Positions 1-64,000 of a DNA stretch of 64,000 bases are shown here, piece by piece. Under the pieces are notes generated by a model, which was given only the letters and a program-made list of their open reading frames with translations, had not been told where the DNA came from and did no database searches. A program made the translations under genes and the position numbers. The first letter of the stretch is position 1. Each line of letters opens with the position of its first letter. Origin of the DNA: Bacteroidota bacterium (GTDB lineage Bacteria; Bacteroidota; Bacteroidia; Cytophagales; Cyclobacteriaceae); NCBI GenBank assembly GCA_018266395.1, contig JAFEAM010000015.1, forward strand, positions 34,306-98,305. The letters are read 5' to 3'.

Positions 1-147
1 ACCAGACAACGTATTGATCCATATTTTCATCTCCAGCCCTTCCGGATACTGAGGTGCCCACATCTGGATCTGCCACAGCGGCACAAAGTAGGCAGACACG
101 AGCATCAGCGCAGCGACGGCTACCAACAAACGCGAAACAGGATGCAT
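1..147 (-). CDS. nos-cluster membrane protein, N-terminal fragment (cut by left edge)
   Basis: Forty-nine codons of an open frame start at an ATG and run off the left edge of the window. The N-terminus (MHPVSRLLVAVAALML) is a short basic stretch followed by a hydrophobic segment, so it is an exported or membrane protein with its first transmembrane helix at about residues 6-26. It lies directly downstream of nosZ on the same strand. Bacteroidota nos clusters usually continue from nosZ into a small membrane protein and then nosL, nosD, nosF and nosY; I infer that this is that small protein, but I cannot name it and the rest of the cluster is outside the window. A hairpin lies between it and nosZ, so its expression may be lower than that of nosZ. 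Confidence 0.6.
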   Translation of the reverse strand, partial: MHPVSRLLVAVAALMLVSAYFVPLWQIQMWAPQYPEGLEMKIWINTLSG

Positions 148-178
148 AATATTTTTCTTTAGTGGGTTTTTATCAAAA

Positions 179-212
179 GGGCGCTTTCGATAACGGGTAC
201 CGAAAGACGCCC
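179..212 (-). terminator. Hairpin terminator or attenuator after nosZ
   Basis: GGGCGCTTTCG at 179-189 pairs with CGAAAGACGCCC at 201-212, giving 11 base pairs with one bulged A. Read on the minus strand, the stem is followed by TTTTGATAAAAA. It lies between the nosZ stop and the next gene of the cluster, so it is either a terminator with read-through or an mRNA 3'-end stabiliser for nosZ. Confidence 0.65.
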
Positions 213-246
213 CTTTTTCCCCTGTAAACTATGAATTGAAAACAGG

Positions 247-2259
247 TTACTTCGCTCCGGTTCCTTCATCCTCGATCTTGCCCGTCGAGAACTTGAGCGG
301 AACCTTGCTTCCAGGAGCAGATACCCTTATGTATCCCTGCATCTCCTGGTGCAGTGCCGAGCAGAAGTCTGTGCAATAGAAAGGAAATACTCCTACTGCG
401 TCCGGCTTCCACTTCAGCGTCTGTGTTTCACCCGGCATGATCAGGATCTCTGCATTGAGAGCGCCTTTCACGGCCAATCCATGCGGTATATCCCAGTCCT
501 GCTCGAGGTTCGTGACATGGAAATAAACCTCGTCTCCCAGCATCACACCTTCGATATTGTCAGGAGTAAAGTGGGAACGGATGGCGGTCAGATACACGTG
601 AATCTGATTTCCTTTCCTTTCCACTTTGGCTTCCTTCTCGCCCTTGGCTACGTATGGGTTGGCATTATCTTCAATCCTGTAAAACTTGACTGAATTAGGT
701 GTGATCAGGCTGGCAGGGATCGCCTCGCCGTAGTGCGGTTCACCGGTAGTCGGGAAGTCGAGCAGGAGCTGCATTTTGTCACCAGAGATGTCATACAACT
801 GGGCTGACTGGGTCAGCTCAGGGCCTGTCGGCAGGTAGCGGTCTTTGGTGATCTTGTTGTAGGCGATCACATATTTACCCCAGGGTTTTGCTGTGGGGCC
901 ACCAGGCACGCAAAGGTGACCGATGGAATAGTAAGTGGGTACACGGTCCAGTACCTGGAGCGTTTTGACATTCCACTTAACGATTTCTGAAGAAACAAAG
1001 AAGGAGGTGTAGGCGTTGCCATTTGCATCGAATTCAGTATGGAGCGGTCCAAGGCCTGGCTTCTTCACTTCACCGTGGAGAGCAGACTCATACTTGATAA
1101 CCGGGATACCTGCAAATTCGCCTTCAAAATCCTTGTTGGCAATGGCCTGCTGAATTTTGGTGAACGAGAACACGGGGACCAGAGCAGCCAGTTTGCCGCT
1201 GCCTACAATATATTCTCCTGAAGGGTCAGTGTCACATCCATGAGGCGATTTAGGGCACGGGATGAAGTAGACCATGTCCTTCAATTCAGACGGATCCAGG
1301 GTCATCACTTCGTCCATGATGGTTGAAGTGGCCATGTGTGTCTTCTCATCGAAAGTATTATGCGCATATTTTGCTTTCACTTTCTTGCCTTTGCCTTGTG
1401 CAAGATATTCCTCGGCTTTCTTCCAGTTCACCGCCATGATGTAGTCCTTGTCCTTTTGTGAGGCATTCACCTCAAGGAGCGTGTAGGCCTGTTCGGTGTT
1501 ATAGCAGCTGAAGAAGAACCAGCCGTGTGACGGACCCTTTCCTGCACGGGACAGGTCAAAGTTGAATCCGGGAGTAAGAAGCTGGAAGGCGATCTTCATG
1601 TTTCCGCTCTCCTTGTCTATGCTGATAAAGCTTACCGTGCCCCTGAAGTTCTTTTTGTATGAACTGATAGGAACATCCGTCTTGTCGCCCATCGGTGTGC
1701 TAAAGCGCGTACCTGCTACGATGTATTCGGAATTCTCTGTAATGAAAGGTGAAGAGTGGTTGCCGCTACTGTTGGGCAATTCCAGAATCTCCTGGGTGGT
1801 GAAGGTTTTGAGGCTTACACGGGCCACGCGCGGCGTATTGTTGGCATTGCCAAATGCCCAACGGCCGTCATGCACACCGTTTGTCACAGACAATGCGATA
1901 TGGTGAAGGTCATCCCATGGCACGAAACCATGTGATGTGTTCAGCATCGGCTTGGTTTCCTCGCTGAAGCCCCAGCCATTTTCAGGAAATTGGGAGAAGA
2001 CCGGAAGAATGCGGAACAAACGGCCTGAGGGCAAACCATAAATTCCCATCTGGCCATTGAAGCCACCTGACACGATGTTATAGAATTCATCATACTTGCC
2101 CGGTGCCACGTACACTTTGGCAGCGGCATTGCCGGTCACGGCCTCCTGTGGGCCTTTGGGTTTACAACTGTCGACCACGACAATTGTGAATGCCACGCTG
2201 ATCACAGCGAGGACTTTCATAAACATTTTCATATATGGGCGGTTGTTAAAAGGAATCAT
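247..2259 (-). CDS. nosZ: Nitrous oxide reductase, clade II (Sec-exported)
   Basis: Reduces N2O to N2 in the periplasm, the last step of denitrification, using a CuZ catalytic cluster and a CuA electron-entry site. The N-terminal seven-bladed propeller shows the His pair HH at 119-120 and further His-containing blade motifs (PHGCDTD near 340, LHTEF near 410, PHYGEA near 500). The C-terminal cupredoxin carries the CuA ligands C629-x3-C633-x3-H637-x2-M640 and an upstream PHG histidine. There is no twin-arginine leader; the N-terminus has a Sec-type hydrophobic core ending in VDSC, which reads as a lipoprotein box, so the enzyme may be membrane-tethered. The chosen ATG overlaps the stop of the upstream cytochrome gene (ATGA), which suggests translational coupling; an in-frame ATG at 2232 (MKMFMK) is an equally plausible start. 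Its length of about 660 residues is normal for clade II. Confidence 0.97.
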   Translation of the reverse strand: MIPFNNRPYMKMFMKVLAVISVAFTIVVVDSCKPKGPQEAVTGNAAAKVYVAPGKYDEFYNIVSGGFNGQMGIYGLPSGRLFRILPVFSQFPENGWGFSEETKPMLNTSHGFVPWDDLHHIALSVTNGVHDGRWAFGNANNTPRVARVSLKTFTTQEILELPNSSGNHSSPFITENSEYIVAGTRFSTPMGDKTDVPISSYKKNFRGTVSFISIDKESGNMKIAFQLLTPGFNFDLSRAGKGPSHGWFFFSCYNTEQAYTLLEVNASQKDKDYIMAVNWKKAEEYLAQGKGKKVKAKYAHNTFDEKTHMATSTIMDEVMTLDPSELKDMVYFIPCPKSPHGCDTDPSGEYIVGSGKLAALVPVFSFTKIQQAIANKDFEGEFAGIPVIKYESALHGEVKKPGLGPLHTEFDANGNAYTSFFVSSEIVKWNVKTLQVLDRVPTYYSIGHLCVPGGPTAKPWGKYVIAYNKITKDRYLPTGPELTQSAQLYDISGDKMQLLLDFPTTGEPHYGEAIPASLITPNSVKFYRIEDNANPYVAKGEKEAKVERKGNQIHVYLTAIRSHFTPDNIEGVMLGDEVYFHVTNLEQDWDIPHGLAVKGALNAEILIMPGETQTLKWKPDAVGVFPFYCTDFCSALHQEMQGYIRVSAPGSKVPLKFSTGKIEDEGTGAK

Positions 2260-2726
2260 TTTTGTCCATCATTATGCCTCATGAACTCAAGGATATCCCT
2301 GGCATCGCCGATGGAGATGTTTTGATTGGGCATCCTTGTAAGACACAACTCGAGTAGTTTTTGGGCTTCGGTATCCTTGTCCAACATGACATCGGTATTG
2401 GTTACCATGTTCATGATCCACTCCGGTTTCCTTCTCTCAGTTACGCCGTGCCAGCCCGGGCCCACTACACGCTGATCATCCAGTTTATGGCAGGCCTGGC
2501 ATTTCATCTCGTATATGGCCAAACCCCTGTCCACACGTTCTTTTTCCAGCGGAGATTTCAACGTAACATTCTTCACTGCCCCTATTCCTTTGGTGGGATC
2601 TGTCAACACGGCTTCAGGAGCTGAGGTGCTCGGCTGTGAGGGCAGATCTTCCACATTCTTTGGTTTTTCCGGCGCACAGCCGATCAAAAGACCAAACATT
2701 ACCGCTGTTATAAGTTCTTTTTTCAT
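2256..2726 (-). CDS. Lipoprotein cytochrome c, probable electron donor to NosZ
   Basis: A 156-residue monohaem c-type cytochrome. The leader MKKELITAVMFGLLIGC ends in a lipobox (Cys17), followed by a Pro/Ser-rich linker. The haem motif CQACH is at residues 76-80, and the Met in LTRMPNQN near the C-terminus is the likely distal ligand. It is translated just before nosZ with a 4-base overlap, so the two are made together; the obvious inference is that it passes electrons to the CuA site. An in-frame ATG 14 codons upstream exists, but the lipoprotein leader favours this start. An Fnr-like operator lies 86 bases upstream. Confidence 0.9.
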   Translation of the reverse strand: MKKELITAVMFGLLIGCAPEKPKNVEDLPSQPSTSAPEAVLTDPTKGIGAVKNVTLKSPLEKERVDRGLAIYEMKCQACHKLDDQRVVGPGWHGVTERRKPEWIMNMVTNTDVMLDKDTEAQKLLELCLTRMPNQNISIGDARDILEFMRHNDGQK

Positions 2727-2806
2727 AGTTTTTTTGATTGGTTTGGTTGCATGAAGGTAGAGGCACAAAAGATAGTCACTTTATGCTTAAACGCATATTA
2801 GAAAAC

Positions 2807-2818
2807 TGATTTAAGTCA
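2807..2818 (-). promoter_or_regulatory. Fnr-like operator of the cytochrome c-nosZ operon
   Basis: On the minus strand this reads TGACTTAAATCA, a TGAY-N4-RTCA palindrome. It overlaps the stop codon of the Crp/Fnr regulator gene, and its centre is 86 bases before the cytochrome c ATG. A -7-like element (TATCTTTTG) follows at 2774-2766. The same 12-mer occurs at 17655-17666 before the respiratory module. The binding protein is inferred to be the adjacent regulator. Confidence 0.6.
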
Positions 2819-3431
2819 TAACGGGGGCAGAAACGGCTATCTTATGGTTGATCAGGCTTAGCCTCCCTTCTTCGGACATTCGCTTCACCGTTCTAATGAC
2901 CGTTTCGACCCGCAAACCCGTCATATCTGCAATCTCCTGGCGGGTCAGTGGCACTATATAATGGAGTCCATCTTCTGCCTTCGGAAGGGGCTTTCGTTTG
3001 GAATAATAAAGAATCACATTCCAGATGACTTCCTCCGGTTCAAGAAATGATATGGAGGTCAGCAACATGGTTTTATATCTCAATCGCTCGCACAAGACTT
3101 TGTCAAACTCCAGGTGGGCATTGAAATTGTTTCGAAGCAACTCCATGAAGTGATCTTTAGGTAGCCTCCACACCGTTGAGGGTTCCATGGCAATTGCGGA
3201 AGACGGATAAGGGAAGGAATTCAATAGCGGTGGTTCTCCAAAACTTTCGCCTGACCTGAAAAGACCCTGAATCAATTCCTTACCGGAATTAGTGCGGGTG
3301 ATCATCTTTACCGCGCCCTGCATGACCTGAAAATAATTGACGGCCTTTTCTCCTTCATAGAACAAGAATTGGCCTTTTCGGAGCTTCAACTTTGTGGCGC
3401 CATATTGGGTCAGGAGTTGTTCGGTCAGCAC
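2811..3431 (-). CDS. Crp/Fnr-family transcriptional regulator beside nos
   Basis: A 206-residue regulator with an N-terminal cyclic-nucleotide-binding-like beta-roll (about 15-120), a dimerisation helix (about 120-150) and a C-terminal winged helix-turn-helix (LTRQEIADMTG followed by LRVETVIRTVKRM). The recognition helix has the E-T-V-I-R pattern, close to Fnr/Dnr proteins, which read TGA half-sites. It has only one cysteine (in VLCERL) and none at the N-terminus, so it cannot bind an FNR-type [4Fe-4S] cluster. A haem-based NO-sensing Dnr/Nnr-like role is possible but is not shown by the sequence. Two TGAC-N4-GTCA palindromes sit before its start and suggest autoregulation. It precedes the cytochrome c-nosZ operon on the same strand. 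Confidence 0.88.
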   Translation of the reverse strand: MLTEQLLTQYGATKLKLRKGQFLFYEGEKAVNYFQVMQGAVKMITRTNSGKELIQGLFRSGESFGEPPLLNSFPYPSSAIAMEPSTVWRLPKDHFMELLRNNFNAHLEFDKVLCERLRYKTMLLTSISFLEPEEVIWNVILYYSKRKPLPKAEDGLHYIVPLTRQEIADMTGLRVETVIRTVKRMSEEGRLSLINHKIAVSAPVMT

Positions 3432-3497
3432 AGTCTGATCCGCAATAAATTGGGCGGACAGGCAGTAAAAATATGGGAGGTCTATGGCGGTACTCCG

Positions 3498-3509
3498 TGA
3501 CCGCGGTCA
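3498..3509 (-). promoter_or_regulatory. Proximal Fnr-like operator of the crp/fnr gene
   Basis: TGACCGCGGTCA is a perfect 12-base palindrome of the TGAC-N4-GTCA type, centred 72 bases before the regulator start. It lies 22 bp (two helical turns) from the next site at 3520-3531, so dimers bound at both would face the same side of the helix. Confidence 0.5.
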
Positions 3510-3516
3510 GCTTATT

Positions 3517-3534
3517 TGATGACGTTTGTCATCA
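3517..3534 (-). promoter_or_regulatory. Distal Fnr-like operator of the crp/fnr gene
   Basis: TGATGACGTTTGTCATCA has arms TGATGAC and GTCATCA that are exact reverse complements around GTTT. The core TGACGTTTGTCA lies 94 bases upstream of the regulator ATG. A nearly identical 18-mer, TGATGACATTTGTCATAA, lies before ppdK at 24361-24378, which supports shared recognition. Confidence 0.6.
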
Positions 3535-3565
3535 CGATGTCTGCAAGGCAGTCAAATGGCCTAAT

Positions 3566-4456
3566 TCAAAGAATTACGCCCAAACCAAAAAGGACGACAA
3601 ACAGCAGGGTGGACAAGGCCATTTGTTTCAGGTAAGGATCAAGCTCGGCTGAAGATTTCCTGGTCACAGCCATTCCATTTCTTATGAATAGGGGAAGGGT
3701 GAGAAGAAAGAGGAGTTGGTATGGAGATTCGTACTGCAGCAAGGTATAGGCAACCCCTGCCAGGAGCCCGCCAGTAAGAAGGAACCAATGGTAAACTGTT
3801 GCCTTCTCCTTTCCGATCCGTACAGGCACAGAGAATTTGCCCGCGTGAAGGTCTGAGTCGATATCCCGAATGTTGTTCACATTCAGGACAGCCATGGCAA
3901 AAAAACCACATGAAAGGGCAGGCAATACGTCAGGCCCTTTAACATTTCCTGTAAAGAGATATAGTGAACCGAGTACACCCACCAACCCGAAAAATATCAG
4001 CACAGAGAGGTCGCCCAAGCCTGCATATCCATATGGTTTCCTCCCAACGGTATACGTTATGGCAGCAATGATACAAGCCACTCCCATCAGAAGGAAGTAG
4101 CTGACTGCCTGCCAGTTTGTTCCCAATGCGATCCAGAGAAGTGCCAATCCGCTGACGAGGCTAAGGAAAGAGAAGAGAATGACAGCGTTGCGCATGGAGC
4201 GGGCAGGAATTGCGCCTGATTGAACTGCCCTTGAGGGACCGGATCGGCCAGCATGATCGGCGCCGTGAATCGAGTCGCCGTAGTCGTTCGCGAGGTTGGA
4301 AAGGATTTGCAATAGAACTGTAGTGAGGCAGCAAAGGGAAAATACGGAAAGCCTGAAATGTCCCTCAGACGCGGCCAGGAATGCTCCCATGCCGATGCAG
4401 GAAAGAGACAAAGGCAAAGTCCGGAGCCGGAATGCAGAAATCCACGCACTCATCAT
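3566..4456 (-). CDS. menA: 1,4-dihydroxy-2-naphthoate polyprenyltransferase
   Basis: A UbiA-superfamily integral membrane prenyltransferase of 296 residues with about eight hydrophobic helices. It attaches the polyprenyl chain to dihydroxynaphthoate in menaquinone synthesis. The first Asp-rich motif is NDYGDSIHGAD (D58, D61, D67) and the second is NNIRDIDSD (D198-D202). The first motif and the family length fit MenA better than UbiA or haem O synthase. It is the last gene of the operon glutathione peroxidase-glutathione peroxidase-DoxX-menA, 3 bases after DoxX. Menaquinone would feed quinol to the anaerobic chains encoded nearby. Confidence 0.9.
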   Translation of the reverse strand: MMSAWISAFRLRTLPLSLSCIGMGAFLAASEGHFRLSVFSLCCLTTVLLQILSNLANDYGDSIHGADHAGRSGPSRAVQSGAIPARSMRNAVILFSFLSLVSGLALLWIALGTNWQAVSYFLLMGVACIIAAITYTVGRKPYGYAGLGDLSVLIFFGLVGVLGSLYLFTGNVKGPDVLPALSCGFFAMAVLNVNNIRDIDSDLHAGKFSVPVRIGKEKATVYHWFLLTGGLLAGVAYTLLQYESPYQLLFLLTLPLFIRNGMAVTRKSSAELDPYLKQMALSTLLFVVLFGLGVIL

Positions 4457-4459
4457 AGC

Positions 4460-4864
4460 TTACCTTCTGAGAAGTTTGTCCAAGGAATATTTGCCGGGTC
4501 CTGCAAAAAACAAAGCAACAAAGGTCGAGAGATAAAGGATGGCACTTTCTTTCTCTCCAGGAGGGTCACTTCCGTGGATGACAAAAACGATTACGCTCAT
4601 TGCAATGATCAGAGGAATCAGTACTGCCCTGCTGAACAATCCCAACACGAGGAAAAAGGAACAAATCAACTCGGCGAAAATGATGAGCATTAACGAAGGT
4701 GTGTGGCCAACGCCCAGCGGATCAGGAAACTTTTCGACACGTTGGCTGAATGACATCAACTTTGCCCAACCATGCGGCATCAGCAGCAATCCTGCCACCG
4801 CGCGCATAACAAGAAGTCCCAGATCCAAGGCGAGGGATGAAGAACTCCAGATCACTCTCAGCAT
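4460..4864 (-). CDS. DoxX-family membrane protein
   Basis: A 134-residue protein with four predicted transmembrane segments (about 10-30, 55-78, 80-100 and 108-125). The opening LLVMRAVAGLLLMPHGWAK is typical of DoxX proteins. The molecular role is not established; members are linked to redox or thiol stress and to quinone-linked membrane complexes. It is packed between a glutathione peroxidase-like gene (2 bases upstream) and menA (3 bases downstream), a context consistent with peroxide or redox defence at the membrane. Confidence 0.85.
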   Translation of the reverse strand: MLRVIWSSSSLALDLGLLVMRAVAGLLLMPHGWAKLMSFSQRVEKFPDPLGVGHTPSLMLIIFAELICSFFLVLGLFSRAVLIPLIIAMSVIVFVIHGSDPPGEKESAILYLSTFVALFFAGPGKYSLDKLLRR

Positions 4865-4866
4865 TC

Positions 4867-5421
4867 TTATTCCAGAATTTTATCGAGCAAAGATTTGTCG
4901 AGGGGCTTCACGCCCGATTTGAAAAAAGTTACCTGGGTACCATCCTCGTTAACGAGATACTTTGCAAAGTTCCAGTCAGGTGTTTCCCCGGTCTTTGCTT
5001 CCAGCCACCGGTACAATGGATGCTTGTCGCCACCCTTCACCGATACCTTTTCAAACATTTGAAATCTTACACCATAGTTCTTCTCGCAGAAGGCCGCAAT
5101 CTCCTGGTTGGTTCCGGGTTCCTGCCAGAGAAAATTATTGGCAGGGAAACCCATCACGCGCACTTTGCCGCCGTATTGTTCGTGGAGTTTCTCCAGGTCT
5201 GCGTACTGGGGAGTTTTGCCGCACTTCGATGCCGTATTGACGATGAGCATCTTCTTGCCTTTGAAGTTTGAAAAGTCGACCTCCTCTCCCATGAGGCCTT
5301 TCATTTTAAAATCATAGATAGAGTCCGGCAAGGGTTCATTCGATGCCGGACTCTTACCTGAAAAGAATGCGGTAATGGACATAACAACAATGGCAATGCC
5401 GATTACGATTTTATAACTCAT
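4867..5421 (-). CDS. Glutathione peroxidase-like thiol peroxidase, membrane-anchored paralogue
   Basis: A 184-residue Cys-type GPx-fold peroxidase with an N-terminal hydrophobic segment (about 4-21) that anchors or exports it. The peroxidatic Cys is C67 in NTASKCG; Q100 (FPANNFLWQEPG) and W150-N151 (DWNF) complete the catalytic tetrad. Bacterial members usually use thioredoxin rather than glutathione. It is a tandem paralogue of the gene just upstream, which it overlaps by 11 bases. The loop after the catalytic Asn has LW where the sister has GG, and KTPQ replaces YTPQ after the Cys, so the copies have begun to diverge. Confidence 0.9.
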   Translation of the reverse strand: MSYKIVIGIAIVVMSITAFFSGKSPASNEPLPDSIYDFKMKGLMGEEVDFSNFKGKKMLIVNTASKCGKTPQYADLEKLHEQYGGKVRVMGFPANNFLWQEPGTNQEIAAFCEKNYGVRFQMFEKVSVKGGDKHPLYRWLEAKTGETPDWNFAKYLVNEDGTQVTFFKSGVKPLDKSLLDKILE

Positions 5422-5908
5422 CCGTGATCTCCTTGGACATCGGGTTCACCTTGGACGGGAAGAATTTTACTGTGCCATCGGGCTTCACCAGGTACTTGCA
5501 GAAGTTCCATGAAGGTTCCTTTCCTGTCTTCTCTTTCAGCCATGCATACAAAGGATGCTGATCCGCACCAACAACGGATATTTTCTCAAACATCTGGAAA
5601 GTGACGCCGTAATTCTTTTTGCAGAAACCTGCTATCTCGGCATTTTCGCCAGGTTCCTGTCCGCCAAAATTATTGGCCGGAAAACCCAGAATGGTGACCT
5701 TGCTGCCATAGGTTTCGTTCAGTTTCTGAAGGTCTGTGTACTGTGGGGTATATCCGCACTTGGAAGCCACATTCACAATAAGCAGGGTCTTGCCCTTGTA
5801 GGCTGTGAAATCGATGTTCTTCCCATCGATTGCATTCATCTTGAAATCATACAGGGAGCCTGCCGGCATAAATGCCAGGAGCCCAAACAACAACGCTAAG
5901 GTTTTCAT
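5411..5908 (-). CDS. Glutathione peroxidase-like thiol peroxidase, exported
   Basis: A 165-residue GPx-family peroxidase with a signal peptide (about 1-18), so it acts outside the cytoplasm. The peroxidatic C51 is in NVASKCGYTPQ, followed by Q84 in FPANNFGGQEPG and the WNF motif in the C-terminal third; this is the more canonical of the two tandem copies. It is the first gene of the GPx-GPx-DoxX-menA operon. The region before it has a -7-like CATATTTG (5942-5935, one mismatch to TAnnTTTG). The duplication suggests peroxide pressure at the membrane or periplasm. Confidence 0.9.
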   Translation of the reverse strand: MKTLALLFGLLAFMPAGSLYDFKMNAIDGKNIDFTAYKGKTLLIVNVASKCGYTPQYTDLQKLNETYGSKVTILGFPANNFGGQEPGENAEIAGFCKKNYGVTFQMFEKISVVGADQHPLYAWLKEKTGKEPSWNFCKYLVKPDGTVKFFPSKVNPMSKEITDEL

Positions 5909-6012
5909 AAGATTTCTGGTTTATTATGGGTCAACAAATATGGGCATGATTTGTTCAAAAAGTAAACGATTGATTGCGGGCTGATGCCATTATTTGAGGA
6001 ATGGGGCAAATA

Positions 6013-6044
6013 TTGGGTGATTGGGTGATTTGGCGATTGCGTGA
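6013..6044. repeat. Short 8 bp tandem repeat
   Basis: Four imperfect 8-base units (TTGGGTGA, TTGGGTGA, TTTGGCGA, TTGCGTGA) lie in the 163-base gap between the first glutathione peroxidase and the GNAT gene. Similar GATTTGGTGA strings form the arms of the terminator at 29635. No coding potential is visible. Confidence 0.6.
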
Positions 6045-6071
6045 TTTGAGGCCACGCGTCCCTCCCATCAA

Positions 6072-6611
6072 TCAATAATCAGCCACTTTCAAATTGTACA
6101 ACACATGGCGTCTGAGCCAGTTCCCTTCTGCAACCCTGGGATGATCGAACTCTCCTATTTTTACCATCCCGATGCGCTTCATCACACGCTCCGACCTTGT
6201 ATTGTGAATGGAAGTAAATGAATAGATCTCCTTTAGTCCTGAACTGAATCCAAAGTCCAGACAGGCGCGGGCTCCTTCCGTGGCGAGTCCTCTCCCCCAA
6301 TATGCGGGCAGCAACCGCCAACCGATCTCCACGCAGGGAGTGAAATCACTGACAAACGTGGCCTCATGCAGTCCGATGAAACCGGTGAATGCTCCCGTAT
6401 CTTTCAGTTCGGCCACCCATAGGCCATAACCCCTTTCATCGATTTCCTTCTGCAACCTGTCCATCATGGAACGGGTTTCATCAGCGGTAAGCACTGACGG
6501 AAAAAATTCCATGACGACTGGTGACGCGTTCATGGCTGCAAAGGGTGTGAAGTCTTTCTCTGTCCAGTCGCGCAGGATGAGTCTTTCGGTTTCCAGGAAC
6601 TGCCTTGCCAT
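6072..6611 (-). CDS. GNAT-family acetyltransferase (RimJ/RimL-like)
   Basis: A 179-residue N-acetyltransferase of the ribosomal-protein-acetylating (RimJ/RimL) subfamily, which moves acetyl from acetyl-CoA to an amine. The N-terminal ETERLILRDW motif and the acetyl-CoA-binding loop LLPAYWGRGLATEG (motif A) are clear, as is the C-terminal NTRSERVMKRIGM. The real substrate cannot be read from sequence. The first ATG (MARQF) is used; an upstream in-frame TTG would add two residues. It follows argS by 10 bases on the same strand. Confidence 0.88.
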   Translation of the reverse strand: MARQFLETERLILRDWTEKDFTPFAAMNASPVVMEFFPSVLTADETRSMMDRLQKEIDERGYGLWVAELKDTGAFTGFIGLHEATFVSDFTPCVEIGWRLLPAYWGRGLATEGARACLDFGFSSGLKEIYSFTSIHNTRSERVMKRIGMVKIGEFDHPRVAEGNWLRRHVLYNLKVADY

Positions 6612-6621
6612 CGGCAATGAA

Positions 6622-8409
6622 TTACATTCTTTCGGGGACGTCGATTCCCAGCAGTCCCATGGCTTTCTTCAGCACATCGCCAACACAATTGGAGAAGGCT
6701 ATACGCAGCTGGAGCCTTGCCGGATCCTCCTCACTGAAGATCGGAATGGTCTGGTAGAACTGGTTGTACTCTTTCGCGAGCTCGTAAGCATAGTTGGCAA
6801 CAACAGCGGGTGAATAGGTTTGAGCGGCATCAAGGACCTTGGCGGGATACTGATACAATTTGGCGATGACGGCACGTTCTGAAGGATCGAGTACAGTGGC
6901 GTTTACTTTCATGCCCGGATCAACATGCATTCCCCGCTCAGCGGCTTTTCTAAGAATGGCCCGGATGCGTGCGTGGGTGTATTGGATGAATGGACCTGTG
7001 TGCCCCTGGAGGGCGATTGATTCGTTTGGATCGAAGAGCATCCTTTTCTTCGGATCGACTTTCAGCAAGAAATACTTCAATGCGCCGAGACCAATCATTT
7101 CTGATAACGCATTGAGATCGCTATCCGTCATCCCTTCTATCTTGCCGAGCTCCTGTGTCTGCCGTGCTGCCTCCTCTGCCATCTCGGCCATAAGGTCATC
7201 TGCATCCACAACCGTGCCCTCGCGGCTCTTCATCTTTCCAGATGGAAGATCCACCATGCCATATGACAGGTGGTAGCATTTCCTGGCCCATGCATATCCC
7301 AGCTTGTTGAGAATAAGGAAGAGTACTTTGAAGTGATACTCCTGTTCATTGCCAACGGTGTACACCTGGCCTTCAATGTTGGGGAAATCCCTGAACCTGA
7401 GGATAGCCGTGCCGATGTCCTGCGTCATGTAAACCGAAGTGCCGTCCGACCGCAGCAGTACTTTCTGATCCAGCCCGTCTGAAGTGAGATCCACCCACAC
7501 TGAGCCGTCCTCCTTTTTGAAGAATACACCTTGTTCAACTCCCCTCAGTACTTCGTCCTTGCCGAGCAGATACGTCTGGCTTTCATAATACAGTTTGTCA
7601 AACGATACTCCCATCCGGCGGTAAGTGGCTTCGAATCCCTCGTACACCCAGCCGTTCATCATCTTCCACAACGAAAGAATCTCAGGGTCCTTCGCCTCCC
7701 ATCGCTGCAGCATGTCAACCGCCTGCTTCATGATAGGCGCCTCTTTCTCTGCAGCCTCTTTGCTTACTCCTTTTTCTTCCAGTGCTTTTATCTCTGACTT
7801 GTACGCCCTGTCGAACTCGACATAGTACTTGCCCACGAGTTTGTCGCCTTTCAATCCTGAAGAGGCCGGTGTTTCCCCTTTGCCGAAATTCTTCCACGCC
7901 GCCATGCTCTTGCAGATGTGGATGCCGCGGTCGTTGATGATCTGCACCCTGCGGACTTTGTACCCCAGGGCTTCGTATATTTTAGCTACAGCATGTCCAA
8001 GGAAGTTGTTTCTCAGGTGGCCAAGGTGCAGGGGCTTGTTGGTATTGGGCGAAGAATATTCCACCATGATCTCCTTCCCTGAGGGAGGAACCACACCATA
8101 TTGTGGACTGCTGAGGATGTTGCCAAATACCTGAAGCCAGGTGGCATCGGAGAGTGAGAGGTTAAGGAAACCCTTCACCACGTTGAACTTACTTACGATG
8201 CCTGCATGTTGCAGCAAATACTCCCCGATGAGCCGAGCGGTCTCCTCAGGTCCTTTGCCTGCAATTTTTGAAATAGGAAAACACACCAATGTATGCGTCC
8301 CCTCAAATTCAACATTGGTGGGCTGGATCTGAAGGCTTTCCGGACGCTTGCCGAAAAGGGCAGTGAGCGCCTCAAATATTCTTTCCTCTAATATTTGCTC
8401 TATGTCCAT
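6622..8409 (-). CDS. argS: Arginyl-tRNA synthetase
   Basis: A 595-residue class I aminoacyl-tRNA synthetase that charges tRNA-Arg. The ATP-binding HIGH-type motif HLGH is at 128-131 (SSPNTNKPLHLGHLRNN), and the KMSKS-equivalent KMKSREG is near 380. The N-terminal tRNA-binding domain (about 1-105) and the C-terminal helical anticodon-binding domain (about 460-595) are present. The start at MDIEQILEE is preferred over an in-frame ATG 14 codons upstream because the N-terminal domain begins there. The GNAT gene follows it. Confidence 0.97.
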   Translation of the reverse strand: MDIEQILEERIFEALTALFGKRPESLQIQPTNVEFEGTHTLVCFPISKIAGKGPEETARLIGEYLLQHAGIVSKFNVVKGFLNLSLSDATWLQVFGNILSSPQYGVVPPSGKEIMVEYSSPNTNKPLHLGHLRNNFLGHAVAKIYEALGYKVRRVQIINDRGIHICKSMAAWKNFGKGETPASSGLKGDKLVGKYYVEFDRAYKSEIKALEEKGVSKEAAEKEAPIMKQAVDMLQRWEAKDPEILSLWKMMNGWVYEGFEATYRRMGVSFDKLYYESQTYLLGKDEVLRGVEQGVFFKKEDGSVWVDLTSDGLDQKVLLRSDGTSVYMTQDIGTAILRFRDFPNIEGQVYTVGNEQEYHFKVLFLILNKLGYAWARKCYHLSYGMVDLPSGKMKSREGTVVDADDLMAEMAEEAARQTQELGKIEGMTDSDLNALSEMIGLGALKYFLLKVDPKKRMLFDPNESIALQGHTGPFIQYTHARIRAILRKAAERGMHVDPGMKVNATVLDPSERAVIAKLYQYPAKVLDAAQTYSPAVVANYAYELAKEYNQFYQTIPIFSEEDPARLQLRIAFSNCVGDVLKKAMGLLGIDVPERM

Positions 8410-8522
8410 TTTGGCAATCTCATATTTTCCCGCTGAAGAGCGGGGATTCAACTCAATCTTGTACAGGGCAAATCACACCAGGAAGTTTGCTTTCTGTATG
8501 TTGGCTCCGCACAATTTCTTCC

Positions 8523-9500
8523 TTACATATCCAGGATGTAGGCAAACATCAGTGGTGCCACGATAGTCGCATCACTCTCGACGATGAACTTCGGGGTATC
8601 GATGTTAAGCTTTCCCCAGGTGATCTTCTCGTTGGGTACGGCACCGGAGTAGGATCCGTAGCTGGTGGTTGAGTCGCTGATCTGGCAGAAGTAGCTCCAG
8701 TACGGAACATTGTCCCTCTCGAGATCCTGGTGCAGCATGGGCACCACACAGATCGGGAAGTCGCCCGCAATACCTCCACCAATCTGAAAAAATCCGATAC
8801 CGTCCTTACCAGAATTGTTGGTATACCAGTCCGCGAGCCACACCATATATTCTATCCCCGATTTCATGGTGGAGGCCTTCAGTTCGCCGGTGATCACATA
8901 GGAAGCAAAAATATTACCCATGGTAGAGTCCTCCCACCCCGGAACAACCATCGGCATGTTCTTTTCTGCTGCCGCAATCATCCAGGAATTCTTCGGATCG
9001 ATTTCATAATACTGCTTGAGGTCGCCGCTATTCAGCATGCGGAACATGAATTCATGCGGGAAAAGCCGCTCACCTTTGTCTTCGGCGTCCTTCCACACTT
9101 TATATAAATGCTTCTGCAGCCTTCTGAAGGCTTCTTCTTCCGGAATACAGGTATCCGTCACCCGGTTCAGGTGGTTCTGCAACAGATCCCACTCTTGCTC
9201 AGCGGTGAGGTTCCGGTAGCCTGGAACCCGGCGGTAATGACTGTGGGCCACCAGGTTCATGATATCTTCTTCCAGGTTGGCGCCTGTGCAGGAGATGATA
9301 TGCACCTTGTTCTGACGAATCATTTCCGCAAAGCTGATTCCCAGTTCTCCGGTACTCATGGCGCCTGCCAGGGTCACCATCATCTTCTTCCCGTCGGCAA
9401 TATGTTTCTTGTAGGCCTTTGCTGCATCCACCAGCGCAGCCGCGTTGAAATGCAGGTAGTTCTTTTCGATGAATTCTGAGATCGGTCCTTGCTTCGTCAT
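8523..9500 (-). CDS. Deoxyhypusine synthase family protein (bacterial, polyamine-linked)
   Basis: A 325-residue NAD-dependent enzyme of the deoxyhypusine synthase fold. The family transfers the aminobutyl group of spermidine to an amine; in eukaryotes the acceptor is eIF5A, which bacteria lack, and bacterial members are proposed to make homospermidine or related polyamines. The NAD-site GAMSTGELG, the GIGFFQIGGGIAGDFPI stretch and the catalytic-lysine motif WGKL (K297) are present, so it should be active. Arginase and arginine decarboxylase genes lie about 4-6 kb away, which fits a polyamine role. The chosen start (MTKQGPI) drops 14 poorly conserved residues. Confidence 0.88.
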   Translation of the reverse strand: MTKQGPISEFIEKNYLHFNAAALVDAAKAYKKHIADGKKMMVTLAGAMSTGELGISFAEMIRQNKVHIISCTGANLEEDIMNLVAHSHYRRVPGYRNLTAEQEWDLLQNHLNRVTDTCIPEEEAFRRLQKHLYKVWKDAEDKGERLFPHEFMFRMLNSGDLKQYYEIDPKNSWMIAAAEKNMPMVVPGWEDSTMGNIFASYVITGELKASTMKSGIEYMVWLADWYTNNSGKDGIGFFQIGGGIAGDFPICVVPMLHQDLERDNVPYWSYFCQISDSTTSYGSYSGAVPNEKITWGKLNIDTPKFIVESDATIVAPLMFAYILDM

Positions 9501-9607
9501 GGGGCAATAAAAATTTGGGCGAAAATACGAATTCGGTTCCACAAAAGTTTCAGCCTGAAGTTTCAGGCAGAAGCCGGCGTCAACGACCTAAAACAGTATA
9601 TTTCGTT

Positions 9608-11230
9608 ATGCAACCCATCCGACACGTTATTCTTCTCGCTGCAATCTTTAGTGGCACAACGCTCATTGCACAGCCCACCGATACCCTGCGACAAATCGAC
9701 CAACTCTGCGCAGGCTGGAACAATGCCACGCCCGGCGGTGCCATCAGGGTATCGCGCAACGGCGTGGTGCTATATAATAAAGCGTTTGGACTTGCCGACC
9801 TGGAGCATGCCGTTCCCAATACTACAGAGACAATCTTTGAGAGTGGCTCAGTGGCCAAACAGTTTACCGCCATGGCCATACTTCTGCTGGCACAGGAGGG
9901 CAAACTGAACGTCAAGGATGAGATCCAGAAGTATGTTCCGGAAATTCCGCGGTACGAAGCCCCCATCACGATTGATCACCTTTTGCACCACATCAGCGGG
10001 CTTAAAGATTGGGGAACCATCGGCGCCATTTCTGGCTGGCCCCGCACCACGCGTGTTTACACCCAGGATCTTGCCGTGCAAATCATGGCCAGGCAGAAGT
10101 CGACGAACTTTCGGCCCGGGATGGAATACTCCTACAGCAATAGCAACTACTCCCTGCTGGTCACCATCGTTGAAAGAGTTTCAGGAAAGAGCCTTCAGGC
10201 ATTTATGCAGGAAAAGTTCTTCGAACCACTGGGCATGCAACACACCCGCTGGCGCTACAACTTCAGGGAAATCATTCCCAACCGGTCAATTGCCTACCAG
10301 TATAACGATGGTCTATACCAGCAGATGATGCCATTTGAGAATATCCATGGCCACGGCGGATTGTTGACTACCACCGCCGATCTGGAAAAATGGAACACCC
10401 TGCTCTCCACCCATGCCATCGGCGGAGACAGGGTTTACCAGGAACGTATACGGAGAGGCCGTCTCACCGAGGGAAAAGAGATCAGCTATGCATCTGGGCT
10501 CGTGGTTGAGGATTTTCACGGCTTTCAGTCGATCTCACACAGCGGGGCCACTGCAGGCTACCGTGCATGGCTCGCCTGGTATCCTGAAAAGAAGATCTCT
10601 GTAGTCGTGCTAAGCAATGCATCCAATGCAGATGTGGTGGGACTCGGCCATCGCATCGCTTCCATCTACCTTGGTGAAGGTCCAAAGAAATCAACAAATA
10701 CCAGAAAAGGAATAACGCTCGCAGCGGCAGATGCTGAACGTTTTGCCGGAGTCTACCGGAGCGCCCGTGGTTACGACGTCATCCGGCTTGAGCGAAAGGA
10801 GAATGGAATCTTGTCCGATGGTCATGAACTTACGCCATTCCATCGCGATACACTTTACCTGGATGGGAATTACTGGATTCAAAGGAAAGCGGGTGTACTG
10901 CTTCTTCAAAACCCCTATGACACCACGACCTATCGCAGGATGCCGCCACCTGCCGCGAACAATGCCGGCTGGAGTGCATTGGCGGGTTCCTACTACAGCG
11001 AGGAGGCTGATGCTTTGTTCAAGATTGCTGTGAGGGAAAACAAGCTCTGGGCAGATGCGCCTAATCTACCGCCAATTGAATTGAAGCCGGTTTTTGCTGA
11101 TGGATTTACTGCGCCGGACCTTGATCTTTATGAATTCACGAGAGACAAGAAGGGCCAGGTAACCGGCTTCCAGCTCAGCACGTCAAGAGCGCTGCATGTA
11201 CCATTCAAAAAGCAAAGTCAGAAGAAATGA
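9608..11230 (+). CDS. Exported serine hydrolase, beta-lactamase/PBP fold
   Basis: A 540-residue protein with a signal peptide (about 1-21, cleavage near LIAQ) and a class C beta-lactamase/esterase-like domain (about 25-370). S81-x-x-K84 (GSVAKQF), Y176-S-N178 and a late HSGATAGYR motif form the usual active site. Residues after 380 form a C-terminal extension typical of Bacteroidota members of unknown role. It could be an esterase, D-aminopeptidase or peptidase; resistance to beta-lactams is not implied. The start follows a -7-like box (TATATTTC, 9597-9604). Its stop overlaps the next gene by 4 bases. Confidence 0.87.
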   Translation: MQPIRHVILLAAIFSGTTLIAQPTDTLRQIDQLCAGWNNATPGGAIRVSRNGVVLYNKAFGLADLEHAVPNTTETIFESGSVAKQFTAMAILLLAQEGKLNVKDEIQKYVPEIPRYEAPITIDHLLHHISGLKDWGTIGAISGWPRTTRVYTQDLAVQIMARQKSTNFRPGMEYSYSNSNYSLLVTIVERVSGKSLQAFMQEKFFEPLGMQHTRWRYNFREIIPNRSIAYQYNDGLYQQMMPFENIHGHGGLLTTTADLEKWNTLLSTHAIGGDRVYQERIRRGRLTEGKEISYASGLVVEDFHGFQSISHSGATAGYRAWLAWYPEKKISVVVLSNASNADVVGLGHRIASIYLGEGPKKSTNTRKGITLAAADAERFAGVYRSARGYDVIRLERKENGILSDGHELTPFHRDTLYLDGNYWIQRKAGVLLLQNPYDTTTYRRMPPPAANNAGWSALAGSYYSEEADALFKIAVRENKLWADAPNLPPIELKPVFADGFTAPDLDLYEFTRDKKGQVTGFQLSTSRALHVPFKKQSQKK

Positions 11231-12207
11231 GCAGGGTTTTGAATTTTGGAATTCTCGGAGCGGGCAAAATTGCCAACAGGTTTGCCGACGCATTCAGGTA
11301 CGTTGACGGCGCCGCTGTACTCGCTGCTGCGTCAAGGGAACAAAAGAAGGCGAGGGAATTTGCGGATAAGCACCAGATAAGGAAGGCCTACGGCTCGTAT
11401 CAAGAACTGATTCACGATCCTGAGATAGACATTATTTATGTGGCCACCCCGCATCCCTTTCACCATGAACACACGCTGCTTTGCCTCAACGGAGGCAAGG
11501 CCGTGCTGTGCGAAAAGCCCATGGCCATGAATCTCAAGCAGGTAAAAGAGATGACAGACACGGCAAGAAAAAAGAATCTCTTTCTGATGGAAGGAATGTG
11601 GTCGCGTTTCTTCCCTGCCTTGCTCAAAGCGCAGGAACTAGTTGCCTCAGGTGCCATCGGAAAGATCCAATACGTTCATGCCGACTTTGGCTTCTCCGCA
11701 CCTGTCAACCTCGAGGGGAGAGTATATAACATGGCCCTGGGCGGCGGCGCGCAACTGGACGTAGGAGTGTATCCATTATTTCTTGTGCTTTGCCTGCTGG
11801 GGAAGCCGAATGAAATCAAGGCCATGAGTACCAAGGCTTCTACCGGTGCAGATGCCACCACCTCCGCTGAACTGAAGTTTGTAAGCGGTGCGATAGGTCA
11901 CATCTTCTCGTCCATTGTTGCCGACTCGCCGAAAGACGCACACATCGTGGGCGACAAAGGACGCCTCGTCCTGCATGCACCATGGCACAAATCGGAAGCC
12001 GTCAGTTTCCTGCCCAACGGTGGAGAGCGGCAGGACTTTCGATACCCACATTCCGGCAACGGGTTTGAATTTCAGATAAGATCGGTTGTCGAATGCCTCA
12101 ACGCCGGCAAGAAAGAAAACGATCTGATGCCTCATTCGCTTAGTCTCAACATGGCTGAAGCAGCCGATGAGATTCTGAGACAGGCGGGTGTGAGGTATGG
12201 GGGCTAG
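11227..12207 (+). CDS. Gfo/Idh/MocA-family NAD(P)-dependent oxidoreductase
   Basis: A 326-residue dehydrogenase with an N-terminal Rossmann fold (FGILGAGKIA, 8-17), the CEKPMAMN motif of the family near residue 97, and the C-terminal alpha/beta substrate domain. The segments LFLMEGMWSRFFP and GGGAQLDVGVYP resemble the trans-1,2-dihydrobenzene-1,2-diol dehydrogenase/glucose-fructose oxidoreductase branch. The substrate, probably a sugar or cyclic polyol, is not determined. There is no signal peptide. It is coupled by a 4-base overlap to the serine hydrolase gene. Confidence 0.88.
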   Translation: MSRVLNFGILGAGKIANRFADAFRYVDGAAVLAAASREQKKAREFADKHQIRKAYGSYQELIHDPEIDIIYVATPHPFHHEHTLLCLNGGKAVLCEKPMAMNLKQVKEMTDTARKKNLFLMEGMWSRFFPALLKAQELVASGAIGKIQYVHADFGFSAPVNLEGRVYNMALGGGAQLDVGVYPLFLVLCLLGKPNEIKAMSTKASTGADATTSAELKFVSGAIGHIFSSIVADSPKDAHIVGDKGRLVLHAPWHKSEAVSFLPNGGERQDFRYPHSGNGFEFQIRSVVECLNAGKKENDLMPHSLSLNMAEAADEILRQAGVRYGG

Positions 12208-12540
12208 AATTTTGAATGTTGAACAGATGAATTCAGAATTTCGAAGTAGACTGGAATAGTAAATGGCCTCTGGCTTCTGGCTTCTGGGAGCTAGCTGATT
12301 ACTCAAGAGTTCAGTCTTACCCAACCTGATGACAGTTGCAAGCATGTTTGACTTGGGATTTTGCTTGTCAATGGCTGAATTGCCAGCAGGCACTCGGGAA
12401 TGGCTCCTGGCTGGTGGCAGCTTACGGCTGGTGGACTTAAGTACTGATTTCATGTTCAACGGTTTTTTGATTTCACAAAGCCAACGGTGTAGTTCGGTCA
12501 CCTTTCTGGTGCAAATGTGAAAAACTCGTTTGACGCACTG

Positions 12541-12600
12541 GCCGGGTTTGGCCGGATCTGGCCGGTATTGGCCGGATTTGGCAGAACTTGGCAGGGCCTT
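12541..12600. repeat. 10 bp tandem repeat, six units
   Basis: Six consecutive 10-base units in exact register: GCCGGGTTTG, GCCGGATCTG, GCCGGTATTG, GCCGGATTTG, GCAGAACTTG, GCAGGGCCTT. The first four share GCCGGNNNTG; the last two are decayed. The period is close to one helical turn. Confidence 0.85.
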
Positions 12601-12718
12601 CGGAACTTTTGGCAGAACGTAACTGGGTAGTCAAAAGCGGTCTATAGAACGTGGCCGGGTCGTCTGAAGAATTCTCGAGCACAGTCAAAATACATACAAA
12701 ACACATTCAAAAGCGCGC

Positions 12719-12795
12719 CTATACAACGTCTATAAAACGTCTATAAAAAGTGTATAGCGGGTCTATGGCAGGTGTATAGCGGGTATATAGCGGAA
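12719..12795. repeat. 11 bp tandem repeat, seven units
   Basis: Seven consecutive 11-base units: CTATACAACGT, CTATAAAACGT, CTATAAAAAGT, GTATAGCGGGT, CTATGGCAGGT, GTATAGCGGGT, ATATAGCGGAA. All but the fifth share the TATA core, and all but the last end in GT. The array lies 118 bases after the 10 bp array. Confidence 0.85.
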
Positions 12796-12964
12796 CATCG
12801 CGGATAAGAGTGGGGAGTCTGAAGGAACGGCTGCTGGCTTTTGGCTTCTGGCCGCTGGCAGGACATCCCTGGCTTCGACTTGAGTCAAACTTACTATCAG
12901 AAAAATCGCATCGAAATTGGAAGGCCAGCCAGTAGCCAGCAGCTAGCATCCAGCAGCCGCCCAA

Positions 12965-13930
12965 TCAATTCGCCAGTACCGGCCGCGACATAATCACCCT
13001 GGCGGTTGCCTCCAGGATCTCGAACGCATTTTCTGCCATGCTGTTCTGTGTATCCAGTGTGGGATTGACCTCGCAGATTTCCCAGGCCACGAGTTTAGCG
13101 CTTTGTGCCAGTTCGACGTTGAGTTTTCTCGCCTCGTCCACCGTAAGGCCATTCGGCACCGGTGTTCCTGTCCCGGACGAAATACGGCTGTCCATACTGT
13201 CGACGTCAAATGAGATGTAGAGTATGTCGCAGTGATCCAGGTATTTCAAGGTCTCACTGGCCACTGAAACCGGTCCCATTTTCTTTACTTCATCGGCGGT
13301 GAAGTTGGGAATGCCGTACTTGTTGATGAGATAGTTTTCAGGCTTCTCCAGGTCGCGGACAGATATGTACACAATGTCTTCCGGGTAGATTTTGGCTCCC
13401 GGGGTGCCCACATTCATAATCTGTTCCCAGTATTCTACCGTCTCCCCTTTCGGGTCATTGATCTTGCATTCCAGGTTGTCGATGGCAGTGGCCATGGCCA
13501 GGGTCATACCGTGCATATTGCCTGAAGGCGTGGTGTAGGGTGAGTGAAAATCAGCATGGGCGTCAATCCAGACTACACCCAACCTCTTTTTGGGGTAGGC
13601 TTTCTTGATTCCGGCGATGGTGCCGAAAGCCGTGCTGTGGTCGCCGGCGATCACGACCGGGAAATAGTCGTCCAGCAGTTGCTCATAGACTTCCAGGCAA
13701 ACCCTCTCCTCCATTATAAGTACGCCGTCGATGAACTTGGCGTAGGCATGTTCGGCGCTGTTGAAGAGGAGCTCGTTCACGTTCTCCACCTCCACCCGCT
13801 CATTTTCCCTGAAGAAGTCAGACTTCATATCGAGGCTGGCGATCTTGATGGCTTCGACGCCCAGGCTGGCACCGCGCGTACCCGCTCCGATTTCAGACTT
13901 TACTTCAATGATTTTTATTTTCTCGCTCAC
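12965..13930 (-). CDS. Arginase-type ureohydrolase
   Basis: A 321-residue binuclear manganese hydrolase of the arginase/agmatinase family, which splits urea from a guanidino substrate. Metal ligands are H98 (GDHS), D123/H125/D127 (WIDAHADFH) and D242/D244 (SFDVDSMD), with E near the C-terminus in EICEVNP. The SGNMHG motif (136-141) after the metal site is the arginase signature and argues for arginine rather than agmatine as substrate. It is divergent from arginine decarboxylase, so the two enzymes compete for the same substrate or are used under different conditions. Agmatinase or formimidoylglutamase activity is less likely. Confidence 0.82.
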   Translation of the reverse strand: MSEKIKIIEVKSEIGAGTRGASLGVEAIKIASLDMKSDFFRENERVEVENVNELLFNSAEHAYAKFIDGVLIMEERVCLEVYEQLLDDYFPVVIAGDHSTAFGTIAGIKKAYPKKRLGVVWIDAHADFHSPYTTPSGNMHGMTLAMATAIDNLECKINDPKGETVEYWEQIMNVGTPGAKIYPEDIVYISVRDLEKPENYLINKYGIPNFTADEVKKMGPVSVASETLKYLDHCDILYISFDVDSMDSRISSGTGTPVPNGLTVDEARKLNVELAQSAKLVAWEICEVNPTLDTQNSMAENAFEILEATARVIMSRPVLAN

Positions 13931-14139
13931 AAGACACCAGATTAAGAGGGAATGAACAGCCGAAAAGAGACAAAAGTGACCTCTCCCGCCTCACAGGTCG
14001 GGAAGCGAGTGCAGGTGTGCGAAGGAGCGTAGAAACTGCTGACTGGCCATAGAAGGCTTGTATTGCAAAGATGGCAAATTTATTCCAATATTGCGTTTTT
14101 TAGCGAGAGCCCCCAGATGACTAAACACCGTCAAGTGAA

Positions 14140-15564
14140 ATGAAGAGCTACCGTGAACTCATCGAACAGACGTTCGAATTTCCACAGGAAGAATTCAAGG
14201 TCTGGGAGCACGAGTTACTTTTCAACGATGTCCCTCTCATGGACATCATCAAGGAATACGGCACGCCGTTGAAGCTGACCTACCTTCCCCGCATAAGTGA
14301 AAACATACGCTTCGTCCAGGCGACTTTCAACAACGCCATGGAGCGGTTCAAGTACAATGCAAAGTACACCTACTGCTATTGTACCAAATCATCGCATTTC
14401 TCCTTTGTACTGGAGGAGGCGCTGAAGAATAATGTGCACATCGAGACATCCTCAGCCTTTGATATAAACATTGTCAGGTCTCTTTTTGAACGGGGTAAGA
14501 TCACCAAGGAAACCTACGTTGTGTGCAATGGGTTCAAAATGCCGCAGTACACAGAGAATATCTCCAACCTGCTGAACGAGGGCTTCGTCAACTGTATCCC
14601 TTTGCTGGATACGCTGAAAGAAATCGACGTCTATGAACAGAAGGTGAATGTCCCCTACCAGGTAGGAATACGGGTCGCCTCTGATGAGGAACCCAAGTTT
14701 GAATTCTATACTTCCCGCCTGGGAATACGCTACAGTGATATCGTCCCTTTATATAAGGAGAAGATTGCAGGCAGCCCCAAGGCAACGCTGAAGATGCTGC
14801 ATTTTTTCATCAACACCGGCATCAAGGACACAGCTTACTACTGGAGTGAACTCAGCCGTTTTATTTTCAAATATTGTGAACTGCGGAAGATGTGCGATAC
14901 GCTGGATTCAATAGACATCGGAGGTGGCTTCCCCATCAAAACTTCACTGACTTTCCATTACGATTACAAATACATGATCGAGCAGATCGTGGAGAACATC
15001 AAATGGATCTGCGACAAGAATAATGTACCTGTCCCCAATATCTTCACCGAGTTTGGCAGCTACACGGTAGGCGAGTCCGGTGCCATCCTCTATTCCATTG
15101 TAGACCAGAAACTGCAAAACGACAAGGAACTGTGGTACATGATTGACGGCTCTTTCATCACCCAGATGCCCGACGCGTGGGGTCTAAATCAGAAGTATAT
15201 ACTTCTGGCTGTAAACAAATGGGATGATCCTTACCACAAAGTGAATATTGGCGGCCTCACCTGCGATAGCATGGATTACTACAATTCAGAAGCACATATC
15301 GGTGAGGTATTCCTTCCCATGATCAATGATGCAGAGCCGCTGTATATCGGCTTCTTTCATACAGGTGCCTACCAGGAATCTTTGGGCGGCTATGGCGGCA
15401 TCCAGCACTGCCTGGTTCCCGCACCCAAACATGTACTTGTTACCCGCAATGAAGACGGCGAAATCGTTACCAGCCTCTTTGCGCCTGAACAGACCAGCGA
15501 AAGTATGATGAAGGTGCTCGGGTATGCGAAGGCGCCCGTTCTGGCGGTTCCGGGCGGGCAGTAA
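14140..15564 (+). CDS. speA: Arginine decarboxylase (short Bacteroidota type)
   Basis: A 474-residue PLP-dependent group IV decarboxylase with an alanine-racemase-like barrel followed by a beta domain. YCTKSSHFSFVLEEAL (about 80-95) carries the PLP-binding Lys; SIDIGGGFPI provides the phosphate-binding glycines; ILYSIVDQK and the late GAYQ segment belong to the second-domain active site. It is shorter than the enterobacterial enzyme of about 650 residues, as is usual in Bacteroidota. It makes agmatine for polyamine synthesis. It is divergent from the arginase gene and distantly linked with the deoxyhypusine-synthase-like gene, together suggesting a polyamine neighbourhood. Lysine/ornithine decarboxylase activity cannot be ruled out. 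Confidence 0.85.
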   Translation: MKSYRELIEQTFEFPQEEFKVWEHELLFNDVPLMDIIKEYGTPLKLTYLPRISENIRFVQATFNNAMERFKYNAKYTYCYCTKSSHFSFVLEEALKNNVHIETSSAFDINIVRSLFERGKITKETYVVCNGFKMPQYTENISNLLNEGFVNCIPLLDTLKEIDVYEQKVNVPYQVGIRVASDEEPKFEFYTSRLGIRYSDIVPLYKEKIAGSPKATLKMLHFFINTGIKDTAYYWSELSRFIFKYCELRKMCDTLDSIDIGGGFPIKTSLTFHYDYKYMIEQIVENIKWICDKNNVPVPNIFTEFGSYTVGESGAILYSIVDQKLQNDKELWYMIDGSFITQMPDAWGLNQKYILLAVNKWDDPYHKVNIGGLTCDSMDYYNSEAHIGEVFLPMINDAEPLYIGFFHTGAYQESLGGYGGIQHCLVPAPKHVLVTRNEDGEIVTSLFAPEQTSESMMKVLGYAKAPVLAVPGGQ

Positions 15565-15654
15565 GACCAAAGTCGAACATCGATCAAGTTTAGTGAAGGC
15601 AACCTGAAAACCTGTGATGTTTGGTTTGGTGTCAACGCGAACAGTTGGCCCAAC

Positions 15655-15960
15655 TCATACCTGGAGGTCGTCAGGGTTTTGGCGCGTGTCGAACACTGCA
15701 GCAATCAGTACAGTCTTCTGTTCTGATATGATTCTGTAGACAATTTTGTAATTGCCAGATACGAGGTAGCGGTATCCAATGGCAGCTACCAGTGGATTGT
15801 TTTCTCTTTGACCTATTTCCGGGTGGCGTGAAAGCTTACCCGTCCTTTCGTAAATCTTTGATCTGATAGAAGCAGCCACCTTTGCACTCACAACTTCCTT
15901 GTAATATTGGCAGGCTTCTTTTAGCTGAGATCTCGCTAATTCGGTCCAGATTACCTTCAT
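15655..15960 (-). CDS. ParE/RelE-superfamily toxin
   Basis: A 101-residue protein with the compact beta-alpha fold of RelE/ParE toxins: WTELARSQLKEACQYY at the N-terminus, RHPEIGQRE in the middle, YRYLVSGNYKIVYRI for the core strands and AVFDTRQNPDDL at the end. The C-terminal DTRQNP is typical of ParE, which poisons DNA gyrase, rather than of RelE ribonucleases. It follows the antitoxin gene by 2 bases in the usual antitoxin-toxin order. It is convergent with arginine decarboxylase. Confidence 0.88.
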   Translation of the reverse strand: MKVIWTELARSQLKEACQYYKEVVSAKVAASIRSKIYERTGKLSRHPEIGQRENNPLVAAIGYRYLVSGNYKIVYRIISEQKTVLIAAVFDTRQNPDDLQV

Positions 15961-15962
15961 TA

Positions 15963-16202
15963 CTACCAGCTCTCAGATTCCTTTTCCAGGGCTTTCTGGC
16001 TTGTTACCCTTCCTTTCTTATAATCCTTTTCAGAAGACTCCAACATGGACTTGTATGCCCTTGAAGTCATCGGCTTCAATTTGGCTTCGTAGGATTCTTT
16101 GATGCTTTGATTTTTCAAATTCTCAACCTTCCTGATAGTTGATTTGTCATTCACCTTGGTCAGCCATTCTATAAGCTCTACCTTCTTTACTGCTAAATCC
16201 AT
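15963..16202 (-). CDS. Antitoxin of the ParE-type pair
   Basis: A 79-residue, Lys/Glu-rich, mainly helical protein without a recognisable DNA-binding motif, from MDLAVKKVELIEWLTKV to the C-terminal KALEKESESW. The N-terminal VELIEWLTKVNDKSTI resembles small Bacteroidota antitoxins paired with ParE toxins; the C-terminal half should wrap the toxin. The ATG at 16202 is chosen over one 8 codons upstream because a good -7 box (16231-16224) leaves a transcription start only about ten bases before this codon. Confidence 0.75.
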   Translation of the reverse strand: MDLAVKKVELIEWLTKVNDKSTIRKVENLKNQSIKESYEAKLKPMTSRAYKSMLESSEKDYKKGRVTSQKALEKESESW

Positions 16203-16223
16203 ACTCACAAAGGGTTGATGCTG

Positions 16224-16231
16224 CAAAGATA
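16224..16231 (-). promoter_or_regulatory. -7 promoter box of the toxin-antitoxin operon
   Basis: On the minus strand this reads TATCTTTG, a full match to the Bacteroidota -7 consensus TAnnTTTG. It lies 22-29 bases before the antitoxin ATG, in sequence immediately after the remnant of the broken deacylase gene. Confidence 0.6.
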
Positions 16232-16244
16232 AAACTATTCATAC

Positions 16245-16629
16245 TTAATTCGGGATACCCGGGAAAAGCGCTTCCAGGATCATCGGGGTCATCGAGGTTC
16301 GGGCTGCAGGATTGGCCACCATCAGGGCCACCACCACTCATCGCTGAAGGATTGAGCGTGGTCACAATTTACCGGATGGAAACGGCGCCACCGCATTCAT
16401 CGCCGTGAGTAAGGGCCTGAATCCACTCCACAGGTCCGGGACGATTTCCAGTGACGATAACAATCGGAAGTTTTAAAGGAGTGCCATCCACATCTTCGGA
16501 GGGCACCAGGAAGGTTCTGACCTTCTCACCCGGAATTCCCTTTAATTCTCCAATTTGAATCTGGCCATAAACAGAAAACGCTGCTACCCAGATCATGAGC
16601 AGCAGCGCGTTCTTCTTTATTTGTTGCAT
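16245..16629 (-). pseudogene. Decayed AstE/AspA-type zinc deacylase (M14 family)
   Basis: Eighty-six codons from MQQIKKNALLLMIW give a signal peptide and the first third of a succinylglutamate desuccinylase/aspartoacylase-like protein, ending just after the zinc-binding HGDE motif (THGDECGGAVSIR, then TAA). Reading through the stop in the same frame continues with LNPSAMSGGGPDGG and LDDPDDPGSAFPGYPE, which resemble the later DDP...FPG block of the family with the intervening part missing. The remaining roughly 200 residues are absent. I read this as a pseudogene with a stop and internal deletion, cut off where the toxin-antitoxin promoter begins. The original substrate is unknown. Confidence 0.72.
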
Positions 16630-16691
16630 TGTCAAGAAGCCTATGTGGAAATGGGAAGAGTTGACATCATGTTAAGGTCAGCTGCTTCAAA

Positions 16692-17528
16692 TCAATTCAT
16701 GCCCATCCCCATCTTGGTCTCTTTGTAGTCTGCGGGTACGGTCATATCCGCTGCATTAATACTCTCGCGTTTGATTTCTGTCACCTCCATCACCATCTTC
16801 CCTTCCTCGGTGGTAGCTTCGATTTTCAAAGGCACACCGTCGATCTGGTCGCTGAAGAATGGGCGGCCTCCCGGGCCGCGCTGACGGGCCAGTGACTTCA
16901 TATCCATATCCTTGATATCGGTTGTGGTCCAGATATTCTGCGTGATTGTTCTTCCCCGATCCGAGGTTTCCATTATATACTTCGTGCAGTTGTATCCGAG
17001 GATCGTGGCTGTTTCTCCGGTTTTGGTAACCTTGGAAGAAACATTCATGCCTTCTTTACCCGTCTGGCCATTGCCTCCCGGCATTGCAGACCATGTCTTA
17101 TTGGCGCGGTCGATCCGGATGCTGGGCTTGTCTTTCTGATGTAGAATTTCCATGCCATCCATCATCCCTCCGTCCATTTTTGTAAGTGTGGAAGTTCCTT
17201 TCACTTTCACTGTCATGCCGGTCGGCATCATGCTGTTCATTCCGCCTCCGTTCATCTTCTTCATGTTTTCCATCTGCGCCTTCATCTGCGGGTTGGCCTC
17301 CATCATGGCTTTGAACTGAGGGTCGTTCATCTTGGCTTCCATCTCCTTCATTTTGGCCTGATTGGCTGGATCGTTCATCTTCTGCTGGGCGCTTTCCATT
17401 TTGGCTTTCTTTTCAGGATCTGTGATTTCCATTTTCATGGACCATTTCACGGTTCCTTCAAATGACTGGGCGCTCACGCGTAGACATATCGTCACCATAA
17501 TGAGCAACATGATTCCTTTCTGTTTCAT
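16692..17528 (-). CDS. Exported DUF4412-type protein with a Met-rich helical insert
   Basis: A 278-residue protein with a signal peptide (about 1-20, cleaved near VSAQ). After SFEGTVKWSMKME comes a charged Met-rich stretch (about 38-95) with the repeated pattern KMNDPxxxAKM and KMNDPQFKAMM, then a beta-rich C-terminal part containing ILGYNCTKYIMET and IWTTTDIKDMD. The C-terminal part matches the DUF4412 type found in Bacteroidota envelope proteins. The role is unknown; the regularly spaced methionines could bind a soft metal such as Cu(I), but that is a guess. The gene stands alone, divergent from the respiratory module. Confidence 0.72.
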   Translation of the reverse strand: MKQKGIMLLIMVTICLRVSAQSFEGTVKWSMKMEITDPEKKAKMESAQQKMNDPANQAKMKEMEAKMNDPQFKAMMEANPQMKAQMENMKKMNGGGMNSMMPTGMTVKVKGTSTLTKMDGGMMDGMEILHQKDKPSIRIDRANKTWSAMPGGNGQTGKEGMNVSSKVTKTGETATILGYNCTKYIMETSDRGRTITQNIWTTTDIKDMDMKSLARQRGPGGRPFFSDQIDGVPLKIEATTEEGKMVMEVTEIKRESINAADMTVPADYKETKMGMGMN

Positions 17529-17654
17529 AAGGTTTAGGGTAATAGGCAAATGTAATCAAATAATGAACCGCTGAGATTGACTTCTCAACATCCAGCCACA
17601 CAAGTGCCCAAGCTTGGGATTGAGCCTGCCCAAAGAAGTCACCACTGCGTTTTG

Positions 17655-17666
17655 TGACTTAAATCA
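17655..17666 (+). promoter_or_regulatory. Fnr-like operator before the eight-gene respiratory module
   Basis: TGACTTAAATCA, extended to GTGA-N6-TCAC at 17654-17667. It is identical to the operator of the cytochrome c-nosZ operon (2807-2818, minus strand). It lies about 140 bases before the first codon of the module, in an otherwise empty 270-base gap between divergent genes. Confidence 0.6.
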
Positions 17667-17801
17667 CTGAACACCGCGATGCACGTCATTACTAAACTTG
17701 ATAATAGTGCGAAGATTCGATGATTAAATGCATTGCAAAACAACAACGCTCGGCTACGAGAATCACTTACTAAACTAATGGAATAACCTATTAAGACTAT
17801 T

Positions 17802-19179
17802 TTGTCCAGAACATTCCTGAAGCTCCCCATCCTCATCTCCATTTTCGGTTATGTGGGATATATCGTGAGCTGCACACAGAAGGATCAGATTATTCTTACC
17901 AATCCATCTGAAAACACCACTGAACTGCTGTCGGTGAAAGCAGGCTCAGCTCCCACCATTGACGGCACCATAGAGTCCATGTGGGAGAACGCACCGAAAC
18001 TGAAGATTACGCCCACAGTACCGGATCCTGGAAACGGTTTATTCACCGGATACATCGGTGAACAATACCCAGTTACACTGAGGTCCATGTATGACGGTAC
18101 GAACATCTACTTCCTCGCTGAGATTACGGATGACTCCCAGACCATTCTGCCCTCACCTTGGTACTTCAATCCGGCCGCCAACACGACAGGCAAAACCGGT
18201 TGGGCCAAGGAGCCTGGCAGCAGGAGTTATGATGCCAATGGGAATTTATCCCGGATAGCTTTTGGCGAAGACCGGCTTGCAATGCTCTGGAATGTGAATG
18301 CTTCTACCCCTAAGTTCATCACACAGACCTGTTACGCCAGCTGCCATGTCTTTGGACCATATATGGATTACTCCAAAAAATCCGGCAGTCTATACCTCCA
18401 ACGCCGGAAACGGAAATCACTACACCAATGGTCAAGCTGAGAAAATAGATATGTGGTGGGGTCGACTTGGGTATATCAGCAGAGATGCTACTCTTAACTT
18501 CATAGACGATAATTACCAGGACTGGGCCGGTGGTCCTGCCATCACCAACCTGACCGGTGGCAATGCGAATGGTCGTCATGTCGATGGCATTGCACCTGAT
18601 GGAACATTTTCAAGCACCTGGCCAGGCAGGCCCAACTATACGGTAACGCCACCCAAACAGGGAGAATTCAGCAATTCACAGAGTCTCAAACTGGATGGAA
18701 CCGGAGCCTCTGTTTCAGTTCCCCTTTGGGTTCTGGTCACCGGCACGAGCACAGGTTTCATTCTCCCGGCAGACACCCTGAGTGGAAATGCCAAAAAGGT
18801 GATCGGTATCAGTTCTGCAGGAGTCTTGACACTAAGCGATAATTCGAAAATTGATCCGACCGTCGGCACCGACTATCAAAGAACGGGTGATCCCATCACA
18901 GGCCCTACCGCCGTCAAGGCCATCGCAAACTACATAGGAATGCCATTGCTCAACGGAAGATCAGATATCAAAGCAGCAGCCGTTTACACGGGCACAGGCT
19001 GGGTTGTTGAGTATACGAGAGCCATGAAGACCGCCGATGCACAGAAGCAGGATATTGACTTCACGGTTCAGAATTCAGATGGCACGCTCCAGGACCAGCC
19101 GTTTGGACTGGCTTTCTTCAACAACTCCAATAATCAGCACGGTATTTACCCTGGCATGGTGCTGAAATTCCAGAAGTAG
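17802..19179 (+). pseudogene. EB_dh-type haem-binding lipoprotein, frameshifted
   Basis: Two overlapping frames make one protein of about 458 residues once a single A is removed from the A6 run at 18375-18380. The first half has a lipoprotein leader (lipobox Cys24), GSAPTIDGTIESMWENAP and NIYFLAEITDDSQT, typical of ethylbenzene-dehydrogenase-related haem domains, and ends at QTCYASCH (C177, C181, H182: CX3CH spacing). The second frame continues with KIDMWWGRLGYI and ends with QPFGLAFFNNSNNQHGIY, the conserved closing block of the family. The start is a TTG, since the only upstream ATG in frame is followed by a stop. The defect may be a homopolymer sequencing error or a real lesion. The family carries electrons as a periplasmic haem subunit. 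Confidence 0.8.
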
Positions 19180-19206
19180 TCTTACATGCCAACTCATTCA
19201 AAGATC

Positions 19207-19605
19207 ATGATCAGAAAACTAAACTGGAAAATACTCGCCTTCCTGGCACTGCTGTTGGTGATGCAGGGTTGCTATGATGCAACCACGGTAAAGATCGACA
19301 ACAGCCAGACCATAACCAGAACCGTGAGTTTCAAAGCCGATGTAATTCCACTCTTCAACAAGAGTTGCAATACAGCCGGCTGTCATGCCACCGGAGGCAG
19401 GAAGCCCAACTTATCAGAAGCCAATGCCTATAATGCTCTTATCACAGGCAATTATGTAAATGTGGGCGCTCCTGAGCAAAGTGTCATTTACCTGTACCTC
19501 ACCGGCAAGAAGACTCCCCAGATGCCGTTGGGATCCGCAGCCAATCCGAATAACATCAACCAGTTCGTACTTGCCTGGATTATCCAAGGGGCAAAGAACA
19601 ACTAA
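19207..19605 (+). CDS. Lipoprotein c-type cytochrome with CX4CH haem motif
   Basis: A 132-residue protein with a lipoprotein leader (LALLLVMQGC, Cys22) and a single haem-binding site SCNTAGCH (C54, C59, H60), which has four residues between the cysteines instead of two. The late MPLGSAAN supplies a possible Met ligand. The arrangement F(K)ADVIPLFNKSC...GCH is seen in several Bacteroidota outer-membrane cytochrome-like proteins. It follows the haem lipoprotein by 27 bases and precedes the DUF5777 barrel by 10. A possible job is electron transfer at the outer face of the periplasm; the partner is unknown. Confidence 0.78.
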   Translation: MIRKLNWKILAFLALLLVMQGCYDATTVKIDNSQTITRTVSFKADVIPLFNKSCNTAGCHATGGRKPNLSEANAYNALITGNYVNVGAPEQSVIYLYLTGKKTPQMPLGSAANPNNINQFVLAWIIQGAKNN

Positions 19606-19615
19606 CCGACACACC

Positions 19616-20524
19616 ATGAACAAGATCAAAGAATTATATAAGGCCCTTTCAGGAATCATCATCCTGTCGCTCCTGATAGCCTTGCCTGCCCTGGCACAGG
19701 AACCTTCAGATTCAGTGCAGCAGGCGTTGACCGCTGGCAGAAAGCCGGTCAAAAATACTTTTGACGGCAACTTCATTATTGACAATCAAACAGTGATGGT
19801 AAATCCCAAGGGGACTTTTGAGTTCGATTTCCAGCACCGCTTTGGCCTGGTCACCCATGGCATTCAGGACATGTTTGGCCTTTATGAAGGTGCCACTATC
19901 CGCCTGGGAGTATCTTATGTCCCCATCAAGAATCTTCAGGTAGGCATTGGATCCTACAGTGACCCCATGCAGGTCGATGGCAATGTCAAATACTCCATCT
20001 GGCAGCAGACAAGGGATAACAAGATGCCGGTGAGTGTAACAGCATTCGGCAACATGATTGTAGATACCCGGTCTGCGGACAATTTCGTCAACAACACGGA
20101 TCGCCTTTCTTATTTCGGCCAATTGATTATCGCCAGGAAATTCACTGACAAGTTCTCCGCACAGGTGGCGCCGAGCGTTTCCCACTTTAACAACATTCAG
20201 GGTTATCTTGATGAACAGGGCAACGTTCAACCGTCGATGCACAACACGCATATCGCAGTTGCATTCTCAGGCCGATACAAGATTACCGAGGGAACCACTA
20301 TACTGGTGAATTACGACCAGCCCATCACGCAGCACCAGACAAACAACCCACACCCCAATGTCAGTTTTGGCTGCGAGTGGGTTACCAGCGGTCACCAGTT
20401 CCAGGTGTTCTTCAGTAACTACAGTTATATCGCTCAGCAGCGCAATAACTTTTTCAACACCAATGACTATACGAAAGGGCAATACCTGATTGGTTTCAAC
20501 ATCTCAAGATTGTGGAACTTCTAA
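19616..20524 (+). CDS. DUF5777-type outer-membrane beta-barrel protein
   Basis: A 302-residue protein with a signal peptide (about 1-25, cleaved at ALAQ) and alternating beta-strand patterns to the C-terminal aromatic (FNISRLWNF), as in outer-membrane barrels. Motifs such as GTFEFDFQHRFG, YEGATIRLGVSY and VSFGCEWVTSGHQFQVF fit the DUF5777 family, which is often found next to YceI-like or cytochrome genes. Its function is not established. It sits in the module between a cytochrome and the Tat proteins, so it may help place or feed the exported redox proteins. Confidence 0.8.
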   Translation: MNKIKELYKALSGIIILSLLIALPALAQEPSDSVQQALTAGRKPVKNTFDGNFIIDNQTVMVNPKGTFEFDFQHRFGLVTHGIQDMFGLYEGATIRLGVSYVPIKNLQVGIGSYSDPMQVDGNVKYSIWQQTRDNKMPVSVTAFGNMIVDTRSADNFVNNTDRLSYFGQLIIARKFTDKFSAQVAPSVSHFNNIQGYLDEQGNVQPSMHNTHIAVAFSGRYKITEGTTILVNYDQPITQHQTNNPHPNVSFGCEWVTSGHQFQVFFSNYSYIAQQRNNFFNTNDYTKGQYLIGFNISRLWNF

Positions 20525-20534
20525 TAATGGCGTG

Positions 20535-20750
20535 ATGGCAAACAGAAGGAAATTTCTACTGGCAGGCTTGGGAGCGGCTTCCCTGTGGGCTCTCACCAAA
20601 TCAATTTTTGTCCGCAAGCAACCGGGTGCAAAGGCGCGGTTCCTGACCCATGATGGAAAGCTGGTGGAGGTGGACATCCAAAAGTTGCCCCTAACAGGAA
20701 GGGTAGCAGGTAAGGAGGAAATGCAAAAGTGGGTGCAACGTAGAAAGTGA
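20535..20750 (+). CDS. Small Tat-exported protein resembling the leader region of the next gene
   Basis: A 71-residue protein starting MANRRKFLLAGLGAAS, a twin-arginine signal with a hydrophobic region to about 25. The rest (ARFLTHDGKLVEVDIQKLP to KEEMQKW) is similar in order to residues 49-86 of the following 4Fe-4S protein (VQLLSVTGEVIEVDKAFL to NEEARRG), so it looks like a stand-alone copy of that N-terminal segment. It has no cysteines and thus no cluster. Its stop overlaps the next start by 4 bases. It may be a chaperone-like or structural partner of the Fe-S subunit; the function is unknown. Confidence 0.75.
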   Translation: MANRRKFLLAGLGAASLWALTKSIFVRKQPGAKARFLTHDGKLVEVDIQKLPLTGRVAGKEEMQKWVQRRK

Positions 20751-21682
20751 TGAGCGCAATGACTGACTCAGACAAAACAGAGAAGCGGGTTCCCAGAAGA
20801 AATTTTCTGGAGGCTGCGCTTCTGACCGGAATAACCGCCGCAGCCGATCCTTTTACTGCCTTCGGTTCAAGTGGTGTTGCTCCCAGTGGAGAAAAGGTCC
20901 AGCTGCTCTCCGTAACAGGTGAAGTCATCGAAGTAGACAAAGCTTTCCTGAAAGAGGTGCCGGAATCTGTTGTAACCAACGAGGAGGCAAGGCGCGGCAT
21001 GCCGGGGAAAAAGTTTGTGATGGTGATTGATCTCTCACACTGTCACAATCTCAAAAAGTGCCAGGCCGCCTGTAACAAGGCACACTTTGTACATGAGCAC
21101 CAGAACTGGATCAAAGTATATCCAATGCAGGAAGGTGAACACGAGGCTCCTTACTGGCAGCCCACCACCTGCATGCATTGCGATGAACCTCCATGCGTGA
21201 AGGTCTGTCCTGTAGACGCGACATTCAAGCGGCAGGATGGAATTGTGCTGATTGACAATGAACGATGCATCGGCTGCAGATTCTGCATGGCGGCTTGCCC
21301 CTATTCGACCCGCGTCTTTAACTGGGAGAAACCCGAGGCGCGTCCGGAGTTGGAAAATGTTCCATACTCACCTGAAACAAGTTGCCCGCCCAAGATGGGA
21401 ACCGTTTCCAAGTGCGACTTCTGCCCTGACATGACCCGGAAAGGAGAACTGCCCCATTGCGTTTCCGCCTGCCCTAATGGTGTCTTCTATTTTGGAGATA
21501 TGAACGAAGATGTGGTAACCAATGGATCGGAGACCGTCAGGTTCAGTGATTTAATCAAAGATCGTTCAGGCTACAGGCTGATGGAGGATCTGGGCACCAA
21601 ACCCAGCGTCTATTACCTGCCACCCGTCGAACGGCTGTTCCCCTTCGAAGACGGACTGAAAGACAAAGCTTCCAAACCCTGA
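20747..21682 (+). CDS. Tat-exported 4Fe-4S ferredoxin subunit (NrfC/PsrB-like)
   Basis: A 311-residue periplasmic Fe-S subunit with Tat signal PRRNFLEAALL (R17-R18). Three cysteine groups are canonical (CMHCDEPPCVKVCP, CIGCRFCMAACP, and CDFC with HCVSACP). The first group is degenerate: C99-HNL-KKC105-QAAC109 has Leu102 where the family has its second Cys, so one cluster may be 3Fe-4S or lost. Such subunits link an NrfD-type quinol-oxidising anchor to a catalytic partner. The next gene is that anchor, but no molybdopterin or haem catalytic subunit is present in the operon. An alternative start is the Met at residue 5. Confidence 0.9.
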   Translation: MMSAMTDSDKTEKRVPRRNFLEAALLTGITAAADPFTAFGSSGVAPSGEKVQLLSVTGEVIEVDKAFLKEVPESVVTNEEARRGMPGKKFVMVIDLSHCHNLKKCQAACNKAHFVHEHQNWIKVYPMQEGEHEAPYWQPTTCMHCDEPPCVKVCPVDATFKRQDGIVLIDNERCIGCRFCMAACPYSTRVFNWEKPEARPELENVPYSPETSCPPKMGTVSKCDFCPDMTRKGELPHCVSACPNGVFYFGDMNEDVVTNGSETVRFSDLIKDRSGYRLMEDLGTKPSVYYLPPVERLFPFEDGLKDKASKP

Positions 21683-21685
21683 GCC

Positions 21686-23002
21686 ATGGAGACCACTGTG
21701 CACGATAAAGTTGTGAAAGATCTCATGCCTGCCAGGTTTGGAAAGGCTGGCATCATATGGACTTCTACTTTGGTAATCATTTGTATTGTCGGTCTGGTTG
21801 CCTATATCAAGCAGTTGAGGGAAGGATTGAGTATTACGGCGATGCGGGATTACGCCTCATAGGGCATCTACATTTCCAACTTTGTTTTCTTCGTTGCCAT
21901 CAGCCTTGTAGGTTCCTTGATCACGGCCATATTCAGGCTTACCAATGTGCAGTGGCGAACACCCCTCACCAGAATTTCCGAGATCATTGCTGTAGCAGCC
22001 ATCATTTTTGCAGCGATAGGCATTATCATCGACATGGGACGGCCAGACAGGCTGTGGCACTTGTTTGTCTACTCCAGACTGCAGTCGCCCATTATCTGGG
22101 ACGTTATTGTAATCACGACCTACCTGGTGCTGAGTGTGCTCTTCCTGTATTTCCCGTTGCTGCCCGATCTGCCAATGCTGATCAAAAGCAAGGAGGCCAA
22201 CCCAAAAGACTTTACAGGGAAATTGTACAGATTTCTTGGGTCCTTCTGGAGGGGAAAAGATGATCAAAGGAAATACAGTGAGACCGCCATCCGCATCATA
22301 TCTGTCATGATCATTCCGGTGGCGCTTTCCATTCACACTGTGACTTCCTGGTTATTTGCCACCACCTATCGCCCGGGCTGGGACAGCACCAACTTCGGCG
22401 CCTATTTTGTTTCAGGAGCTTTCCTGGTGGGTGCTGGCGGGGTGGTCATTGCCATGTATGTCTTCCGCCGCGCCTATCATCTCGAGGAGTATATCACCGA
22501 CAAGCATTTCGATAATATGGGGAAAGTTCTTGTCATGCTAGCCCTGCTTTACCTGTACTTCAATCTCAACGAATACCTTGTGCCAGCCTTTAAAATGAAA
22601 AAAGCGGAAGAGCATCACCTCAAGAGTCTCTTTACAGGTGAATATGCCATGCTCTTCTGGTCTGTAATTGTATTGGGGATGATCGTGCCGGTTATTGTCC
22701 TGATGTTCAAGAAAGGAAGGCGACCGCTGCCCATGTTTATCATGGGAATCCTGGTGGTGGTCGGCGCCTGGTACAAAAGGTTTCTCATCGTAACCCCAAC
22801 TTTGCTGAGCCCCTTCCTCCCCATGTATGATGTACCTGAGTCCTACACAAACTATCATCCTACACTGGCAGAATGGGCCATCACCTTCAGCACACTTTCA
22901 GGTGCGTTGCTGGTGATTACTTTCTTCGTGCGGTATTTCCCCATCATCCCCATCCATGAGACCATCGAAGAAAAGGAGGCCATCTTAAATCCAAAGTCAT
23001 GA
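21686..23002 (+). pseudogene. nrfD: NrfD-family quinol-interacting membrane anchor, interrupted by an amber codon
   Basis: From METTVHDKVV the frame encodes the first NrfD helix (about 22-42) and then reads MRDYAS-TAG-GIYISNFVFF; the stop at 21860-21862 is codon 59. In this family the position is normally Trp (the S-W-G-I pattern), one G-to-A change from TGG. The same frame then stays open for 379 more codons with the remaining helices and the hairpins expected of NrfD (FSTLSGALLVITFF near the end). The full length would be 438 residues. NrfD anchors oxidise menaquinol and pass electrons to the Fe-S subunit. Re-initiation at 21917 would lack the first helices. It is either a true nonsense mutation, a sequencing error or read-through. 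Confidence 0.85.
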
Positions 23003-23859
23003 AGCAAGGTGCCCTCATATTTACATTTCTGATCTGTGTGGTCTCTGCAATCGCACAGGACAAGGCCTCTGTCAGGCTCGGTCTTACGTTCAGGAAGGTC
23101 AACGATGAGCCGGCGGTGCTGCGGTGCGAAGCCAAAACCAAAGCAGGCAAGCGATTCGAACCTGTAGAAAATGCCATAGTAAATATCTATTTCTCTGAAG
23201 AGAACAACAGCAATCTGATTGGGACAACAAAAACCAATGGCAAAGGAATTGCGGATGTAAACGTGCCCGCCTCATTTCTTACACGGATGGACAGCACCGC
23301 ATCCTGGCACTTTGTGGCCACACTCACAGAAGGGGAAACATATAAAGGCGCGTCTGCCGAGGCAGATGTAACAAGAGCCAGATTACAGGTGGACTTCCAG
23401 GAGGCTGACAGTACCCGTACCATTGTTGCCATTCTTTCAGAATGGAAAGACGGCAAGTGGACACCCGTGCCTCAAACAGAGGTGAAGTTGATTGTCAAAA
23501 CCCTCTTCAGTGATCTGCCTGTGGGCGAAGACACCTATACAACAGATGATGAAGGGAAAGCGTCAACCACATTTGATATGAAGCTTCCGGGGGATGCTGA
23601 GGGAAACCTGACCCTGGGTGCCAAACTCGAAGATCATGAAGCCTATGGCACGCTGTTTGCGACCAGTAAAATGAAATGGGGAGTTCCGACGCCACCGGAC
23701 AACAGCTTTTCGCAACGGACGTTGTGGGCTTCCAGGGATAAGACGCCGTGGTGGTTGCTTATCGGACCCAACCTGATTATTCTGGCGGTTTGGGGATCTA
23801 TATTTTATCTTGTATATCTGTTTGTGAAGATCAGAAGAAGCGGGATGCAAAAAACTTAA
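22999..23859 (+). CDS. Ig-like exported membrane protein of the respiratory module
   Basis: A 286-residue protein with a signal peptide (about 1-19, cleaved at AIAQ), two beta-rich Ig/carboxypeptidase-regulatory-like domains (about 22-125 and 128-225; NIYFSEENNSNLIGTTKTNG and TDDEGKASTTFDMKLPG are the turn-strand elements) and one transmembrane helix near the C-terminus (WWLLIGPNLIILAVWGSIF), followed by a short basic tail. The bulk is therefore periplasmic. No enzymatic motif or metal site is visible. It overlaps the NrfD gene by 4 bases and is followed by the cytochrome c gene, so it is probably a scaffold of the same complex. I do not recognise a characterised homologue. Confidence 0.75.
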   Translation: MKQGALIFTFLICVVSAIAQDKASVRLGLTFRKVNDEPAVLRCEAKTKAGKRFEPVENAIVNIYFSEENNSNLIGTTKTNGKGIADVNVPASFLTRMDSTASWHFVATLTEGETYKGASAEADVTRARLQVDFQEADSTRTIVAILSEWKDGKWTPVPQTEVKLIVKTLFSDLPVGEDTYTTDDEGKASTTFDMKLPGDAEGNLTLGAKLEDHEAYGTLFATSKMKWGVPTPPDNSFSQRTLWASRDKTPWWLLIGPNLIILAVWGSIFYLVYLFVKIRRSGMQKT

Positions 23860-23888
23860 CTCAGACTAAACCTATTATTGAATCTGTT

Positions 23889-24293
23889 ATGAAAAGATCA
23901 CTTTCATTCCTTTTGGTACTCAGCCTGGTGCTGAGCATGTCATCCTTTCGGATCTTCCAGGCAAAGCCATGGAATGCGCCTGAAGCATTTGTCAAGAAAA
24001 GTAACCCGGTCAAGTCCGATGCTGAGTCGCTCAAAACCGGAAAAGAAGTATGGTCCAAACATTGTCAGTCGTGCCACGGAAAAGCCGGGGCCGGAGATGG
24101 CACCAAAGCCGCCACGCTCGAAACCGAAATGAAGGATTTCTCAACTGCTGACGTCCAGAGCCAGTCTGACGGATCCATGTTCTACAAGATATCTGAGGGC
24201 CGGGACGAGATGCCGACTTTCAAGAAGAAGATCCAGGATGAAACAGAGATATGGAGCGTCATTAATTTCATCCGGACGCTTAAAGCCAAATGA
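23889..24293 (+). CDS. Class I cytochrome c, soluble or membrane-anchored
   Basis: A 134-residue monohaem cytochrome with an uncleaved or cleaved N-terminal hydrophobic segment (about 5-20). CQSCHG (C59, C62, H63) follows a typical KTGKEVWSKHC helix; DEMPTFKKK carries the distal Met and WSVINFIRTLK is the C-terminal helix. It is the last gene of the module, 29 bases after the Ig-like protein and before a terminator. It is the natural soluble acceptor for electrons from NrfD and the Fe-S subunit, and could carry them to NosZ or an oxidase. Confidence 0.9.
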   Translation: MKRSLSFLLVLSLVLSMSSFRIFQAKPWNAPEAFVKKSNPVKSDAESLKTGKEVWSKHCQSCHGKAGAGDGTKAATLETEMKDFSTADVQSQSDGSMFYKISEGRDEMPTFKKKIQDETEIWSVINFIRTLKAK

Positions 24294-24324
24294 GAGATTA
24301 GGGTTCAACGGGGATTTATTCAGG

Positions 24325-24346
24325 AAGGGCGAAAGCCCTTTCTTTA
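24325..24346 (+). terminator. Rho-independent terminator of the respiratory module
   Basis: AAGGGC-GAAA-GCCCTT (24325-24340) forms a 6 bp stem with a GNRA-like tetraloop, followed by TCTTTATTT. It lies 32 bases after the cytochrome c stop and just before the ppdK operator. Confidence 0.75.
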
Positions 24347-24360
24347 TTTCCTGCCCGTCC

Positions 24361-24378
24361 TGATGACATTTGTCATAA
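24361..24378 (+). promoter_or_regulatory. Fnr-like operator of ppdK
   Basis: TGATGACATTTGTCATAA has arms TGATGAC and GTCATAA around ATTT; the core TGACATTTGTCA is at 24364-24375. It differs at only two positions from the site before the Crp/Fnr gene (3517-3534), and its centre is 80 bases before the ppdK ATG. Confidence 0.6.
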
Positions 24379-24449
24379 CCCGTATACGATTAAGTCATTC
24401 CCTTGCTGAGTATGCAACGGTATGTTGCTTAACGATAATCATTCACACC

Positions 24450-27197
24450 ATGAAAAAGAGCGCTAAATCACCAAGGAAAATTTCGAAGTGGGTTTTCCCT
24501 TTCGGGGGAAAAGACACTGCAGGCAATGGTGGCATGAAGGAGTTGTTGGGTGGCAAGGGGGCCAACCTGGCCGAGATGGCTAAACTGGGAATGCCCGTGC
24601 CTCCGGGTTTCACCATCACAACGGAAGCCTGCAACTACTATTACGATAACAAGCAGAAGATGCCTGACCAGCTGGTCGAACAGGCGGAGAGGGCACTGGC
24701 CAGCGTGGAGAAAATCATGAAGTGCGGATTCGGCGACCCTGAGAATCCGCTTTTGCTTTCTATACGGTCAGGTGCACGCAAATCCATGCCGGGCATGATG
24801 GAAACGGTTCTTAATGTGGGCCTCACCGACGTAACCCGTGAAGGGCTCATCCGCAAGACCGACAACCCGCATTTTGTATATGACAGTCAGCGCCGTCTCA
24901 TCCAAATGTATGCCGACGTAGTCATGGAAAAGGGAACCGGCCGCCAGGTAAACGGCGACGGTATCCGTAAGAAACTGGATGCCGAACTCGAAGCTCTGAA
25001 AAAGAAAAGGGGCGTCGAATTCGACCGTGACCTTTCTGCCGATGACCTGAAGCAGCTTGTGGTGATTTACAAGAAGAAGGTAAAGGAAGAAATGGGCGTC
25101 GAGTTTCCGGAAGATCCAAATGTTCAGCTATGGAATGCCGTCAAAGCAGTATTCGCCAGCTGGAACGGAGACCGCGCCATCGCATATCGCAAAATCGAAG
25201 CTATCCCTCACAACTGGGGCACCGCCGTGAATGTGCAAGCCATGGTATTTGGCAATATGGGCGACACTTCGGCCACCGGTGTAGGCTTCTCGCGCAACCC
25301 GGCAACGGGTGATAAAGGATTCTATGGAGAATGGCTGCCCAATGCACAGGGTGAAGACGTAGTCGCCGGCATCAGGACTCCCAACCCTGTTAACACATTC
25401 AGTCAGAACAACCAGAACGCCAAACTGCAAACCCTTGCCGACGCCATGCCGCATCTCTATAAAGAGCTGACCGGATACGTCAACAAACTGGAGAAACATT
25501 TCCACGACATGCTGGACATCGAGTTCACCATTCAGGAAGACAAACTCTGGATGTTGCAGTGCCGGGTGGGCAAGCGCACAGGGCCTGCAGCCATGAAGAT
25601 GGCGTTGAACATGCTTTCAGAAAAGCTCATCAACAAATTTGAGTCAATCAACAGGGTAAGTCCTGCTCAACTGGAAGAACTGCTTCACCCTATACTGGAT
25701 CCTAAATCCGAAAAGAGTGCCACCATTCTGGGCAAAGGCCTGCCTGCCGGTCCAGGCGGCGCGTGCGGCCAGGCCGTGTTTACCGCATCTGCGGCAGTTG
25801 CGTGGAAGAAGGAGGGCAAGGATGTGATCCTGGTGCGCGAAGAGACAAACCCGGAAGATGTGGAAGGCATGCGTGCCGCGGAAGGAATACTCACGGCCCG
25901 TGGTGGCATGACGAGTCACGCCGCACTGGTGGCCAGGGGATGGGGCAAATGCTGTATTGTGGGCGCCGGCGAGCTGGAGATCCATGCAGACCAGAAAATC
26001 CTCATCGCCAACGGAAAGAAGATATCTGAAGGTGACTGGATCTCATTGAATGGAACACATGGCAATATTTATGAAGGGAAACTCGGCATGATGAAAGCGG
26101 CTGAGGACAACCCTGAATTTGACAAATTCATGAAGCTCTGCGACGGTGTGAGAAGACTGAAGATCCGCACAAATGCAGATACCCCTGAAGATGCAGCCAA
26201 GGCCAGGGCATTTGGTGCGGAAGGCATTGGGCTGTTCCGGACAGAACACATGTTCTACGGCAAAGGATCAGAACAACCGCTCTTCCTGTTGCGCAAAATG
26301 ATCATGGCAAAGACTACTGAAGACCGCATTGCAGCGCTCAATGAGCTCTATCCTTTTGTCAAGGCTGACGTAAAAGCCACCCTTGCTGCGATGAGCGGTT
26401 TGCCGGTTACCATCCGGACCCTTGATCCTCCTCTCCACGAGTTTGTACCCAAAGATCATGAGGACCGCGTGAAGATGGCCGAGAGTCTGAAAATAACCTC
26501 GGCAGCCTTTGACAAGCGTGCTGAAGAATTGGTTGAAAATAACCCGATGATGGGTCACCGCGGTGTTCGGCTCTCCATCACCTATCCAGAGATTACCGAA
26601 ATGCAGTTGAGGGCAATCTTTGAAGCCAGTGTGGAACTTACCCGTGAAGGCAAAAAGCCGATTCCAGAAATCATGTTCCCGCTCGTTGGGCATGAGCGTG
26701 AGCTGAAGCATGAGATGGAAATTGCACACCGGGTTCACGCAGAAGTATGTCAACGTTTGAAAGTGAAAAACATTCCTCATACGCTGGGCACCATGATTGA
26801 AGTTCCACGCGCTTGCCTTACAGCAGACAAGATTGCGCAGGAAGCAGAATTCTTCAGTTTCGGAACAAACGACCTTACACAAATGACTTTTGGGTTCAGC
26901 CGTGATGACATCGGATCCTTTGTTCCCGCATACACTACAAAACGCATTCTGCCGGCCGATCCATTCCAGACGATAGACCAGTCCGGCGTAGGCGTCCTGA
27001 TGGAAATGGCCATTCAGAAGGGTCGCAAAGTGAAGAAGGATCTGAAGATTGGTATATGCGGCGAGCATGGTGGAGAGCCCAGGTCGGTAATATTCTGTCA
27101 TAACGCCGGCCTGAACTATGTGAGCTGTTCACCTTTCCGTGTGCCGGTGGCGCGACTGGCCGCAGCGCAGGCTGTCATCCAGGAAAAGAAGAAATAG
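24450..27197 (+). CDS. ppdK: Pyruvate phosphate dikinase
   Basis: A 915-residue cytoplasmic enzyme that interconverts pyruvate, ATP and phosphate with PEP, AMP and pyrophosphate. The N-terminal ATP-grasp domain begins at FGGKDTAGNGGMKELLGGKG; the central phosphohistidine domain carries the catalytic His in GGMTSHAALVARGWGKCC; the C-terminal TIM barrel ends with GICGEHGGEP. The length is typical. The start (MKKSAKS) is preferred to an in-frame ATG 29 codons upstream, which would lie inside the operator. It stands alone between two terminators. With an Fnr-like operator, it may serve PPi-saving glycolysis or anaplerosis under low oxygen. Confidence 0.97.
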   Translation: MKKSAKSPRKISKWVFPFGGKDTAGNGGMKELLGGKGANLAEMAKLGMPVPPGFTITTEACNYYYDNKQKMPDQLVEQAERALASVEKIMKCGFGDPENPLLLSIRSGARKSMPGMMETVLNVGLTDVTREGLIRKTDNPHFVYDSQRRLIQMYADVVMEKGTGRQVNGDGIRKKLDAELEALKKKRGVEFDRDLSADDLKQLVVIYKKKVKEEMGVEFPEDPNVQLWNAVKAVFASWNGDRAIAYRKIEAIPHNWGTAVNVQAMVFGNMGDTSATGVGFSRNPATGDKGFYGEWLPNAQGEDVVAGIRTPNPVNTFSQNNQNAKLQTLADAMPHLYKELTGYVNKLEKHFHDMLDIEFTIQEDKLWMLQCRVGKRTGPAAMKMALNMLSEKLINKFESINRVSPAQLEELLHPILDPKSEKSATILGKGLPAGPGGACGQAVFTASAAVAWKKEGKDVILVREETNPEDVEGMRAAEGILTARGGMTSHAALVARGWGKCCIVGAGELEIHADQKILIANGKKISEGDWISLNGTHGNIYEGKLGMMKAAEDNPEFDKFMKLCDGVRRLKIRTNADTPEDAAKARAFGAEGIGLFRTEHMFYGKGSEQPLFLLRKMIMAKTTEDRIAALNELYPFVKADVKATLAAMSGLPVTIRTLDPPLHEFVPKDHEDRVKMAESLKITSAAFDKRAEELVENNPMMGHRGVRLSITYPEITEMQLRAIFEASVELTREGKKPIPEIMFPLVGHERELKHEMEIAHRVHAEVCQRLKVKNIPHTLGTMIEVPRACLTADKIAQEAEFFSFGTNDLTQMTFGFSRDDIGSFVPAYTTKRILPADPFQTIDQSGVGVLMEMAIQKGRKVKKDLKIGICGEHGGEPRSVIFCHNAGLNYVSCSPFRVPVARLAAAQAVIQEKKK

Positions 27198-27252
27198 AAA
27201 TTTTGGCTTGGGGTTGATACCCTGTGGAATGAATTATTGGTTAACTGAAAAC

Positions 27253-27294
27253 GCAGCAGGCCCCGACTCCTCCCGGAAGTCGGCGGCCTGCTGC
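27253..27294 (+). terminator. Strong terminator after ppdK
   Basis: GCAGCAGGCCCCGACT (27253-27268) pairs with AGTCGG-C-GGCCTGCTGC (27278-27294), 16 base pairs with one bulge; a TTTTT run follows 15 bases later. The rest of the 287-base gap before the EF-G paralogue holds no gene that I can see. Confidence 0.8.
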
Positions 27295-27484
27295 CTATCT
27301 GACAAGTCTTTTTGCCATAACGGCAAGCCTGAAAACTTTATCCGTCCGGTTGTGCATTCTCCCGGATTACTGTGTAACTTCATTCCACTCCCGTATCGGC
27401 TATCCTGATTTATAAGGCAATGACTTTGTTATTGACTCAACTGACTATCCCCTAAAGATTTCAACAACCTTAAAGCATACTGTT

Positions 27485-29617
27485 ATGAAAATCTACGACG
27501 ACAAACACATCAAAAATATAGTCCTTCTCGGGGCGCCGAAGGCCGGCAAGACCTTGCTGGCCGAGGATATGCTTTTTGAAGCCGGTATAACACACCGCCG
27601 CGGAACAATAGAAGGAAAGAACACGGTTTCGGACTACCACGAGGTCGAGCAGGAACGTGGAAATTCGGTATTCGCAACCTGCCTTCATACGGAATGGAAA
27701 GACTACAAGATCAATATCATTGACACCCCCGGCTTTGATGATTTTGCAGGTGAAATGATTGCCTCTCTTCGTGTTGCAGACACCTGCGTGATCGTCACCA
27801 ATGCCCAGCACGGCGTGGAAGTGGGTACTGAGTTGATCTGGGACTACGTGAAGAAGTTTGACAAGCCGGTCATTTTTGCAGTCAACCAGGTAGACCACCC
27901 AAAAGGGGATTTTGAAAATGCATTGGCATCATTGAAAAAGTCCTTTGGTCCCGCTGTTACACAGATGCAGTATCCCGCCAACCAGGGTGAGAATTTCAAT
28001 TCAATCATCGATTTGCTCAAGATGGTGATGTATAAGTTCCCCGCAGATGGTGGCAAGCCGGAAAAACTCCCGATACCCGATTCAGAGAAGGAAAAGGCCA
28101 ACAAACTTCACAATGAACTTGTGGAGAAAGCTGCTGAAAACGACGAGAAGCTGATGGAGAAATACTTCGCCACCGGCAACCTCGACGAAGATGAAATGCG
28201 TGAAGGCCTAAAGTTAGGAATGGTGCATCACGACGTGTTCCCGGTATTCTGTATGAGCGCCAAGAAAAACATGGGCAGTGGACGAATGATGGGATTCATC
28301 GACAACGTCGCGCCTACTCCGCGCGAAGCAAAACCTGAAAAAACAACCGAAGGAAAAGAACTTCCATTTGACCCTGCGAAACCGGCAGTATTGTTTGTAT
28401 TTAAATCACACATAGAACCCAACCTTGGTAAACTCACATTCTTTAAAGTGATTTCCGGTGAGGTTACCGGATCGTCTGAACTTATCAATAGCCAGACTGG
28501 CGCCCTGGAACGTTTCCATCAGCTGTTCATCATGGACGGCAAGAGCCGTCAGCCTGTTGAAAAGCTTGTGGCCGGTGACATCGGAGCTACGTTGAAATTG
28601 AAAGACACTTACACCAACCAGACGCTTCACAGCAAGGGCTTTGACGTTACCATCGCACCTATTGACTTCCCTGAACCGAGAATACGTACGGCAGTGGTGG
28701 CCAAATCAAAAGGCGACGACGAAAAGATCGGGGAGGTATTGAGCAAGATTCACCAGGAGGATCCCACCCTTGAGGTGGGCTATTCCAGGGAATTGAAACA
28801 ACTCATTATCTCAGGCCAGGGTGAGTTGCACCTTACTGTGTGCAAATGGTTCCTTGAAAAAATGTACAACCTGCACGTTGACTTTGTGAGTCCACGGATT
28901 TCTTATCGTGAAACGATCCGTAAGCCAGCAAGCGCCAATTACCGGCATAAGAAACAATCAGGCGGTGCAGGACAGTTCGGTGAAGTCTGGCTCAAAATCG
29001 AGCCCTACTATGAAGGCATGCCTGAGCCTACCGAATTCAGCGTTCGTGGCAAAGAATTCATTGACCTGGAGTGGGGCGGCAAACTCGCCTTTTACAATTG
29101 CATAGTCGGCGGTGTTATTGACACGCGGTTCATCCCTTCCATACTTAAAGGTGTCATGGAAAAAATGGAGGAAGGGCCGATCACGGGTTCCTATGTACGC
29201 GATGTGAGGGTGCTTGTGCATGACGGCAAAATGCACCCGGTGGATTCCAATGATATCTCCTTCAAGATCGCCGGCATGATGGCGTTCAAGGACGCTTTCA
29301 TGAAAGCTGAACCCCAGCTGCTCGAGCCGATCATGGACCTTGAGGTGATGGTACCCGAAGAAGTGGTGGGAGACGTAATGGGCGATCTGCAAACACGTCG
29401 CTCCATGATCATGGGAATTGACAACAAAGCCAATTACCAGGTGATCAAGGCAAGGACTCCGCAGGCTGAGCTTGACCGCTACTCAACCACACTAAGGAGT
29501 CTCACGCAAGGCCGCGGACGGTTTACGCAGAAGTTTGCGGAATTCGCTCCGGTTCCTTTCGAAGTTCAGCAGAAGCTGGCGAAGGAAGCGAAAGTGGCAG
29601 AACCTGAACTGGCGTAG
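27485..29617 (+). CDS. EF-G paralogue (EF-G2 type) lacking the catalytic His
   Basis: A 710-residue translation-factor GTPase-fold protein with all five EF-G domains. G1 is GAPKAGKT (16-23) instead of AHIDAGKT, switch II is DTPGFDDF, in which Phe84 replaces the histidine needed for GTP hydrolysis, and G4 is NQVD (134-137) instead of NKMD. The C-terminal domains are well kept (GQGELHL, GGAGQFGEVW, and a long domain IV/V ending MGIDNKANYQVI). Bacteroides thetaiotaomicron has an EF-G2 reported to support translation without GTP hydrolysis under starvation; this protein has the same hallmark. It is monocistronic, with a terminator on each side. Confidence 0.9.
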   Translation: MKIYDDKHIKNIVLLGAPKAGKTLLAEDMLFEAGITHRRGTIEGKNTVSDYHEVEQERGNSVFATCLHTEWKDYKINIIDTPGFDDFAGEMIASLRVADTCVIVTNAQHGVEVGTELIWDYVKKFDKPVIFAVNQVDHPKGDFENALASLKKSFGPAVTQMQYPANQGENFNSIIDLLKMVMYKFPADGGKPEKLPIPDSEKEKANKLHNELVEKAAENDEKLMEKYFATGNLDEDEMREGLKLGMVHHDVFPVFCMSAKKNMGSGRMMGFIDNVAPTPREAKPEKTTEGKELPFDPAKPAVLFVFKSHIEPNLGKLTFFKVISGEVTGSSELINSQTGALERFHQLFIMDGKSRQPVEKLVAGDIGATLKLKDTYTNQTLHSKGFDVTIAPIDFPEPRIRTAVVAKSKGDDEKIGEVLSKIHQEDPTLEVGYSRELKQLIISGQGELHLTVCKWFLEKMYNLHVDFVSPRISYRETIRKPASANYRHKKQSGGAGQFGEVWLKIEPYYEGMPEPTEFSVRGKEFIDLEWGGKLAFYNCIVGGVIDTRFIPSILKGVMEKMEEGPITGSYVRDVRVLVHDGKMHPVDSNDISFKIAGMMAFKDAFMKAEPQLLEPIMDLEVMVPEEVVGDVMGDLQTRRSMIMGIDNKANYQVIKARTPQAELDRYSTTLRSLTQGRGRFTQKFAEFAPVPFEVQQKLAKEAKVAEPELA

Positions 29618-29634
29618 TGCATTTACTGATTTGG

Positions 29635-29676
29635 TGAAATGGTGATGTGGTGATTCTCATCCACATCACCATTTCA
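29635..29676. terminator. Bidirectional terminator between convergent genes
   Basis: A perfect 16 bp inverted repeat, TGAAATGGTGATGTGG (29635-29650) and CCACATCACCATTTCA (29661-29676), with a 10-base loop and TTTT on the right. It serves the EF-G paralogue from the left, and its right arm reaches the stop codon of the convergent phosphatase gene. Confidence 0.8.
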
Positions 29677-30192
29677 TTTTCCAAGGCGAACAATCAATTC
29701 GGCAGCTTCCAGCAGGGAGTCGACTTCAAATTCGCCCCTGTTTTCGGCCTCAATCTCGTTGCCAACCTGAATGGTACAGATGCCGAGTTTTCTGGCGGGG
29801 ATAAGGTCACGTCCGCGATCACCAATCATGAAAGACTGGGTTGGGTCGACGTTGAATTTGGCCATACCCTTTTCAAACATCAGCGATTCCGGTTTGCGTA
29901 ATAGCGACGCCGTCACACTGGGATGATAGGGGCAGTAGTAGATATGGTCAATAAGATGACCGGTCTGTTCCTGGAGATAGGCGTGGCAGGCGTGCATCTG
30001 CTCTTGTGTATATAGCCCCTGTGCAATGCCGGACTGGTTGGTCACCACGATGAGATGATAACCTGCCTCCTTCAGTAACTTCAATCCTTCATGGACGCCA
30101 GGGAGGATTTTGAAGTTGGATACCTCATATGTGTACCGTGGATTGTCCTCATTCAGCACACCATCCCGGTCAAGAAACACCGCTTTGTTCAT
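29674..30192 (-). CDS. GmhB-like HAD phosphatase with degenerate zinc site
   Basis: A 172-residue HAD hydrolase of the D-glycero-manno-heptose-1,7-bisphosphate 7-phosphatase / histidinol-phosphatase type. Nucleophile motif FLDRDGVLNED (D8, D10), VVTNQSG and GDRGRDLIPA are intact. The zinc loop has C87 and H90 (CPYHP), but the second pair of cysteines is replaced (S96 and L98 in ASLLRKP), so metal binding is doubtful. Its role may be heptose synthesis for LPS or another sugar phosphate. It stands apart, divergent from a metallo-beta-lactamase gene. The start MNKAVFLDRD is the only one that fits the domain. Confidence 0.86.
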   Translation of the reverse strand: MNKAVFLDRDGVLNEDNPRYTYEVSNFKILPGVHEGLKLLKEAGYHLIVVTNQSGIAQGLYTQEQMHACHAYLQEQTGHLIDHIYYCPYHPSVTASLLRKPESLMFEKGMAKFNVDPTQSFMIGDRGRDLIPARKLGICTIQVGNEIEAENRGEFEVDSLLEAAELIVRLGK

Positions 30193-30315
30193 GGGGTGCA
30201 AAGATGTAACAGGTTCATGCAAGCCGCAAAGTCGGGTAGAAATTTTCCACTGACGGAGCAAACTCACTTTGTTTTCAATCCCTTACTCCGCAACTTGAAA
30301 GGACTAAAGGAACCT

Positions 30316-31188
30316 ATGAAGCCATTTGTGCTGACTTTTCTATTTGTTGCATGCCTTACTGCCTGCAGACAGAATGAGTATGCGGATCTGAATAACACGG
30401 AGTGGATTCATGGATCTCCGGATTGTACGAATAACCAGGATCCACCCATCCAGGCAGTCGCATGTGGGAATGACACCTGGATCTTCCGTCAGAACAAGTG
30501 TATTCATTACGAAGCGCCATTCATGTTTCTGTTTGAAGGCCAGGAAAGGGCACTCCTGATAGATACGGGTGCTCCATTTGGGAACAGGGGATTTCCGCTG
30601 GAAGAAATGGTTCGCAGTATCATTAAGGAAAAGGACCTAATTGTGGCGCACACCCATACTCACGGGGATCATCACGGAGCCGACAGTCAGTTTGCCGGCA
30701 AACCTCACACAACCGTAATTGGATGGTCCCAGGAACAGGTTCAGACGTATTTTGGATTAACCTCATGGCCGGAGCAAACTACTTCGGTTGACCTGGGAAA
30801 TCGCACAATTGAAATCATCCCCATCCCAGGTCACGACACAGCCTCGGTGGCGTTCTATGATCCCGTGTCCCGGTGGTTACTTACAGGAGATTCCTTTTAC
30901 CCAGGACGGCTGTATGTCCGCGATTGGGATGCTTTCCGCAGGAGTATTATGCGTCTATCCGACTTTTGCCTCAGCCATCAGGTGGAATATCTCCTGGGGA
31001 ATCACATTGAGATGACCATGACATTCGGAAAAGATTATCCAACGGGAACCACTTTCCAGCCTGAAGAACATCCCCTTCCCCTTCGTTTTGAACAGCTGAG
31101 AATCCTTCGTGACAGTCTGAAGTTGATGGATACTCCCGCCAGGAAAGTGTTTGATGAATTTATTGTGGAGCCGGTGATGGAGATGTAG
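30316..31188 (+). CDS. Exported metallo-beta-lactamase-fold lipoprotein
   Basis: A 290-residue protein with a lipoprotein leader (TFLFVACLTAC) and an MBL-fold domain: HTHTHGDHHGA (HxHxDH zinc motif, near residue 113), IPGHDTASVAF and TGDSFYPGRLY. The closing GNHIEM supplies the last His. It is more like glyoxalase II/hydrolase-type MBL proteins than true beta-lactamases. The substrate is unknown. An ATG 75 codons upstream is in frame but would give an unlikely extension without the signal peptide. No operon partners are evident. Confidence 0.85.
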   Translation: MKPFVLTFLFVACLTACRQNEYADLNNTEWIHGSPDCTNNQDPPIQAVACGNDTWIFRQNKCIHYEAPFMFLFEGQERALLIDTGAPFGNRGFPLEEMVRSIIKEKDLIVAHTHTHGDHHGADSQFAGKPHTTVIGWSQEQVQTYFGLTSWPEQTTSVDLGNRTIEIIPIPGHDTASVAFYDPVSRWLLTGDSFYPGRLYVRDWDAFRRSIMRLSDFCLSHQVEYLLGNHIEMTMTFGKDYPTGTTFQPEEHPLPLRFEQLRILRDSLKLMDTPARKVFDEFIVEPVMEM

Positions 31189-31235
31189 CCGGATCAGTGC
31201 CTTCCTGTATTCTTCATACTTCCTTCTTCATTCAC

Positions 31236-31243
31236 TAGCTTTG
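31236..31243 (+). promoter_or_regulatory. -7 promoter box of the GT2 gene
   Basis: TAGCTTTG matches TAnnTTTG and ends 7 bases before the ATG at 31251, so the transcript would have almost no leader. Confidence 0.45.
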
Positions 31244-31250
31244 CCTGCTC

Positions 31251-32003
31251 ATGTCCCACAAAGCACTCGTCATTATCCCCACCTACAATGAAAGTGAAAA
31301 CATTCATGCCATTGTAGAGGCAGTAATGGCCCAGCCGCAGGATTTTCATTTGCTCGTTGTTGATGATAATTCTCCGGATGGTACGGGTAATATGGTGGCA
31401 GAACTTCAAAAACATTACAATTCAGAAACGTCAAGGCTCCACCTTCTGCGGCGGGCCGGAAAGATGGGCCTGGGAACCGCCTATATCGACGGCTTCCATT
31501 ATGGTATCAATAACGGCTACCAGTACATGCTGGAGATGGATGCCGATTTTTCTCACGACCCGAAAGATCTTAACCGGCTGTTGCTTGCCTGTGCAGAAGG
31601 AGGTGCTGATGTGGCAGTCGGCTCACGCTATGTTACAGGTGTAAATGTGGTCAACTGGCCCATGAGCCGTGTGCTTCTTTCCTATTTCGCCAGCATGTAC
31701 GTGCGACTCATTACAGGCATGACGGTTCAGGATACTACGGCTGGATTCGTTTGCTACCGTGCCGAGGTGCTTAAGACCATTGAGCTGGACAAGATCCGGT
31801 TTGTCGGGTATGCATTTCAGATCGAAATGAAGTTCACTGCCTGGAAGTTCGGTTTCAATATCATTGAGGTGCCCATCATCTTCACAGACCGGACCAGGGG
31901 GCAGTCCAAAATGTCGAGCGGTATTTTCAAGGAAGCTGTATTTGGAGTCATTCAGATGACCATCCGCAGCTGGTTCAGGAAATACCTGCGCCAGCCTCAA
32001 TAG
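31251..32003 (+). CDS. Polyprenol monophosphomannose synthase-like GT2
   Basis: A 250-residue family 2 glycosyltransferase of the Dpm1 type, which transfers a sugar (mannose in characterised relatives) from a nucleotide donor to a polyprenyl phosphate at the inner face of the membrane. VIIPTYNESENI, VVDDNSPDGTG, the DADFSHDP metal site and the DTTAGFVCYRAEVL, FTDRTRGQSKMS segments are all present. The C-terminal transmembrane anchor of some relatives is absent. Its sugar and target (lipoprotein or cell-wall glycan) are unknown. It is convergent with a LolC/E-like gene one base away. Confidence 0.9.
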   Translation: MSHKALVIIPTYNESENIHAIVEAVMAQPQDFHLLVVDDNSPDGTGNMVAELQKHYNSETSRLHLLRRAGKMGLGTAYIDGFHYGINNGYQYMLEMDADFSHDPKDLNRLLLACAEGGADVAVGSRYVTGVNVVNWPMSRVLLSYFASMYVRLITGMTVQDTTAGFVCYRAEVLKTIELDKIRFVGYAFQIEMKFTAWKFGFNIIEVPIIFTDRTRGQSKMSSGIFKEAVFGVIQMTIRSWFRKYLRQPQ

Positions 32004-32004
32004 G

Positions 32005-33225
32005 TCAGTCGAACCGTATTGCCTTGATCGGGTTGATGCGCGATACAATGGCTGTGGGGAGAAGCAACACTACTGAAACGACCAGGAATATCAACAAGTT
32101 AAGAGCCAGTACCGTTGGCCAGTCCCAACTGATGGGCACATAACTCATGTAATAATCATGCGGGTTGAGCTTCATGAGCCGGAACCGATCCTGCAGAAAG
32201 CACAGGCCCAGTCCGAGTGCATTCCCCCACAGAAGACCGCGGGTAATCAGGTGAATGCCCTGGTGCACAAAAACAAACCGGATGGTTGCATCCTGCGCGC
32301 CCATTGCCTTCAACAGGCCAATCATTTGCGTGCGCTCCATCACCAGGATAAGGATCACGGAAATCATGTTTACACTGATGACAATAAGAATGATGCCCAG
32401 TAGTATTTTGACCTGCCTGCTTATGAGCCCAAGCCATTCGAAAACCTGACTGTATTTGTCGCTCACTTTTTCAATAAAGAGATCGAAGTCCATGCTCTCT
32501 CCAACCCACCGGTACACTTCATCCACCTTCTTAATGTCCTTCACATAAATCTCCAATCCTCCGGCCACGCTGTCGGGCCAGTTGTTCAGGCGCTGTATGA
32601 GCCTGAGATCACCGATGATGACTTTATTATCGAAATAGTCGGCAAGGTTGGTTTCATAAATGCCGCTCACTTTAAGGCGCCGAAAACGCGGAGGATTCTG
32701 AAAGAAATGAACTGTGATCTCGTCACCTGTCTTTGCATTTATCTTGTTTGCGATGGTGCGGCTGATGACCACGTCACGGGAATAACCTGAATCAGGGAAA
32801 TGGATGAAGTTTCCCTCCAACATGTTCGACTGAAAGGATGCCAGGTCGAACCGCTTACCCACTCCTTTCAGCACGACACCCAAAACTTCGTCATCGGCCT
32901 TGATCAGGCCCGCCTTGTGGCAGAACTCCTGCACGTGCCGGATATCGGGAAATTTCTCTGTCTTGGTGAAAAGGTCAATCTTGTAAGAAATAGGCTGCTC
33001 CTCCATCGAGTTGCTCAGACTGAGTTTGGTGACCAGTATATTGGAGCTGAAACTGTAAATGCGGTTTTTTACGGTTGCCTGAAACCCCTCCATGATCAGA
33101 AACGATACAATCGAGGCGGCGAGACCAACCGTCATGGTTACCACTGCGATGGTATGAATGGTTGACGCAAAGCCATCCTTCTGTTCACGGCTGATCCGTC
33201 GTGCGAGAAAATAGGAAAGGTTCAA
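32005..33225 (-). CDS. LolC/LolE-like ABC transporter permease
   Basis: A 406-residue permease of the FtsX/MacB superfamily, with one N-terminal helix (about 27-50), a periplasmic domain (about 55-270) and three C-terminal helices (about 275-300, 320-345 and 375-398). The opening YFLARRISREQKDGF and the C-terminal TAIVSRINPIKAIRFD are typical of the lipoprotein-releasing LolC/E branch. Its ATPase (LolD) is not nearby. In Bacteroidota a single such permease often serves as homodimer. It is divergent from the NamZ-like gene. Confidence 0.85.
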   Translation of the reverse strand: MNLSYFLARRISREQKDGFASTIHTIAVVTMTVGLAASIVSFLIMEGFQATVKNRIYSFSSNILVTKLSLSNSMEEQPISYKIDLFTKTEKFPDIRHVQEFCHKAGLIKADDEVLGVVLKGVGKRFDLASFQSNMLEGNFIHFPDSGYSRDVVISRTIANKINAKTGDEITVHFFQNPPRFRRLKVSGIYETNLADYFDNKVIIGDLRLIQRLNNWPDSVAGGLEIYVKDIKKVDEVYRWVGESMDFDLFIEKVSDKYSQVFEWLGLISRQVKILLGIILIVISVNMISVILILVMERTQMIGLLKAMGAQDATIRFVFVHQGIHLITRGLLWGNALGLGLCFLQDRFRLMKLNPHDYYMSYVPISWDWPTVLALNLLIFLVVSVVLLLPTAIVSRINPIKAIRFD

Positions 33226-33235
33226 GATTGTGGCT

Positions 33236-33243
33236 TAATTTTG
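33236..33243 (+). promoter_or_regulatory. -7 promoter box of the NamZ-like gene
   Basis: TAATTTTG matches TAnnTTTG and ends 28 bases before the ATG at 33272. No clear -33 element is seen at the right distance. Confidence 0.45.
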
Positions 33244-33271
33244 GCTGTCGTCTCCGTACAAAGAAAACAAA

Positions 33272-34405
33272 ATGAAAGGACTTTTTGTGGCCCTTATGTT
33301 TGCCTCCGTGGCCTGCACCGGGCAGGTGCTCACAGGGGCACAGCAACTTGACCTGCTGCTGCCGAAACTGAAGGGACATCGCGTGGCCCTTGTAGTCAAC
33401 CAGACCTCCCTGGTCGGCAGAACTCATGTTGCCGACACCCTTCACAACCTGGGAGTGAACATTACGAAGATATTTGCTCCTGAACACGGATTCAGAGGTG
33501 ATGCCGCAGACGGGGAGATCATTAAGGATGGCGTGGACCAGAAGACCGGGATTCCGATAGTTTCTATTTATGGAAAGGACAAGAAACCGACTACAGCACA
33601 ACTGAATGATGTGGATATCGTCATCTTCGATATACAGGATGTAGGTACAAGGTTTTACACCTATATCAGTACCATGCATTATGTGATGGAGGCTTGTGCT
33701 GAAAGCAATAAGAAGATCATTATCCTGGATCGTCCTGATCCCAATGGATATGTCGATGGCCCTGTAATGCAGGACGCATTGAAATCCTTCGTAGGCATGC
33801 ACAATATTCCCATTGCGCATGGCATGACCATCGGCGAAATGGCCCGCATGATCAACGGCGAAGGTTGGTTGGACAAAGGAATTCACTGTGAACTGGATGT
33901 AATTCCCTTAAAAGGCTGGACTCATGCTGATCTATGGCACATTGTTGTGCGGCCGTCACCCAACCTGCCCAATGACCAGGCCATTGCACTGTATCCGTCC
34001 ATCTGTCTTTTTGAAGGCACCGTTATTTCGGTGGGACGAGGCACTGATGCCGCCTTCCAGGTACTCGGGAACCCCCTGCTGACCAACATGCCTTATCAAT
34101 TTACTCCTGTGAGCATCCCCGGTGTTTCCGTTGATCCGCCTCACAAGAATGTAAAATGTTTTGGACTCGACCTCAGGAATGCGAAAGTTCAGAGAAGGAT
34201 CGACCTGAGTTATCTTATAGACCTCTATCATCGTTACCCGGAAAAGGATAAGTTTTTCACTTCCTACTTTGACAAACTGGCGGGAACCCCAATCCTGAAG
34301 CAGCAGATCAGGGATGGCATGACCGAAGACGCGATCCGGAAAAGCTGGCAGAAGGATCTGGATGCCTACCAACTGATCCGGAAGAAATATTTGCTCTATC
34401 CCTGA
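33272..34405 (+). CDS. NamZ-like exo-beta-N-acetylmuramidase (DUF1343)
   Basis: A 377-residue exported hydrolase with a signal or lipoprotein leader (ASVACTG) and the conserved FAPEHGFRGDA, DVGTRFYTYISTM, GRGTDAAFQVLG and VRPSPNLPN motifs of the family. Members release N-acetylmuramic acid from the non-reducing end of peptidoglycan fragments in muropeptide recovery. It is followed by nth and fmt on the same strand with small gaps. The product is probably periplasmic or outer-membrane bound. Confidence 0.87.
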   Translation: MKGLFVALMFASVACTGQVLTGAQQLDLLLPKLKGHRVALVVNQTSLVGRTHVADTLHNLGVNITKIFAPEHGFRGDAADGEIIKDGVDQKTGIPIVSIYGKDKKPTTAQLNDVDIVIFDIQDVGTRFYTYISTMHYVMEACAESNKKIIILDRPDPNGYVDGPVMQDALKSFVGMHNIPIAHGMTIGEMARMINGEGWLDKGIHCELDVIPLKGWTHADLWHIVVRPSPNLPNDQAIALYPSICLFEGTVISVGRGTDAAFQVLGNPLLTNMPYQFTPVSIPGVSVDPPHKNVKCFGLDLRNAKVQRRIDLSYLIDLYHRYPEKDKFFTSYFDKLAGTPILKQQIRDGMTEDAIRKSWQKDLDAYQLIRKKYLLYP

Positions 34406-34417
34406 CCTACGGCATTC

Positions 34418-35125
34418 ATGACGCAGGCGGAAAAAGTAAAAGACATTCTCAGAATTCTGGACCGGCACTATCCTGATGTTTCGACTCCCCTTCATCATCA
34501 TGATGCCTATACTCTTCTGGTGGCCGTTCTGCTATCTGCACAATGCACAGATGAACGCGTCAACAAGATTGCGCCCCTCCTTTTTGAAAGGGCAAGCAAT
34601 CCATATGATATGATCAGGTTGACGCAAGAGGAAATCAGGGAGATCATCAAACCCTGCGGATTGTCACCGATGAAGTCCAAAGGCATTTTTGGATTGTCGA
34701 AGATTCTCGTGGAGAAATATGGCGGACGAGTACCGCACACCTTCGAGGAGTTGGAGGCTCTGCCTGGCGTCGGGCACAAAACCGCCAGCGTTGTAATGAC
34801 GCAATGGTTTGGTGTACCGGCATTCCCCGTTGACACCCATATTCACCGGCTGGCCTATCGGTGGGGCCTTTCCAACGGTAAAAGCGTTGAGCAGACAGAG
34901 AAAGATCTCAAGAGGCTAATTCCTGAGTCGAAATGGCAAAAGGCACACCTCCAAATCATTTACTTTGGAAGAACTTTCTGCCCGGCCCGCTCCCACAAAT
35001 GGAAAGAATGCCCCGTATGCAGCAGGTACCTGAGACGGGAATTGAGGGAGGGTGAGGGAAAGAAGGCGGCAACGGACGGACACGGCAGAACCCGGAGAAG
35101 CAAAAGACACCAGAAGAGCAGATGA
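34418..35125 (+). CDS. nth: Endonuclease III-like DNA glycosylase/AP lyase
   Basis: A 235-residue base-excision repair enzyme that removes oxidised pyrimidines and cuts at the abasic site. The helix-hairpin-helix LPGVGHKTASVV carries the catalytic Lys and VDTHIHRLAYR the catalytic Asp. The C-terminal [4Fe-4S] motif is degenerate: only CPARSHKWKECPVC remains, with nine residues between the first two cysteines and no fourth Cys, so the cluster is probably absent. A basic tail of about 35 residues follows. It overlaps fmt by 4 bases. Confidence 0.9.
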   Translation: MTQAEKVKDILRILDRHYPDVSTPLHHHDAYTLLVAVLLSAQCTDERVNKIAPLLFERASNPYDMIRLTQEEIREIIKPCGLSPMKSKGIFGLSKILVEKYGGRVPHTFEELEALPGVGHKTASVVMTQWFGVPAFPVDTHIHRLAYRWGLSNGKSVEQTEKDLKRLIPESKWQKAHLQIIYFGRTFCPARSHKWKECPVCSRYLRRELREGEGKKAATDGHGRTRRSKRHQKSR

Positions 35126-36030
35126 ACATAGTATTCATGGGTACGCCGGAATTTGCAGTGCCGAGTCTGGAGGTACTGGTAAACAATGGTTACAAGGTAG
35201 TGGCCGTGGTTACGGCGCCAGACAAACCACAGGGACGAGGAATGAAAGTTACTGCATCCCCTGTGAAGGAGTCCGCGATGCAGCATAACATTCCGGTGCT
35301 TCAGCCTGTAAATCTTAAATCTCCTGTGTTTCTGGAAGAGCTGCGCAGCTTCCATGCCGACGTGCAGGTAGTGGTTGCCTTCCGGATGCTCCCTGAAACA
35401 GTATGGTCGATGCCTCCAAAGGGCACCTTCAACCTGCACGCTTCCCTGCTTCCGCAATACAGAGGTGCTGCTCCCATCAACTGGGCCATTATCAATGGTG
35501 AGAAAGAGACAGGTGTGACCACCTTTTTTCTCCAACATGAAATCGACACCGGCAGAATAATTTTCCAGGAAAAAGAAATCATTCTGGCAGATGATGACGC
35601 AGGCACGTTATATGAAAAGTTAATGCACCGGGGAGCCAAATTGGTTCTCAAAACCATTCAGTCCATCGACACCGGAAACCGCCCATCTGTTGAGCAGCAT
35701 CACACGGGTCCGCTTCATCATGCGCCCAAGATTTTTAAGGAAACCTGCCGCATCAACTGGAATCAACCCGCTGAAAGTGTGAGGAACTTCATCCGGGGTT
35801 TAAGTCCCTACCCCGCCGCATGGGCAGAACTGAATGGAAAGGTGTTCAAAGTCTATCGCGTAACGGCAACAGGCAGGACCGGCAATGTGTCTGCCGGCAC
35901 TATTGAATCCGATGGCAAGAGTTATCTTCATGTCATGTCAGAGGACCAGTGGCTGTCTGTTGAAGACCTCCAGCCGGAGGGAAAAAGGAGAATGGGCGTG
36001 AAAGAGTACCTCGCAGGAAACAAGATCTGA
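35122..36030 (+). CDS. fmt: Methionyl-tRNA formyltransferase
   Basis: A 302-residue enzyme that formylates initiator Met-tRNA from 10-formyltetrahydrofolate. FMGTPEFAVPSLEVL starts the Rossmann-like domain; NLHASLLPQYRGAAPINWAI contains the folate-site SLLPxxRGxxPxxWAI motif; the C-terminal OB-like domain (about 205-302) begins near RINWNQPAE. It is followed 6 bases later by folA, a folate-metabolism link. The start MNIVFMGT is the only one fitting the fold and overlaps the nth stop. Confidence 0.96.
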   Translation: MNIVFMGTPEFAVPSLEVLVNNGYKVVAVVTAPDKPQGRGMKVTASPVKESAMQHNIPVLQPVNLKSPVFLEELRSFHADVQVVVAFRMLPETVWSMPPKGTFNLHASLLPQYRGAAPINWAIINGEKETGVTTFFLQHEIDTGRIIFQEKEIILADDDAGTLYEKLMHRGAKLVLKTIQSIDTGNRPSVEQHHTGPLHHAPKIFKETCRINWNQPAESVRNFIRGLSPYPAAWAELNGKVFKVYRVTATGRTGNVSAGTIESDGKSYLHVMSEDQWLSVEDLQPEGKRRMGVKEYLAGNKI

Positions 36031-36036
36031 AACCAG

Positions 36037-36555
36037 ATGATAATCAGTCTTATTGCAGCCCTCACCCAGAACCGGGTCATTGGAAAAAACAATGATCTCC
36101 CATGGCATCTGCCTGACGACATGAAATACTTCATGCAGACCACGAAGGCACACGTTGTCATCATGGGACGCAAGAACTATGATTCAATCCCTGAAAAATT
36201 CAGACCATTGCCCAATCGTGACAACATTGTGGTTACACATAACAAAGACTTCATTGCGAAGGGGTGTACGGTAGTTCATTCACTGGAAGAGGCGTTGGAG
36301 ATCGCCCGCGCCCGGGGAGAAAAGGAGGTATTCGTTATCGGGGGCGCAGAGATCTACCGGCTTGCTCTTCCCAGGGCCGACAGGCTCTACCTTACTGAGA
36401 TCAAAGCCATACTGGCTGGAGATACACATTTTCCCCCTTTCACACCTGCAGAATGGAAGGAAGTATCACGCAAATCACATCCGGCTGATGACCGGCATGC
36501 CTATTCATTTGATTTCGTGGTTTACGAAAGGAAGGAATCAAAGACCAATCACTAA
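36037..36555 (+). CDS. folA: Dihydrofolate reductase
   Basis: A 172-residue NADPH-dependent reductase that makes tetrahydrofolate. [28 protein letters not shown] is the N-terminal substrate site with the catalytic acid in [16 protein letters not shown] is the cofactor-binding helix, and [13 protein letters not shown] the family GG motif. It follows fmt in a likely operon. The length is slightly above average because of a C-terminal polar tail. Confidence 0.96.
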
Positions 36556-36564
36556 ATTGGTATA

Positions 36565-36942
36565 ATGGACTCACATAAAAGGATTCTCGGAATACTTTAC
36601 ATCATTTCAGGCTCTCTACAAATCATGGCGTGGCTGATACTGATGGCCTTTTTCGGCGTACTGCTACCCTTTATTCTGGAAAGAGCCGATCCGGAGGACA
36701 TTGAAGTAATCCGGTGGATATTTCCATTCGTCAGAATACTTATTGCTGTATTTGTGCTGATGTTTGCCATTCCTTCCATTATTGGAGGCGTCGGGCTCCT
36801 TAATAAAAAGAAATGGGCACTGACACTGGTACTGATCCTCGGATGCTTTAAACTATTCTCCTTTCCCATCGGCACTGCCCTGGGCATTTACACCATTTGG
36901 GTTTACATCGAGTCGACCCGTAATCCTGCACCTGCCGCATGA
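36565..36942 (+). CDS. Small membrane protein of unknown function
   Basis: A 125-residue protein with four predicted transmembrane helices (about 8-33, 48-72, 77-93 and 96-115; the second and third are separated by GGVGLLNKKKWA). No named family is recognised with certainty; the pattern resembles Bacteroidota DUF-type four-helix proteins. It follows folA by 9 bases and overlaps the short-chain dehydrogenase by 4 bases, so it belongs to the same transcript. Confidence 0.65.
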   Translation: MDSHKRILGILYIISGSLQIMAWLILMAFFGVLLPFILERADPEDIEVIRWIFPFVRILIAVFVLMFAIPSIIGGVGLLNKKKWALTLVLILGCFKLFSFPIGTALGIYTIWVYIESTRNPAPAA

Positions 36943-37748
36943 CAAAGATTGCCGGAAAGGTCATCTGGCTCACAGGCGCTTCTTCGGGAATCGGCGAAGC
37001 ACTTGCTTATGAACTCGCAAGGCAGAAAGTCAAATTGATCCTCAGTGCCCGCAGAAAGGAAGAACTGGAGCGCGTAAAAGGAAATTGCCATCCATTGGCA
37101 CAGCCGAATATCAAACTCCTTCCCTTTGATCTGGCAGAAACCTCCACCCTGAAACTGATCGCAGAAGCGGGTACTCACCTGTTCGGACATGTGGACATCC
37201 TGATCAACAATGGGGGTATATCCCAGCGGAGTCTAGCCAAGGATACCATCGTAGATGTAGATCGCCGGATCATGGAAGTCGACTATTTCGGGACCGTTGC
37301 ACTGACTAAATACCTGATGCCTCACTTCATATCGCGTCAGGTTGGACACATCGTCACGGTCAGCAGCGTAATGGGCCTTATCGGAACTCCATTCCGTTCC
37401 GGTTATGCCGGTGCGAAACATGCGCTCCATGGATTTTTTGATTCTCTACGTGCCGAACTCTGGAAAGAAAGCAGACACATCAAGGTGACCATGGTTTGCC
37501 CCGGATGGGTGCGCACCAATATTTCGCTGAACTCCCTGATCGGAGACGGGTCCAAACTGCAGCAGATGGATTCAGCAACGGGCGATGGTCTGGATCCCAA
37601 GGTCGTAGCAAGAAAGATCATAAAGGCAGTCGAAGGCAACAAACGGGAAGTTTACATCGGAGGACTCAAAGAAGTCTCTGCCGTGTACTTGCATCGTTAC
37701 CTGCCCGGTCTGTTTGCCAGGATCGTCCGCACAGCCAAGGTGCGATAA
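36939..37748 (+). CDS. Short-chain dehydrogenase/reductase
   Basis: A 269-residue NAD(P)-dependent oxidoreductase. TGASSGIGEAL (13-23) is the cofactor motif, ILINNGG the NNAG-like motif, SSVMG with the Ser and YAGAKHAL with the Tyr-Lys pair complete the catalytic set. The C-terminal VARKIIKAVEGNKREVYIGG is typical of DhrB/DHRS7-like members, some of which act on lipids or retinoid-like ketones. The substrate is unknown. It overlaps the upstream small membrane protein gene by 4 bases. Confidence 0.88.
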   Translation: MTKIAGKVIWLTGASSGIGEALAYELARQKVKLILSARRKEELERVKGNCHPLAQPNIKLLPFDLAETSTLKLIAEAGTHLFGHVDILINNGGISQRSLAKDTIVDVDRRIMEVDYFGTVALTKYLMPHFISRQVGHIVTVSSVMGLIGTPFRSGYAGAKHALHGFFDSLRAELWKESRHIKVTMVCPGWVRTNISLNSLIGDGSKLQQMDSATGDGLDPKVVARKIIKAVEGNKREVYIGGLKEVSAVYLHRYLPGLFARIVRTAKVR

Positions 37749-37862
37749 GGAGATCTACTTCTTCCGTTCTTGTTATTGGCAATTGTTGATTCGCAGTTAT
37801 TCGCTAAATCGCAATGTGAATATGCGGACAGGCTACTATCCAACAGCAAACAGTAATTGACC

Positions 37863-38609
37863 ATGGAGTGGTATGAGTATCTTCTGATCATCGCTGTAGG
37901 ATTCCTGGCCGCGTTTCTCAACACTATCGGCGGAGGAGGATCGCTCTTCTCGGTGCCGATACTCACCTTTATGGGACTGCCCATAACGTCAGCTAATGCA
38001 ACCAGTCGTGTGGCACTCCTCTTTCAAAACATTTTTGCCGTCGGGGGCTTCAGAAGCAAAGGCGTTGAACTTCCATGGCCTTACAGCATGTACCTGGGGT
38101 TCTCATCGTTATTCGGCGGACTGCTGGGATCCTACCTTGCGTCGATGATCGCAGACGAAATATTCACCAGGATCTTTGTGTTTGTCATGATCGGAGCCGT
38201 TCTGCTGATCATCTATGATCCTTTCAAAACAGGAGGAAACGAAAAGCTGGATGCGAGGAGTCAAATCATCGGCACCATACTTTTCTTTTTCATAGGGATA
38301 TACGGGGGATTTGTGCAGGCAGGAATCGGCTTCATCGTCATGGCTGTTCTGAGCACGGTGAATCGACTCAACCTGACGAAGACAAACTATGTGAAAGTGT
38401 TTGCTGCCATTGTATATACTGGCGTGTCTGTCATTGTCTTTGCCATTGAAGGAAAGGTGCTTTGGGCGACCGGGCTTATTCTTGCCATTGGCCATGCTCT
38501 GGGCGGGTGGTACGCCAGCCGGTGGTCTGTTACAGCAGGCGAGCAGTGGATCAAGCGCATCATGATAGCCTCCATTGTTGCTATGGCAGTTAAACTCTGG
38601 TTCTTTTGA
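37863..38609 (+). CDS. TSUP/TauE-SafE-type membrane permease
   Basis: A 248-residue integral membrane protein with seven to eight helices of the sulfite/sulfoacetate exporter (TSUP) family. FLNTIGGGGSLFSVPILTFMGLP is the diagnostic N-terminal half-repeat motif, and the second half has GGFVQAGIGFIVMAVL. These proteins move small organic or sulfur anions, but the substrate here is not predictable. The ATG at 37863 is used; a TTG two codons earlier is possible. Confidence 0.88.
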   Translation: MEWYEYLLIIAVGFLAAFLNTIGGGGSLFSVPILTFMGLPITSANATSRVALLFQNIFAVGGFRSKGVELPWPYSMYLGFSSLFGGLLGSYLASMIADEIFTRIFVFVMIGAVLLIIYDPFKTGGNEKLDARSQIIGTILFFFIGIYGGFVQAGIGFIVMAVLSTVNRLNLTKTNYVKVFAAIVYTGVSVIVFAIEGKVLWATGLILAIGHALGGWYASRWSVTAGEQWIKRIMIASIVAMAVKLWFF

Positions 38610-38685
38610 AATCCTGCTGGCTGAGCAACTTCTGCAACACCTCTCGCTACACAAATTCCATATAACACTTCCGCGTATCAACGCT

Positions 38686-38693
38686 TATATTTG
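38686..38693 (+). promoter_or_regulatory. -7 promoter box of msrB, giving a possibly leaderless mRNA
   Basis: TATATTTG matches TAnnTTTG and ends 3 bases before the msrB ATG, so transcription would start at or next to the start codon. The surrounding TTATATTTGGTTAT is the same 14-mer that precedes the RMD1-like gene at 54667-54680. Confidence 0.5.
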
Positions 38694-38696
38694 GTT

Positions 38697-39152
38697 ATGC
38701 TAAAATGGATTGACGTCCTGAGATATGCCAACAAGGGTAACCTGACGCCGCCCAACAGGGTGGAAAAATCAGACGAAGAATGGAGGCAATTGCTTACACC
38801 AGTAGAATATCAGATTGCCAGAAAGAAAGGAACGGAAAGGGCATTTACCGGCGAGTACTGCGAGTCACACGAGCCGGGTAAATATGCATGCCGTTGCTGC
38901 GGAACACTTTTGTTCGACTCAACCCTGAAGTTTGATTCTGGCACCGGATGGCCCAGCTTCACACAACCGGTTGATGAAAGCGTGGTGGCCTATCACAAAG
39001 ACTCGAGTTTTGGTATGGTGAGGGTGGAAATTACATGCAATGTCTGCGACTGCCACCTTGGTCACGTCTTCCCTGATGGACCTGAACCCACAGGACTTCG
39101 CTACTGCATTAATTCAGCATCCATTGTATTAGTTGGTGGTAAAGCAAAATGA
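38697..39152 (+). CDS. msrB: Peptide methionine (R)-S-oxide reductase
   Basis: A 151-residue cytoplasmic enzyme that repairs Met-R-sulfoxide in proteins. The N-terminal part has the conserved GTERAFTGEYCESHEPGKY, the first zinc pair is in CRCCGTLLF (about 65-68), and CNVCDCHLGHVFPDGP gives the second pair plus the active-site histidine. The catalytic Cys is in LRYCINSAS near residue 139; it is Cys, not selenocysteine. It lies immediately before, and overlaps by 4 bases, the GH32 gene. Confidence 0.95.
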   Translation: MLKWIDVLRYANKGNLTPPNRVEKSDEEWRQLLTPVEYQIARKKGTERAFTGEYCESHEPGKYACRCCGTLLFDSTLKFDSGTGWPSFTQPVDESVVAYHKDSSFGMVRVEITCNVCDCHLGHVFPDGPEPTGLRYCINSASIVLVGGKAK

Positions 39153-40672
39153 TTATGAGAGTAGCCCGCCTGATGACAGTCATTGCTCTTATTTATGTTG
39201 GCGCCTGCAGTCCAACGAAAGAGCTCGTGCAGACTCCCTATCAGGAATTGTACCGCCCCCAATATCATTTTACCCCTGCCATCAACTGGACGAATGATCC
39301 CAACGGACTAGTCTACTATGAAGGCGAGTATCATCTTTTCTATCAATACAACCCATTTAGTTCAACCTGGGGTCACATGAGCTGGGGACATGCAGTGAGC
39401 AAGGACTTGCTGCATTGGGAACACCTCCCCATTGCCTTGCATGAATACCTCGACCCGAGAACCAATGACAGTACAATGGTCTTTTCCGGCACGGTGGTGA
39501 TCGATAAGAACAATACGAGCGGGCTCTGTTCGGGGAAAGAATGCATGGTGGCCATCTACACCTCACATGTCCATTCCAGGGGGCATACAGTAGTGCAGCA
39601 TCAAAGTCTTGCCTACAGCAACGACAAAGGCCGAACCTGGACGCGCTATGACAAGAATCCCATACTCGACATGGAGCTAAAGGATTTTCGTGACCCCAAA
39701 GTATTTTGGTATGAGCCGGAACAGAAGTGGGTCATGGCATTGGTGGTGCCTGATCAATTTGTTGTCAGGTTCTACGAATCAAAAAACCTCACCAGTTGGA
39801 CACAAACCGGTGAGTTCGGCAAGAAAGGCGATATCCGCAAGATCTGGGAATGCCCTGATCTTTACGAAGTACCGGTCGAAGGCAATCCAAATCAAAAGAA
39901 ATGGGTTCTCTCCCTCTCCTGTAGTCATCCGCAGGGGTTAAGCTTTGTGGGCATGCAATACTTTGTGGGATCTTTTGATGGCCAGACCTTCCAGCCTGAT
40001 GAGTCAGAGGTTAAGACGCGCTATGTGGATTATGGCAAGGACTTCTATGCTGGAATTGTGTACAACAACTTCAAAACCGAATCGGGCAACCCGGTTATGA
40101 TCGGTTGGGCAAACAACTGGGCCTATGGAGCGTCCATTCCTACCGAGCCCTGGAGAAGCGCAATGTCCATTCCAAGAGAATTGTCCCTGCGAGACACCCA
40201 AGATGGTATGCAGCTGGTGCAGAAACCATTGTTGGCAACAGGCACACTGAAAGGTGAGGTGCTTTCCGGCAACATTGAAGGAAACAACCTGTGGCTTGAA
40301 GTTGAAATTGAGGCAGGAAAGTCAGAAGATTCCGGAATAAGGATATTGAAAGGCGGCATTGGTGAGACGGTCATAGGCTACCGGAATTCAAAACAGGCCG
40401 TGTACCTCGATCGTACACGCAGCGGTTTTGTTTCTTTCCATCCTGATTTTGCCAGCGAAGAGTCGGCAGTAATCGAACCGGTAGACGGAAAGATAAAGCT
40501 GGAGATCCTGGTCGATGAATCTATTGTTGAAGTGTTTGTTAACGGAGGGCTCCGTACCATCAGCGACCAGGTATTCCCTTCGGAAGCCGACCTGAGGGCA
40601 GAAATATTCGGCGAAGGTGTGTCGGTGAAAGGCTGGAAAATGAAAAGTGCCTGGGTGAAGGATGGAAATTGA
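39149..40672 (+). CDS. GH32 beta-fructosidase lipoprotein (levanase/inulinase-like)
   Basis: A 507-residue exported glycosidase with a lipoprotein leader (IYVGAC, Cys20). The five-bladed propeller carries the nucleophile in WTNDPNG (D50), the transition-state Asp in FRDPKVF near 185 and the acid/base Glu in WECPDLYE near 233. The C-terminal beta-sandwich (about 350-507) is present. It should release fructose from levan, inulin or sucrose outside the cytoplasm. No fructan transporter (SusC/SusD) or fructokinase is nearby, so it is an isolated enzyme rather than a full utilisation locus. Confidence 0.92.
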   Translation: MIMRVARLMTVIALIYVGACSPTKELVQTPYQELYRPQYHFTPAINWTNDPNGLVYYEGEYHLFYQYNPFSSTWGHMSWGHAVSKDLLHWEHLPIALHEYLDPRTNDSTMVFSGTVVIDKNNTSGLCSGKECMVAIYTSHVHSRGHTVVQHQSLAYSNDKGRTWTRYDKNPILDMELKDFRDPKVFWYEPEQKWVMALVVPDQFVVRFYESKNLTSWTQTGEFGKKGDIRKIWECPDLYEVPVEGNPNQKKWVLSLSCSHPQGLSFVGMQYFVGSFDGQTFQPDESEVKTRYVDYGKDFYAGIVYNNFKTESGNPVMIGWANNWAYGASIPTEPWRSAMSIPRELSLRDTQDGMQLVQKPLLATGTLKGEVLSGNIEGNNLWLEVEIEAGKSEDSGIRILKGGIGETVIGYRNSKQAVYLDRTRSGFVSFHPDFASEESAVIEPVDGKIKLEILVDESIVEVFVNGGLRTISDQVFPSEADLRAEIFGEGVSVKGWKMKSAWVKDGN

Positions 40673-40690
40673 ATTATCAAACCTGTAAGT

Positions 40691-41437
40691 TCACGACTCC
40701 GCCAGTTCCCTGATCTTCCTCACCCGATCAGGATCTACAGTTCGCACGGTAAACTCCGTCTCACCTGTCTCTCCCATAGCTGTAATCTTCTGATTCTGGT
40801 ATTCCATGAGACTCCTCCGGTTACTTGTAGCTGAGAAGTGAATTTCCTTTGCCCCGGTTTTCGAGACAATGGATTTCACGGTGTACTCATTCACTCCGGA
40901 ACCTGGCATGATAGCAATCCGACCTGCTGCGCGGTCTATTAATTGTTTGATAAGATCTGCGCCTTCAAGGGCCTTTGGCATTTGTCCTGAAGTCAGGATA
41001 CGGTCAAACCCCGCTTCAATGCAATCCTCCAGGGCTTCGAAGGGATCTCTTGTCATGTCAAAGGCCCGGTGACATGTGACCTGCTGCGGCTTGGCCTTGC
41101 CGATCAATTCCTGACAGCGCTTTTTGTCGATGGTTCCATTGGGATTCAGGATGCCAAACACAAAACCATCCACACTTAGCTTCTGGGCGTGATAAAGATC
41201 GCGCTTCATTGCGTGAAACTCGTAGCTGCTATAGCAGAAATCACTACCTCGCGGACGCAGCATTACCATCACATCGATGCTCAGGTTCTGCCGTATCACT
41301 TCAATTGTGCCCTGGGAGGGCGTTGTTCCGCCTTCACCCGGGTTATCACAAAGTTCAATGCGGTCGGCCCCGCCCTCCTGCGCCTTAAGTGCGGATTCAA
41401 TATTGTATACAACTACCTCACAGGTCATGTTTTTCAT
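40691..41437 (-). CDS. cutC: CutC-family protein
   Basis: A 248-residue TIM-barrel protein of the CutC family, named for a role in copper homeostasis that remains disputed. The N-terminal CEVVVYNIESALKAQEGGADRIELC and the middle QQVTCHRAFDMT and PGSGVNEYTV segments are diagnostic. There is no signal peptide, so it is cytoplasmic. It is divergent from a small exported protein gene, 27 bases apart. Confidence 0.92.
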   Translation of the reverse strand: MKNMTCEVVVYNIESALKAQEGGADRIELCDNPGEGGTTPSQGTIEVIRQNLSIDVMVMLRPRGSDFCYSSYEFHAMKRDLYHAQKLSVDGFVFGILNPNGTIDKKRCQELIGKAKPQQVTCHRAFDMTRDPFEALEDCIEAGFDRILTSGQMPKALEGADLIKQLIDRAAGRIAIMPGSGVNEYTVKSIVSKTGAKEIHFSATSNRRSLMEYQNQKITAMGETGETEFTVRTVDPDRVRKIRELAES

Positions 41438-41451
41438 TAATTTTCGTTTCT

Positions 41452-41459
41452 CAAATATA
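41452..41459 (-). promoter_or_regulatory. -7 promoter box of cutC
   Basis: On the minus strand this reads TATATTTG, matching TAnnTTTG, and ends 14 bases before the cutC ATG. It sits in the 27-base gap between cutC and the divergent exported protein gene. Confidence 0.5.
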
Positions 41460-41464
41460 ATCGG

Positions 41465-41899
41465 ATGAAAGGGCTTACCGCCTGCGCCATCTTATTCCTC
41501 CTTATTCCAGTTCCGTCATTGTGCCAAAACACTGATTCAATTGCCATTCGGAAATATTATCAGGAGAACTCCATCCTGTGGCTGGGATCCGGCAAGTACT
41601 ATAAGAACGAGATGGCTTATCCACTGCGCAGACTCAAGACAGAAATGTCCGGTTCCCCCGATGCGCTATTTGAATTCAAGAAATACCGTAAGCAGGAGAC
41701 CTTTGCCAAGATTGGCTTCGCCGCGGGGACTGGCCTTATAGTTGCATCCTTCTTTGAAAGGCGCCGGCATTATTCAACATCCTCCTACATCTATGCTGGC
41801 GTGGCTGTTGTAGCCGTCTCCATACCATTGCATCTTGGCGCCAACAAGCACCTCGGCCGCGCAGTGTGGTATTATAACAGGGATATACTGCTTAGATGA
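41465..41899 (+). CDS. Small exported or membrane protein of unknown function
   Basis: A 144-residue protein with a signal peptide (about 1-20, cleaved near SLCQ). After a polar stretch (DSIAIRKYYQENSILWLGSGKYY) two hydrophobic segments appear at about 84-96 and 107-122, the first with a glycine-rich GFAAGTGLIVASFF. No family is recognised. It may be an outer- or inner-membrane-associated protein specific to the lineage. It is divergent from cutC, and its stop is followed by a weak A/T-rich inverted repeat (41908-41948). Confidence 0.6.
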   Translation: MKGLTACAILFLLIPVPSLCQNTDSIAIRKYYQENSILWLGSGKYYKNEMAYPLRRLKTEMSGSPDALFEFKKYRKQETFAKIGFAAGTGLIVASFFERRRHYSTSSYIYAGVAVVAVSIPLHLGANKHLGRAVWYYNRDILLR

Positions 41900-41941
41900 T
41901 TTACTGATTATTGATTTTCTTTTGATATCGCTCAAAGCCAA

Positions 41942-42901
41942 TCAATAATGGCTTTTCGCTTCAAATAATTGGTTGGGGATTTCTGGTGAGTAGACAGCAT
42001 AGGTGAAACCCTTCTGCAGCGCATATGCACCATAATTACCTGACTTGTCAATGGCGAGGAATCCCACCTGTATCTCCTTCGATTTCTGAGGTTGGTTTTT
42101 CACAATACGCTGTACAGCCTTCTCGCAGGCCTCCTGAGGGGTGTTGCCCTGGCGCATCAGTTCCACTACGAGGTGCGAACCGCAAATCCTGATCACTTCT
42201 TCACCCACGCCGGTGCTTGTAGCTGCACCTACTTCATTATCAACATAGAGTCCGGCGCCAATGATGGGTGAATCCCCCACCCTGCCTTTCATCTTATAGG
42301 CCATTCCGCTCGTGGTACATGCGCCTGAAAGATTCTGCTTCATGTCCAAAGCTATCATCCCGATGGTGTCGTGGTTCTCAATGTTGGCGACAGGCTTGTA
42401 TTCCGCCTTTTTCAACCACTCCTTCCATGCCTTCTCCGACTCTGGTGTCAGAAGTTTTTCCTTCTTGAATCCCTGCGTTAGAGCAAACTGAAGGGCGCCC
42501 TCTCCGACCAGCATGACATGAGGGGTTTTCTCCATCACCTTGCGAGCTACTGAAACAGGATGCACAATGTGTTCAAGGCAGGCGACAGCTCCGCAGTTGG
42601 CGAATTCATCCATGATGCAGGCGTCAAGTGTTACTCTGCCATCGCGATCAGGAAGTCCGCCAAGACCGACCGACGTTTCCTTAGCATCTCCTTCGGGCAC
42701 CCACACTCCTCTTTCAACTGCATCGAGGGCACGCCCTCCTCCTGACAGTACTTTCCAGGCTTCAGCGTTGGATGGCACGCCAAAATTCCAGGTGGATACG
42801 ACAAGCGGTTTAGATCCTGCGGGTTTCCCCAATAATGGTGCTAAAGGTGTAAGAGAAGCCAATGCGCTCCACTTGATGAATCTTCTTCTCGATGATTGCA
42901 T
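41942..42901 (-). CDS. Tat-exported N4-(beta-N-acetylglucosaminyl)-L-asparaginase-like Ntn hydrolase
   Basis: A 319-residue self-cleaving hydrolase of the glycosylasparaginase/isoaspartyl peptidase family. SSRRRFIKWSALASL is a twin-arginine signal. Autoproteolysis before Thr179 in ENHDTIGMIALD would free the catalytic threonine; GRVGDSPIIGAGLYVDN and ATSTGVGEEVIR form the substrate site. It removes the GlcNAc-Asn link in N-glycan breakdown or hydrolyses isoaspartyl peptides. It stands alone on the minus strand. Confidence 0.9.
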   Translation of the reverse strand: MQSSRRRFIKWSALASLTPLAPLLGKPAGSKPLVVSTWNFGVPSNAEAWKVLSGGGRALDAVERGVWVPEGDAKETSVGLGGLPDRDGRVTLDACIMDEFANCGAVACLEHIVHPVSVARKVMEKTPHVMLVGEGALQFALTQGFKKEKLLTPESEKAWKEWLKKAEYKPVANIENHDTIGMIALDMKQNLSGACTTSGMAYKMKGRVGDSPIIGAGLYVDNEVGAATSTGVGEEVIRICGSHLVVELMRQGNTPQEACEKAVQRIVKNQPQKSKEIQVGFLAIDKSGNYGAYALQKGFTYAVYSPEIPNQLFEAKSHY

Positions 42902-43019
42902 ATGCCGGTCTTTTGGAATGGAAGGTAGGACTTAATTTGCTAATTACTGATCACAGATTGGTGATTGACGCGGCTGCACAATGATCCTTTCAAAGACGTG
43001 GAATTGCACATTCTTCGAA

Positions 43020-43520
43020 TTAGTCAATAACCCGCCTCGCTGTTCTGAATCGTTTTATGTAGTAATCCGAATACAGATTCGTTTCGATTACGCCCAAAGA
43101 AGTTGAGGCGTGAATGAACTTGATGTTGTCCTTTTTTACATCGGTTACAATTCCAACATGTGTGATTTCTCTTTTCTTTTTGCCTGTTGCAAAAAACAGC
43201 AAGTCGCCTGGCTTCAAATCCTTGATTTTAACTTTCTCGCCCACATTGGCTTGCGCATTGGCCTGTCTTGGAAGTTTTACCTCAACTGAATTGAAAGCAT
43301 TTGTAGTGAGTCCAGAACAATCAAGTCCACTTCTGGTGTTTCCACCCCACTTGTAGGGTGTACCCAGATAGGTGCGGGCTGTCTGAATTACTTTGGTTAC
43401 CTGTTTGTCGCGCACCTTCGCTTTTCTGGCGCCGGCACAGGAGAGTAAAGAGGCAAAAATGAGCAGGCCAACGCACACTTTGTAAAAGTGGATTTGCGTA
43501 CCTTTGCGCTTTATGCCCAT
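43020..43520 (-). CDS. NlpC/P60-family cell-wall peptidase, lipoprotein
   Basis: A 166-residue cysteine peptidase with a lipoprotein leader (FASLLSC, Cys28) that cuts D-glutamyl-diamino-acid bonds in peptidoglycan. The catalytic Cys68 is in SGLDCSGLT, the His is in THVGIV (about 120) and the third residue is in FIHAS. It is short, with no SH3 domains. It is divergent from the FAD oxidase gene by 29 bases. Confidence 0.9.
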   Translation of the reverse strand: MGIKRKGTQIHFYKVCVGLLIFASLLSCAGARKAKVRDKQVTKVIQTARTYLGTPYKWGGNTRSGLDCSGLTTNAFNSVEVKLPRQANAQANVGEKVKIKDLKPGDLLFFATGKKKREITHVGIVTDVKKDNIKFIHASTSLGVIETNLYSDYYIKRFRTARRVID

Positions 43521-43549
43521 CTTTTTTGGATAACAAATCTACACACTTC

Positions 43550-44989
43550 ATGCCAGACGTTAAAGTGATAGCGGTAGAAGAGGGAAACAGGCTGGATTTG
43601 ATCATGGACAGGTTCCGGCAGATCGTAGGCGAAGACCATGTTATTGCGGAGCCATCCCGAAAAGAAGACTACGCCCGGGACAAGACAGAAGACTACTTCT
43701 TCATGCCTGATGTGGTTGTGAGGCCGCGAAATACCGGTGAGGTGAGCGAACTACTGAAACTGTGCAACGAACACAAAATTCCTGTTACACCCCGAGGGGC
43801 GGGGACTGGACTGAGCGGAGGGGCCCTTCCCATCAAGCATGGAGTGGTATTGTCGATGGAACGCTTCAACAAGATTCTTCATATTGACGAATTGAATCTC
43901 CAGGCTACAGTTGAGCCTGGTGTAATAACAGAGGTTTTTCAGAATGCGGTAAAGGAAAAGGGACTCTTCTACCCTCCAGATCCCGCCAGCCGGGGCTCCT
44001 GTTTCCTGGGCGGTAACCTGGCCAACAATTCAGGCGGACCGAAGGCCGTGAAGTATGGCGTTACGCGGGATTATGTCATCAACGTGGAGGTGGTATTGCC
44101 CAATGGGGAAGTCATATGGACAGCCGCCAATGTCCTGAAAAATTCAACAGGCTATAATCTCACGCAACTCATGTGTGGAAGCGAGGGTACGTTGGGCATC
44201 ATCACGAAAATTGTTTTCAAGCTCCGCGGCTATCCCCAAAAGAATGTCCTGTTGCTTATTCCATTCAGCACGAATGAAGAAGCCTGCAGAGCCATCTCTG
44301 CCATTTTCGTGGCAGGCATCCAGCCGTCAGGCATGGAGTTCTTCGAAAAGGAGGCGGCAGCGAAGACCTTTGAGTACTGTGAAAAGGTTCTCAACAGTCC
44401 CGTCACCACGAAATTAACGGAAGGAATGAATGCTTACCTTCTCTGCGAGTTGGATGGCAATGATGAGGAAGTACTCATGCGCGATGCCGAAAGGGTGATG
44501 GCTGTTGTAGAAAAATTTGAAGCAGGTGAAGTCCTGTTTGCCGACAGCGCTGCTCAAAAAGAGGAGCTCTGGAAGATACGCAAGAATATCAGTCCTGCGG
44601 TCAATTGGTACACGCTTACCAAATCCGAGGATGTCGTGGTTCCCCGTGGCAACCTTCCAAGGCTTATCACTGGCATAAAAGAAATAGGACGTCAATACGG
44701 CTTTGATACTGTCTGCTTCGGACACCTGGGTGATGGAAACCTTCATGTGAATATCCTGAAGGAGAAAATAAGTGAATCGGACTGGAAGACGAAGATTCCG
44801 GAAGGGATCGGTGAGATATTCAAGCTGGCGGTTGAATTGGGTGGAACCCTTTCTGGTGAACACGGGATTGGTATCGCCAAGCGCCCCTACATGCCTATCG
44901 CATTGGGTGCAGTCAACCTTGAACTCATGAGAGGCATCAAGAAAGTATTTGACCCAAATGGTATCCTCAACCCCGGGAAGATTTTCTAA
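43550..44989 (+). CDS. FAD-linked D-2-hydroxyacid dehydrogenase, GlcD type
   Basis: A 479-residue PCMH-type FAD oxidoreductase of the glycolate oxidase subunit/D-lactate dehydrogenase family. The FAD site contains PRGAGTGLSGGAL and GNLANNSGGPKAVKYG; the C-terminal HLGDGNLHVNI and SGEHGIGIAKR carry the metal or active-site histidines. There is no attached Fe-S domain (GlcF), so the electron acceptor must be separate. ATG at 43550 (MPDVKV) is used; an in-frame TTG is 8 codons upstream. It is followed directly by a DUF1080 gene. Confidence 0.92.
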   Translation: MPDVKVIAVEEGNRLDLIMDRFRQIVGEDHVIAEPSRKEDYARDKTEDYFFMPDVVVRPRNTGEVSELLKLCNEHKIPVTPRGAGTGLSGGALPIKHGVVLSMERFNKILHIDELNLQATVEPGVITEVFQNAVKEKGLFYPPDPASRGSCFLGGNLANNSGGPKAVKYGVTRDYVINVEVVLPNGEVIWTAANVLKNSTGYNLTQLMCGSEGTLGIITKIVFKLRGYPQKNVLLLIPFSTNEEACRAISAIFVAGIQPSGMEFFEKEAAAKTFEYCEKVLNSPVTTKLTEGMNAYLLCELDGNDEEVLMRDAERVMAVVEKFEAGEVLFADSAAQKEELWKIRKNISPAVNWYTLTKSEDVVVPRGNLPRLITGIKEIGRQYGFDTVCFGHLGDGNLHVNILKEKISESDWKTKIPEGIGEIFKLAVELGGTLSGEHGIGIAKRPYMPIALGAVNLELMRGIKKVFDPNGILNPGKIF

Positions 44990-44992
44990 GTG

Positions 44993-45733
44993 ATGAAGTC
45001 ATTCTGCCTGCTGATGGTTCAATTGCTGTTATTCACAGCCTGCAGCCGGCAACCCCGCAATCAGGAATCTTTTCCGAAGCATGATTCCATCTCCACCCCT
45101 GTCGTGGCCTCAACCGGTTGGAAATCGCTTTTCGATGGAAAGACACTGAATGGTTGGAGGATTTTCAAGAATCGTCCCAATAATACCTGGGAAGTTAAAG
45201 ATGGCGCCCTGCATTGCAGACCTGTTGTTGAGGGTGTGAAGGGAGCCGATGAACGTTCTGACCTGATATCAACCGAAACCTACAGCAACTTTGAGTTGGT
45301 TTTTGATTTCAAGTTCGCAAGCGAAACCAACAGCGGCGTCATGTTCAGGGTGTCAGAAGAACTGGATCAGCCCTATCACACTGGTCCGGAATATCAGATT
45401 CTCGATGACTTGGGCTATCCCGGCAAGGTTTCTGAAATGCAATTGACAGGGGCAACATTCGGGTTATATGGCACCACGGGAACGAAGAAACTTCACCCTG
45501 CCGGCGAATGGAACAACGGCAAGATTGTGGCAAAAGGCAAACATATCGAACACTGGTTGAACGGCGACAAGATTCTTGAGTATGAGATTGGCTCGCCGGA
45601 CTGGGTTAAGCGGAGGGACGCCAGCAAATGGAAGGAATTCCCCCGCTTTTCCGCAGAAGACAACGGGCACATTGACTTACAGGATCACGGCAGTGAAATA
45701 TGGTTCCGGAACATATTGATCAGAAATCTCTGA
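44993..45733 (+). CDS. DUF1080 lipoprotein (3-keto-disaccharide hydrolase type)
   Basis: A 246-residue protein with a lipoprotein leader (QLLLFTAC) and a concanavalin-like DUF1080 domain (about 42-246): GWKSLFDGKTLNGWRIF, NSGVMFRV, PEYQILDDLGYP and a closing NGHIDLQDHG. Some members hydrolyse 3-keto-disaccharides; the substrate here is unknown. Its start lies 3 bases after the FAD oxidase stop. A GTG one codon upstream would also be possible. Confidence 0.9.
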   Translation: MKSFCLLMVQLLLFTACSRQPRNQESFPKHDSISTPVVASTGWKSLFDGKTLNGWRIFKNRPNNTWEVKDGALHCRPVVEGVKGADERSDLISTETYSNFELVFDFKFASETNSGVMFRVSEELDQPYHTGPEYQILDDLGYPGKVSEMQLTGATFGLYGTTGTKKLHPAGEWNNGKIVAKGKHIEHWLNGDKILEYEIGSPDWVKRRDASKWKEFPRFSAEDNGHIDLQDHGSEIWFRNILIRNL

Positions 45734-45748
45734 TTCCCCCTCAATCCC

Positions 45749-47644
45749 ATGTGCGGCATCACCGGCGTTTTTGCATTCAACCTGGTAGGCAAGTTCAGTA
45801 AGATCAATACCGCCGCCTCAACACGGGCGCTGGCTCACCGCGGCCCCGACTTTCAGGACATTTATGCAGATGAGTGGGTTTGTCTAGGTCACAGGAGGCT
45901 GTCAATTATTGACACGCGCGAGATTGCACATCAGCCCATGTGGGATGAATCCGGCCGGTATTGCATCATTTTCAACGGAGAGATTTTCAACTTCCGGGAA
46001 CTGCGTCACAAACTGGAAGCACAGGGTCTTACTTTCCGTACTGAATCCGACACTGAAGTTCTGCTTAAACTCTACATCTCCGCCAAGGAATCCTGTCTGG
46101 CTGAGCTAAACGGGTTCTTCGCTTTCTGCATCTACGACAAGCAAGATCAGTCCATGTTTCTTGCCAGGGATCGTTACGGTATCAAACCATTCTACTATCT
46201 ATTTGATGAGGATAAATTCCTATTCGCATCAGAGATGAAGGCACTCATCGCCTACGGAATCGAAAAGGAATTGGACTATGTTTCCCTTCACACCTACCTT
46301 CAGCTTAACTACATTCCGGCTCCCCGCACCATCTTCTCCAAAGTAAAGAAACTGATGCCCGGCCACTACGCCATGGTCCGGTCAGGTCAGATGGAGACCT
46401 TTCAGTATTACAAAATACCTGTCAGTGAAAGTGTTCCGGTCCCAGGTTATGCTCAAGCTCAGGTCAAGCTTCGGGAAATGCTTGATGCTGCCGTACAACG
46501 CCGACTTATCTCAGATGTTCCATTGGGGGCGTTTCTTAGCGGGGGTGTTGATTCCTCCATCGTTACTGCACTGGCCAGCCGTCATAAGCAGAACTTGCAT
46601 ACCTTTTCCATAGGCTTTCGCGACGACCGTTTTTTTGATGAAACTCCATACGCAATGGAAGTGGCCAAACATTGCGGTACTGAACACACTGTGTTTTCCC
46701 TTTCGGGAGATCAAATGTTTGAACACGTGCATAATATCCTCGATCATATCGACGAGCCTTTTGCGGACTCTTCCGCTATTGCCGTTTACGTGCTTAGCAA
46801 TCAAACACGCAAGCATGCAACCGTTGCGCTATCAGGTGATGGAGCCGATGAGTTGTTTGCCGGCTACAACAAGCACTCAGCATTTTACCGTGCCTTGCAT
46901 CCGGAATGGAAAGAAAAGGCTGTATCAGGTCTGGGACATGTGTGGAAACTACTTCCGCACTCTAGGAGCGCCCCTTTCTCCAACACCATCAGACAACTAG
47001 ACCGGTTTGCCCAGGGTTTTTCGCTCCCGTCGCGCGAACGGTATTGGACATGGGCGGGTTTTGTTTCCGAGAAACAGGCCAGGCAGATGCTTTCCGAAGC
47101 CGGCAGAACCAGACTCGACGAAACGAATTATTACGATTACAAGAACACCTTGCTTGCCGGCCTTCCGGATGATGAATCCATGAACGACATCTTACGTTGT
47201 GACATGGGTATGGTTCTGGCTAACGATATGCTTACCAAAGTGGACCTCATGAGCATGGCGCATGGACTGGAAGTACGGGTACCTTTTCTGGATGTCGAGG
47301 TGGTGAATTACATATTCGGCCTTCCTGACTCCTACAAAATTGACAAGGCCGGGAGGAAGAAGATCCTGAGAGAATCGTTCTCAGACCTGCTTCCTGAAGG
47401 CTTTTTCAATCGCCCAAAAAAGGGATTTGAGGTACCCATGCTGAAATGGCTTCGGAGAGATTTGAAGAAGCTGATCCGAACTGAACTTCTCGATGACAAG
47501 TTTATTGTGGAACAGGGGATATTCAATCCGAGAATGATCAGGAAAATGAGAAACCAATTGTATTCGCTGAATCCGGGCGACATTCACGCAAGAATGTGGG
47601 GACTCGTTGTGTTTCAATGGTGGTGGAAGAAGTATTGCCAATGA
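45749..47644 (+). CDS. asnB: Asparagine synthase, glutamine-hydrolysing
   Basis: A 631-residue enzyme with an N-terminal Ntn glutaminase (nucleophile Cys2 in MCGITG) and a C-terminal ATP-pyrophosphatase synthetase. The PP-loop SGGVDSS is at about 266-272, and FNGEIFNFRELR and DRYGIKPFYY are typical glutaminase motifs. Such long paralogues are often found in polysaccharide or lantibiotic-like gene clusters, but here the neighbours are hydrolases, so plain asparagine synthesis is the default reading. Its stop overlaps the next start by 4 bases. Confidence 0.92.
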   Translation: MCGITGVFAFNLVGKFSKINTAASTRALAHRGPDFQDIYADEWVCLGHRRLSIIDTREIAHQPMWDESGRYCIIFNGEIFNFRELRHKLEAQGLTFRTESDTEVLLKLYISAKESCLAELNGFFAFCIYDKQDQSMFLARDRYGIKPFYYLFDEDKFLFASEMKALIAYGIEKELDYVSLHTYLQLNYIPAPRTIFSKVKKLMPGHYAMVRSGQMETFQYYKIPVSESVPVPGYAQAQVKLREMLDAAVQRRLISDVPLGAFLSGGVDSSIVTALASRHKQNLHTFSIGFRDDRFFDETPYAMEVAKHCGTEHTVFSLSGDQMFEHVHNILDHIDEPFADSSAIAVYVLSNQTRKHATVALSGDGADELFAGYNKHSAFYRALHPEWKEKAVSGLGHVWKLLPHSRSAPFSNTIRQLDRFAQGFSLPSRERYWTWAGFVSEKQARQMLSEAGRTRLDETNYYDYKNTLLAGLPDDESMNDILRCDMGMVLANDMLTKVDLMSMAHGLEVRVPFLDVEVVNYIFGLPDSYKIDKAGRKKILRESFSDLLPEGFFNRPKKGFEVPMLKWLRRDLKKLIRTELLDDKFIVEQGIFNPRMIRKMRNQLYSLNPGDIHARMWGLVVFQWWWKKYCQ

Positions 47645-48561
47645 AATCATCCGGGTTTTTGTTTGTTGGCATTCTCCTGATGGCAGCAACCATCAGCAAT
47701 GGGCAATCTTCTCAGGCCATCAGACTGGCCTTTGTCAGCGATACCCAGGCCCCGATGACCGTTGAAAAAATATGGTTGAAGGCCAACAGGAACGAGGAGG
47801 CTACCGGAAAGGTTTTCGAAGATATTGTGAAGATCCAGCCCCACACCGTTTTCCTTTTGGGAGATGTAGTCGCCCTGGGATACCGCGAAAAGAAATGGAA
47901 AAGAGTAGATGGCTTTCTCAATGAGTGTCGTTCAAAAGGAATTACAGCTGAAGCTGTTCTCGGGAACCATGACGTCATGACCTTTGGAAGATCCGGCGAA
48001 AAGAAATTCCAGATGCGATTCCCGGATCAGGTACGCACCGGATTTACGGTGGTGAGAGATTCCATTGCCATCGTAATGCTTAATTCCAACTTCAAGAAAT
48101 TAGGAAAGGCAGGCAGAAATATTCAGGAGGAATGGCTTGGGCAGGAAATCAACAGGCTGGACAAGGATCCGGCTATTGTTCACGTCATCGTTAGCTGTCA
48201 CCATGCCCCCTATTCAAACAGCAAAATCGTCGGCTCCTCAAAACCTGTGCAGGAGAGGTTTGTCCCCTACTTTTACTCATCAATCAAGGCCAGAATTTTC
48301 ATCACAGGACATTCTCACAATTTTGAGCGGTTTACGAGGGACGGGAAGGATTTCCTCGTCATCGGCGGGGGCGGAGGAATTCATCAGCCCCTGAACCAGA
48401 AACCGGACAGGCTTGATGACATCTCTGGCGATTACAAGCCGGATTTTCACTACATCACGCTGCAGAGATCCGGTCATACCATGACCATCGTCTCCCGTGC
48501 ATTGTCCAAAGACTTTTCCGGCTTCAGTGACGGATATACCATTAAGATTTCCAGACCCTGA
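47641..48561 (+). CDS. Exported calcineurin-like metallophosphoesterase
   Basis: A 306-residue protein with a signal peptide (about 1-19, cleaved at SNGQ) and a metallophosphoesterase core: AFVSDTQAP (the D-x-x variant, where DxH is usual), LLGDVVALGY, VLGNHDVM, VSCHHAPYS and ITGHSHNFERF. It resembles purple-acid-phosphatase-like esterases. Replacement of the first His by Gln in SDTQ is notable and occurs in PAP-like members. The substrate is unknown. It is coupled by a 4-base overlap to asnB. Confidence 0.88.
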   Translation: MKSSGFLFVGILLMAATISNGQSSQAIRLAFVSDTQAPMTVEKIWLKANRNEEATGKVFEDIVKIQPHTVFLLGDVVALGYREKKWKRVDGFLNECRSKGITAEAVLGNHDVMTFGRSGEKKFQMRFPDQVRTGFTVVRDSIAIVMLNSNFKKLGKAGRNIQEEWLGQEINRLDKDPAIVHVIVSCHHAPYSNSKIVGSSKPVQERFVPYFYSSIKARIFITGHSHNFERFTRDGKDFLVIGGGGGIHQPLNQKPDRLDDISGDYKPDFHYITLQRSGHTMTIVSRALSKDFSGFSDGYTIKISRP

Positions 48562-48564
48562 ATC

Positions 48565-49209
48565 ATGATGCACAGGCAGCTCACACTTTGTTGTTTGTTT
48601 ATTTCATCTGTGATAAGTGCAGCCTGGGGACAGGGGGGCTGCAACCTGAAGCTGAAAAAGGACAGCATCAGCGTATATTCATGCAAGGCAAAGACTTCAA
48701 AGTTTAATGTTGTAAAAGCCACCTTTCCCGTACATGCACGACTTTCCGAACTTGCGTCCATAGTCTTTGATATTGACCATATGAAGGAGTGGCAATACGA
48801 AACATTGCGTGCAGAATTACTGAAACGGATCAGCGAAACAGAGATTATCTACTATACCGAAGTGAAAGCCCCGGTGCTTACTGACAACCGCGACTTCGTA
48901 ATTCATCTGAAGGCGGATCAGAATCCCCGTACAAAAGTGCTAACCATTGTAGCCGAGAGCCTGCCCAATTACATTCCCAGGAAAAGAAATATTGTTCGTG
49001 TTCCTTATTCAAAAGCCATATGGACTGTGACCCGCACCGGGAACAACCATCTGCATGTGGAGTATACCATCGATATTGATCTTGGCGGGGCAGTACCTCC
49101 CTGGATGGTCAACCTGGTTTCTCACCAGGCTCCCTATGAAACTTTTTCTGCCCTCCGTTCAAAGATTTCTTCTTACCGGGGAAAAGGAATGAAGCCTATA
49201 AGGGATTAA
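48565..49209 (+). CDS. Exported START/SRPBCC-domain protein
   Basis: A 214-residue protein with a signal peptide (about 1-22, cleaved at AWGQ) and a START-like lipid-binding domain: DIDHMKEWQYETLRAELL, EIIYYTEVKAPVLTDNRDFV and DLGGAVPPWMVNLVSHQAP. The DNRDFV and GGxxPxWM patterns are conserved in StAR-type bacterial proteins. It may carry a hydrophobic ligand in the periplasm. It follows the metallophosphoesterase by 3 bases and is convergent with glnS (4-base overlap). Confidence 0.85.
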   Translation: MMHRQLTLCCLFISSVISAAWGQGGCNLKLKKDSISVYSCKAKTSKFNVVKATFPVHARLSELASIVFDIDHMKEWQYETLRAELLKRISETEIIYYTEVKAPVLTDNRDFVIHLKADQNPRTKVLTIVAESLPNYIPRKRNIVRVPYSKAIWTVTRTGNNHLHVEYTIDIDLGGAVPPWMVNLVSHQAPYETFSALRSKISSYRGKGMKPIRD

Positions 49210-50867
49210 CTCTTTTTCGTTTCCTTCGCCCACATGTCACGCAGGGTGACTGTGCGGTTAAATACAAGCTTCTGGGGAGTTGATTCCGGATCCAGGCAAT
49301 AGTACCCCATGCGCAAGAATTGATAGTGATCACTTCCGCCTGCATCCTTCAGCGCCGGCTCGGCAAATGCATTTGAAATGACCTTAAGCGAGTCTGGATT
49401 GAGATAATCACGGAAATCACCTTCCATTACGCTGAGATCTTCCACCTTGAAAAGTCGGTCATACAGTCTCACTTCAACAGGCACAGCCGTGGAAGCAGCC
49501 ACCCAGTGAAGGGTTCCTTTTACCTGCAACCCCGATGTGTCTGCACCGCTTTTGCTCTCAGGGAAATAGGTGCACCTGATCTCACTTATCGACCCATCGG
49601 CATTCCTGACCACCTCATCACACCTGATAATATAGGCGCTCTTCAAACGAACCAATTGCCCTGGAGCAAGCCGGAAGAATTTCTTTGGAGGGACCTCCAT
49701 GAAATCATCACGCTCAATGTACAACACTTGTGAAAATGGTACCTGACGAGTTGTCTGATCTCCTTCAGGATTGTTCTCGCTCGGCAGCCATTCAGTCTTC
49801 CCCGGTTCATAGTTGGTGATAACTACTTTCAGGGGATCGAATACCACCATTCTCCTCAATGAGATCTTGTTGAGATGTTCCCGGACGCAGAATTCAAGTA
49901 AACTGATATCAATGAGGTTATCCCGTTTGGCCACTCCGATCTTGTCACAGAAGTCCCGTATGGATTCCGGTGTGTATCCCCTCCTCCGCATGGCACTGAT
50001 CGTCGGCATACGGGGATCATCCCAGCCAGACACATGACCTTCGTTGACCAATTGCAGTAATTTACGCTTGCTCATGACTGTGTAAGTCAGATTAAGTCGC
50101 GCAAATTCATATTGCCGGGATGGGTATATCTCCAACTTCTCGATGAACCAGTTGTACAACTCGCGGTGAGGCACAAACTCCAGTGTGCAAATACTATGTG
50201 TGACCTTTTCAATTGCATCACTCTGGCCATGTGCGAAATCATACATGGGATAGATGCACCACGCATCGCCCGTCCGATGATGATGTGCATGCTTGATCCT
50301 GTATAATATTGGGTCACGCATGTGCATGTTGGTGTGGCCCATATCAATTTTGGCGCGAAGTACTTTCTCGCCGTCCTTGTATTTGCCTTCCCGCATTTCC
50401 CTGAAAAGCCGAAGGTTTTCCTCTGTGTTGCGTCCACGACAGGGACTGTCTGAGCCTGGCGTAATGGGGCTACCTTTCTGTGCGGCAATTTCTTCCGGAG
50501 TGCTGTCATCCACATAGGCCAGTCCCTTTTTGATCAGCGTTTCGGCAAATTCATACAATTGCGTGAAGTAGTCGGATGCATAGAGCTCATTCTTCCACTG
50601 GAATCCCAGCCATTGAACGTCAGACTTGATGTTCTCCACATACTCGGTTTCCTCAGTTACCGGGTTTGTGTCATCAAAGCGAAGGTTGGTGTAACCTCCG
50701 TACTTCAGCGATAACCCAAAATTGAGGCAAATGCTTTTCGCATGGCCAAGGTGGAGATATCCATTGGGCTCGGGAGGGAAGCGTGTTACAATACTTTCAT
50801 GCTTTCCATCCTTCAGATCCTTCTCAATAATTTCCTCGAGGAAATTCAGACTCTTTTCTTCCGTCAT
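49206..50867 (-). CDS. glnS: Glutaminyl-tRNA synthetase
   Basis: A 553-residue class I synthetase that charges tRNA-Gln directly. HLGHAKSICLNFG is the HIGH-type site (about 41-44), VMSKRKLLQLV the KMSKS-type loop near 275, and the C-terminal beta-barrel anticodon-binding domains begin at about 345 (FDPLKVVITNYEP). The discriminating residues GLGS/GlnRS-type DDTNP (65-69) are present. With a dedicated GlnRS the organism does not need the amidotransferase route for Gln-tRNA. Confidence 0.96.
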   Translation of the reverse strand: MTEEKSLNFLEEIIEKDLKDGKHESIVTRFPPEPNGYLHLGHAKSICLNFGLSLKYGGYTNLRFDDTNPVTEETEYVENIKSDVQWLGFQWKNELYASDYFTQLYEFAETLIKKGLAYVDDSTPEEIAAQKGSPITPGSDSPCRGRNTEENLRLFREMREGKYKDGEKVLRAKIDMGHTNMHMRDPILYRIKHAHHHRTGDAWCIYPMYDFAHGQSDAIEKVTHSICTLEFVPHRELYNWFIEKLEIYPSRQYEFARLNLTYTVMSKRKLLQLVNEGHVSGWDDPRMPTISAMRRRGYTPESIRDFCDKIGVAKRDNLIDISLLEFCVREHLNKISLRRMVVFDPLKVVITNYEPGKTEWLPSENNPEGDQTTRQVPFSQVLYIERDDFMEVPPKKFFRLAPGQLVRLKSAYIIRCDEVVRNADGSISEIRCTYFPESKSGADTSGLQVKGTLHWVAASTAVPVEVRLYDRLFKVEDLSVMEGDFRDYLNPDSLKVISNAFAEPALKDAGGSDHYQFLRMGYYCLDPESTPQKLVFNRTVTLRDMWAKETKKS

Positions 50868-50938
50868 AGGGGTGCAAAGTTAAAAGCCTTTTTCGCAATG
50901 TGAAGAAAAGAAGAAGGCCTCCCTGGCAAGGGGATTGC

Positions 50939-51508
50939 CTAGAGCGGCAGCCTCATCACAAAGGACAAGCTGAGAAGGTTTTCATCCGATTTCGCCGCAT
51001 GAAAATACTCGAACTCCGCGCCAAAGGTCATTTTGTTTTTGGCTGTCTTCACATAGCCAATACCGGCTGAAATATCAGCCAAAGAAAGAAATGAACTGTT
51101 GAGAAGGTCTCCTTTCGAGTAACTGATCTTGTTGAAAAACACAGAGGGACCCATGCCAAAGTGGGCGTAGGTGCCCTTATAAAGTTTCATCTGAAATGCA
51201 GTCTGGATCGGTATCATGGTTAGCGTGATCTTGCCTCCGTTGTTGCCAGGAAAGTTGACATCGTACAGTTTCCTATAGCCAGTTTTCAGGCCAAGTGCAA
51301 TCCGTGACCGGGGTTCCCACATTATCTTAGCTGAAAAATTATAACTCCAGGGATCTACCAGTTTTTTGAAGTAGTCGAAATTGTTAAGGTAAAGACTGGG
51401 GCCCGCTGAGGCATAGAGGACAAATTTTGGCGTTCGTTCCTGTTGCTCCTGTGCCGTTACCGTCAACTGGATCAAGCCTAAAAGAGTAATAAGTAAATAC
51501 CTCTTCAT
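50939..51508 (-). CDS. Outer-membrane beta-barrel protein (PorT/OmpW-like size)
   Basis: A 189-residue protein with a signal peptide (about 1-19, cleaved near VTAQ) and an eight-strand barrel pattern: KFVLYASAGPSLYLNNF, RIALGLKTGYRKLY, YAHFGMGPSVFFN, SLADISAGIGYV and the closing LSFVMRLPL. It resembles small Bacteroidota porin-family proteins of no known function. It lies downstream of a glycerophosphodiesterase-like gene, 3 bases apart, so they probably share a transcript. Confidence 0.78.
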   Translation of the reverse strand: MKRYLLITLLGLIQLTVTAQEQQERTPKFVLYASAGPSLYLNNFDYFKKLVDPWSYNFSAKIMWEPRSRIALGLKTGYRKLYDVNFPGNNGGKITLTMIPIQTAFQMKLYKGTYAHFGMGPSVFFNKISYSKGDLLNSSFLSLADISAGIGYVKTAKNKMTFGAEFEYFHAAKSDENLLSLSFVMRLPL

Positions 51509-51511
51509 GAC

Positions 51512-52780
51512 TCAGGGTTGAATGTAGTGGAGATACACCGGGTACGCCGGGTAGTCTGTAATCAAACCGTCAAAATTTCCGTCCCTCATGAATGTGTATA
51601 TGAATCCCTCTGCATTAAGCGTCCACGTGTATGCTTTCATTCCGAGGCTGTGGGCCCTCGCCACATCGTCATTGAGGGTGCCCTGTGTCCAGCGCGGACC
51701 CCAATATTTGGCCTTCAGTGAGATGGTGGTATTTAAATCCAGTTCACACATAATGGGAAGGTCGGCATACGAAGGCTGTTTGTTGTATTCATCAATAACC
51801 GCCTCGCTTGGAAGGTCGGTGATAAATTCAATATTTCTTCCCTTGGCCTTTGCTCTCGCGATGGCCTTTCTCACGATGGGTTCCAGGTACTTGAAGACGT
51901 CCGGGTCCCCCTTTACATCCATCCAAATCTGGCTTAATTCTGTTTCGTCTATGGCCACCGTCAGGGCAGAATCGAGGCTGGGGATCGGCTGTCCGTCAAT
52001 CAACCTTACAAAATTTGACAGGGCCTGAAAAGTCACCTGGTTAAGATCACCGTAAATTCCTGCCTTCTGGATGACACGGATATTAAGATCGGGGTCGTGA
52101 TACAATACGGGCACATTGTCCTTGGTCAGCCGGATATCCACTTCCAGAGAAGTGGCACCATAGTCCTGAGCCTGTCTGAACGCCTCATAAGAATTTTCGG
52201 CAAAGGGGGGATTTGAGTTTGTCTGGATTCCGTGGTGGCCAAATATTTCCAGTGGCTTAGCCTTGGCATTCGCCGAAAAGTCGCGTGCATACTGTAGGCC
52301 CAATGACTGCTTCCCTTCGGAGGAGGTAAATCCTCCAGCCATGGGCAAGCCGTTGATGGGCTGCTGCTTCAGAAGCTTCCTCGCGTAGACTTTGGGTATG
52401 ACTAATGAGATTGCTCCGTTGGACTTATTCTCTGATACACGCCAGAAGCCAGCCAGATGAATAGTGCTGTCGGTAGGATCTAATCCTGCTTTAAGGATAA
52501 AGAAGATTCCCCTCTCGTTGCTGAAGAAAGAGACTTTGTTTTTTGATGTCTTGCAAACGAAGCTGCTGCCAAGTCCGCTATTACCGTCGGCAAAAATGTA
52601 CACGCCCTCAAGCCCGCGAAGCGTATTACGGTCAATTGGATTGGTGCCGGAGAGTTGGGCCTCAAAGGGGGTAAAGGGATCATTCTGCGAGCAGGTCATG
52701 AAAACTGCACCAACTGCAAACAGCAGAAAAAGACGAATGAGCCGGAAAGTGTGAGTGCTTTTCAAAACGTATACCCCCAT
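51512..52780 (-). CDS. Glycerophosphodiester phosphodiesterase-like lipoprotein
   Basis: A 422-residue protein with a lipoprotein leader (AVGAVFMTC, Cys30), a unique N-terminal domain (about 31-175) and a GDPD TIM barrel (about 176-422). Catalytic and metal motifs are GHHG (181-184), ENSYEAF and EVDIRLTKDNVPVLYHDP. The family motif HRG is HHG here, so the Arg is missing; this may lower activity or alter the substrate. It probably acts on glycerophosphodiesters outside the cytoplasm. It overlaps the upstream barrel gene by 19 bases. Confidence 0.87.
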   Translation of the reverse strand: MGVYVLKSTHTFRLIRLFLLFAVGAVFMTCSQNDPFTPFEAQLSGTNPIDRNTLRGLEGVYIFADGNSGLGSSFVCKTSKNKVSFFSNERGIFFILKAGLDPTDSTIHLAGFWRVSENKSNGAISLVIPKVYARKLLKQQPINGLPMAGGFTSSEGKQSLGLQYARDFSANAKAKPLEIFGHHGIQTNSNPPFAENSYEAFRQAQDYGATSLEVDIRLTKDNVPVLYHDPDLNIRVIQKAGIYGDLNQVTFQALSNFVRLIDGQPIPSLDSALTVAIDETELSQIWMDVKGDPDVFKYLEPIVRKAIARAKAKGRNIEFITDLPSEAVIDEYNKQPSYADLPIMCELDLNTTISLKAKYWGPRWTQGTLNDDVARAHSLGMKAYTWTLNAEGFIYTFMRDGNFDGLITDYPAYPVYLHYIQP

Positions 52781-53508
52781 ATAACCACTGGCACATAATA
52801 CATTTTCTTGTTAACGGGATAGGCAGGCCATGCCACCATGGCAAAATTCACGTGATCCATCTCGAATGCAAAAGTCATCAGGTGCTTGTTGACGAGTTTC
52901 TGTTCCAGAATCAGCGAAACATTTGAGCCGTTCCACTTGAATTCATTGCTCGTCATTGTGTTCTCTCCTGTTTTGTACTTCACTGCCCCGATATATTCCC
53001 AACCAGCTTTCAGTGTAAGGGAGGTACTCTTAAAACTATAGCCGACTGAAATACTGGGTATGCGGCTCCAGGATGTCAGTTGAGTAGTAAACCCCCATTC
53101 ATACAGGAATCCGATGTTATACGCATATTGATATGTAAGACCTACATGAACATTCTTGAAAGAGTGTGCGTACCGAATGCCAATTGGGAATCTGTTGGTT
53201 ATGAAAAGTGTGCTTACACCTCCCTCCACAGCGAATCCTGCAGGCAAAGAGTATCGGGCTGTATAATTAAACATGGGAGCATTGATGGCTACATTGGTCC
53301 AGTCCGACGGAAGAAAGAACCGGGTGATGGAAACCATATGTCTAAAATCACCATTTCGGGCAGGCGCAGGGAGGTAGAAGGCTTTGTCCCTGATTACAAA
53401 AGAAGTATCCGCTGGCTGGGTCGTTTGTCCTTTAACCGGTCCCAATCCTGAAAAGACCAATAGCAAAGCCATCAGATTTTTCAGGCAGGGAAGACAAAAT
53501 TCACTCAT
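52762..53508 (-). CDS. Outer-membrane beta-barrel protein of unknown family
   Basis: A 248-residue protein with a signal peptide (about 10-29, cleaved at VKGQ), then repeated beta-strand stretches (FNYTARYSLPAGFAVEGGV, NVHVGLTYQYAYNIGF, IPSISVGYSFKSTSLTLKAG) and a C-terminal aromatic (VVIWGYTF), the pattern of an outer-membrane barrel. No named family is recognised. The start MSEFCLPCL was chosen because the earlier ATG 31 codons upstream lacks a signal peptide at its head and would run into the promoter of the divergent HMA gene. It overlaps the GDPD gene start by 19 bases. Confidence 0.68.
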   Translation of the reverse strand: MSEFCLPCLKNLMALLLVFSGLGPVKGQTTQPADTSFVIRDKAFYLPAPARNGDFRHMVSITRFFLPSDWTNVAINAPMFNYTARYSLPAGFAVEGGVSTLFITNRFPIGIRYAHSFKNVHVGLTYQYAYNIGFLYEWGFTTQLTSWSRIPSISVGYSFKSTSLTLKAGWEYIGAVKYKTGENTMTSNEFKWNGSNVSLILEQKLVNKHLMTFAFEMDHVNFAMVAWPAYPVNKKMYYVPVVIWGYTF

Positions 53509-53559
53509 AGAATTGACAAAAATAGTTTTGTTTAGGATCAATTCCTCTTTTTCGTCGCT

Positions 53560-53567
53560 TAGTTTTG
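53560..53567 (+). promoter_or_regulatory. -7 promoter box of the HMA-domain gene
   Basis: TAGTTTTG matches TAnnTTTG and ends 32 bases before the ATG at 53600. An identical TAGTTTTG lies at 53523-53530 in the same divergent gap. Confidence 0.45.
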
Positions 53568-53599
53568 AGTGACTTAGTGACCTCAACCATATCATGATC

Positions 53600-53824
53600 A
53601 TGAAAAAGATGTATCAGGTTAGCGGCATGACCTGCGGAGGTTGTGTGAAGACCGTCAAAGCTGTCCTCGGATCTGTTCCCGGCGTTTCCAATATTGATGT
53701 CTCCCTGGAGACACAAACTGTCCAGCTCGATGCCCCTGCTCAGGTTGGCCTTCCTGAATTGCAGGAAAAATTGAGGAACTTTCCTTACCGTCTCACGGAA
53801 AAAGAAGCAGGAGAAAAACAATAG
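53600..53824 (+). CDS. Heavy-metal-associated (HMA) domain protein, CopZ-like
   Basis: A 74-residue single HMA domain with the metal-binding loop MTCGGC (C12, C15), then VKTVKAVLGSVPGVSNIDVS, the ferredoxin-like fold of copper chaperones. It binds Cu(I) or a similar soft metal. No P-type ATPase is nearby; its partner is elsewhere. It is convergent with the S1/P1 nuclease gene, two bases apart. The ATG at 53600 (MKKMYQ) is used; one two codons earlier is possible. Confidence 0.9.
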   Translation: MKKMYQVSGMTCGGCVKTVKAVLGSVPGVSNIDVSLETQTVQLDAPAQVGLPELQEKLRNFPYRLTEKEAGEKQ

Positions 53825-53825
53825 C

Positions 53826-54593
53826 CTACCTGCCGTATATATCGTTAAGGACCGCGGCCAGCCTTATGCCTGCCTGAAGGAGCCTCAGTCGCACCAGTGG
53901 AAGATTCTTATAGGTGTAGGCAAAACCAAGATTGCCATTGCCAATATTGTAGACTTGTGACCGGTAGTTCATCGATTCCTGTGCCCATTCAGTAACGGGC
54001 GCTCTCTGCCATTTGGCAAGGGTAGTCTCATCAGGACGAATCAGGGCATTGGCCAGTTCTGTGTAGCTCAACTTTGAATCGTCGATCATATCACTGTCCC
54101 ATACACGGTGAAGATTGGAATCGCTTCTGAACCATTTTACTTTCACATCATTGCCTCCTTTATCGCCCGGCTTTCCCACATGGAGCGGTTGGTGAATATC
54201 CTCGATAAGATGAATGAGCATCTTCAATGATTCCAGTTCCTGTTTAGCGTTCAGTTTTCCGGATTTCAAATCAGAAGTAAGCTTTTCAATCATCATGATA
54301 ACCTTACCCTCGGGATTTGAGGCCACATCGGCGTAATTTTTACCGTCCGGAACAGTAGTATAGTGCCAGTCTGTGGCATAATTGTATGTCGAATCGGAAC
54401 GAATTTCATCCATCCACGTCCCTGCCATCGCAATGGATTCCTGACCCAGGATTTTCGCCAGCCTCTTCTTGGCTTTTGCGTTCAGGTATTGCTCAGCCAC
54501 TAATCCGCATACACGATGTCCTGTAGGTCCCCAGGAAAGGGCGGATGAAATTGGAAAACATGCAACCCAAACAAGCAACAGCCATCGTTTCAT
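53826..54593 (-). CDS. S1/P1-type zinc nuclease, exported
   Basis: A 255-residue secreted single-strand nuclease/phosphodiesterase with three zinc ions. The signal peptide is cleaved so that Trp21 (ALSWGPTGH) becomes the N-terminal ligand, as in P1 nuclease. Other ligands are H27 (GHRV), the Asp of WMDEIR, and HLIEDIHQPLHVG, with a later VWDSDMI. It scavenges nucleic acid outside the cell or turns over phosphodiesters. It is divergent from the RMD1-like operon. Confidence 0.92.
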   Translation of the reverse strand: MKRWLLLVWVACFPISSALSWGPTGHRVCGLVAEQYLNAKAKKRLAKILGQESIAMAGTWMDEIRSDSTYNYATDWHYTTVPDGKNYADVASNPEGKVIMMIEKLTSDLKSGKLNAKQELESLKMLIHLIEDIHQPLHVGKPGDKGGNDVKVKWFRSDSNLHRVWDSDMIDDSKLSYTELANALIRPDETTLAKWQRAPVTEWAQESMNYRSQVYNIGNGNLGFAYTYKNLPLVRLRLLQAGIRLAAVLNDIYGR

Positions 54594-54667
54594 GGTCCTC
54601 TATTTTTGACTGCAATATATCATCCTTTTCACGCCAAAGCCCCGTTTCGGCGTCGGGATAATAGGGT

Positions 54668-54675
54668 TATATTTG
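54668..54675 (+). promoter_or_regulatory. -7 promoter box of the amidoligase-type operon
   Basis: TATATTTG matches TAnnTTTG and ends 11 bases before the ATG at 54687. The context TTATATTTGGTTAT is identical over 14 bases to the msrB promoter. It is the only promoter-like box that I see before the five-gene + strand run. Confidence 0.5.
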
Positions 54676-54686
54676 GTTATTGCCAG

Positions 54687-55472
54687 ATGCAGACAGGACT
54701 CAGATTATCAGCCATCCGGGTAGCCAACCAACTGGACCTGAAGGGTATCAAGGCCACCATCCAGCTCAAGCCATTGGCAGACACATCTTCGGAATTATTC
54801 TATTGCATCACCGATGAGAAATACTGCTTCTATTTTAATTACGGCGTCATTGTTTTTGCAGGGTACACGGAAGAAGATCTCAGCTCACTTATACAAAGTA
54901 TGAGGGCATTCCTCAAGAGCCCCGATTCATGGCTCAAGGATGACCTGGTAATCAAAGTCGTTGAGGGGGCCCAAATGAATTTCGGTTTCAATGAACTGAC
55001 CGTAGACCGCGTCAACCCCAGTCTTGTCCGGATTGCAATGTTTAATCTCGCGCAATCGGTATCACTGGATCATTATCAGAAACTTTCAGAAACCCTTCTG
55101 ACTGAAATCCGGAAATTCACCAATGATCTGGAAGCCAATGGGAAACTCAGCATCAACCGGAGAAACATGCTGAAGTTCATCGGAAAAGCGTTGAACACAC
55201 AAAATGACATTGCAGAGAATCTTTACATATTCGATGAGCCCGATCTGGTCTGGGACGATGAGTACCTGGACCTTCTTCATAAAGGCTTGAGCAAACACTT
55301 TGATCTCCGGTTGCGTTTTACAGACGTGGAGTATACACTCAGGATCATCGAAAATAACCTTGATGTGTTCAGGGAAATTTCCCACCAAAGGGAAAGCTCA
55401 CTCCTTGAATGGATCATCATTACGCTGATCCTTGTAGAGGTGCTGAATCTGATCGTGTCAAAGATCTTCTGA
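54687..55472 (+). CDS. RMD1/YagE (DUF155) family protein
   Basis: A 261-residue protein of the RMD1/DUF155 family, known mainly from eukaryotic mitochondria, where members are linked to respiratory-chain assembly, and from scattered bacteria. ELFYCITDEKYCFYFNYGVIVFAG is the conserved N-terminal core; SINRRNMLKFIGKALNTQND and SLLEWIIITLILVEVLN (C-terminal membrane helix, about 240-258) close the domain. The biochemical activity is unknown. It is the first gene of a tightly packed operon with a C39-like peptidase, RimK-like and GCS2-like ligases, 6 bases before the next gene. Confidence 0.85.
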   Translation: MQTGLRLSAIRVANQLDLKGIKATIQLKPLADTSSELFYCITDEKYCFYFNYGVIVFAGYTEEDLSSLIQSMRAFLKSPDSWLKDDLVIKVVEGAQMNFGFNELTVDRVNPSLVRIAMFNLAQSVSLDHYQKLSETLLTEIRKFTNDLEANGKLSINRRNMLKFIGKALNTQNDIAENLYIFDEPDLVWDDEYLDLLHKGLSKHFDLRLRFTDVEYTLRIIENNLDVFREISHQRESSLLEWIIITLILVEVLNLIVSKIF

Positions 55473-55478
55473 ACTTAT

Positions 55479-56192
55479 ATGGCCCAGCAGAAGGCACTAT
55501 TCCTTGACTTCGACATCAAAGCGCAACCGGATGAGGTCACTTGCGGACCTACCTGCCTGCATGCACTTTATCAATACTACGACGATGACATCAGCCTGAA
55601 GCAGGTCATACGTGAAGTGAAACAACTTAAAACCGGAGGAACACTGGCAGTGATGATGGGAAATCACGCTCTTCGTCGCGGCTATCAGGCATCCATTTAT
55701 ACGTACAATCTTAATGTGGTCGATCCCACGTGGTTCCGGCTCAGTTCACCCCGGATAGTCGCCAACCTCAAGCGACAGATGCTGTACAAGCGGAAAAGAA
55801 GAAAGCTTTATGTAGCAAGCAAGGCCTATATCAAATTTCTGGAGGCCGGAGGAAAATTGCATTATGCCGAACTGGATGAGTTCCTCATCAAGAGCTACCT
55901 TAACAAATCGATTCCCATCCTTGCGGGCCTGAGCGCGACCTATCTTTACGGTACTCCACGAGAAATACCGATCTCCAACAAATATGACAGCATCCGGGGT
56001 GAGCCCGTGGGACATTTTGCCATCATCAACGGATTTGACTCAGATAACAACGCGGTCTATCTGGCAGATCCCATGAATCCAAACCCGCTTAAAAGCCAAT
56101 ATTATAGCGTAACTTTTGACCGTCTGATCAATAGTATCATGCTGGGCATAGTTACGTACGATGCGAACCTCCTTATTATTCAGCCTAAATGA
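55479..56192 (+). CDS. C39-like cysteine peptidase/transferase
   Basis: A 237-residue papain-fold protein of the C39-like (bacteriocin-processing) type. The catalytic Cys22 is in DEVTCGPTCLHALY, the His179 in VGHFAIINGFD and an Asp195 in VYLADPM. It has no transporter domain or signal peptide, so it is cytoplasmic. It could cleave or form isopeptide-like bonds on the product of the following ligases. In surveys of amidoligase gene clusters, C39-like peptidases occur with RimK-like ATP-grasp enzymes. It precedes the RimK-like gene by 37 bases. Confidence 0.83.
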   Translation: MAQQKALFLDFDIKAQPDEVTCGPTCLHALYQYYDDDISLKQVIREVKQLKTGGTLAVMMGNHALRRGYQASIYTYNLNVVDPTWFRLSSPRIVANLKRQMLYKRKRRKLYVASKAYIKFLEAGGKLHYAELDEFLIKSYLNKSIPILAGLSATYLYGTPREIPISNKYDSIRGEPVGHFAIINGFDSDNNAVYLADPMNPNPLKSQYYSVTFDRLINSIMLGIVTYDANLLIIQPK

Positions 56193-56229
56193 TGCTTCTC
56201 ATTTGCGCACCCACGCCATCTGAAGTCCG

Positions 56230-57678
56230 ATGCCAAAACTGATTATTGTCGAAAAGCCAGGCAGCTGGAATATCCGGCTGGAGGACGTTGAAGTGGTTAC
56301 ACCTGCGCAATATATTACGGATGAGGCCTATCAGTCGGTCAGGAACCTAAAGATTCTCAACCTTTGCAAGTCTTATCAATATCAGTCTGAAGGCTATTAT
56401 GTTTCCCTGCTGGCTGAAGCCAGAGGTCATAAAGTCTTACCCGAAGTGAGTACCATTCAGGATCTGCGATTTCCATCCATTCTGAGGGACGATTCTCTTG
56501 ACTTTGATCAGCTCATACAGAACACTTTCAAACATGAACCCTACGACCGGGTAGAATTCAATGTCTATTTCGGTTCAGCTCCTTCTGAGCAACTGGCTCG
56601 TCTGGCACATCAACTGTTTCAGATGGTTCAGGCTCCTCTTATACGGGCCAACTTCTCAAAAAAAAGCAAATGGGTTTTACAAAGCATACGGCCCATCTCG
56701 CTGAGCGAAATGCCGGAGGATGATCAGCCGTTACTGGAGCAGTCGTTGGAGAAATACTTTCTGCGAAAAAGGGACTACCGGCCAGACAAGAAGAAATATG
56801 ACCTTGCGATCCTGGTAAATCCGGAAGACCCCAATCCCCCATCCGACGACAGGGCCCTGAAACGCTTTTACAAAGCCAGTTTGGAGGCTGGGTTCAATAC
56901 TGAATTCATCACCAAGAATGACATTGACAAACTCATTCAATATGACGCTTTGTTCATCCGGGAAACGACCAATGTCAACCATCATACTTTCCGGTTTGCC
57001 AAAAAAGCCGAAGCACTGGGTCTGGCTGTTATCGACGACCCGGAGTCCATTCTGAAGTGCACCAACAAGGTATATCTGCATGAATTGTTGAATGTCAACA
57101 AAGTCCTCACACCACGCTCCTATGTGATTACGGAAGAAAACTGCTCGGTGCTTCCGGAAAAACTAAGATTTCCCTTCATCCTGAAGCAGCCCGACGGCGC
57201 ATTTTCAAGAGGGGTAGCCAAAATTGACGACCTGAATGAATACAAGAAGGTTCGCGAAAGCATGTTTGAGAAATCTGATCTACTGATCGCACAGGAATTT
57301 CTGCCCACAACGTTCGACTGGAGGGTGGGCGTCATTGACGGTCAGGTGCTGTTTGTGTGCAAATATTTCATGGCCGACCAGCACTGGCAGATTGTCAACT
57401 GGAGCGCTAAGAAAGAAGACATGAGGGACGGCGCTGTGGAGTGCGTATCCGTTGACCAGGCACCTGCAGGGCTGCTGAAAGGTGCCCTGAAAGCGACCGG
57501 ACTAATCGGCCAGGGTTTGTACGGAGTTGACATGAAAGAGGTAGACGGGAAGTTCTATGTCATCGAAATAAATGACAATCCGAACATCGATGCCGGTATT
57601 GAAGACAAAATCCTTAAAGAAAGACTGTACGACATTATCATGGACATATTTCTCAACAAGATCAAAGCCGTTAAATGA
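56230..57678 (+). CDS. RimK-like ATP-grasp ligase with N-terminal RLAN-type domain
   Basis: A 482-residue ligase. The N-terminal domain (about 1-180, with AEARGHKVLPEVSTIQDL) is the RimK-like ATP-grasp N-terminal type; the ATP-grasp core (about 200-480) shows FPFILKQPDGAFSRGVAKI (nucleotide site), AQEFLPTTFDWRVGVIDG and the metal-binding FYVIEINDNPNIDAG. Such enzymes join a carboxylate to an amine with ATP, making peptide-like links, often of glutamate. Substrates are unknown. It overlaps the GCS2-like gene by 4 bases, so the two are translationally coupled and probably act in one pathway. Confidence 0.88.
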   Translation: MPKLIIVEKPGSWNIRLEDVEVVTPAQYITDEAYQSVRNLKILNLCKSYQYQSEGYYVSLLAEARGHKVLPEVSTIQDLRFPSILRDDSLDFDQLIQNTFKHEPYDRVEFNVYFGSAPSEQLARLAHQLFQMVQAPLIRANFSKKSKWVLQSIRPISLSEMPEDDQPLLEQSLEKYFLRKRDYRPDKKKYDLAILVNPEDPNPPSDDRALKRFYKASLEAGFNTEFITKNDIDKLIQYDALFIRETTNVNHHTFRFAKKAEALGLAVIDDPESILKCTNKVYLHELLNVNKVLTPRSYVITEENCSVLPEKLRFPFILKQPDGAFSRGVAKIDDLNEYKKVRESMFEKSDLLIAQEFLPTTFDWRVGVIDGQVLFVCKYFMADQHWQIVNWSAKKEDMRDGAVECVSVDQAPAGLLKGALKATGLIGQGLYGVDMKEVDGKFYVIEINDNPNIDAGIEDKILKERLYDIIMDIFLNKIKAVK

Positions 57679-58913
57679 CTCCACTTCGCTATCACCTTTT
57701 CCAGGCTTATGGCATTGAGCTCGAGTACATGATCGTTGACCGCGACACGCTTGACGTTCGCCCGATCGCTGACGAACTCCTCAGGCAGGAGGCAGGTTCC
57801 TATACCGGTGATTTTCAAAACGGGATGATTACCTGGTCGAATGAACTTGTTCTTCATGTCATTGAACTGAAATCCAGCCGCCCTGAAACCAATATCAGTG
57901 CTCTTGAAAATGCGTTTGCAGACAACGTGCGGCATATCAACCAGGTGCTTGCCGGATTCAATGCCATGCTGATGCCAACAGCCGCGCATCCCTGGATGAA
58001 TCCACTGGAAGAGACCAAACTTTGGCCACACGACAACAATGAAGTATACCACATCTATAACCGGATCTTTGATTGCCGTGGTCATGGCTGGTCCAATTTG
58101 CAAAGCACCCATCTCAACCTGCCTTTCTACGATGACGAGGAATTCTCCAAGTTACATGCTGCCATCCGTGTGCTCCTGCCCCTCCTTCCCGCGCTTTGTG
58201 CCAGCTCACCTATCCTGAACGGGCAGCCAACCGGAAGTCTGGATACGAGGCTGAAGTATTACAAAACCAATCAGGCCAAAATCCCATCCATCACAGGTCG
58301 TGTGATTCCTGAGGCCGTGTTCTCCAAAAGGCAATACTTCAACACGGTGTACGATAAGATAAGATCTGATTTGGCAATCTATAACGAGAATGAGATTCTC
58401 GATCCAGTGTGGGTAAATTCAAGAGGCGCTATCCCACGGTTTGACCGCGGCTCCATTGAGATCAGGATTATGGACATCCAGGAAAGTCCCGGGGCCGACC
58501 TGGCCGTTCAAACCTTGGTCATCGAAACCATACAGGCGCTGGTGAATGAGCAGTTCGTCTCCATGGAAGATCTCGTGAAGGTGCGAACGGATTCGTTGGC
58601 TAACATCCTTGACGAGGTTATGATTGGCGGGCCTCATGCCGTGATACAACATCCTGAACTCCTGAATATTTTTGACTTCAAGTCGCCGTGCACAGCGGGC
58701 GAACTTTGGAAAACAATTCTGGACCGTCTTATCCGGAAAGGATACCAGTCTCTGGAAAAGTGGAAGCCTGAACTAAGCATTATCCTGACAGAAGGCACGC
58801 TGTCCAATCGTATTCTCCGCTCAATTCCCTCTTCACCATCACGGGAAGATCTTGCAAAAACATACCGCCGGCTTTCCGAATGTCTCGAACAGAACAAGAT
58901 GTTCCTTCCGTGA
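57675..58913 (+). CDS. Glutamate-cysteine ligase family 2-like (GCS2) carboxylate-amine ligase
   Basis: A 412-residue ATP-dependent ligase of the GCS2 fold, related to gamma-glutamylcysteine synthetase but found in many non-glutathione contexts. The metal site starts with YGIELEYMIVD (Glu pair), followed by ELKSSRP, and the loop RFDRGSIEIRIMDIQESPGADLAV closes the active site. With a RimK-like ligase next door it most likely forms a gamma-glutamyl or related amide of an unknown compound. A glutathione synthetase partner is not present in this window. Confidence 0.86.
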   Translation: MTPLRYHLFQAYGIELEYMIVDRDTLDVRPIADELLRQEAGSYTGDFQNGMITWSNELVLHVIELKSSRPETNISALENAFADNVRHINQVLAGFNAMLMPTAAHPWMNPLEETKLWPHDNNEVYHIYNRIFDCRGHGWSNLQSTHLNLPFYDDEEFSKLHAAIRVLLPLLPALCASSPILNGQPTGSLDTRLKYYKTNQAKIPSITGRVIPEAVFSKRQYFNTVYDKIRSDLAIYNENEILDPVWVNSRGAIPRFDRGSIEIRIMDIQESPGADLAVQTLVIETIQALVNEQFVSMEDLVKVRTDSLANILDEVMIGGPHAVIQHPELLNIFDFKSPCTAGELWKTILDRLIRKGYQSLEKWKPELSIILTEGTLSNRILRSIPSSPSREDLAKTYRRLSECLEQNKMFLP

Positions 58914-58977
58914 AAATGTCAGGTTTTCCTGGCGGGATATCAAGCGCAGTCTGCTTATAAGCCCATACTTTTGGCTT

Positions 58978-59829
58978 GTGTGGAGAGTTAAAGTCCTGAT
59001 TCGGGCAGCTTTTGGTTTTAGCAGAACGGAGACAACCGGGTTTTTGCTTCTGCTGCCGTTAAGTCTCGTGATCCTTTTTTCAGAACCTGTATACAGGAAT
59101 CTGCTGGAAAACGCGGAGGCCACCATTAATTGGAAAGTGAGAGACAGCATTATGACCTATATATTATCAAAACGCGCTGCCTCCATTCCTACAGTCACAA
59201 TCGACCTGCAAACCGCTGACTTGCATCAGCTGGAGTCTTCAGGGCTAAGAAGCGTAATTGCTTCAAGGTTGATTCATTTCCGTGAAGCCGGCGGCATAAT
59301 CAGAAGTCGCGCGGACTTGCTTAAAATATATGGAATGGATAGCACCTGGACAGTAAAGACAAACTTCATATTCGCCAGGCCAATGCGCAAGGAAAAGGCT
59401 GCGCCAGCATCTCATCTACAAAAAGTACAATTATCTCTGGACATCAATCTTGCCGACTCAATTCAATTACTGATGATTAAAGGGGTGGGTCCCATCAGGG
59501 CGAGAAGAATTATTCTCTTCCGTGAAAAGTTGGGAGGATTTGTCAATATGGAGCAGCTCAAGGAAGTGTACGGTATTGACTCCACAACGCTTAAGAACCT
59601 TTACAGGTCATCCTTCATAAGCCAGGGTTTTGATCCCAGGAAAATCAGTCTCAACCGCGCCAGTTGGGAGGAATTCAGTGCGCATCCCTATTTGACCCGG
59701 AAAGAGGCTGCGGCTCTTCTTGCATACCGTACGCAGCATGGAAAGTTTGACAGCGTTCGTCAGATACTTACCGTAAGACTTTTGCAGGAAGAAAGATTAT
59801 TAAGGCTTCTACCCTACCTTTCTCTGTAG
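58978..59829 (+). CDS. Helix-hairpin-helix (ComEA-like) protein
   Basis: A 283-residue protein with one transmembrane helix (about 22-37) and three HhH repeats: LQTADLHQLESSGLRSVIASRLIHF type (about 76-120), INLADSIQLLMIKGVGPIRARRI (about 160-205) and LNRASWEEFSAHPYLTRKEAA (about 225-270). These bind DNA or, in ComEA, double-stranded DNA during uptake. The GTG at 58978 is preferred, since an ATG at 58852 would overlap the GCS2 gene by 62 bases and adds residues unlike the family. It may be unrelated to the ligase operon it follows. It ends 4 bases from the amtB stop. Confidence 0.8.
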   Translation: MWRVKVLIRAAFGFSRTETTGFLLLLPLSLVILFSEPVYRNLLENAEATINWKVRDSIMTYILSKRAASIPTVTIDLQTADLHQLESSGLRSVIASRLIHFREAGGIIRSRADLLKIYGMDSTWTVKTNFIFARPMRKEKAAPASHLQKVQLSLDINLADSIQLLMIKGVGPIRARRIILFREKLGGFVNMEQLKEVYGIDSTTLKNLYRSSFISQGFDPRKISLNRASWEEFSAHPYLTRKEAAALLAYRTQHGKFDSVRQILTVRLLQEERLLRLLPYLSL

Positions 59830-59833
59830 TACC

Positions 59834-61180
59834 TCATGCAGCGACTTCCATGGTGCCGGTTTTGCCGCGTGGTTCGTTATTCTCCACCTGTAAGGTCTCA
59901 GCATGCTGGCTGAGGTCCAATCCAAGCCTTTCTTCGTCCGGTGATACCCGCAACGGGGTGACCACACCCGTAAGCTTGAATATGAGAAAGCTCCCGCCAA
60001 AGGTAAATACTGCAACAATTGCCAATGTAATAAGGTGGTATTGAAACGTACTGAACTGACCATATACGAGACCTACGTCTTTGGCAAACACAGCGGTCAT
60101 GATCATCCCAACTATCCCACCTACCCCATGGCAGGGAAACACATCAAGTGTATCATCCAATGAGGTTCTCTGCTTGTAATACACGGCAAGGTTGCTGATG
60201 AGGGCAGCTGCAAATCCGATAAATACACTTTGACCCAGGTTTACAAAACCGGCCGCTGGCGTAATGGCCACAAGTCCCACAACCGCACCAATGCAGGCAC
60301 CCATGGCCGAAATCTTCCTGCCAACCAGTGCATCAAACAACACCCATGTCATCATCGCAGATGCTGACGCAAAATTTGTTGTCGCGAAGGCCTGCACTGC
60401 CTGACCATTCGCCGCGAGGGCAGACCCCGCATTGAATCCAAACCAGCCGAACCATAGCATGCCGGTTCCCAGCATAATAAATGGAATGTTGGCTGGCTGG
60501 TGATATTTATGCTCACGCTTACCGAGAATAAACGCGCCTGCCAATGCCGCGAAACCCGCCGACATATGAACAACCGTTCCGCCCGCAAAGTCAAGAACGC
60601 CCCACTTCCTCAGGAATCCTTCGGGATGCCATGTCCAGTGGGCCAAGGGACAATATATGAGCAGGGAAAAGAGGCATATGAAGAGCAGGTATGAAGTAAA
60701 TTTTACCCGTTCAGCGAAACTTCCGGTGATCAGTGCCGGAGTAATGATGGCAAACTTCAACTGAAACAGCGCAAAAAGTAGAAAGGGAAATGTCGGTGAG
60801 AATGCAGGATTGGGGCTTAAACCCACATTCCTGAATGCAAAATAAGTAGCAGGGTTCCCAATTAAACCGTGCCAGGTTTCTCCAAATGCGAGACTAAATC
60901 CCACGAGGTACCACAAGAGGCTGATCACACCTAAGGCAATAAAACTCTGCAACATGGTTGAGATCACATTTTTCATGCTCACCATCCCCCCGTAAAAGAA
61001 AGATAGACCGGGTGTCATAAAGAGAACGAAAGCCGTTGCCACGATCATCCATGCTGTATCTGCCTTATCGATTGAATCTGTTGCAAGCGTTTCGGGGTTG
61101 CTGCTGTTGAATAATACAAGAAGCTGAAGCGCCGCAAGGATGGCAAATATCACGATCCAGCGTGTTTTGGGTTTGCTCAT
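59834..61180 (-). CDS. amtB: Ammonium transporter
   Basis: A 448-residue transporter with 11 to 12 transmembrane helices. It takes up ammonium through a pore lined by the twin histidines, seen in DFAGGTVVHMSAG and DVFPCHGVGG. The N-terminal FVLFMTPGLSFFYGGMV is the family signature. The C-terminal tail (LGLDLSQHAE) is the usual region for GlnK contact, though no glnK gene is next to it. A one-mismatch copy of the nos operator lies 93 bases before the start, at 61268-61279. Confidence 0.96.
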   Translation of the reverse strand: MSKPKTRWIVIFAILAALQLLVLFNSSNPETLATDSIDKADTAWMIVATAFVLFMTPGLSFFYGGMVSMKNVISTMLQSFIALGVISLLWYLVGFSLAFGETWHGLIGNPATYFAFRNVGLSPNPAFSPTFPFLLFALFQLKFAIITPALITGSFAERVKFTSYLLFICLFSLLIYCPLAHWTWHPEGFLRKWGVLDFAGGTVVHMSAGFAALAGAFILGKREHKYHQPANIPFIMLGTGMLWFGWFGFNAGSALAANGQAVQAFATTNFASASAMMTWVLFDALVGRKISAMGACIGAVVGLVAITPAAGFVNLGQSVFIGFAAALISNLAVYYKQRTSLDDTLDVFPCHGVGGIVGMIMTAVFAKDVGLVYGQFSTFQYHLITLAIVAVFTFGGSFLIFKLTGVVTPLRVSPDEERLGLDLSQHAETLQVENNEPRGKTGTMEVAA

Positions 61181-61267
61181 GAGCTTTATGGGTGTGTTTT
61201 ATTGACCAATTTGAGAACATTAGGGTAATTTTTGACCCTACTTATTAAAAAAATTACCGAATTCGTT

Positions 61268-61279
61268 TGATTTAAGGCA
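61268..61279 (-). promoter_or_regulatory. Possible weak Fnr-like operator of amtB
   Basis: On the minus strand this reads TGCCTTAAATCA, one mismatch to TGACTTAAATCA at the nos and respiratory operons. Its centre is 93 bases before the amtB ATG, similar in spacing to the other sites. It is asymmetric, so it may be chance. Confidence 0.3.
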
Positions 61280-61404
61280 AAAATGAACCCTATCAAAGCC
61301 ACAACATGCACTTTGGGCCTCTTGGTCCCGCCAAATGCAGAGCCTTTGCTGGTCACAATGGGAAGTCCCGGGTCGGCTGACCTGGACCTCAGAATTGAAT
61401 CAGT

Positions 61405-62322
61405 TTACTTCTTGTCCTCCCAGTTTTGGAATGTATAAAGGAATCCCAGCGAAAAGGCCTGACTGTATTGGGGTCCTGAATCCTGATCGTAGTCGTACAG
61501 GAAAATGCCGCCGAGGTTGACATTCATAAACTTGTTCACCTTGGCTGTAATGCTAAGGTCGACCCGATGGTCTACTTCCTTCCAATCGAAAGTCTGATAG
61601 TTCGCAAACAAAACGTAACGCCATTTGAGGTTTATATTCTTGGCTATATCTTTTCCAAACTCCGCAAGAATCTGGGCAGCATACCACTCATATCTCGTAT
61701 TCTCACCTACTGTAACACCATAGGGCTTGGCGGGATCCACAGTATAGTATCTTCCATCATTATTGGCCAAATAGGTGAGACGGGGGGCCAAGGGTGAGAA
61801 GCGCACCTTAAAGAAACTGACCGGATGGTATTCCGCACCAAGCGTTGCAGTAACGAACATGGGTGATAAAATATCAGAGATAAGGAATGGTTGCTCCACG
61901 CCATTTGCGTCTTTAATATACTTGTATCCCTTTGCAAATTGACTTTGGGCGTTCATGGCATAGAACAGATCCCAGCTTTTGGTCACGGCATAACCCAGTT
62001 TGGTATCAATAAATATCCGGTCCAGTGTTTTTCGGTAGCCTTGCCCCGCGTTATTGACCATACCATACAGGAGGTCAATTTCGTTGTCCCATGAAGTCTT
62101 GTTCTTCTTATAATTGGCCTTGTAGTTCATCAGGGCATTGAATCCAAAGGAACTTATACCCCCCGCCTTCCAATTACTCGAAAAGGCAGATTGATTGATA
62201 TTAAGACCGCCACGGAAAGTCTTCCTCCAATGGGTCAATGTATCAACTTTCACAAATTGTGCGTGCAGCAGATGCGGGCCGAAAGCCGCTGCGACGATGA
62301 TTAACAAACAGCAATAGCGCAT
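61405..62322 (-). CDS. DUF3078 outer-membrane beta-barrel-like protein
   Basis: A 305-residue protein with a signal peptide (about 1-21, cleaved near LLHAQ). The N-terminal WRKTFRGGLNINQSAFSSNWKAGG is the diagnostic DUF3078 block, followed by repeated beta-strand segments (SWDNEIDLLYGMV, SWDLFYAMNAQSQFAKG, WRYVLFANYQTFDWKEVDH) and a C-terminal aromatic strand (SLGFLYTFQNW). It is common in Bacteroidota, of unknown function, and probably in the outer membrane. The gene is monocistronic. Confidence 0.85.
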   Translation of the reverse strand: MRYCCLLIIVAAAFGPHLLHAQFVKVDTLTHWRKTFRGGLNINQSAFSSNWKAGGISSFGFNALMNYKANYKKNKTSWDNEIDLLYGMVNNAGQGYRKTLDRIFIDTKLGYAVTKSWDLFYAMNAQSQFAKGYKYIKDANGVEQPFLISDILSPMFVTATLGAEYHPVSFFKVRFSPLAPRLTYLANNDGRYYTVDPAKPYGVTVGENTRYEWYAAQILAEFGKDIAKNINLKWRYVLFANYQTFDWKEVDHRVDLSITAKVNKFMNVNLGGIFLYDYDQDSGPQYSQAFSLGFLYTFQNWEDKK

Positions 62323-62370
62323 ACTTAGGTTAGTTTTGCGACCAAATTACAAAAAGCGGTAATAGACGGC

Positions 62371-62784
62371 TCAGAGGTTTGCCGTCCTGATCTCGTCCAG
62401 GGCAGCTTCGGTAAGCGGTTTTGTGATGAATTTGATCACATAGTTGTTGTTCACAATCTTGTCGATATCCCGCTTGTTGTCGGAACTTGACAGGATAATC
62501 ACCTTGCATCGGGTCTTGACCAATTCTTTGAATTTCTCAAACTCGTACAGGAAGACAAAGCCATCAACCACTGGCATGTTGATGTCAAGGAATATAATAT
62601 TAGGAAGGGTCTCCGGGGTATTCTGATTTTCAGCCAGGTAATCCAGCGCAGCCTTCCCAGAGTTCTTGACCTCTACCTGATCGGCAAACCTGGTTATTTC
62701 TATTATCCTCTTGCTGATAAAATTATCTGTGTCGTTGTCATCCACCAACATCACCAGATCGAACTTCCTTCCTTTGCTATCCAT
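62371..62784 (-). CDS. Single-domain response regulator (CheY-like)
   Basis: A 137-residue receiver domain without an output domain. The acidic pocket is D15-D16-N17 (LVDDNDTD), the phosphorylation site D67 in FLDINMP, the switch residue is Ser100 in ILSSSDN and Lys122 in ITKPL completes the set. It probably relays a signal between histidine kinases or acts by protein contact. No kinase is nearby. A possible promoter lies upstream, with TTTG (62850-62847) and TAATTTTA (62828-62821) spaced 18 bases apart. Confidence 0.92.
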   Translation of the reverse strand: MDSKGRKFDLVMLVDDNDTDNFISKRIIEITRFADQVEVKNSGKAALDYLAENQNTPETLPNIIFLDINMPVVDGFVFLYEFEKFKELVKTRCKVIILSSSDNKRDIDKIVNNNYVIKFITKPLTEAALDEIRTANL

Positions 62785-62911
62785 TAGCTTGAAAACAGTT
62801 AAACTACATAAGGTATGGGGTAAAATTATTCTTTTTAATTATAATCCAAAGACGACCCTAAGGACAGAAAAGGACAGAAGTAAGGTTTAGAGGGAAAATT
62901 GAAAAAAGTAA

Positions 62912-64000
62912 CTAGCGGGTATTGCGGATACGGAGTCGTTCGCCGATTGAAATGCTGAAATCCCTCTTGTCATTCCACTCCATTAAGTCCTTGATGGTCA
63001 CTCCATACTGCCTGGCTACGCTATAAAGAGTGTCGGATGGTTTAACATCATGAAATTGATCTGCGGCAGAGGCGGTTACATCAACTATACCCGATTTCTG
63101 GTCCGGCTGAACCTTCTCTTCTGACAAGCTAGCGCTACCAAGCCGGCTTCCGTCTGGATCATCCATAGACTCTTCCCAATGGAAGGATTCCTGTTCATTC
63201 AGTACAATAACCTCACCCTCATTGATTGAGGTTACTCCTCGGTGAGCCAGATTGAGGGTATTGCCGGGCGACAATGCGACCTTTTCATCCAGATTATTGT
63301 ACTTTCTGAGGTATTTCTGCTGGACGCCAAATTGCTGGCTTACGGACCAGAGGTCATCACCCGGCTTAACCCGGTATAGCTCCTGGGAAGCTTTCTTTTT
63401 CTTCTTGTCAAAGAAATAAACCTGGCCGATTTTGATAGGCTGAGTAATGTCTATCTCATTGTACGAAAGGAACTCATTCAGGCTAATATGACCCAGAGCC
63501 GCCATTTTACCCGCATTATCACCTGCCCGGGCGCGAATGGCCGGTATCTCATTGATTTCCAATTTCTCTATCTCTCCCCCAACACCTGAAGTCAGGCCAG
63601 AGGGTTTTGCAGACGCAACCATTAGAACACCAAAATTCTCGCTCGTCTTTCCGTTCGGAACCAGAAACGTGTAGGTCTTGTCATCTGGAACTACATCTGT
63701 TTTCAGCCACTTGTTGAACTCCCTTAACTGATCCGCATCCACCGAATGCGACCGTGCTATGTCGGCCACTGACTGCCCGGTGGCTGAAATCGGAGTCAAC
63801 ATCACCGAAGGCTTGACGGAGCTGATGTTCTGAAAGGCAACCATATGAGCCAGGAATTTCTTCACATACCAGTATGTTTCACTTGTAATTTCCATGTGAC
63901 GGCTGCCCAAATCCTTATCACCTACGGCCCGAAGAACACCTCCGGCCCCCATTTGATAGGACTGCAGGGCGTAAACCCAATTGTTGAAATAGTGATTACA
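62912..64000 (-). CDS. mltD: MltD-like lytic transglycosylase with LysM domains, C-terminal part
   Basis: The frame runs off the right edge; 362 codons are visible. The visible start NNWVYALQSYQMGAGGVLRAV matches the end of the SLT catalytic domain (the family N-x-x-L-A-x-x-S-Y-N-M-G pattern). Two or three LysM modules follow: a possible one near ISATGQSVADIARSHSVDADQL, then YRVKPGDDLWSVSQQFGVQQKYL and HDVKPSDTLYSVARQYGVTIKDL. It is an envelope enzyme that cuts peptidoglycan, anchored by LysM. The signal peptide and most of the catalytic domain are outside the window. Confidence 0.9.
   Translation of the reverse strand, partial: CNHYFNNWVYALQSYQMGAGGVLRAVGDKDLGSRHMEITSETYWYVKKFLAHMVAFQNISSVKPSVMLTPISATGQSVADIARSHSVDADQLREFNKWLKTDVVPDDKTYTFLVPNGKTSENFGVLMVASAKPSGLTSGVGGEIEKLEINEIPAIRARAGDNAGKMAALGHISLNEFLSYNEIDITQPIKIGQVYFFDKKKKKASQELYRVKPGDDLWSVSQQFGVQQKYLRKYNNLDEKVALSPGNTLNLAHRGVTSINEGEVIVLNEQESFHWEESMDDPDGSRLGSASLSEEKVQPDQKSGIVDVTASAADQFHDVKPSDTLYSVARQYGVTIKDLMEWNDKRDFSISIGERLRIRNTR

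Follow-up and report, generated by a model that had tools for sequence, protein, structure and literature searches.

A Crp/Fnr regulator adjoining clade II nosZ in a family of Bacteroidota is a probable nosZ activator and appears to share a paired operator code with other Crp/Fnr proteins

The Crp/Fnr regulator described here, REG, adjoins the nitrous oxide reductase gene nosZ in a 64,000-nucleotide stretch of a Bacteroidota genome (the window), and it probably turns on this nitrous-oxide-destroying gene. Several Crp/Fnr proteins appear to share one DNA code, the palindrome TGAY-N4-RTCA, often in two copies 22 or 23 bp apart; the protein superfamily and the half site are known, and the paired promoter grammar appears to be new. 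The reading that we favor, with moderate confidence, is that REG acts on cytochrome c-nosZ as a class II activator at this palindrome, within a shared code and a cascade resembling FixLJ-FixK. It is built on the operators, their pairing, their distance to the -7 box, their conservation and the linkage of the genes, all of which are read from sequence (Table 1).

Table 1. Genes and candidate regulatory elements in the window
Feature	Position	Strand	Sequence or evidence
nosZ, Sec-dependent (clade II) nitrous oxide reductase	247..2259	-	TIGR04246, 925 bits (cut-off 625)
Cytochrome c, directly before nosZ	2256..2726	-	Pfam Cytochrom_C
Possible -7 box of cytochrome c-nosZ, 24 bp after the proximal partner	2752..2759	-	TACCTTCA, 4/6 to TAnnTTTG
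Putative degenerate proximal partner, exactly 23 bp downstream of the nosZ operator	2784..2795	-	TGCGTTTAAGCA, 5/8 positions
Operator before cytochrome c-nosZ, distal of the pair, containing the REG stop codon	2807..2818	-	TGACTTAAATCA, position conserved in relatives
REG, Crp/Fnr regulator, 206 aa	2811..3431	-	Pfam cNMP_binding 3.5e-21, HTH_Crp_2 2.4e-9
Candidate -7 box of REG, 24 bp after the proximal operator	3466..3473	-	TATTTTTA, 5/6
Proximal operator before REG	3498..3509	-	TGACCGCGGTCA
Distal operator before REG, 22 bp from the proximal	3520..3531	-	TGACAAACGTCA
Operator before the respiratory module	17655..17666	+	TGACTTAAATCA
Partner, exactly 22 bp after the module operator	17677..17688	+	CGATGCACGTCA, 7/8
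Respiratory module: EB_dh heme domain (two frames), small cytochrome-like protein, DUF5777 barrel, DsrO-like Fe-S protein, NrfD/DsrP-like membrane subunit, c-type cytochrome	17802..24293	+	
Operator before ppdK	24364..24375	+	TGACATTTGTCA
ppdK, pyruvate phosphate dikinase	24450..27197	+	TIGR01828, 1237 bits (cut-off 843)

REG belongs to the Crp/Fnr superfamily, scoring above the cut-off for both PF00027 (75.4 bits) and PF13545 (37.4 bits), and the features tested place it outside FNR, CRP and HcpR2. It holds a single cysteine, which excludes the four-cysteine FNR cluster, as the initial annotation had argued, and it reaches only 43.2 of 228 bits against the Fnr model. In CRP, Arg82 binds the cAMP phosphate; residues 76-78 of REG, where we take this arginine to align, hold no Arg in any of 45 orthologues (47 aligned sequences, less two with stops), and the CRP model yields 54.7 of 266 bits. 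FixK needs no ligand and DNR binds heme/NO, and by analogy REG may follow either pattern. The NCBIfam FixK model gives 37.9 of 300 bits, far below its cut-off, and REG resembles the DNR chain 3dkw (1.5e-20 with a profile) more weakly than it does CRP chains; His106 (conserved in 41/45 orthologues) and Met43 (42/45) are candidate heme ligands at most. Its recognition helix, RVETVIR, is identical at six of seven positions in all 45 aligned orthologues, with V178 kept in 44. HcpR2 proteins, those of Bacteroides included, have a change at residue 181 and in most members the motif GTAACnnnnGTTAC (PMC1274295). Unlike these, REG retains the glutamate (Glu176, the equivalent of 181, invariant in 45/45) and a TGA half site, and its motif differs from GTAACnnnnGTTAC.

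The initial annotation described five TGAY-N4-RTCA palindromes, before cytochrome c-nosZ, REG (two), the respiratory module and ppdK. All five exist at the positions in Table 1; one 12-mer, TGACTTAAATCA, is common to the first (minus strand) and the fourth (plus strand), and the two REG sites form a pair with an exact 22-bp spacing. Their centers lie, as claimed, 72-95 bp before the start codons except at the module: 86.5 bp before the cytochrome c ATG (2726), 72.5 and 94.5 bp before the REG GTG (3431), 80.5 bp before the ppdK ATG and 141.5 bp before the module TTG (17802), the starts being gene calls or our own choice; the cytochrome distance is counted from the ATG, where an earlier nosZ table used a long-ORF TTG. 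The window holds 11 matches to the motif, against 5.76 (sd 2.22) in dinucleotide shuffles, 3 of 100 of which reach 11; the initial annotation had put chance at about four matches in 64 kb. Five of the 11 are at upstream gaps and the other six (16772, 18800, 39171, 49321, 56499 and 59217) inside called genes; the claim that the five occupy short upstream gaps holds for position, except that the 2807 site is partly genic. The count by itself is weak evidence, and the position is stronger.

A reading of the window sites as chance palindromes with no common regulator could draw on this modest excess and on 771 kb of other contigs, where N4 hardly stands out from other spacers (11 intergenic sites vs 4-10). 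It is countered by the 22/23-bp pairing, the -7 box distance and the conservation in relatives detailed below, and we give it almost no weight. Upstream of nosZ in particular, a site is seen in 24 of 27 regions, but in a mean of 0.4 of 27 after shuffling (about 0.01-0.03 per locus); at nosZ and REG, chance is very unlikely as an explanation.

The assignment of nosZ to REG is upheld by linkage, co-occurrence and a conserved site. Among 196 genomes of the family, 46 have REG, 111 have nosZ and 40 have both, with nosZ present in 40/46 genomes with REG vs 71/150 without it (Fisher 1e-6); in 26 of the 40, the two genes are no more than about 12 kb apart on the same contig. Cytochrome c-nosZ has a strict site in front of it in 34/38 genomes with REG and 31/67 without. 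When the genomes are further divided by the presence of response-regulator-Crp fusions, a second kind of Crp/Fnr protein described below, the counts are 26/30 with both regulators, 8/8 with REG only, 19/28 with a fusion only and 12/39 with neither, a fusion being scored as absent when one search, scoring up to 10 candidates per genome, did not find it, so that some may be missed. These counts rest on 105 loci: 109 of the 111 nosZ genomes (G168 and G139 left out) less G157, G056 and G117, with no cytochrome match, and G179, which is cut short; an earlier table on 52 nosZ loci agrees in direction. Presence of the nosZ site thus goes with both regulators, with REG in genomes lacking an identified fusion (8/8 vs 12/39, p=4e-4) and with the fusion in genomes without REG (19/28 vs 12/39, p=0.003); in genomes with a fusion the effect of REG is not significant (26/30 vs 19/28, p=0.12), and all these Fisher values treat related genomes as independent and so overstate independence. 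Because 12 of the 39 nosZ genomes with neither regulator keep a site, further Crp/Fnr proteins probably read it there.

Beyond the family, we took 11 of 57 REG matches, from Bacteroidota at 35-49 % identity, Saprospiraceae and Chitinophagaceae included; the 46 left out include three weak Bacteroidota matches. REG lies near the cytochrome gene in 9 of these 11 loci, and in all nine a strict site is found between the two genes; nosZ is in the stretch fetched in eight of the nine, and in seven a TAnnTTTG element (5/6 or better) starts 23-24 bp after the strict site. One of the remaining two loci has a site only before REG, and the other has none.

In the window itself, the only proximal partner of the nosZ operator is degenerate, and the -7 box there is weak. 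The partner at 2784-2795 is suggested by relatives that have better partners at the same place. A 5/6 match to TAnnTTTG, TATCTTTT, is present at 2767-2774 (-), at another distance from the operator. The degenerate proximal sites of G164, G184 and the window take the form TGCG-N4-NNCA inside TATGCG...CATA, possibly an altered half site.

Autoregulation of REG, also claimed initially, is borne out in part: a strict site precedes the gene in 18 of 34 REG loci (1/5 where no fusion was found) and is absent from the remainder. Paired operators before REG are spaced by 22 bp in four loci and by 23 bp in two.

The sites often occur in pairs. The 112 positions around 56 intergenic sites give a second site (7/8 or better) 19 times at 22 bp and 10 times at 23 bp, each pair made of two strict sites being counted twice; other offsets from 12 to 45 have 0-2 each, and 116 genic sites show 0-2 at every offset. 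Part of the regions used, namely contig C55 and seven 20-kb stretches, had been selected for paired matches; C55 alone contributes 11 counts at 22 bp and 8 at 23 bp of 54 positions. The unselected contigs give three counts, every one of them at 22 bp and from the window's contig (REG and the module); among the contigs listed, pairs were found only on C55 and the window's contig. An independent test comes from relatives: in 60 REG/nosZ loci, fetched before the pairs were known, offset 23 has 26 counts, offset 22 has 9 and others have 0-2, and 29 ppdK loci give 8 counts, all of them at offset 22. Offsets of 44 and 45, which higher-order arrays would produce, are not enriched around the intergenic sites in the same count with its genic control. 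Pairs are no proof of fusion regulators, as they occur at nosZ where no fusion was found (3/8) and at ppdK in genomes with neither regulator (2/12).

The sites also keep a fixed distance to a promoter element. Of 57 promoters of this genome, 16 have TAnnTTTG (5/6 or better) beginning 23 bp after the site and 19 have it at 23-24 bp; a second peak at 45 bp (8/57) is the distance from the distal site, and other offsets have 0-3. Among 29 nosZ promoters from genomes with REG, 17 show the element at these same distances, 23 or 24 bp. In Flavobacterium psychrophilum it spans -12 to -5 (PMC9723704); because it starts 23-24 bp after the site, the operator would be centered at about -41.5 or -42.5, the predicted position of a class II activator. 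This geometry is not confined to genomes with REG or a fusion, since a search for operator plus -7 box gave matches in 187 of 196 family genomes (10 in this genome, against 0 for the control). Were REG a repressor of nosZ and of itself, the palindromes would be repression operators, and some sites do lie near start codons, for instance 38.5 bp before the C55 kinase; yet the operator is commonly 23-24 bp upstream of the -7 box, in place of the -33 element, as befits an activator, and we judge repression improbable.

REG is one of four HTH_Crp_2 proteins in the genome (4.43 Mb, 56 contigs), the others being encoded on C55 (two) and C31 (one). Both C55 proteins are response-regulator-Crp fusions (Response_reg, cNMP_binding, HTH_Crp_2), and one of their genes overlaps the end of a PAS histidine kinase gene (fusions at C55:162568-167386, L244:2568-7386). 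The glutamate and arginine of the recognition helix go with a TGA core, and since they are retained in all four proteins, these may recognize similar sites. PMC1274295 relates half-site bases to residues 180 and 181 of that helix. Beyond the C31 gene, TGACTAATGTCA occurs at L295:1492-1503, between the gene end and the genes that follow, which by eye encode small membrane and rhodanese-like proteins.

On C55, TGAY-Nk-RTCA has 29 intergenic sites at k=4, against 0-5 for every other k from 0 to 12, a figure that is not that of a random contig, C55 having been picked for its clustered paired matches. The weak enrichment in the 771 kb of other contigs comes close to the outcome that the initial annotation named as refuting its claim, a motif no more frequent upstream of genes than elsewhere in the genome. 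These spacer controls on fetched stretches were used in place of a whole-genome count, which gave 558 sites, vs 134 for a backward-pattern control of different composition. The C55 sites lie 30-130 bp before a start codon in 26 of 29 cases, and 24 of the 29 are within C55:153-203 kb, an island with a fused ccoNO gene, a ccoG-like gene, a copper-type ATPase and an acetyl-CoA hydrolase and, by our reading of the sequences, universal stress proteins, an Hsp20-like protein and cation ATPases. Because the C55 sites cluster at these cbb3-oxidase and stress genes, the window sites probably belong to a larger regulon of low-oxygen or stress type. The island also encodes a multi-PAS histidine kinase (C55:153468-156065, L243:13468-16065), a candidate oxygen or redox sensor that matches the FixL model partially (134.5 of 850 bits) and is preceded by a 23-bp operator pair. 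Fusions were found in 97 of the 196 family genomes, and in the best 30 loci from these 97 genomes, which hold relatives of the second C55 fusion, a strict site lies about 1.3 kb upstream of the fusion gene in 30/30; in C55 this is about where the partner kinase starts.

The extension of the REG code to ppdK is not supported. Of the 31 genomes with a ppdK match, 30 supplied a locus; the site is present in 18 of these 30 loci, and it does not follow REG: it occurs in 6/14 genomes with REG vs 12/16 without (p=0.13), and in 0/5 genomes with REG in which no fusion was found. It looks like the operator of some Crp/Fnr protein, with no evidence for REG, and a chance origin of the single ppdK site of this genome is possible. 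Sole ownership of the code by REG, as first suggested, is therefore rejected, given three more Crp/Fnr proteins, the C55 sites and a ppdK site not associated with it. A rival reading is that the fusions read most or all of the sites, that of nosZ included, and that REG has a minor or different role. The wealth of sites on C55, the home of the fusions, the constant site upstream of the fusion gene, the greater frequency of the ppdK site in genomes without REG and the ability of the fusion to predict the nosZ site in such genomes all speak for it; the nosZ site in every genome with REG and no fusion found, and the adjacency of REG to the nosZ cytochrome in most of the more distant loci examined, speak against. 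We consider this reading rather unlikely, and still favor a direct role for REG at nosZ.

Control of the respiratory module by REG likewise went unsupported, its first gene being present in only 3 of 196 family genomes and the site in 2 of those 3. Upstream of it, near-matches at 17655, 17677, 17699 and 17721 follow each other in exact 22-bp steps (8, 7, 6 and 6 of 8 positions), an array that is possibly due to chance. The EB_dh gene (17802-19179) is split over two overlapping frames in the assembly and the NrfD-type gene (21686-23002) has an in-frame TAG at 21860-21862; the module thus looks damaged in the assembly, by decay or assembly error.

One base pair of spacing may carry information. 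At nosZ, the pair is spaced by 23 bp in all 13 paired genomes with both regulators (six genera) while nine of the 10 paired genomes that have a single regulator show 22 bp (3/3 with REG only, 6/7 with a fusion only), and no pair was found at nosZ in the 39 genomes with neither. The contrast persists at the level of genera (6:0 vs 1:9, Fisher 9e-4) and within the genus g1, where G017, with both regulators, has 23 bp and G183, with a fusion only, 22 bp. Pairs at ppdK (8/8) and at the kinase-fusion operon (14/15 loci) are of 22 bp. Counter to such a rule, G093, with a fusion only, has 23 bp, C55 holds eight intergenic pairs of 22 bp and six of 23 bp, the pairs before REG itself are of both kinds, and 22-bp pairs occur in 4 of 9 distant loci with REG, in genomes that may or may not have a fusion; moreover, the pattern is post hoc, noticed after looking, over 6 and 10 genera. 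We tentatively raise the possibility, more doubtful than otherwise, that these promoters are built for two adjacent dimers, 22 bp marking two of the same kind and 23 bp a mixed REG and fusion pair. If true, paired-operator grammar might separate the regulons of several Crp/Fnr proteins sharing one half site.

Taking these findings together, we infer a cascade in which a low-oxygen or redox signal would be sensed by the kinase and fusion, which would raise REG. Binding of REG to TGAY-N4-RTCA would activate the cytochrome c-nosZ operon and, in many genomes, the REG gene as well. The operator, at the class II place (about -41.5), would replace the -33 element, with the sigma-A -7 box TAnnTTTG 23-24 bp on; upstream, at 22 or 23 bp, there is often another site for a second dimer. 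The response-regulator-Crp fusions, whose partner is a PAS histidine kinase, would read the same code, probably controlling the cbb3 oxidase, universal-stress genes and ppdK, and would act jointly with REG on nosZ.

The FixLJ-FixK2 system has a two-component input, no FNR cysteines, cbb3 targets and a comparable box type. In Bradyrhizobium, FixK2 activates nosRZDYFLX (PMC5582078), and the scheme proposed here likewise puts nos genes under a Crp/Fnr protein within a cascade that responds to low oxygen. It differs in having the Crp domain on the response regulator itself, TAnnTTTG, the Bacteroidota element, as its -7 box, and operators that often come in 22/23-bp pairs. DNR, NnrR and HcpR, as outlined in PMC1274295, are also Crp/Fnr proteins without FNR cysteines over nitrogen-oxide genes; the text of that study has no mention of Cytophaga or Polaribacter. 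Closer in target are the Crp/Fnr proteins of Nitrosophilus labii and the Nss proteins of Wolinella, both Campylobacterota and thus of another phylum. PMC11539149 associates these regulators with clade II nosZ and TTGA-N6-TCAA sites, a spacing identical to the TGA-N6-TCA found here; unlike REG, they adjoin nap and nor clusters, and their nosZ sites were found only with two mismatches allowed, with no fixed pairs in the passages on them. A Crp/Fnr meta-regulon of an anammox reactor covered homologues from Saprospiraceae, Flavobacteriales and Ignavibacteria, and for reactor members of these groups its authors found no evidence of Crp/Fnr control of denitrification (PMC8510549). Among the matches listed in the open-licence literature, no paper was found that describes a 22-23 bp pairing of Crp/Fnr sites or fusions of a response regulator to Crp in Bacteroidota, nor was the assignment of nosZ to REG in this phylum found in print.

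Nitrous oxide has a sink in the bacteria that carry clade II nosZ, and many of these belong to the Bacteroidota. A candidate nosZ activator, its operator and its promoter geometry can now be named for one family and some more distant Bacteroidota, which makes the switching on of nosZ in Bacteroidota directly testable.
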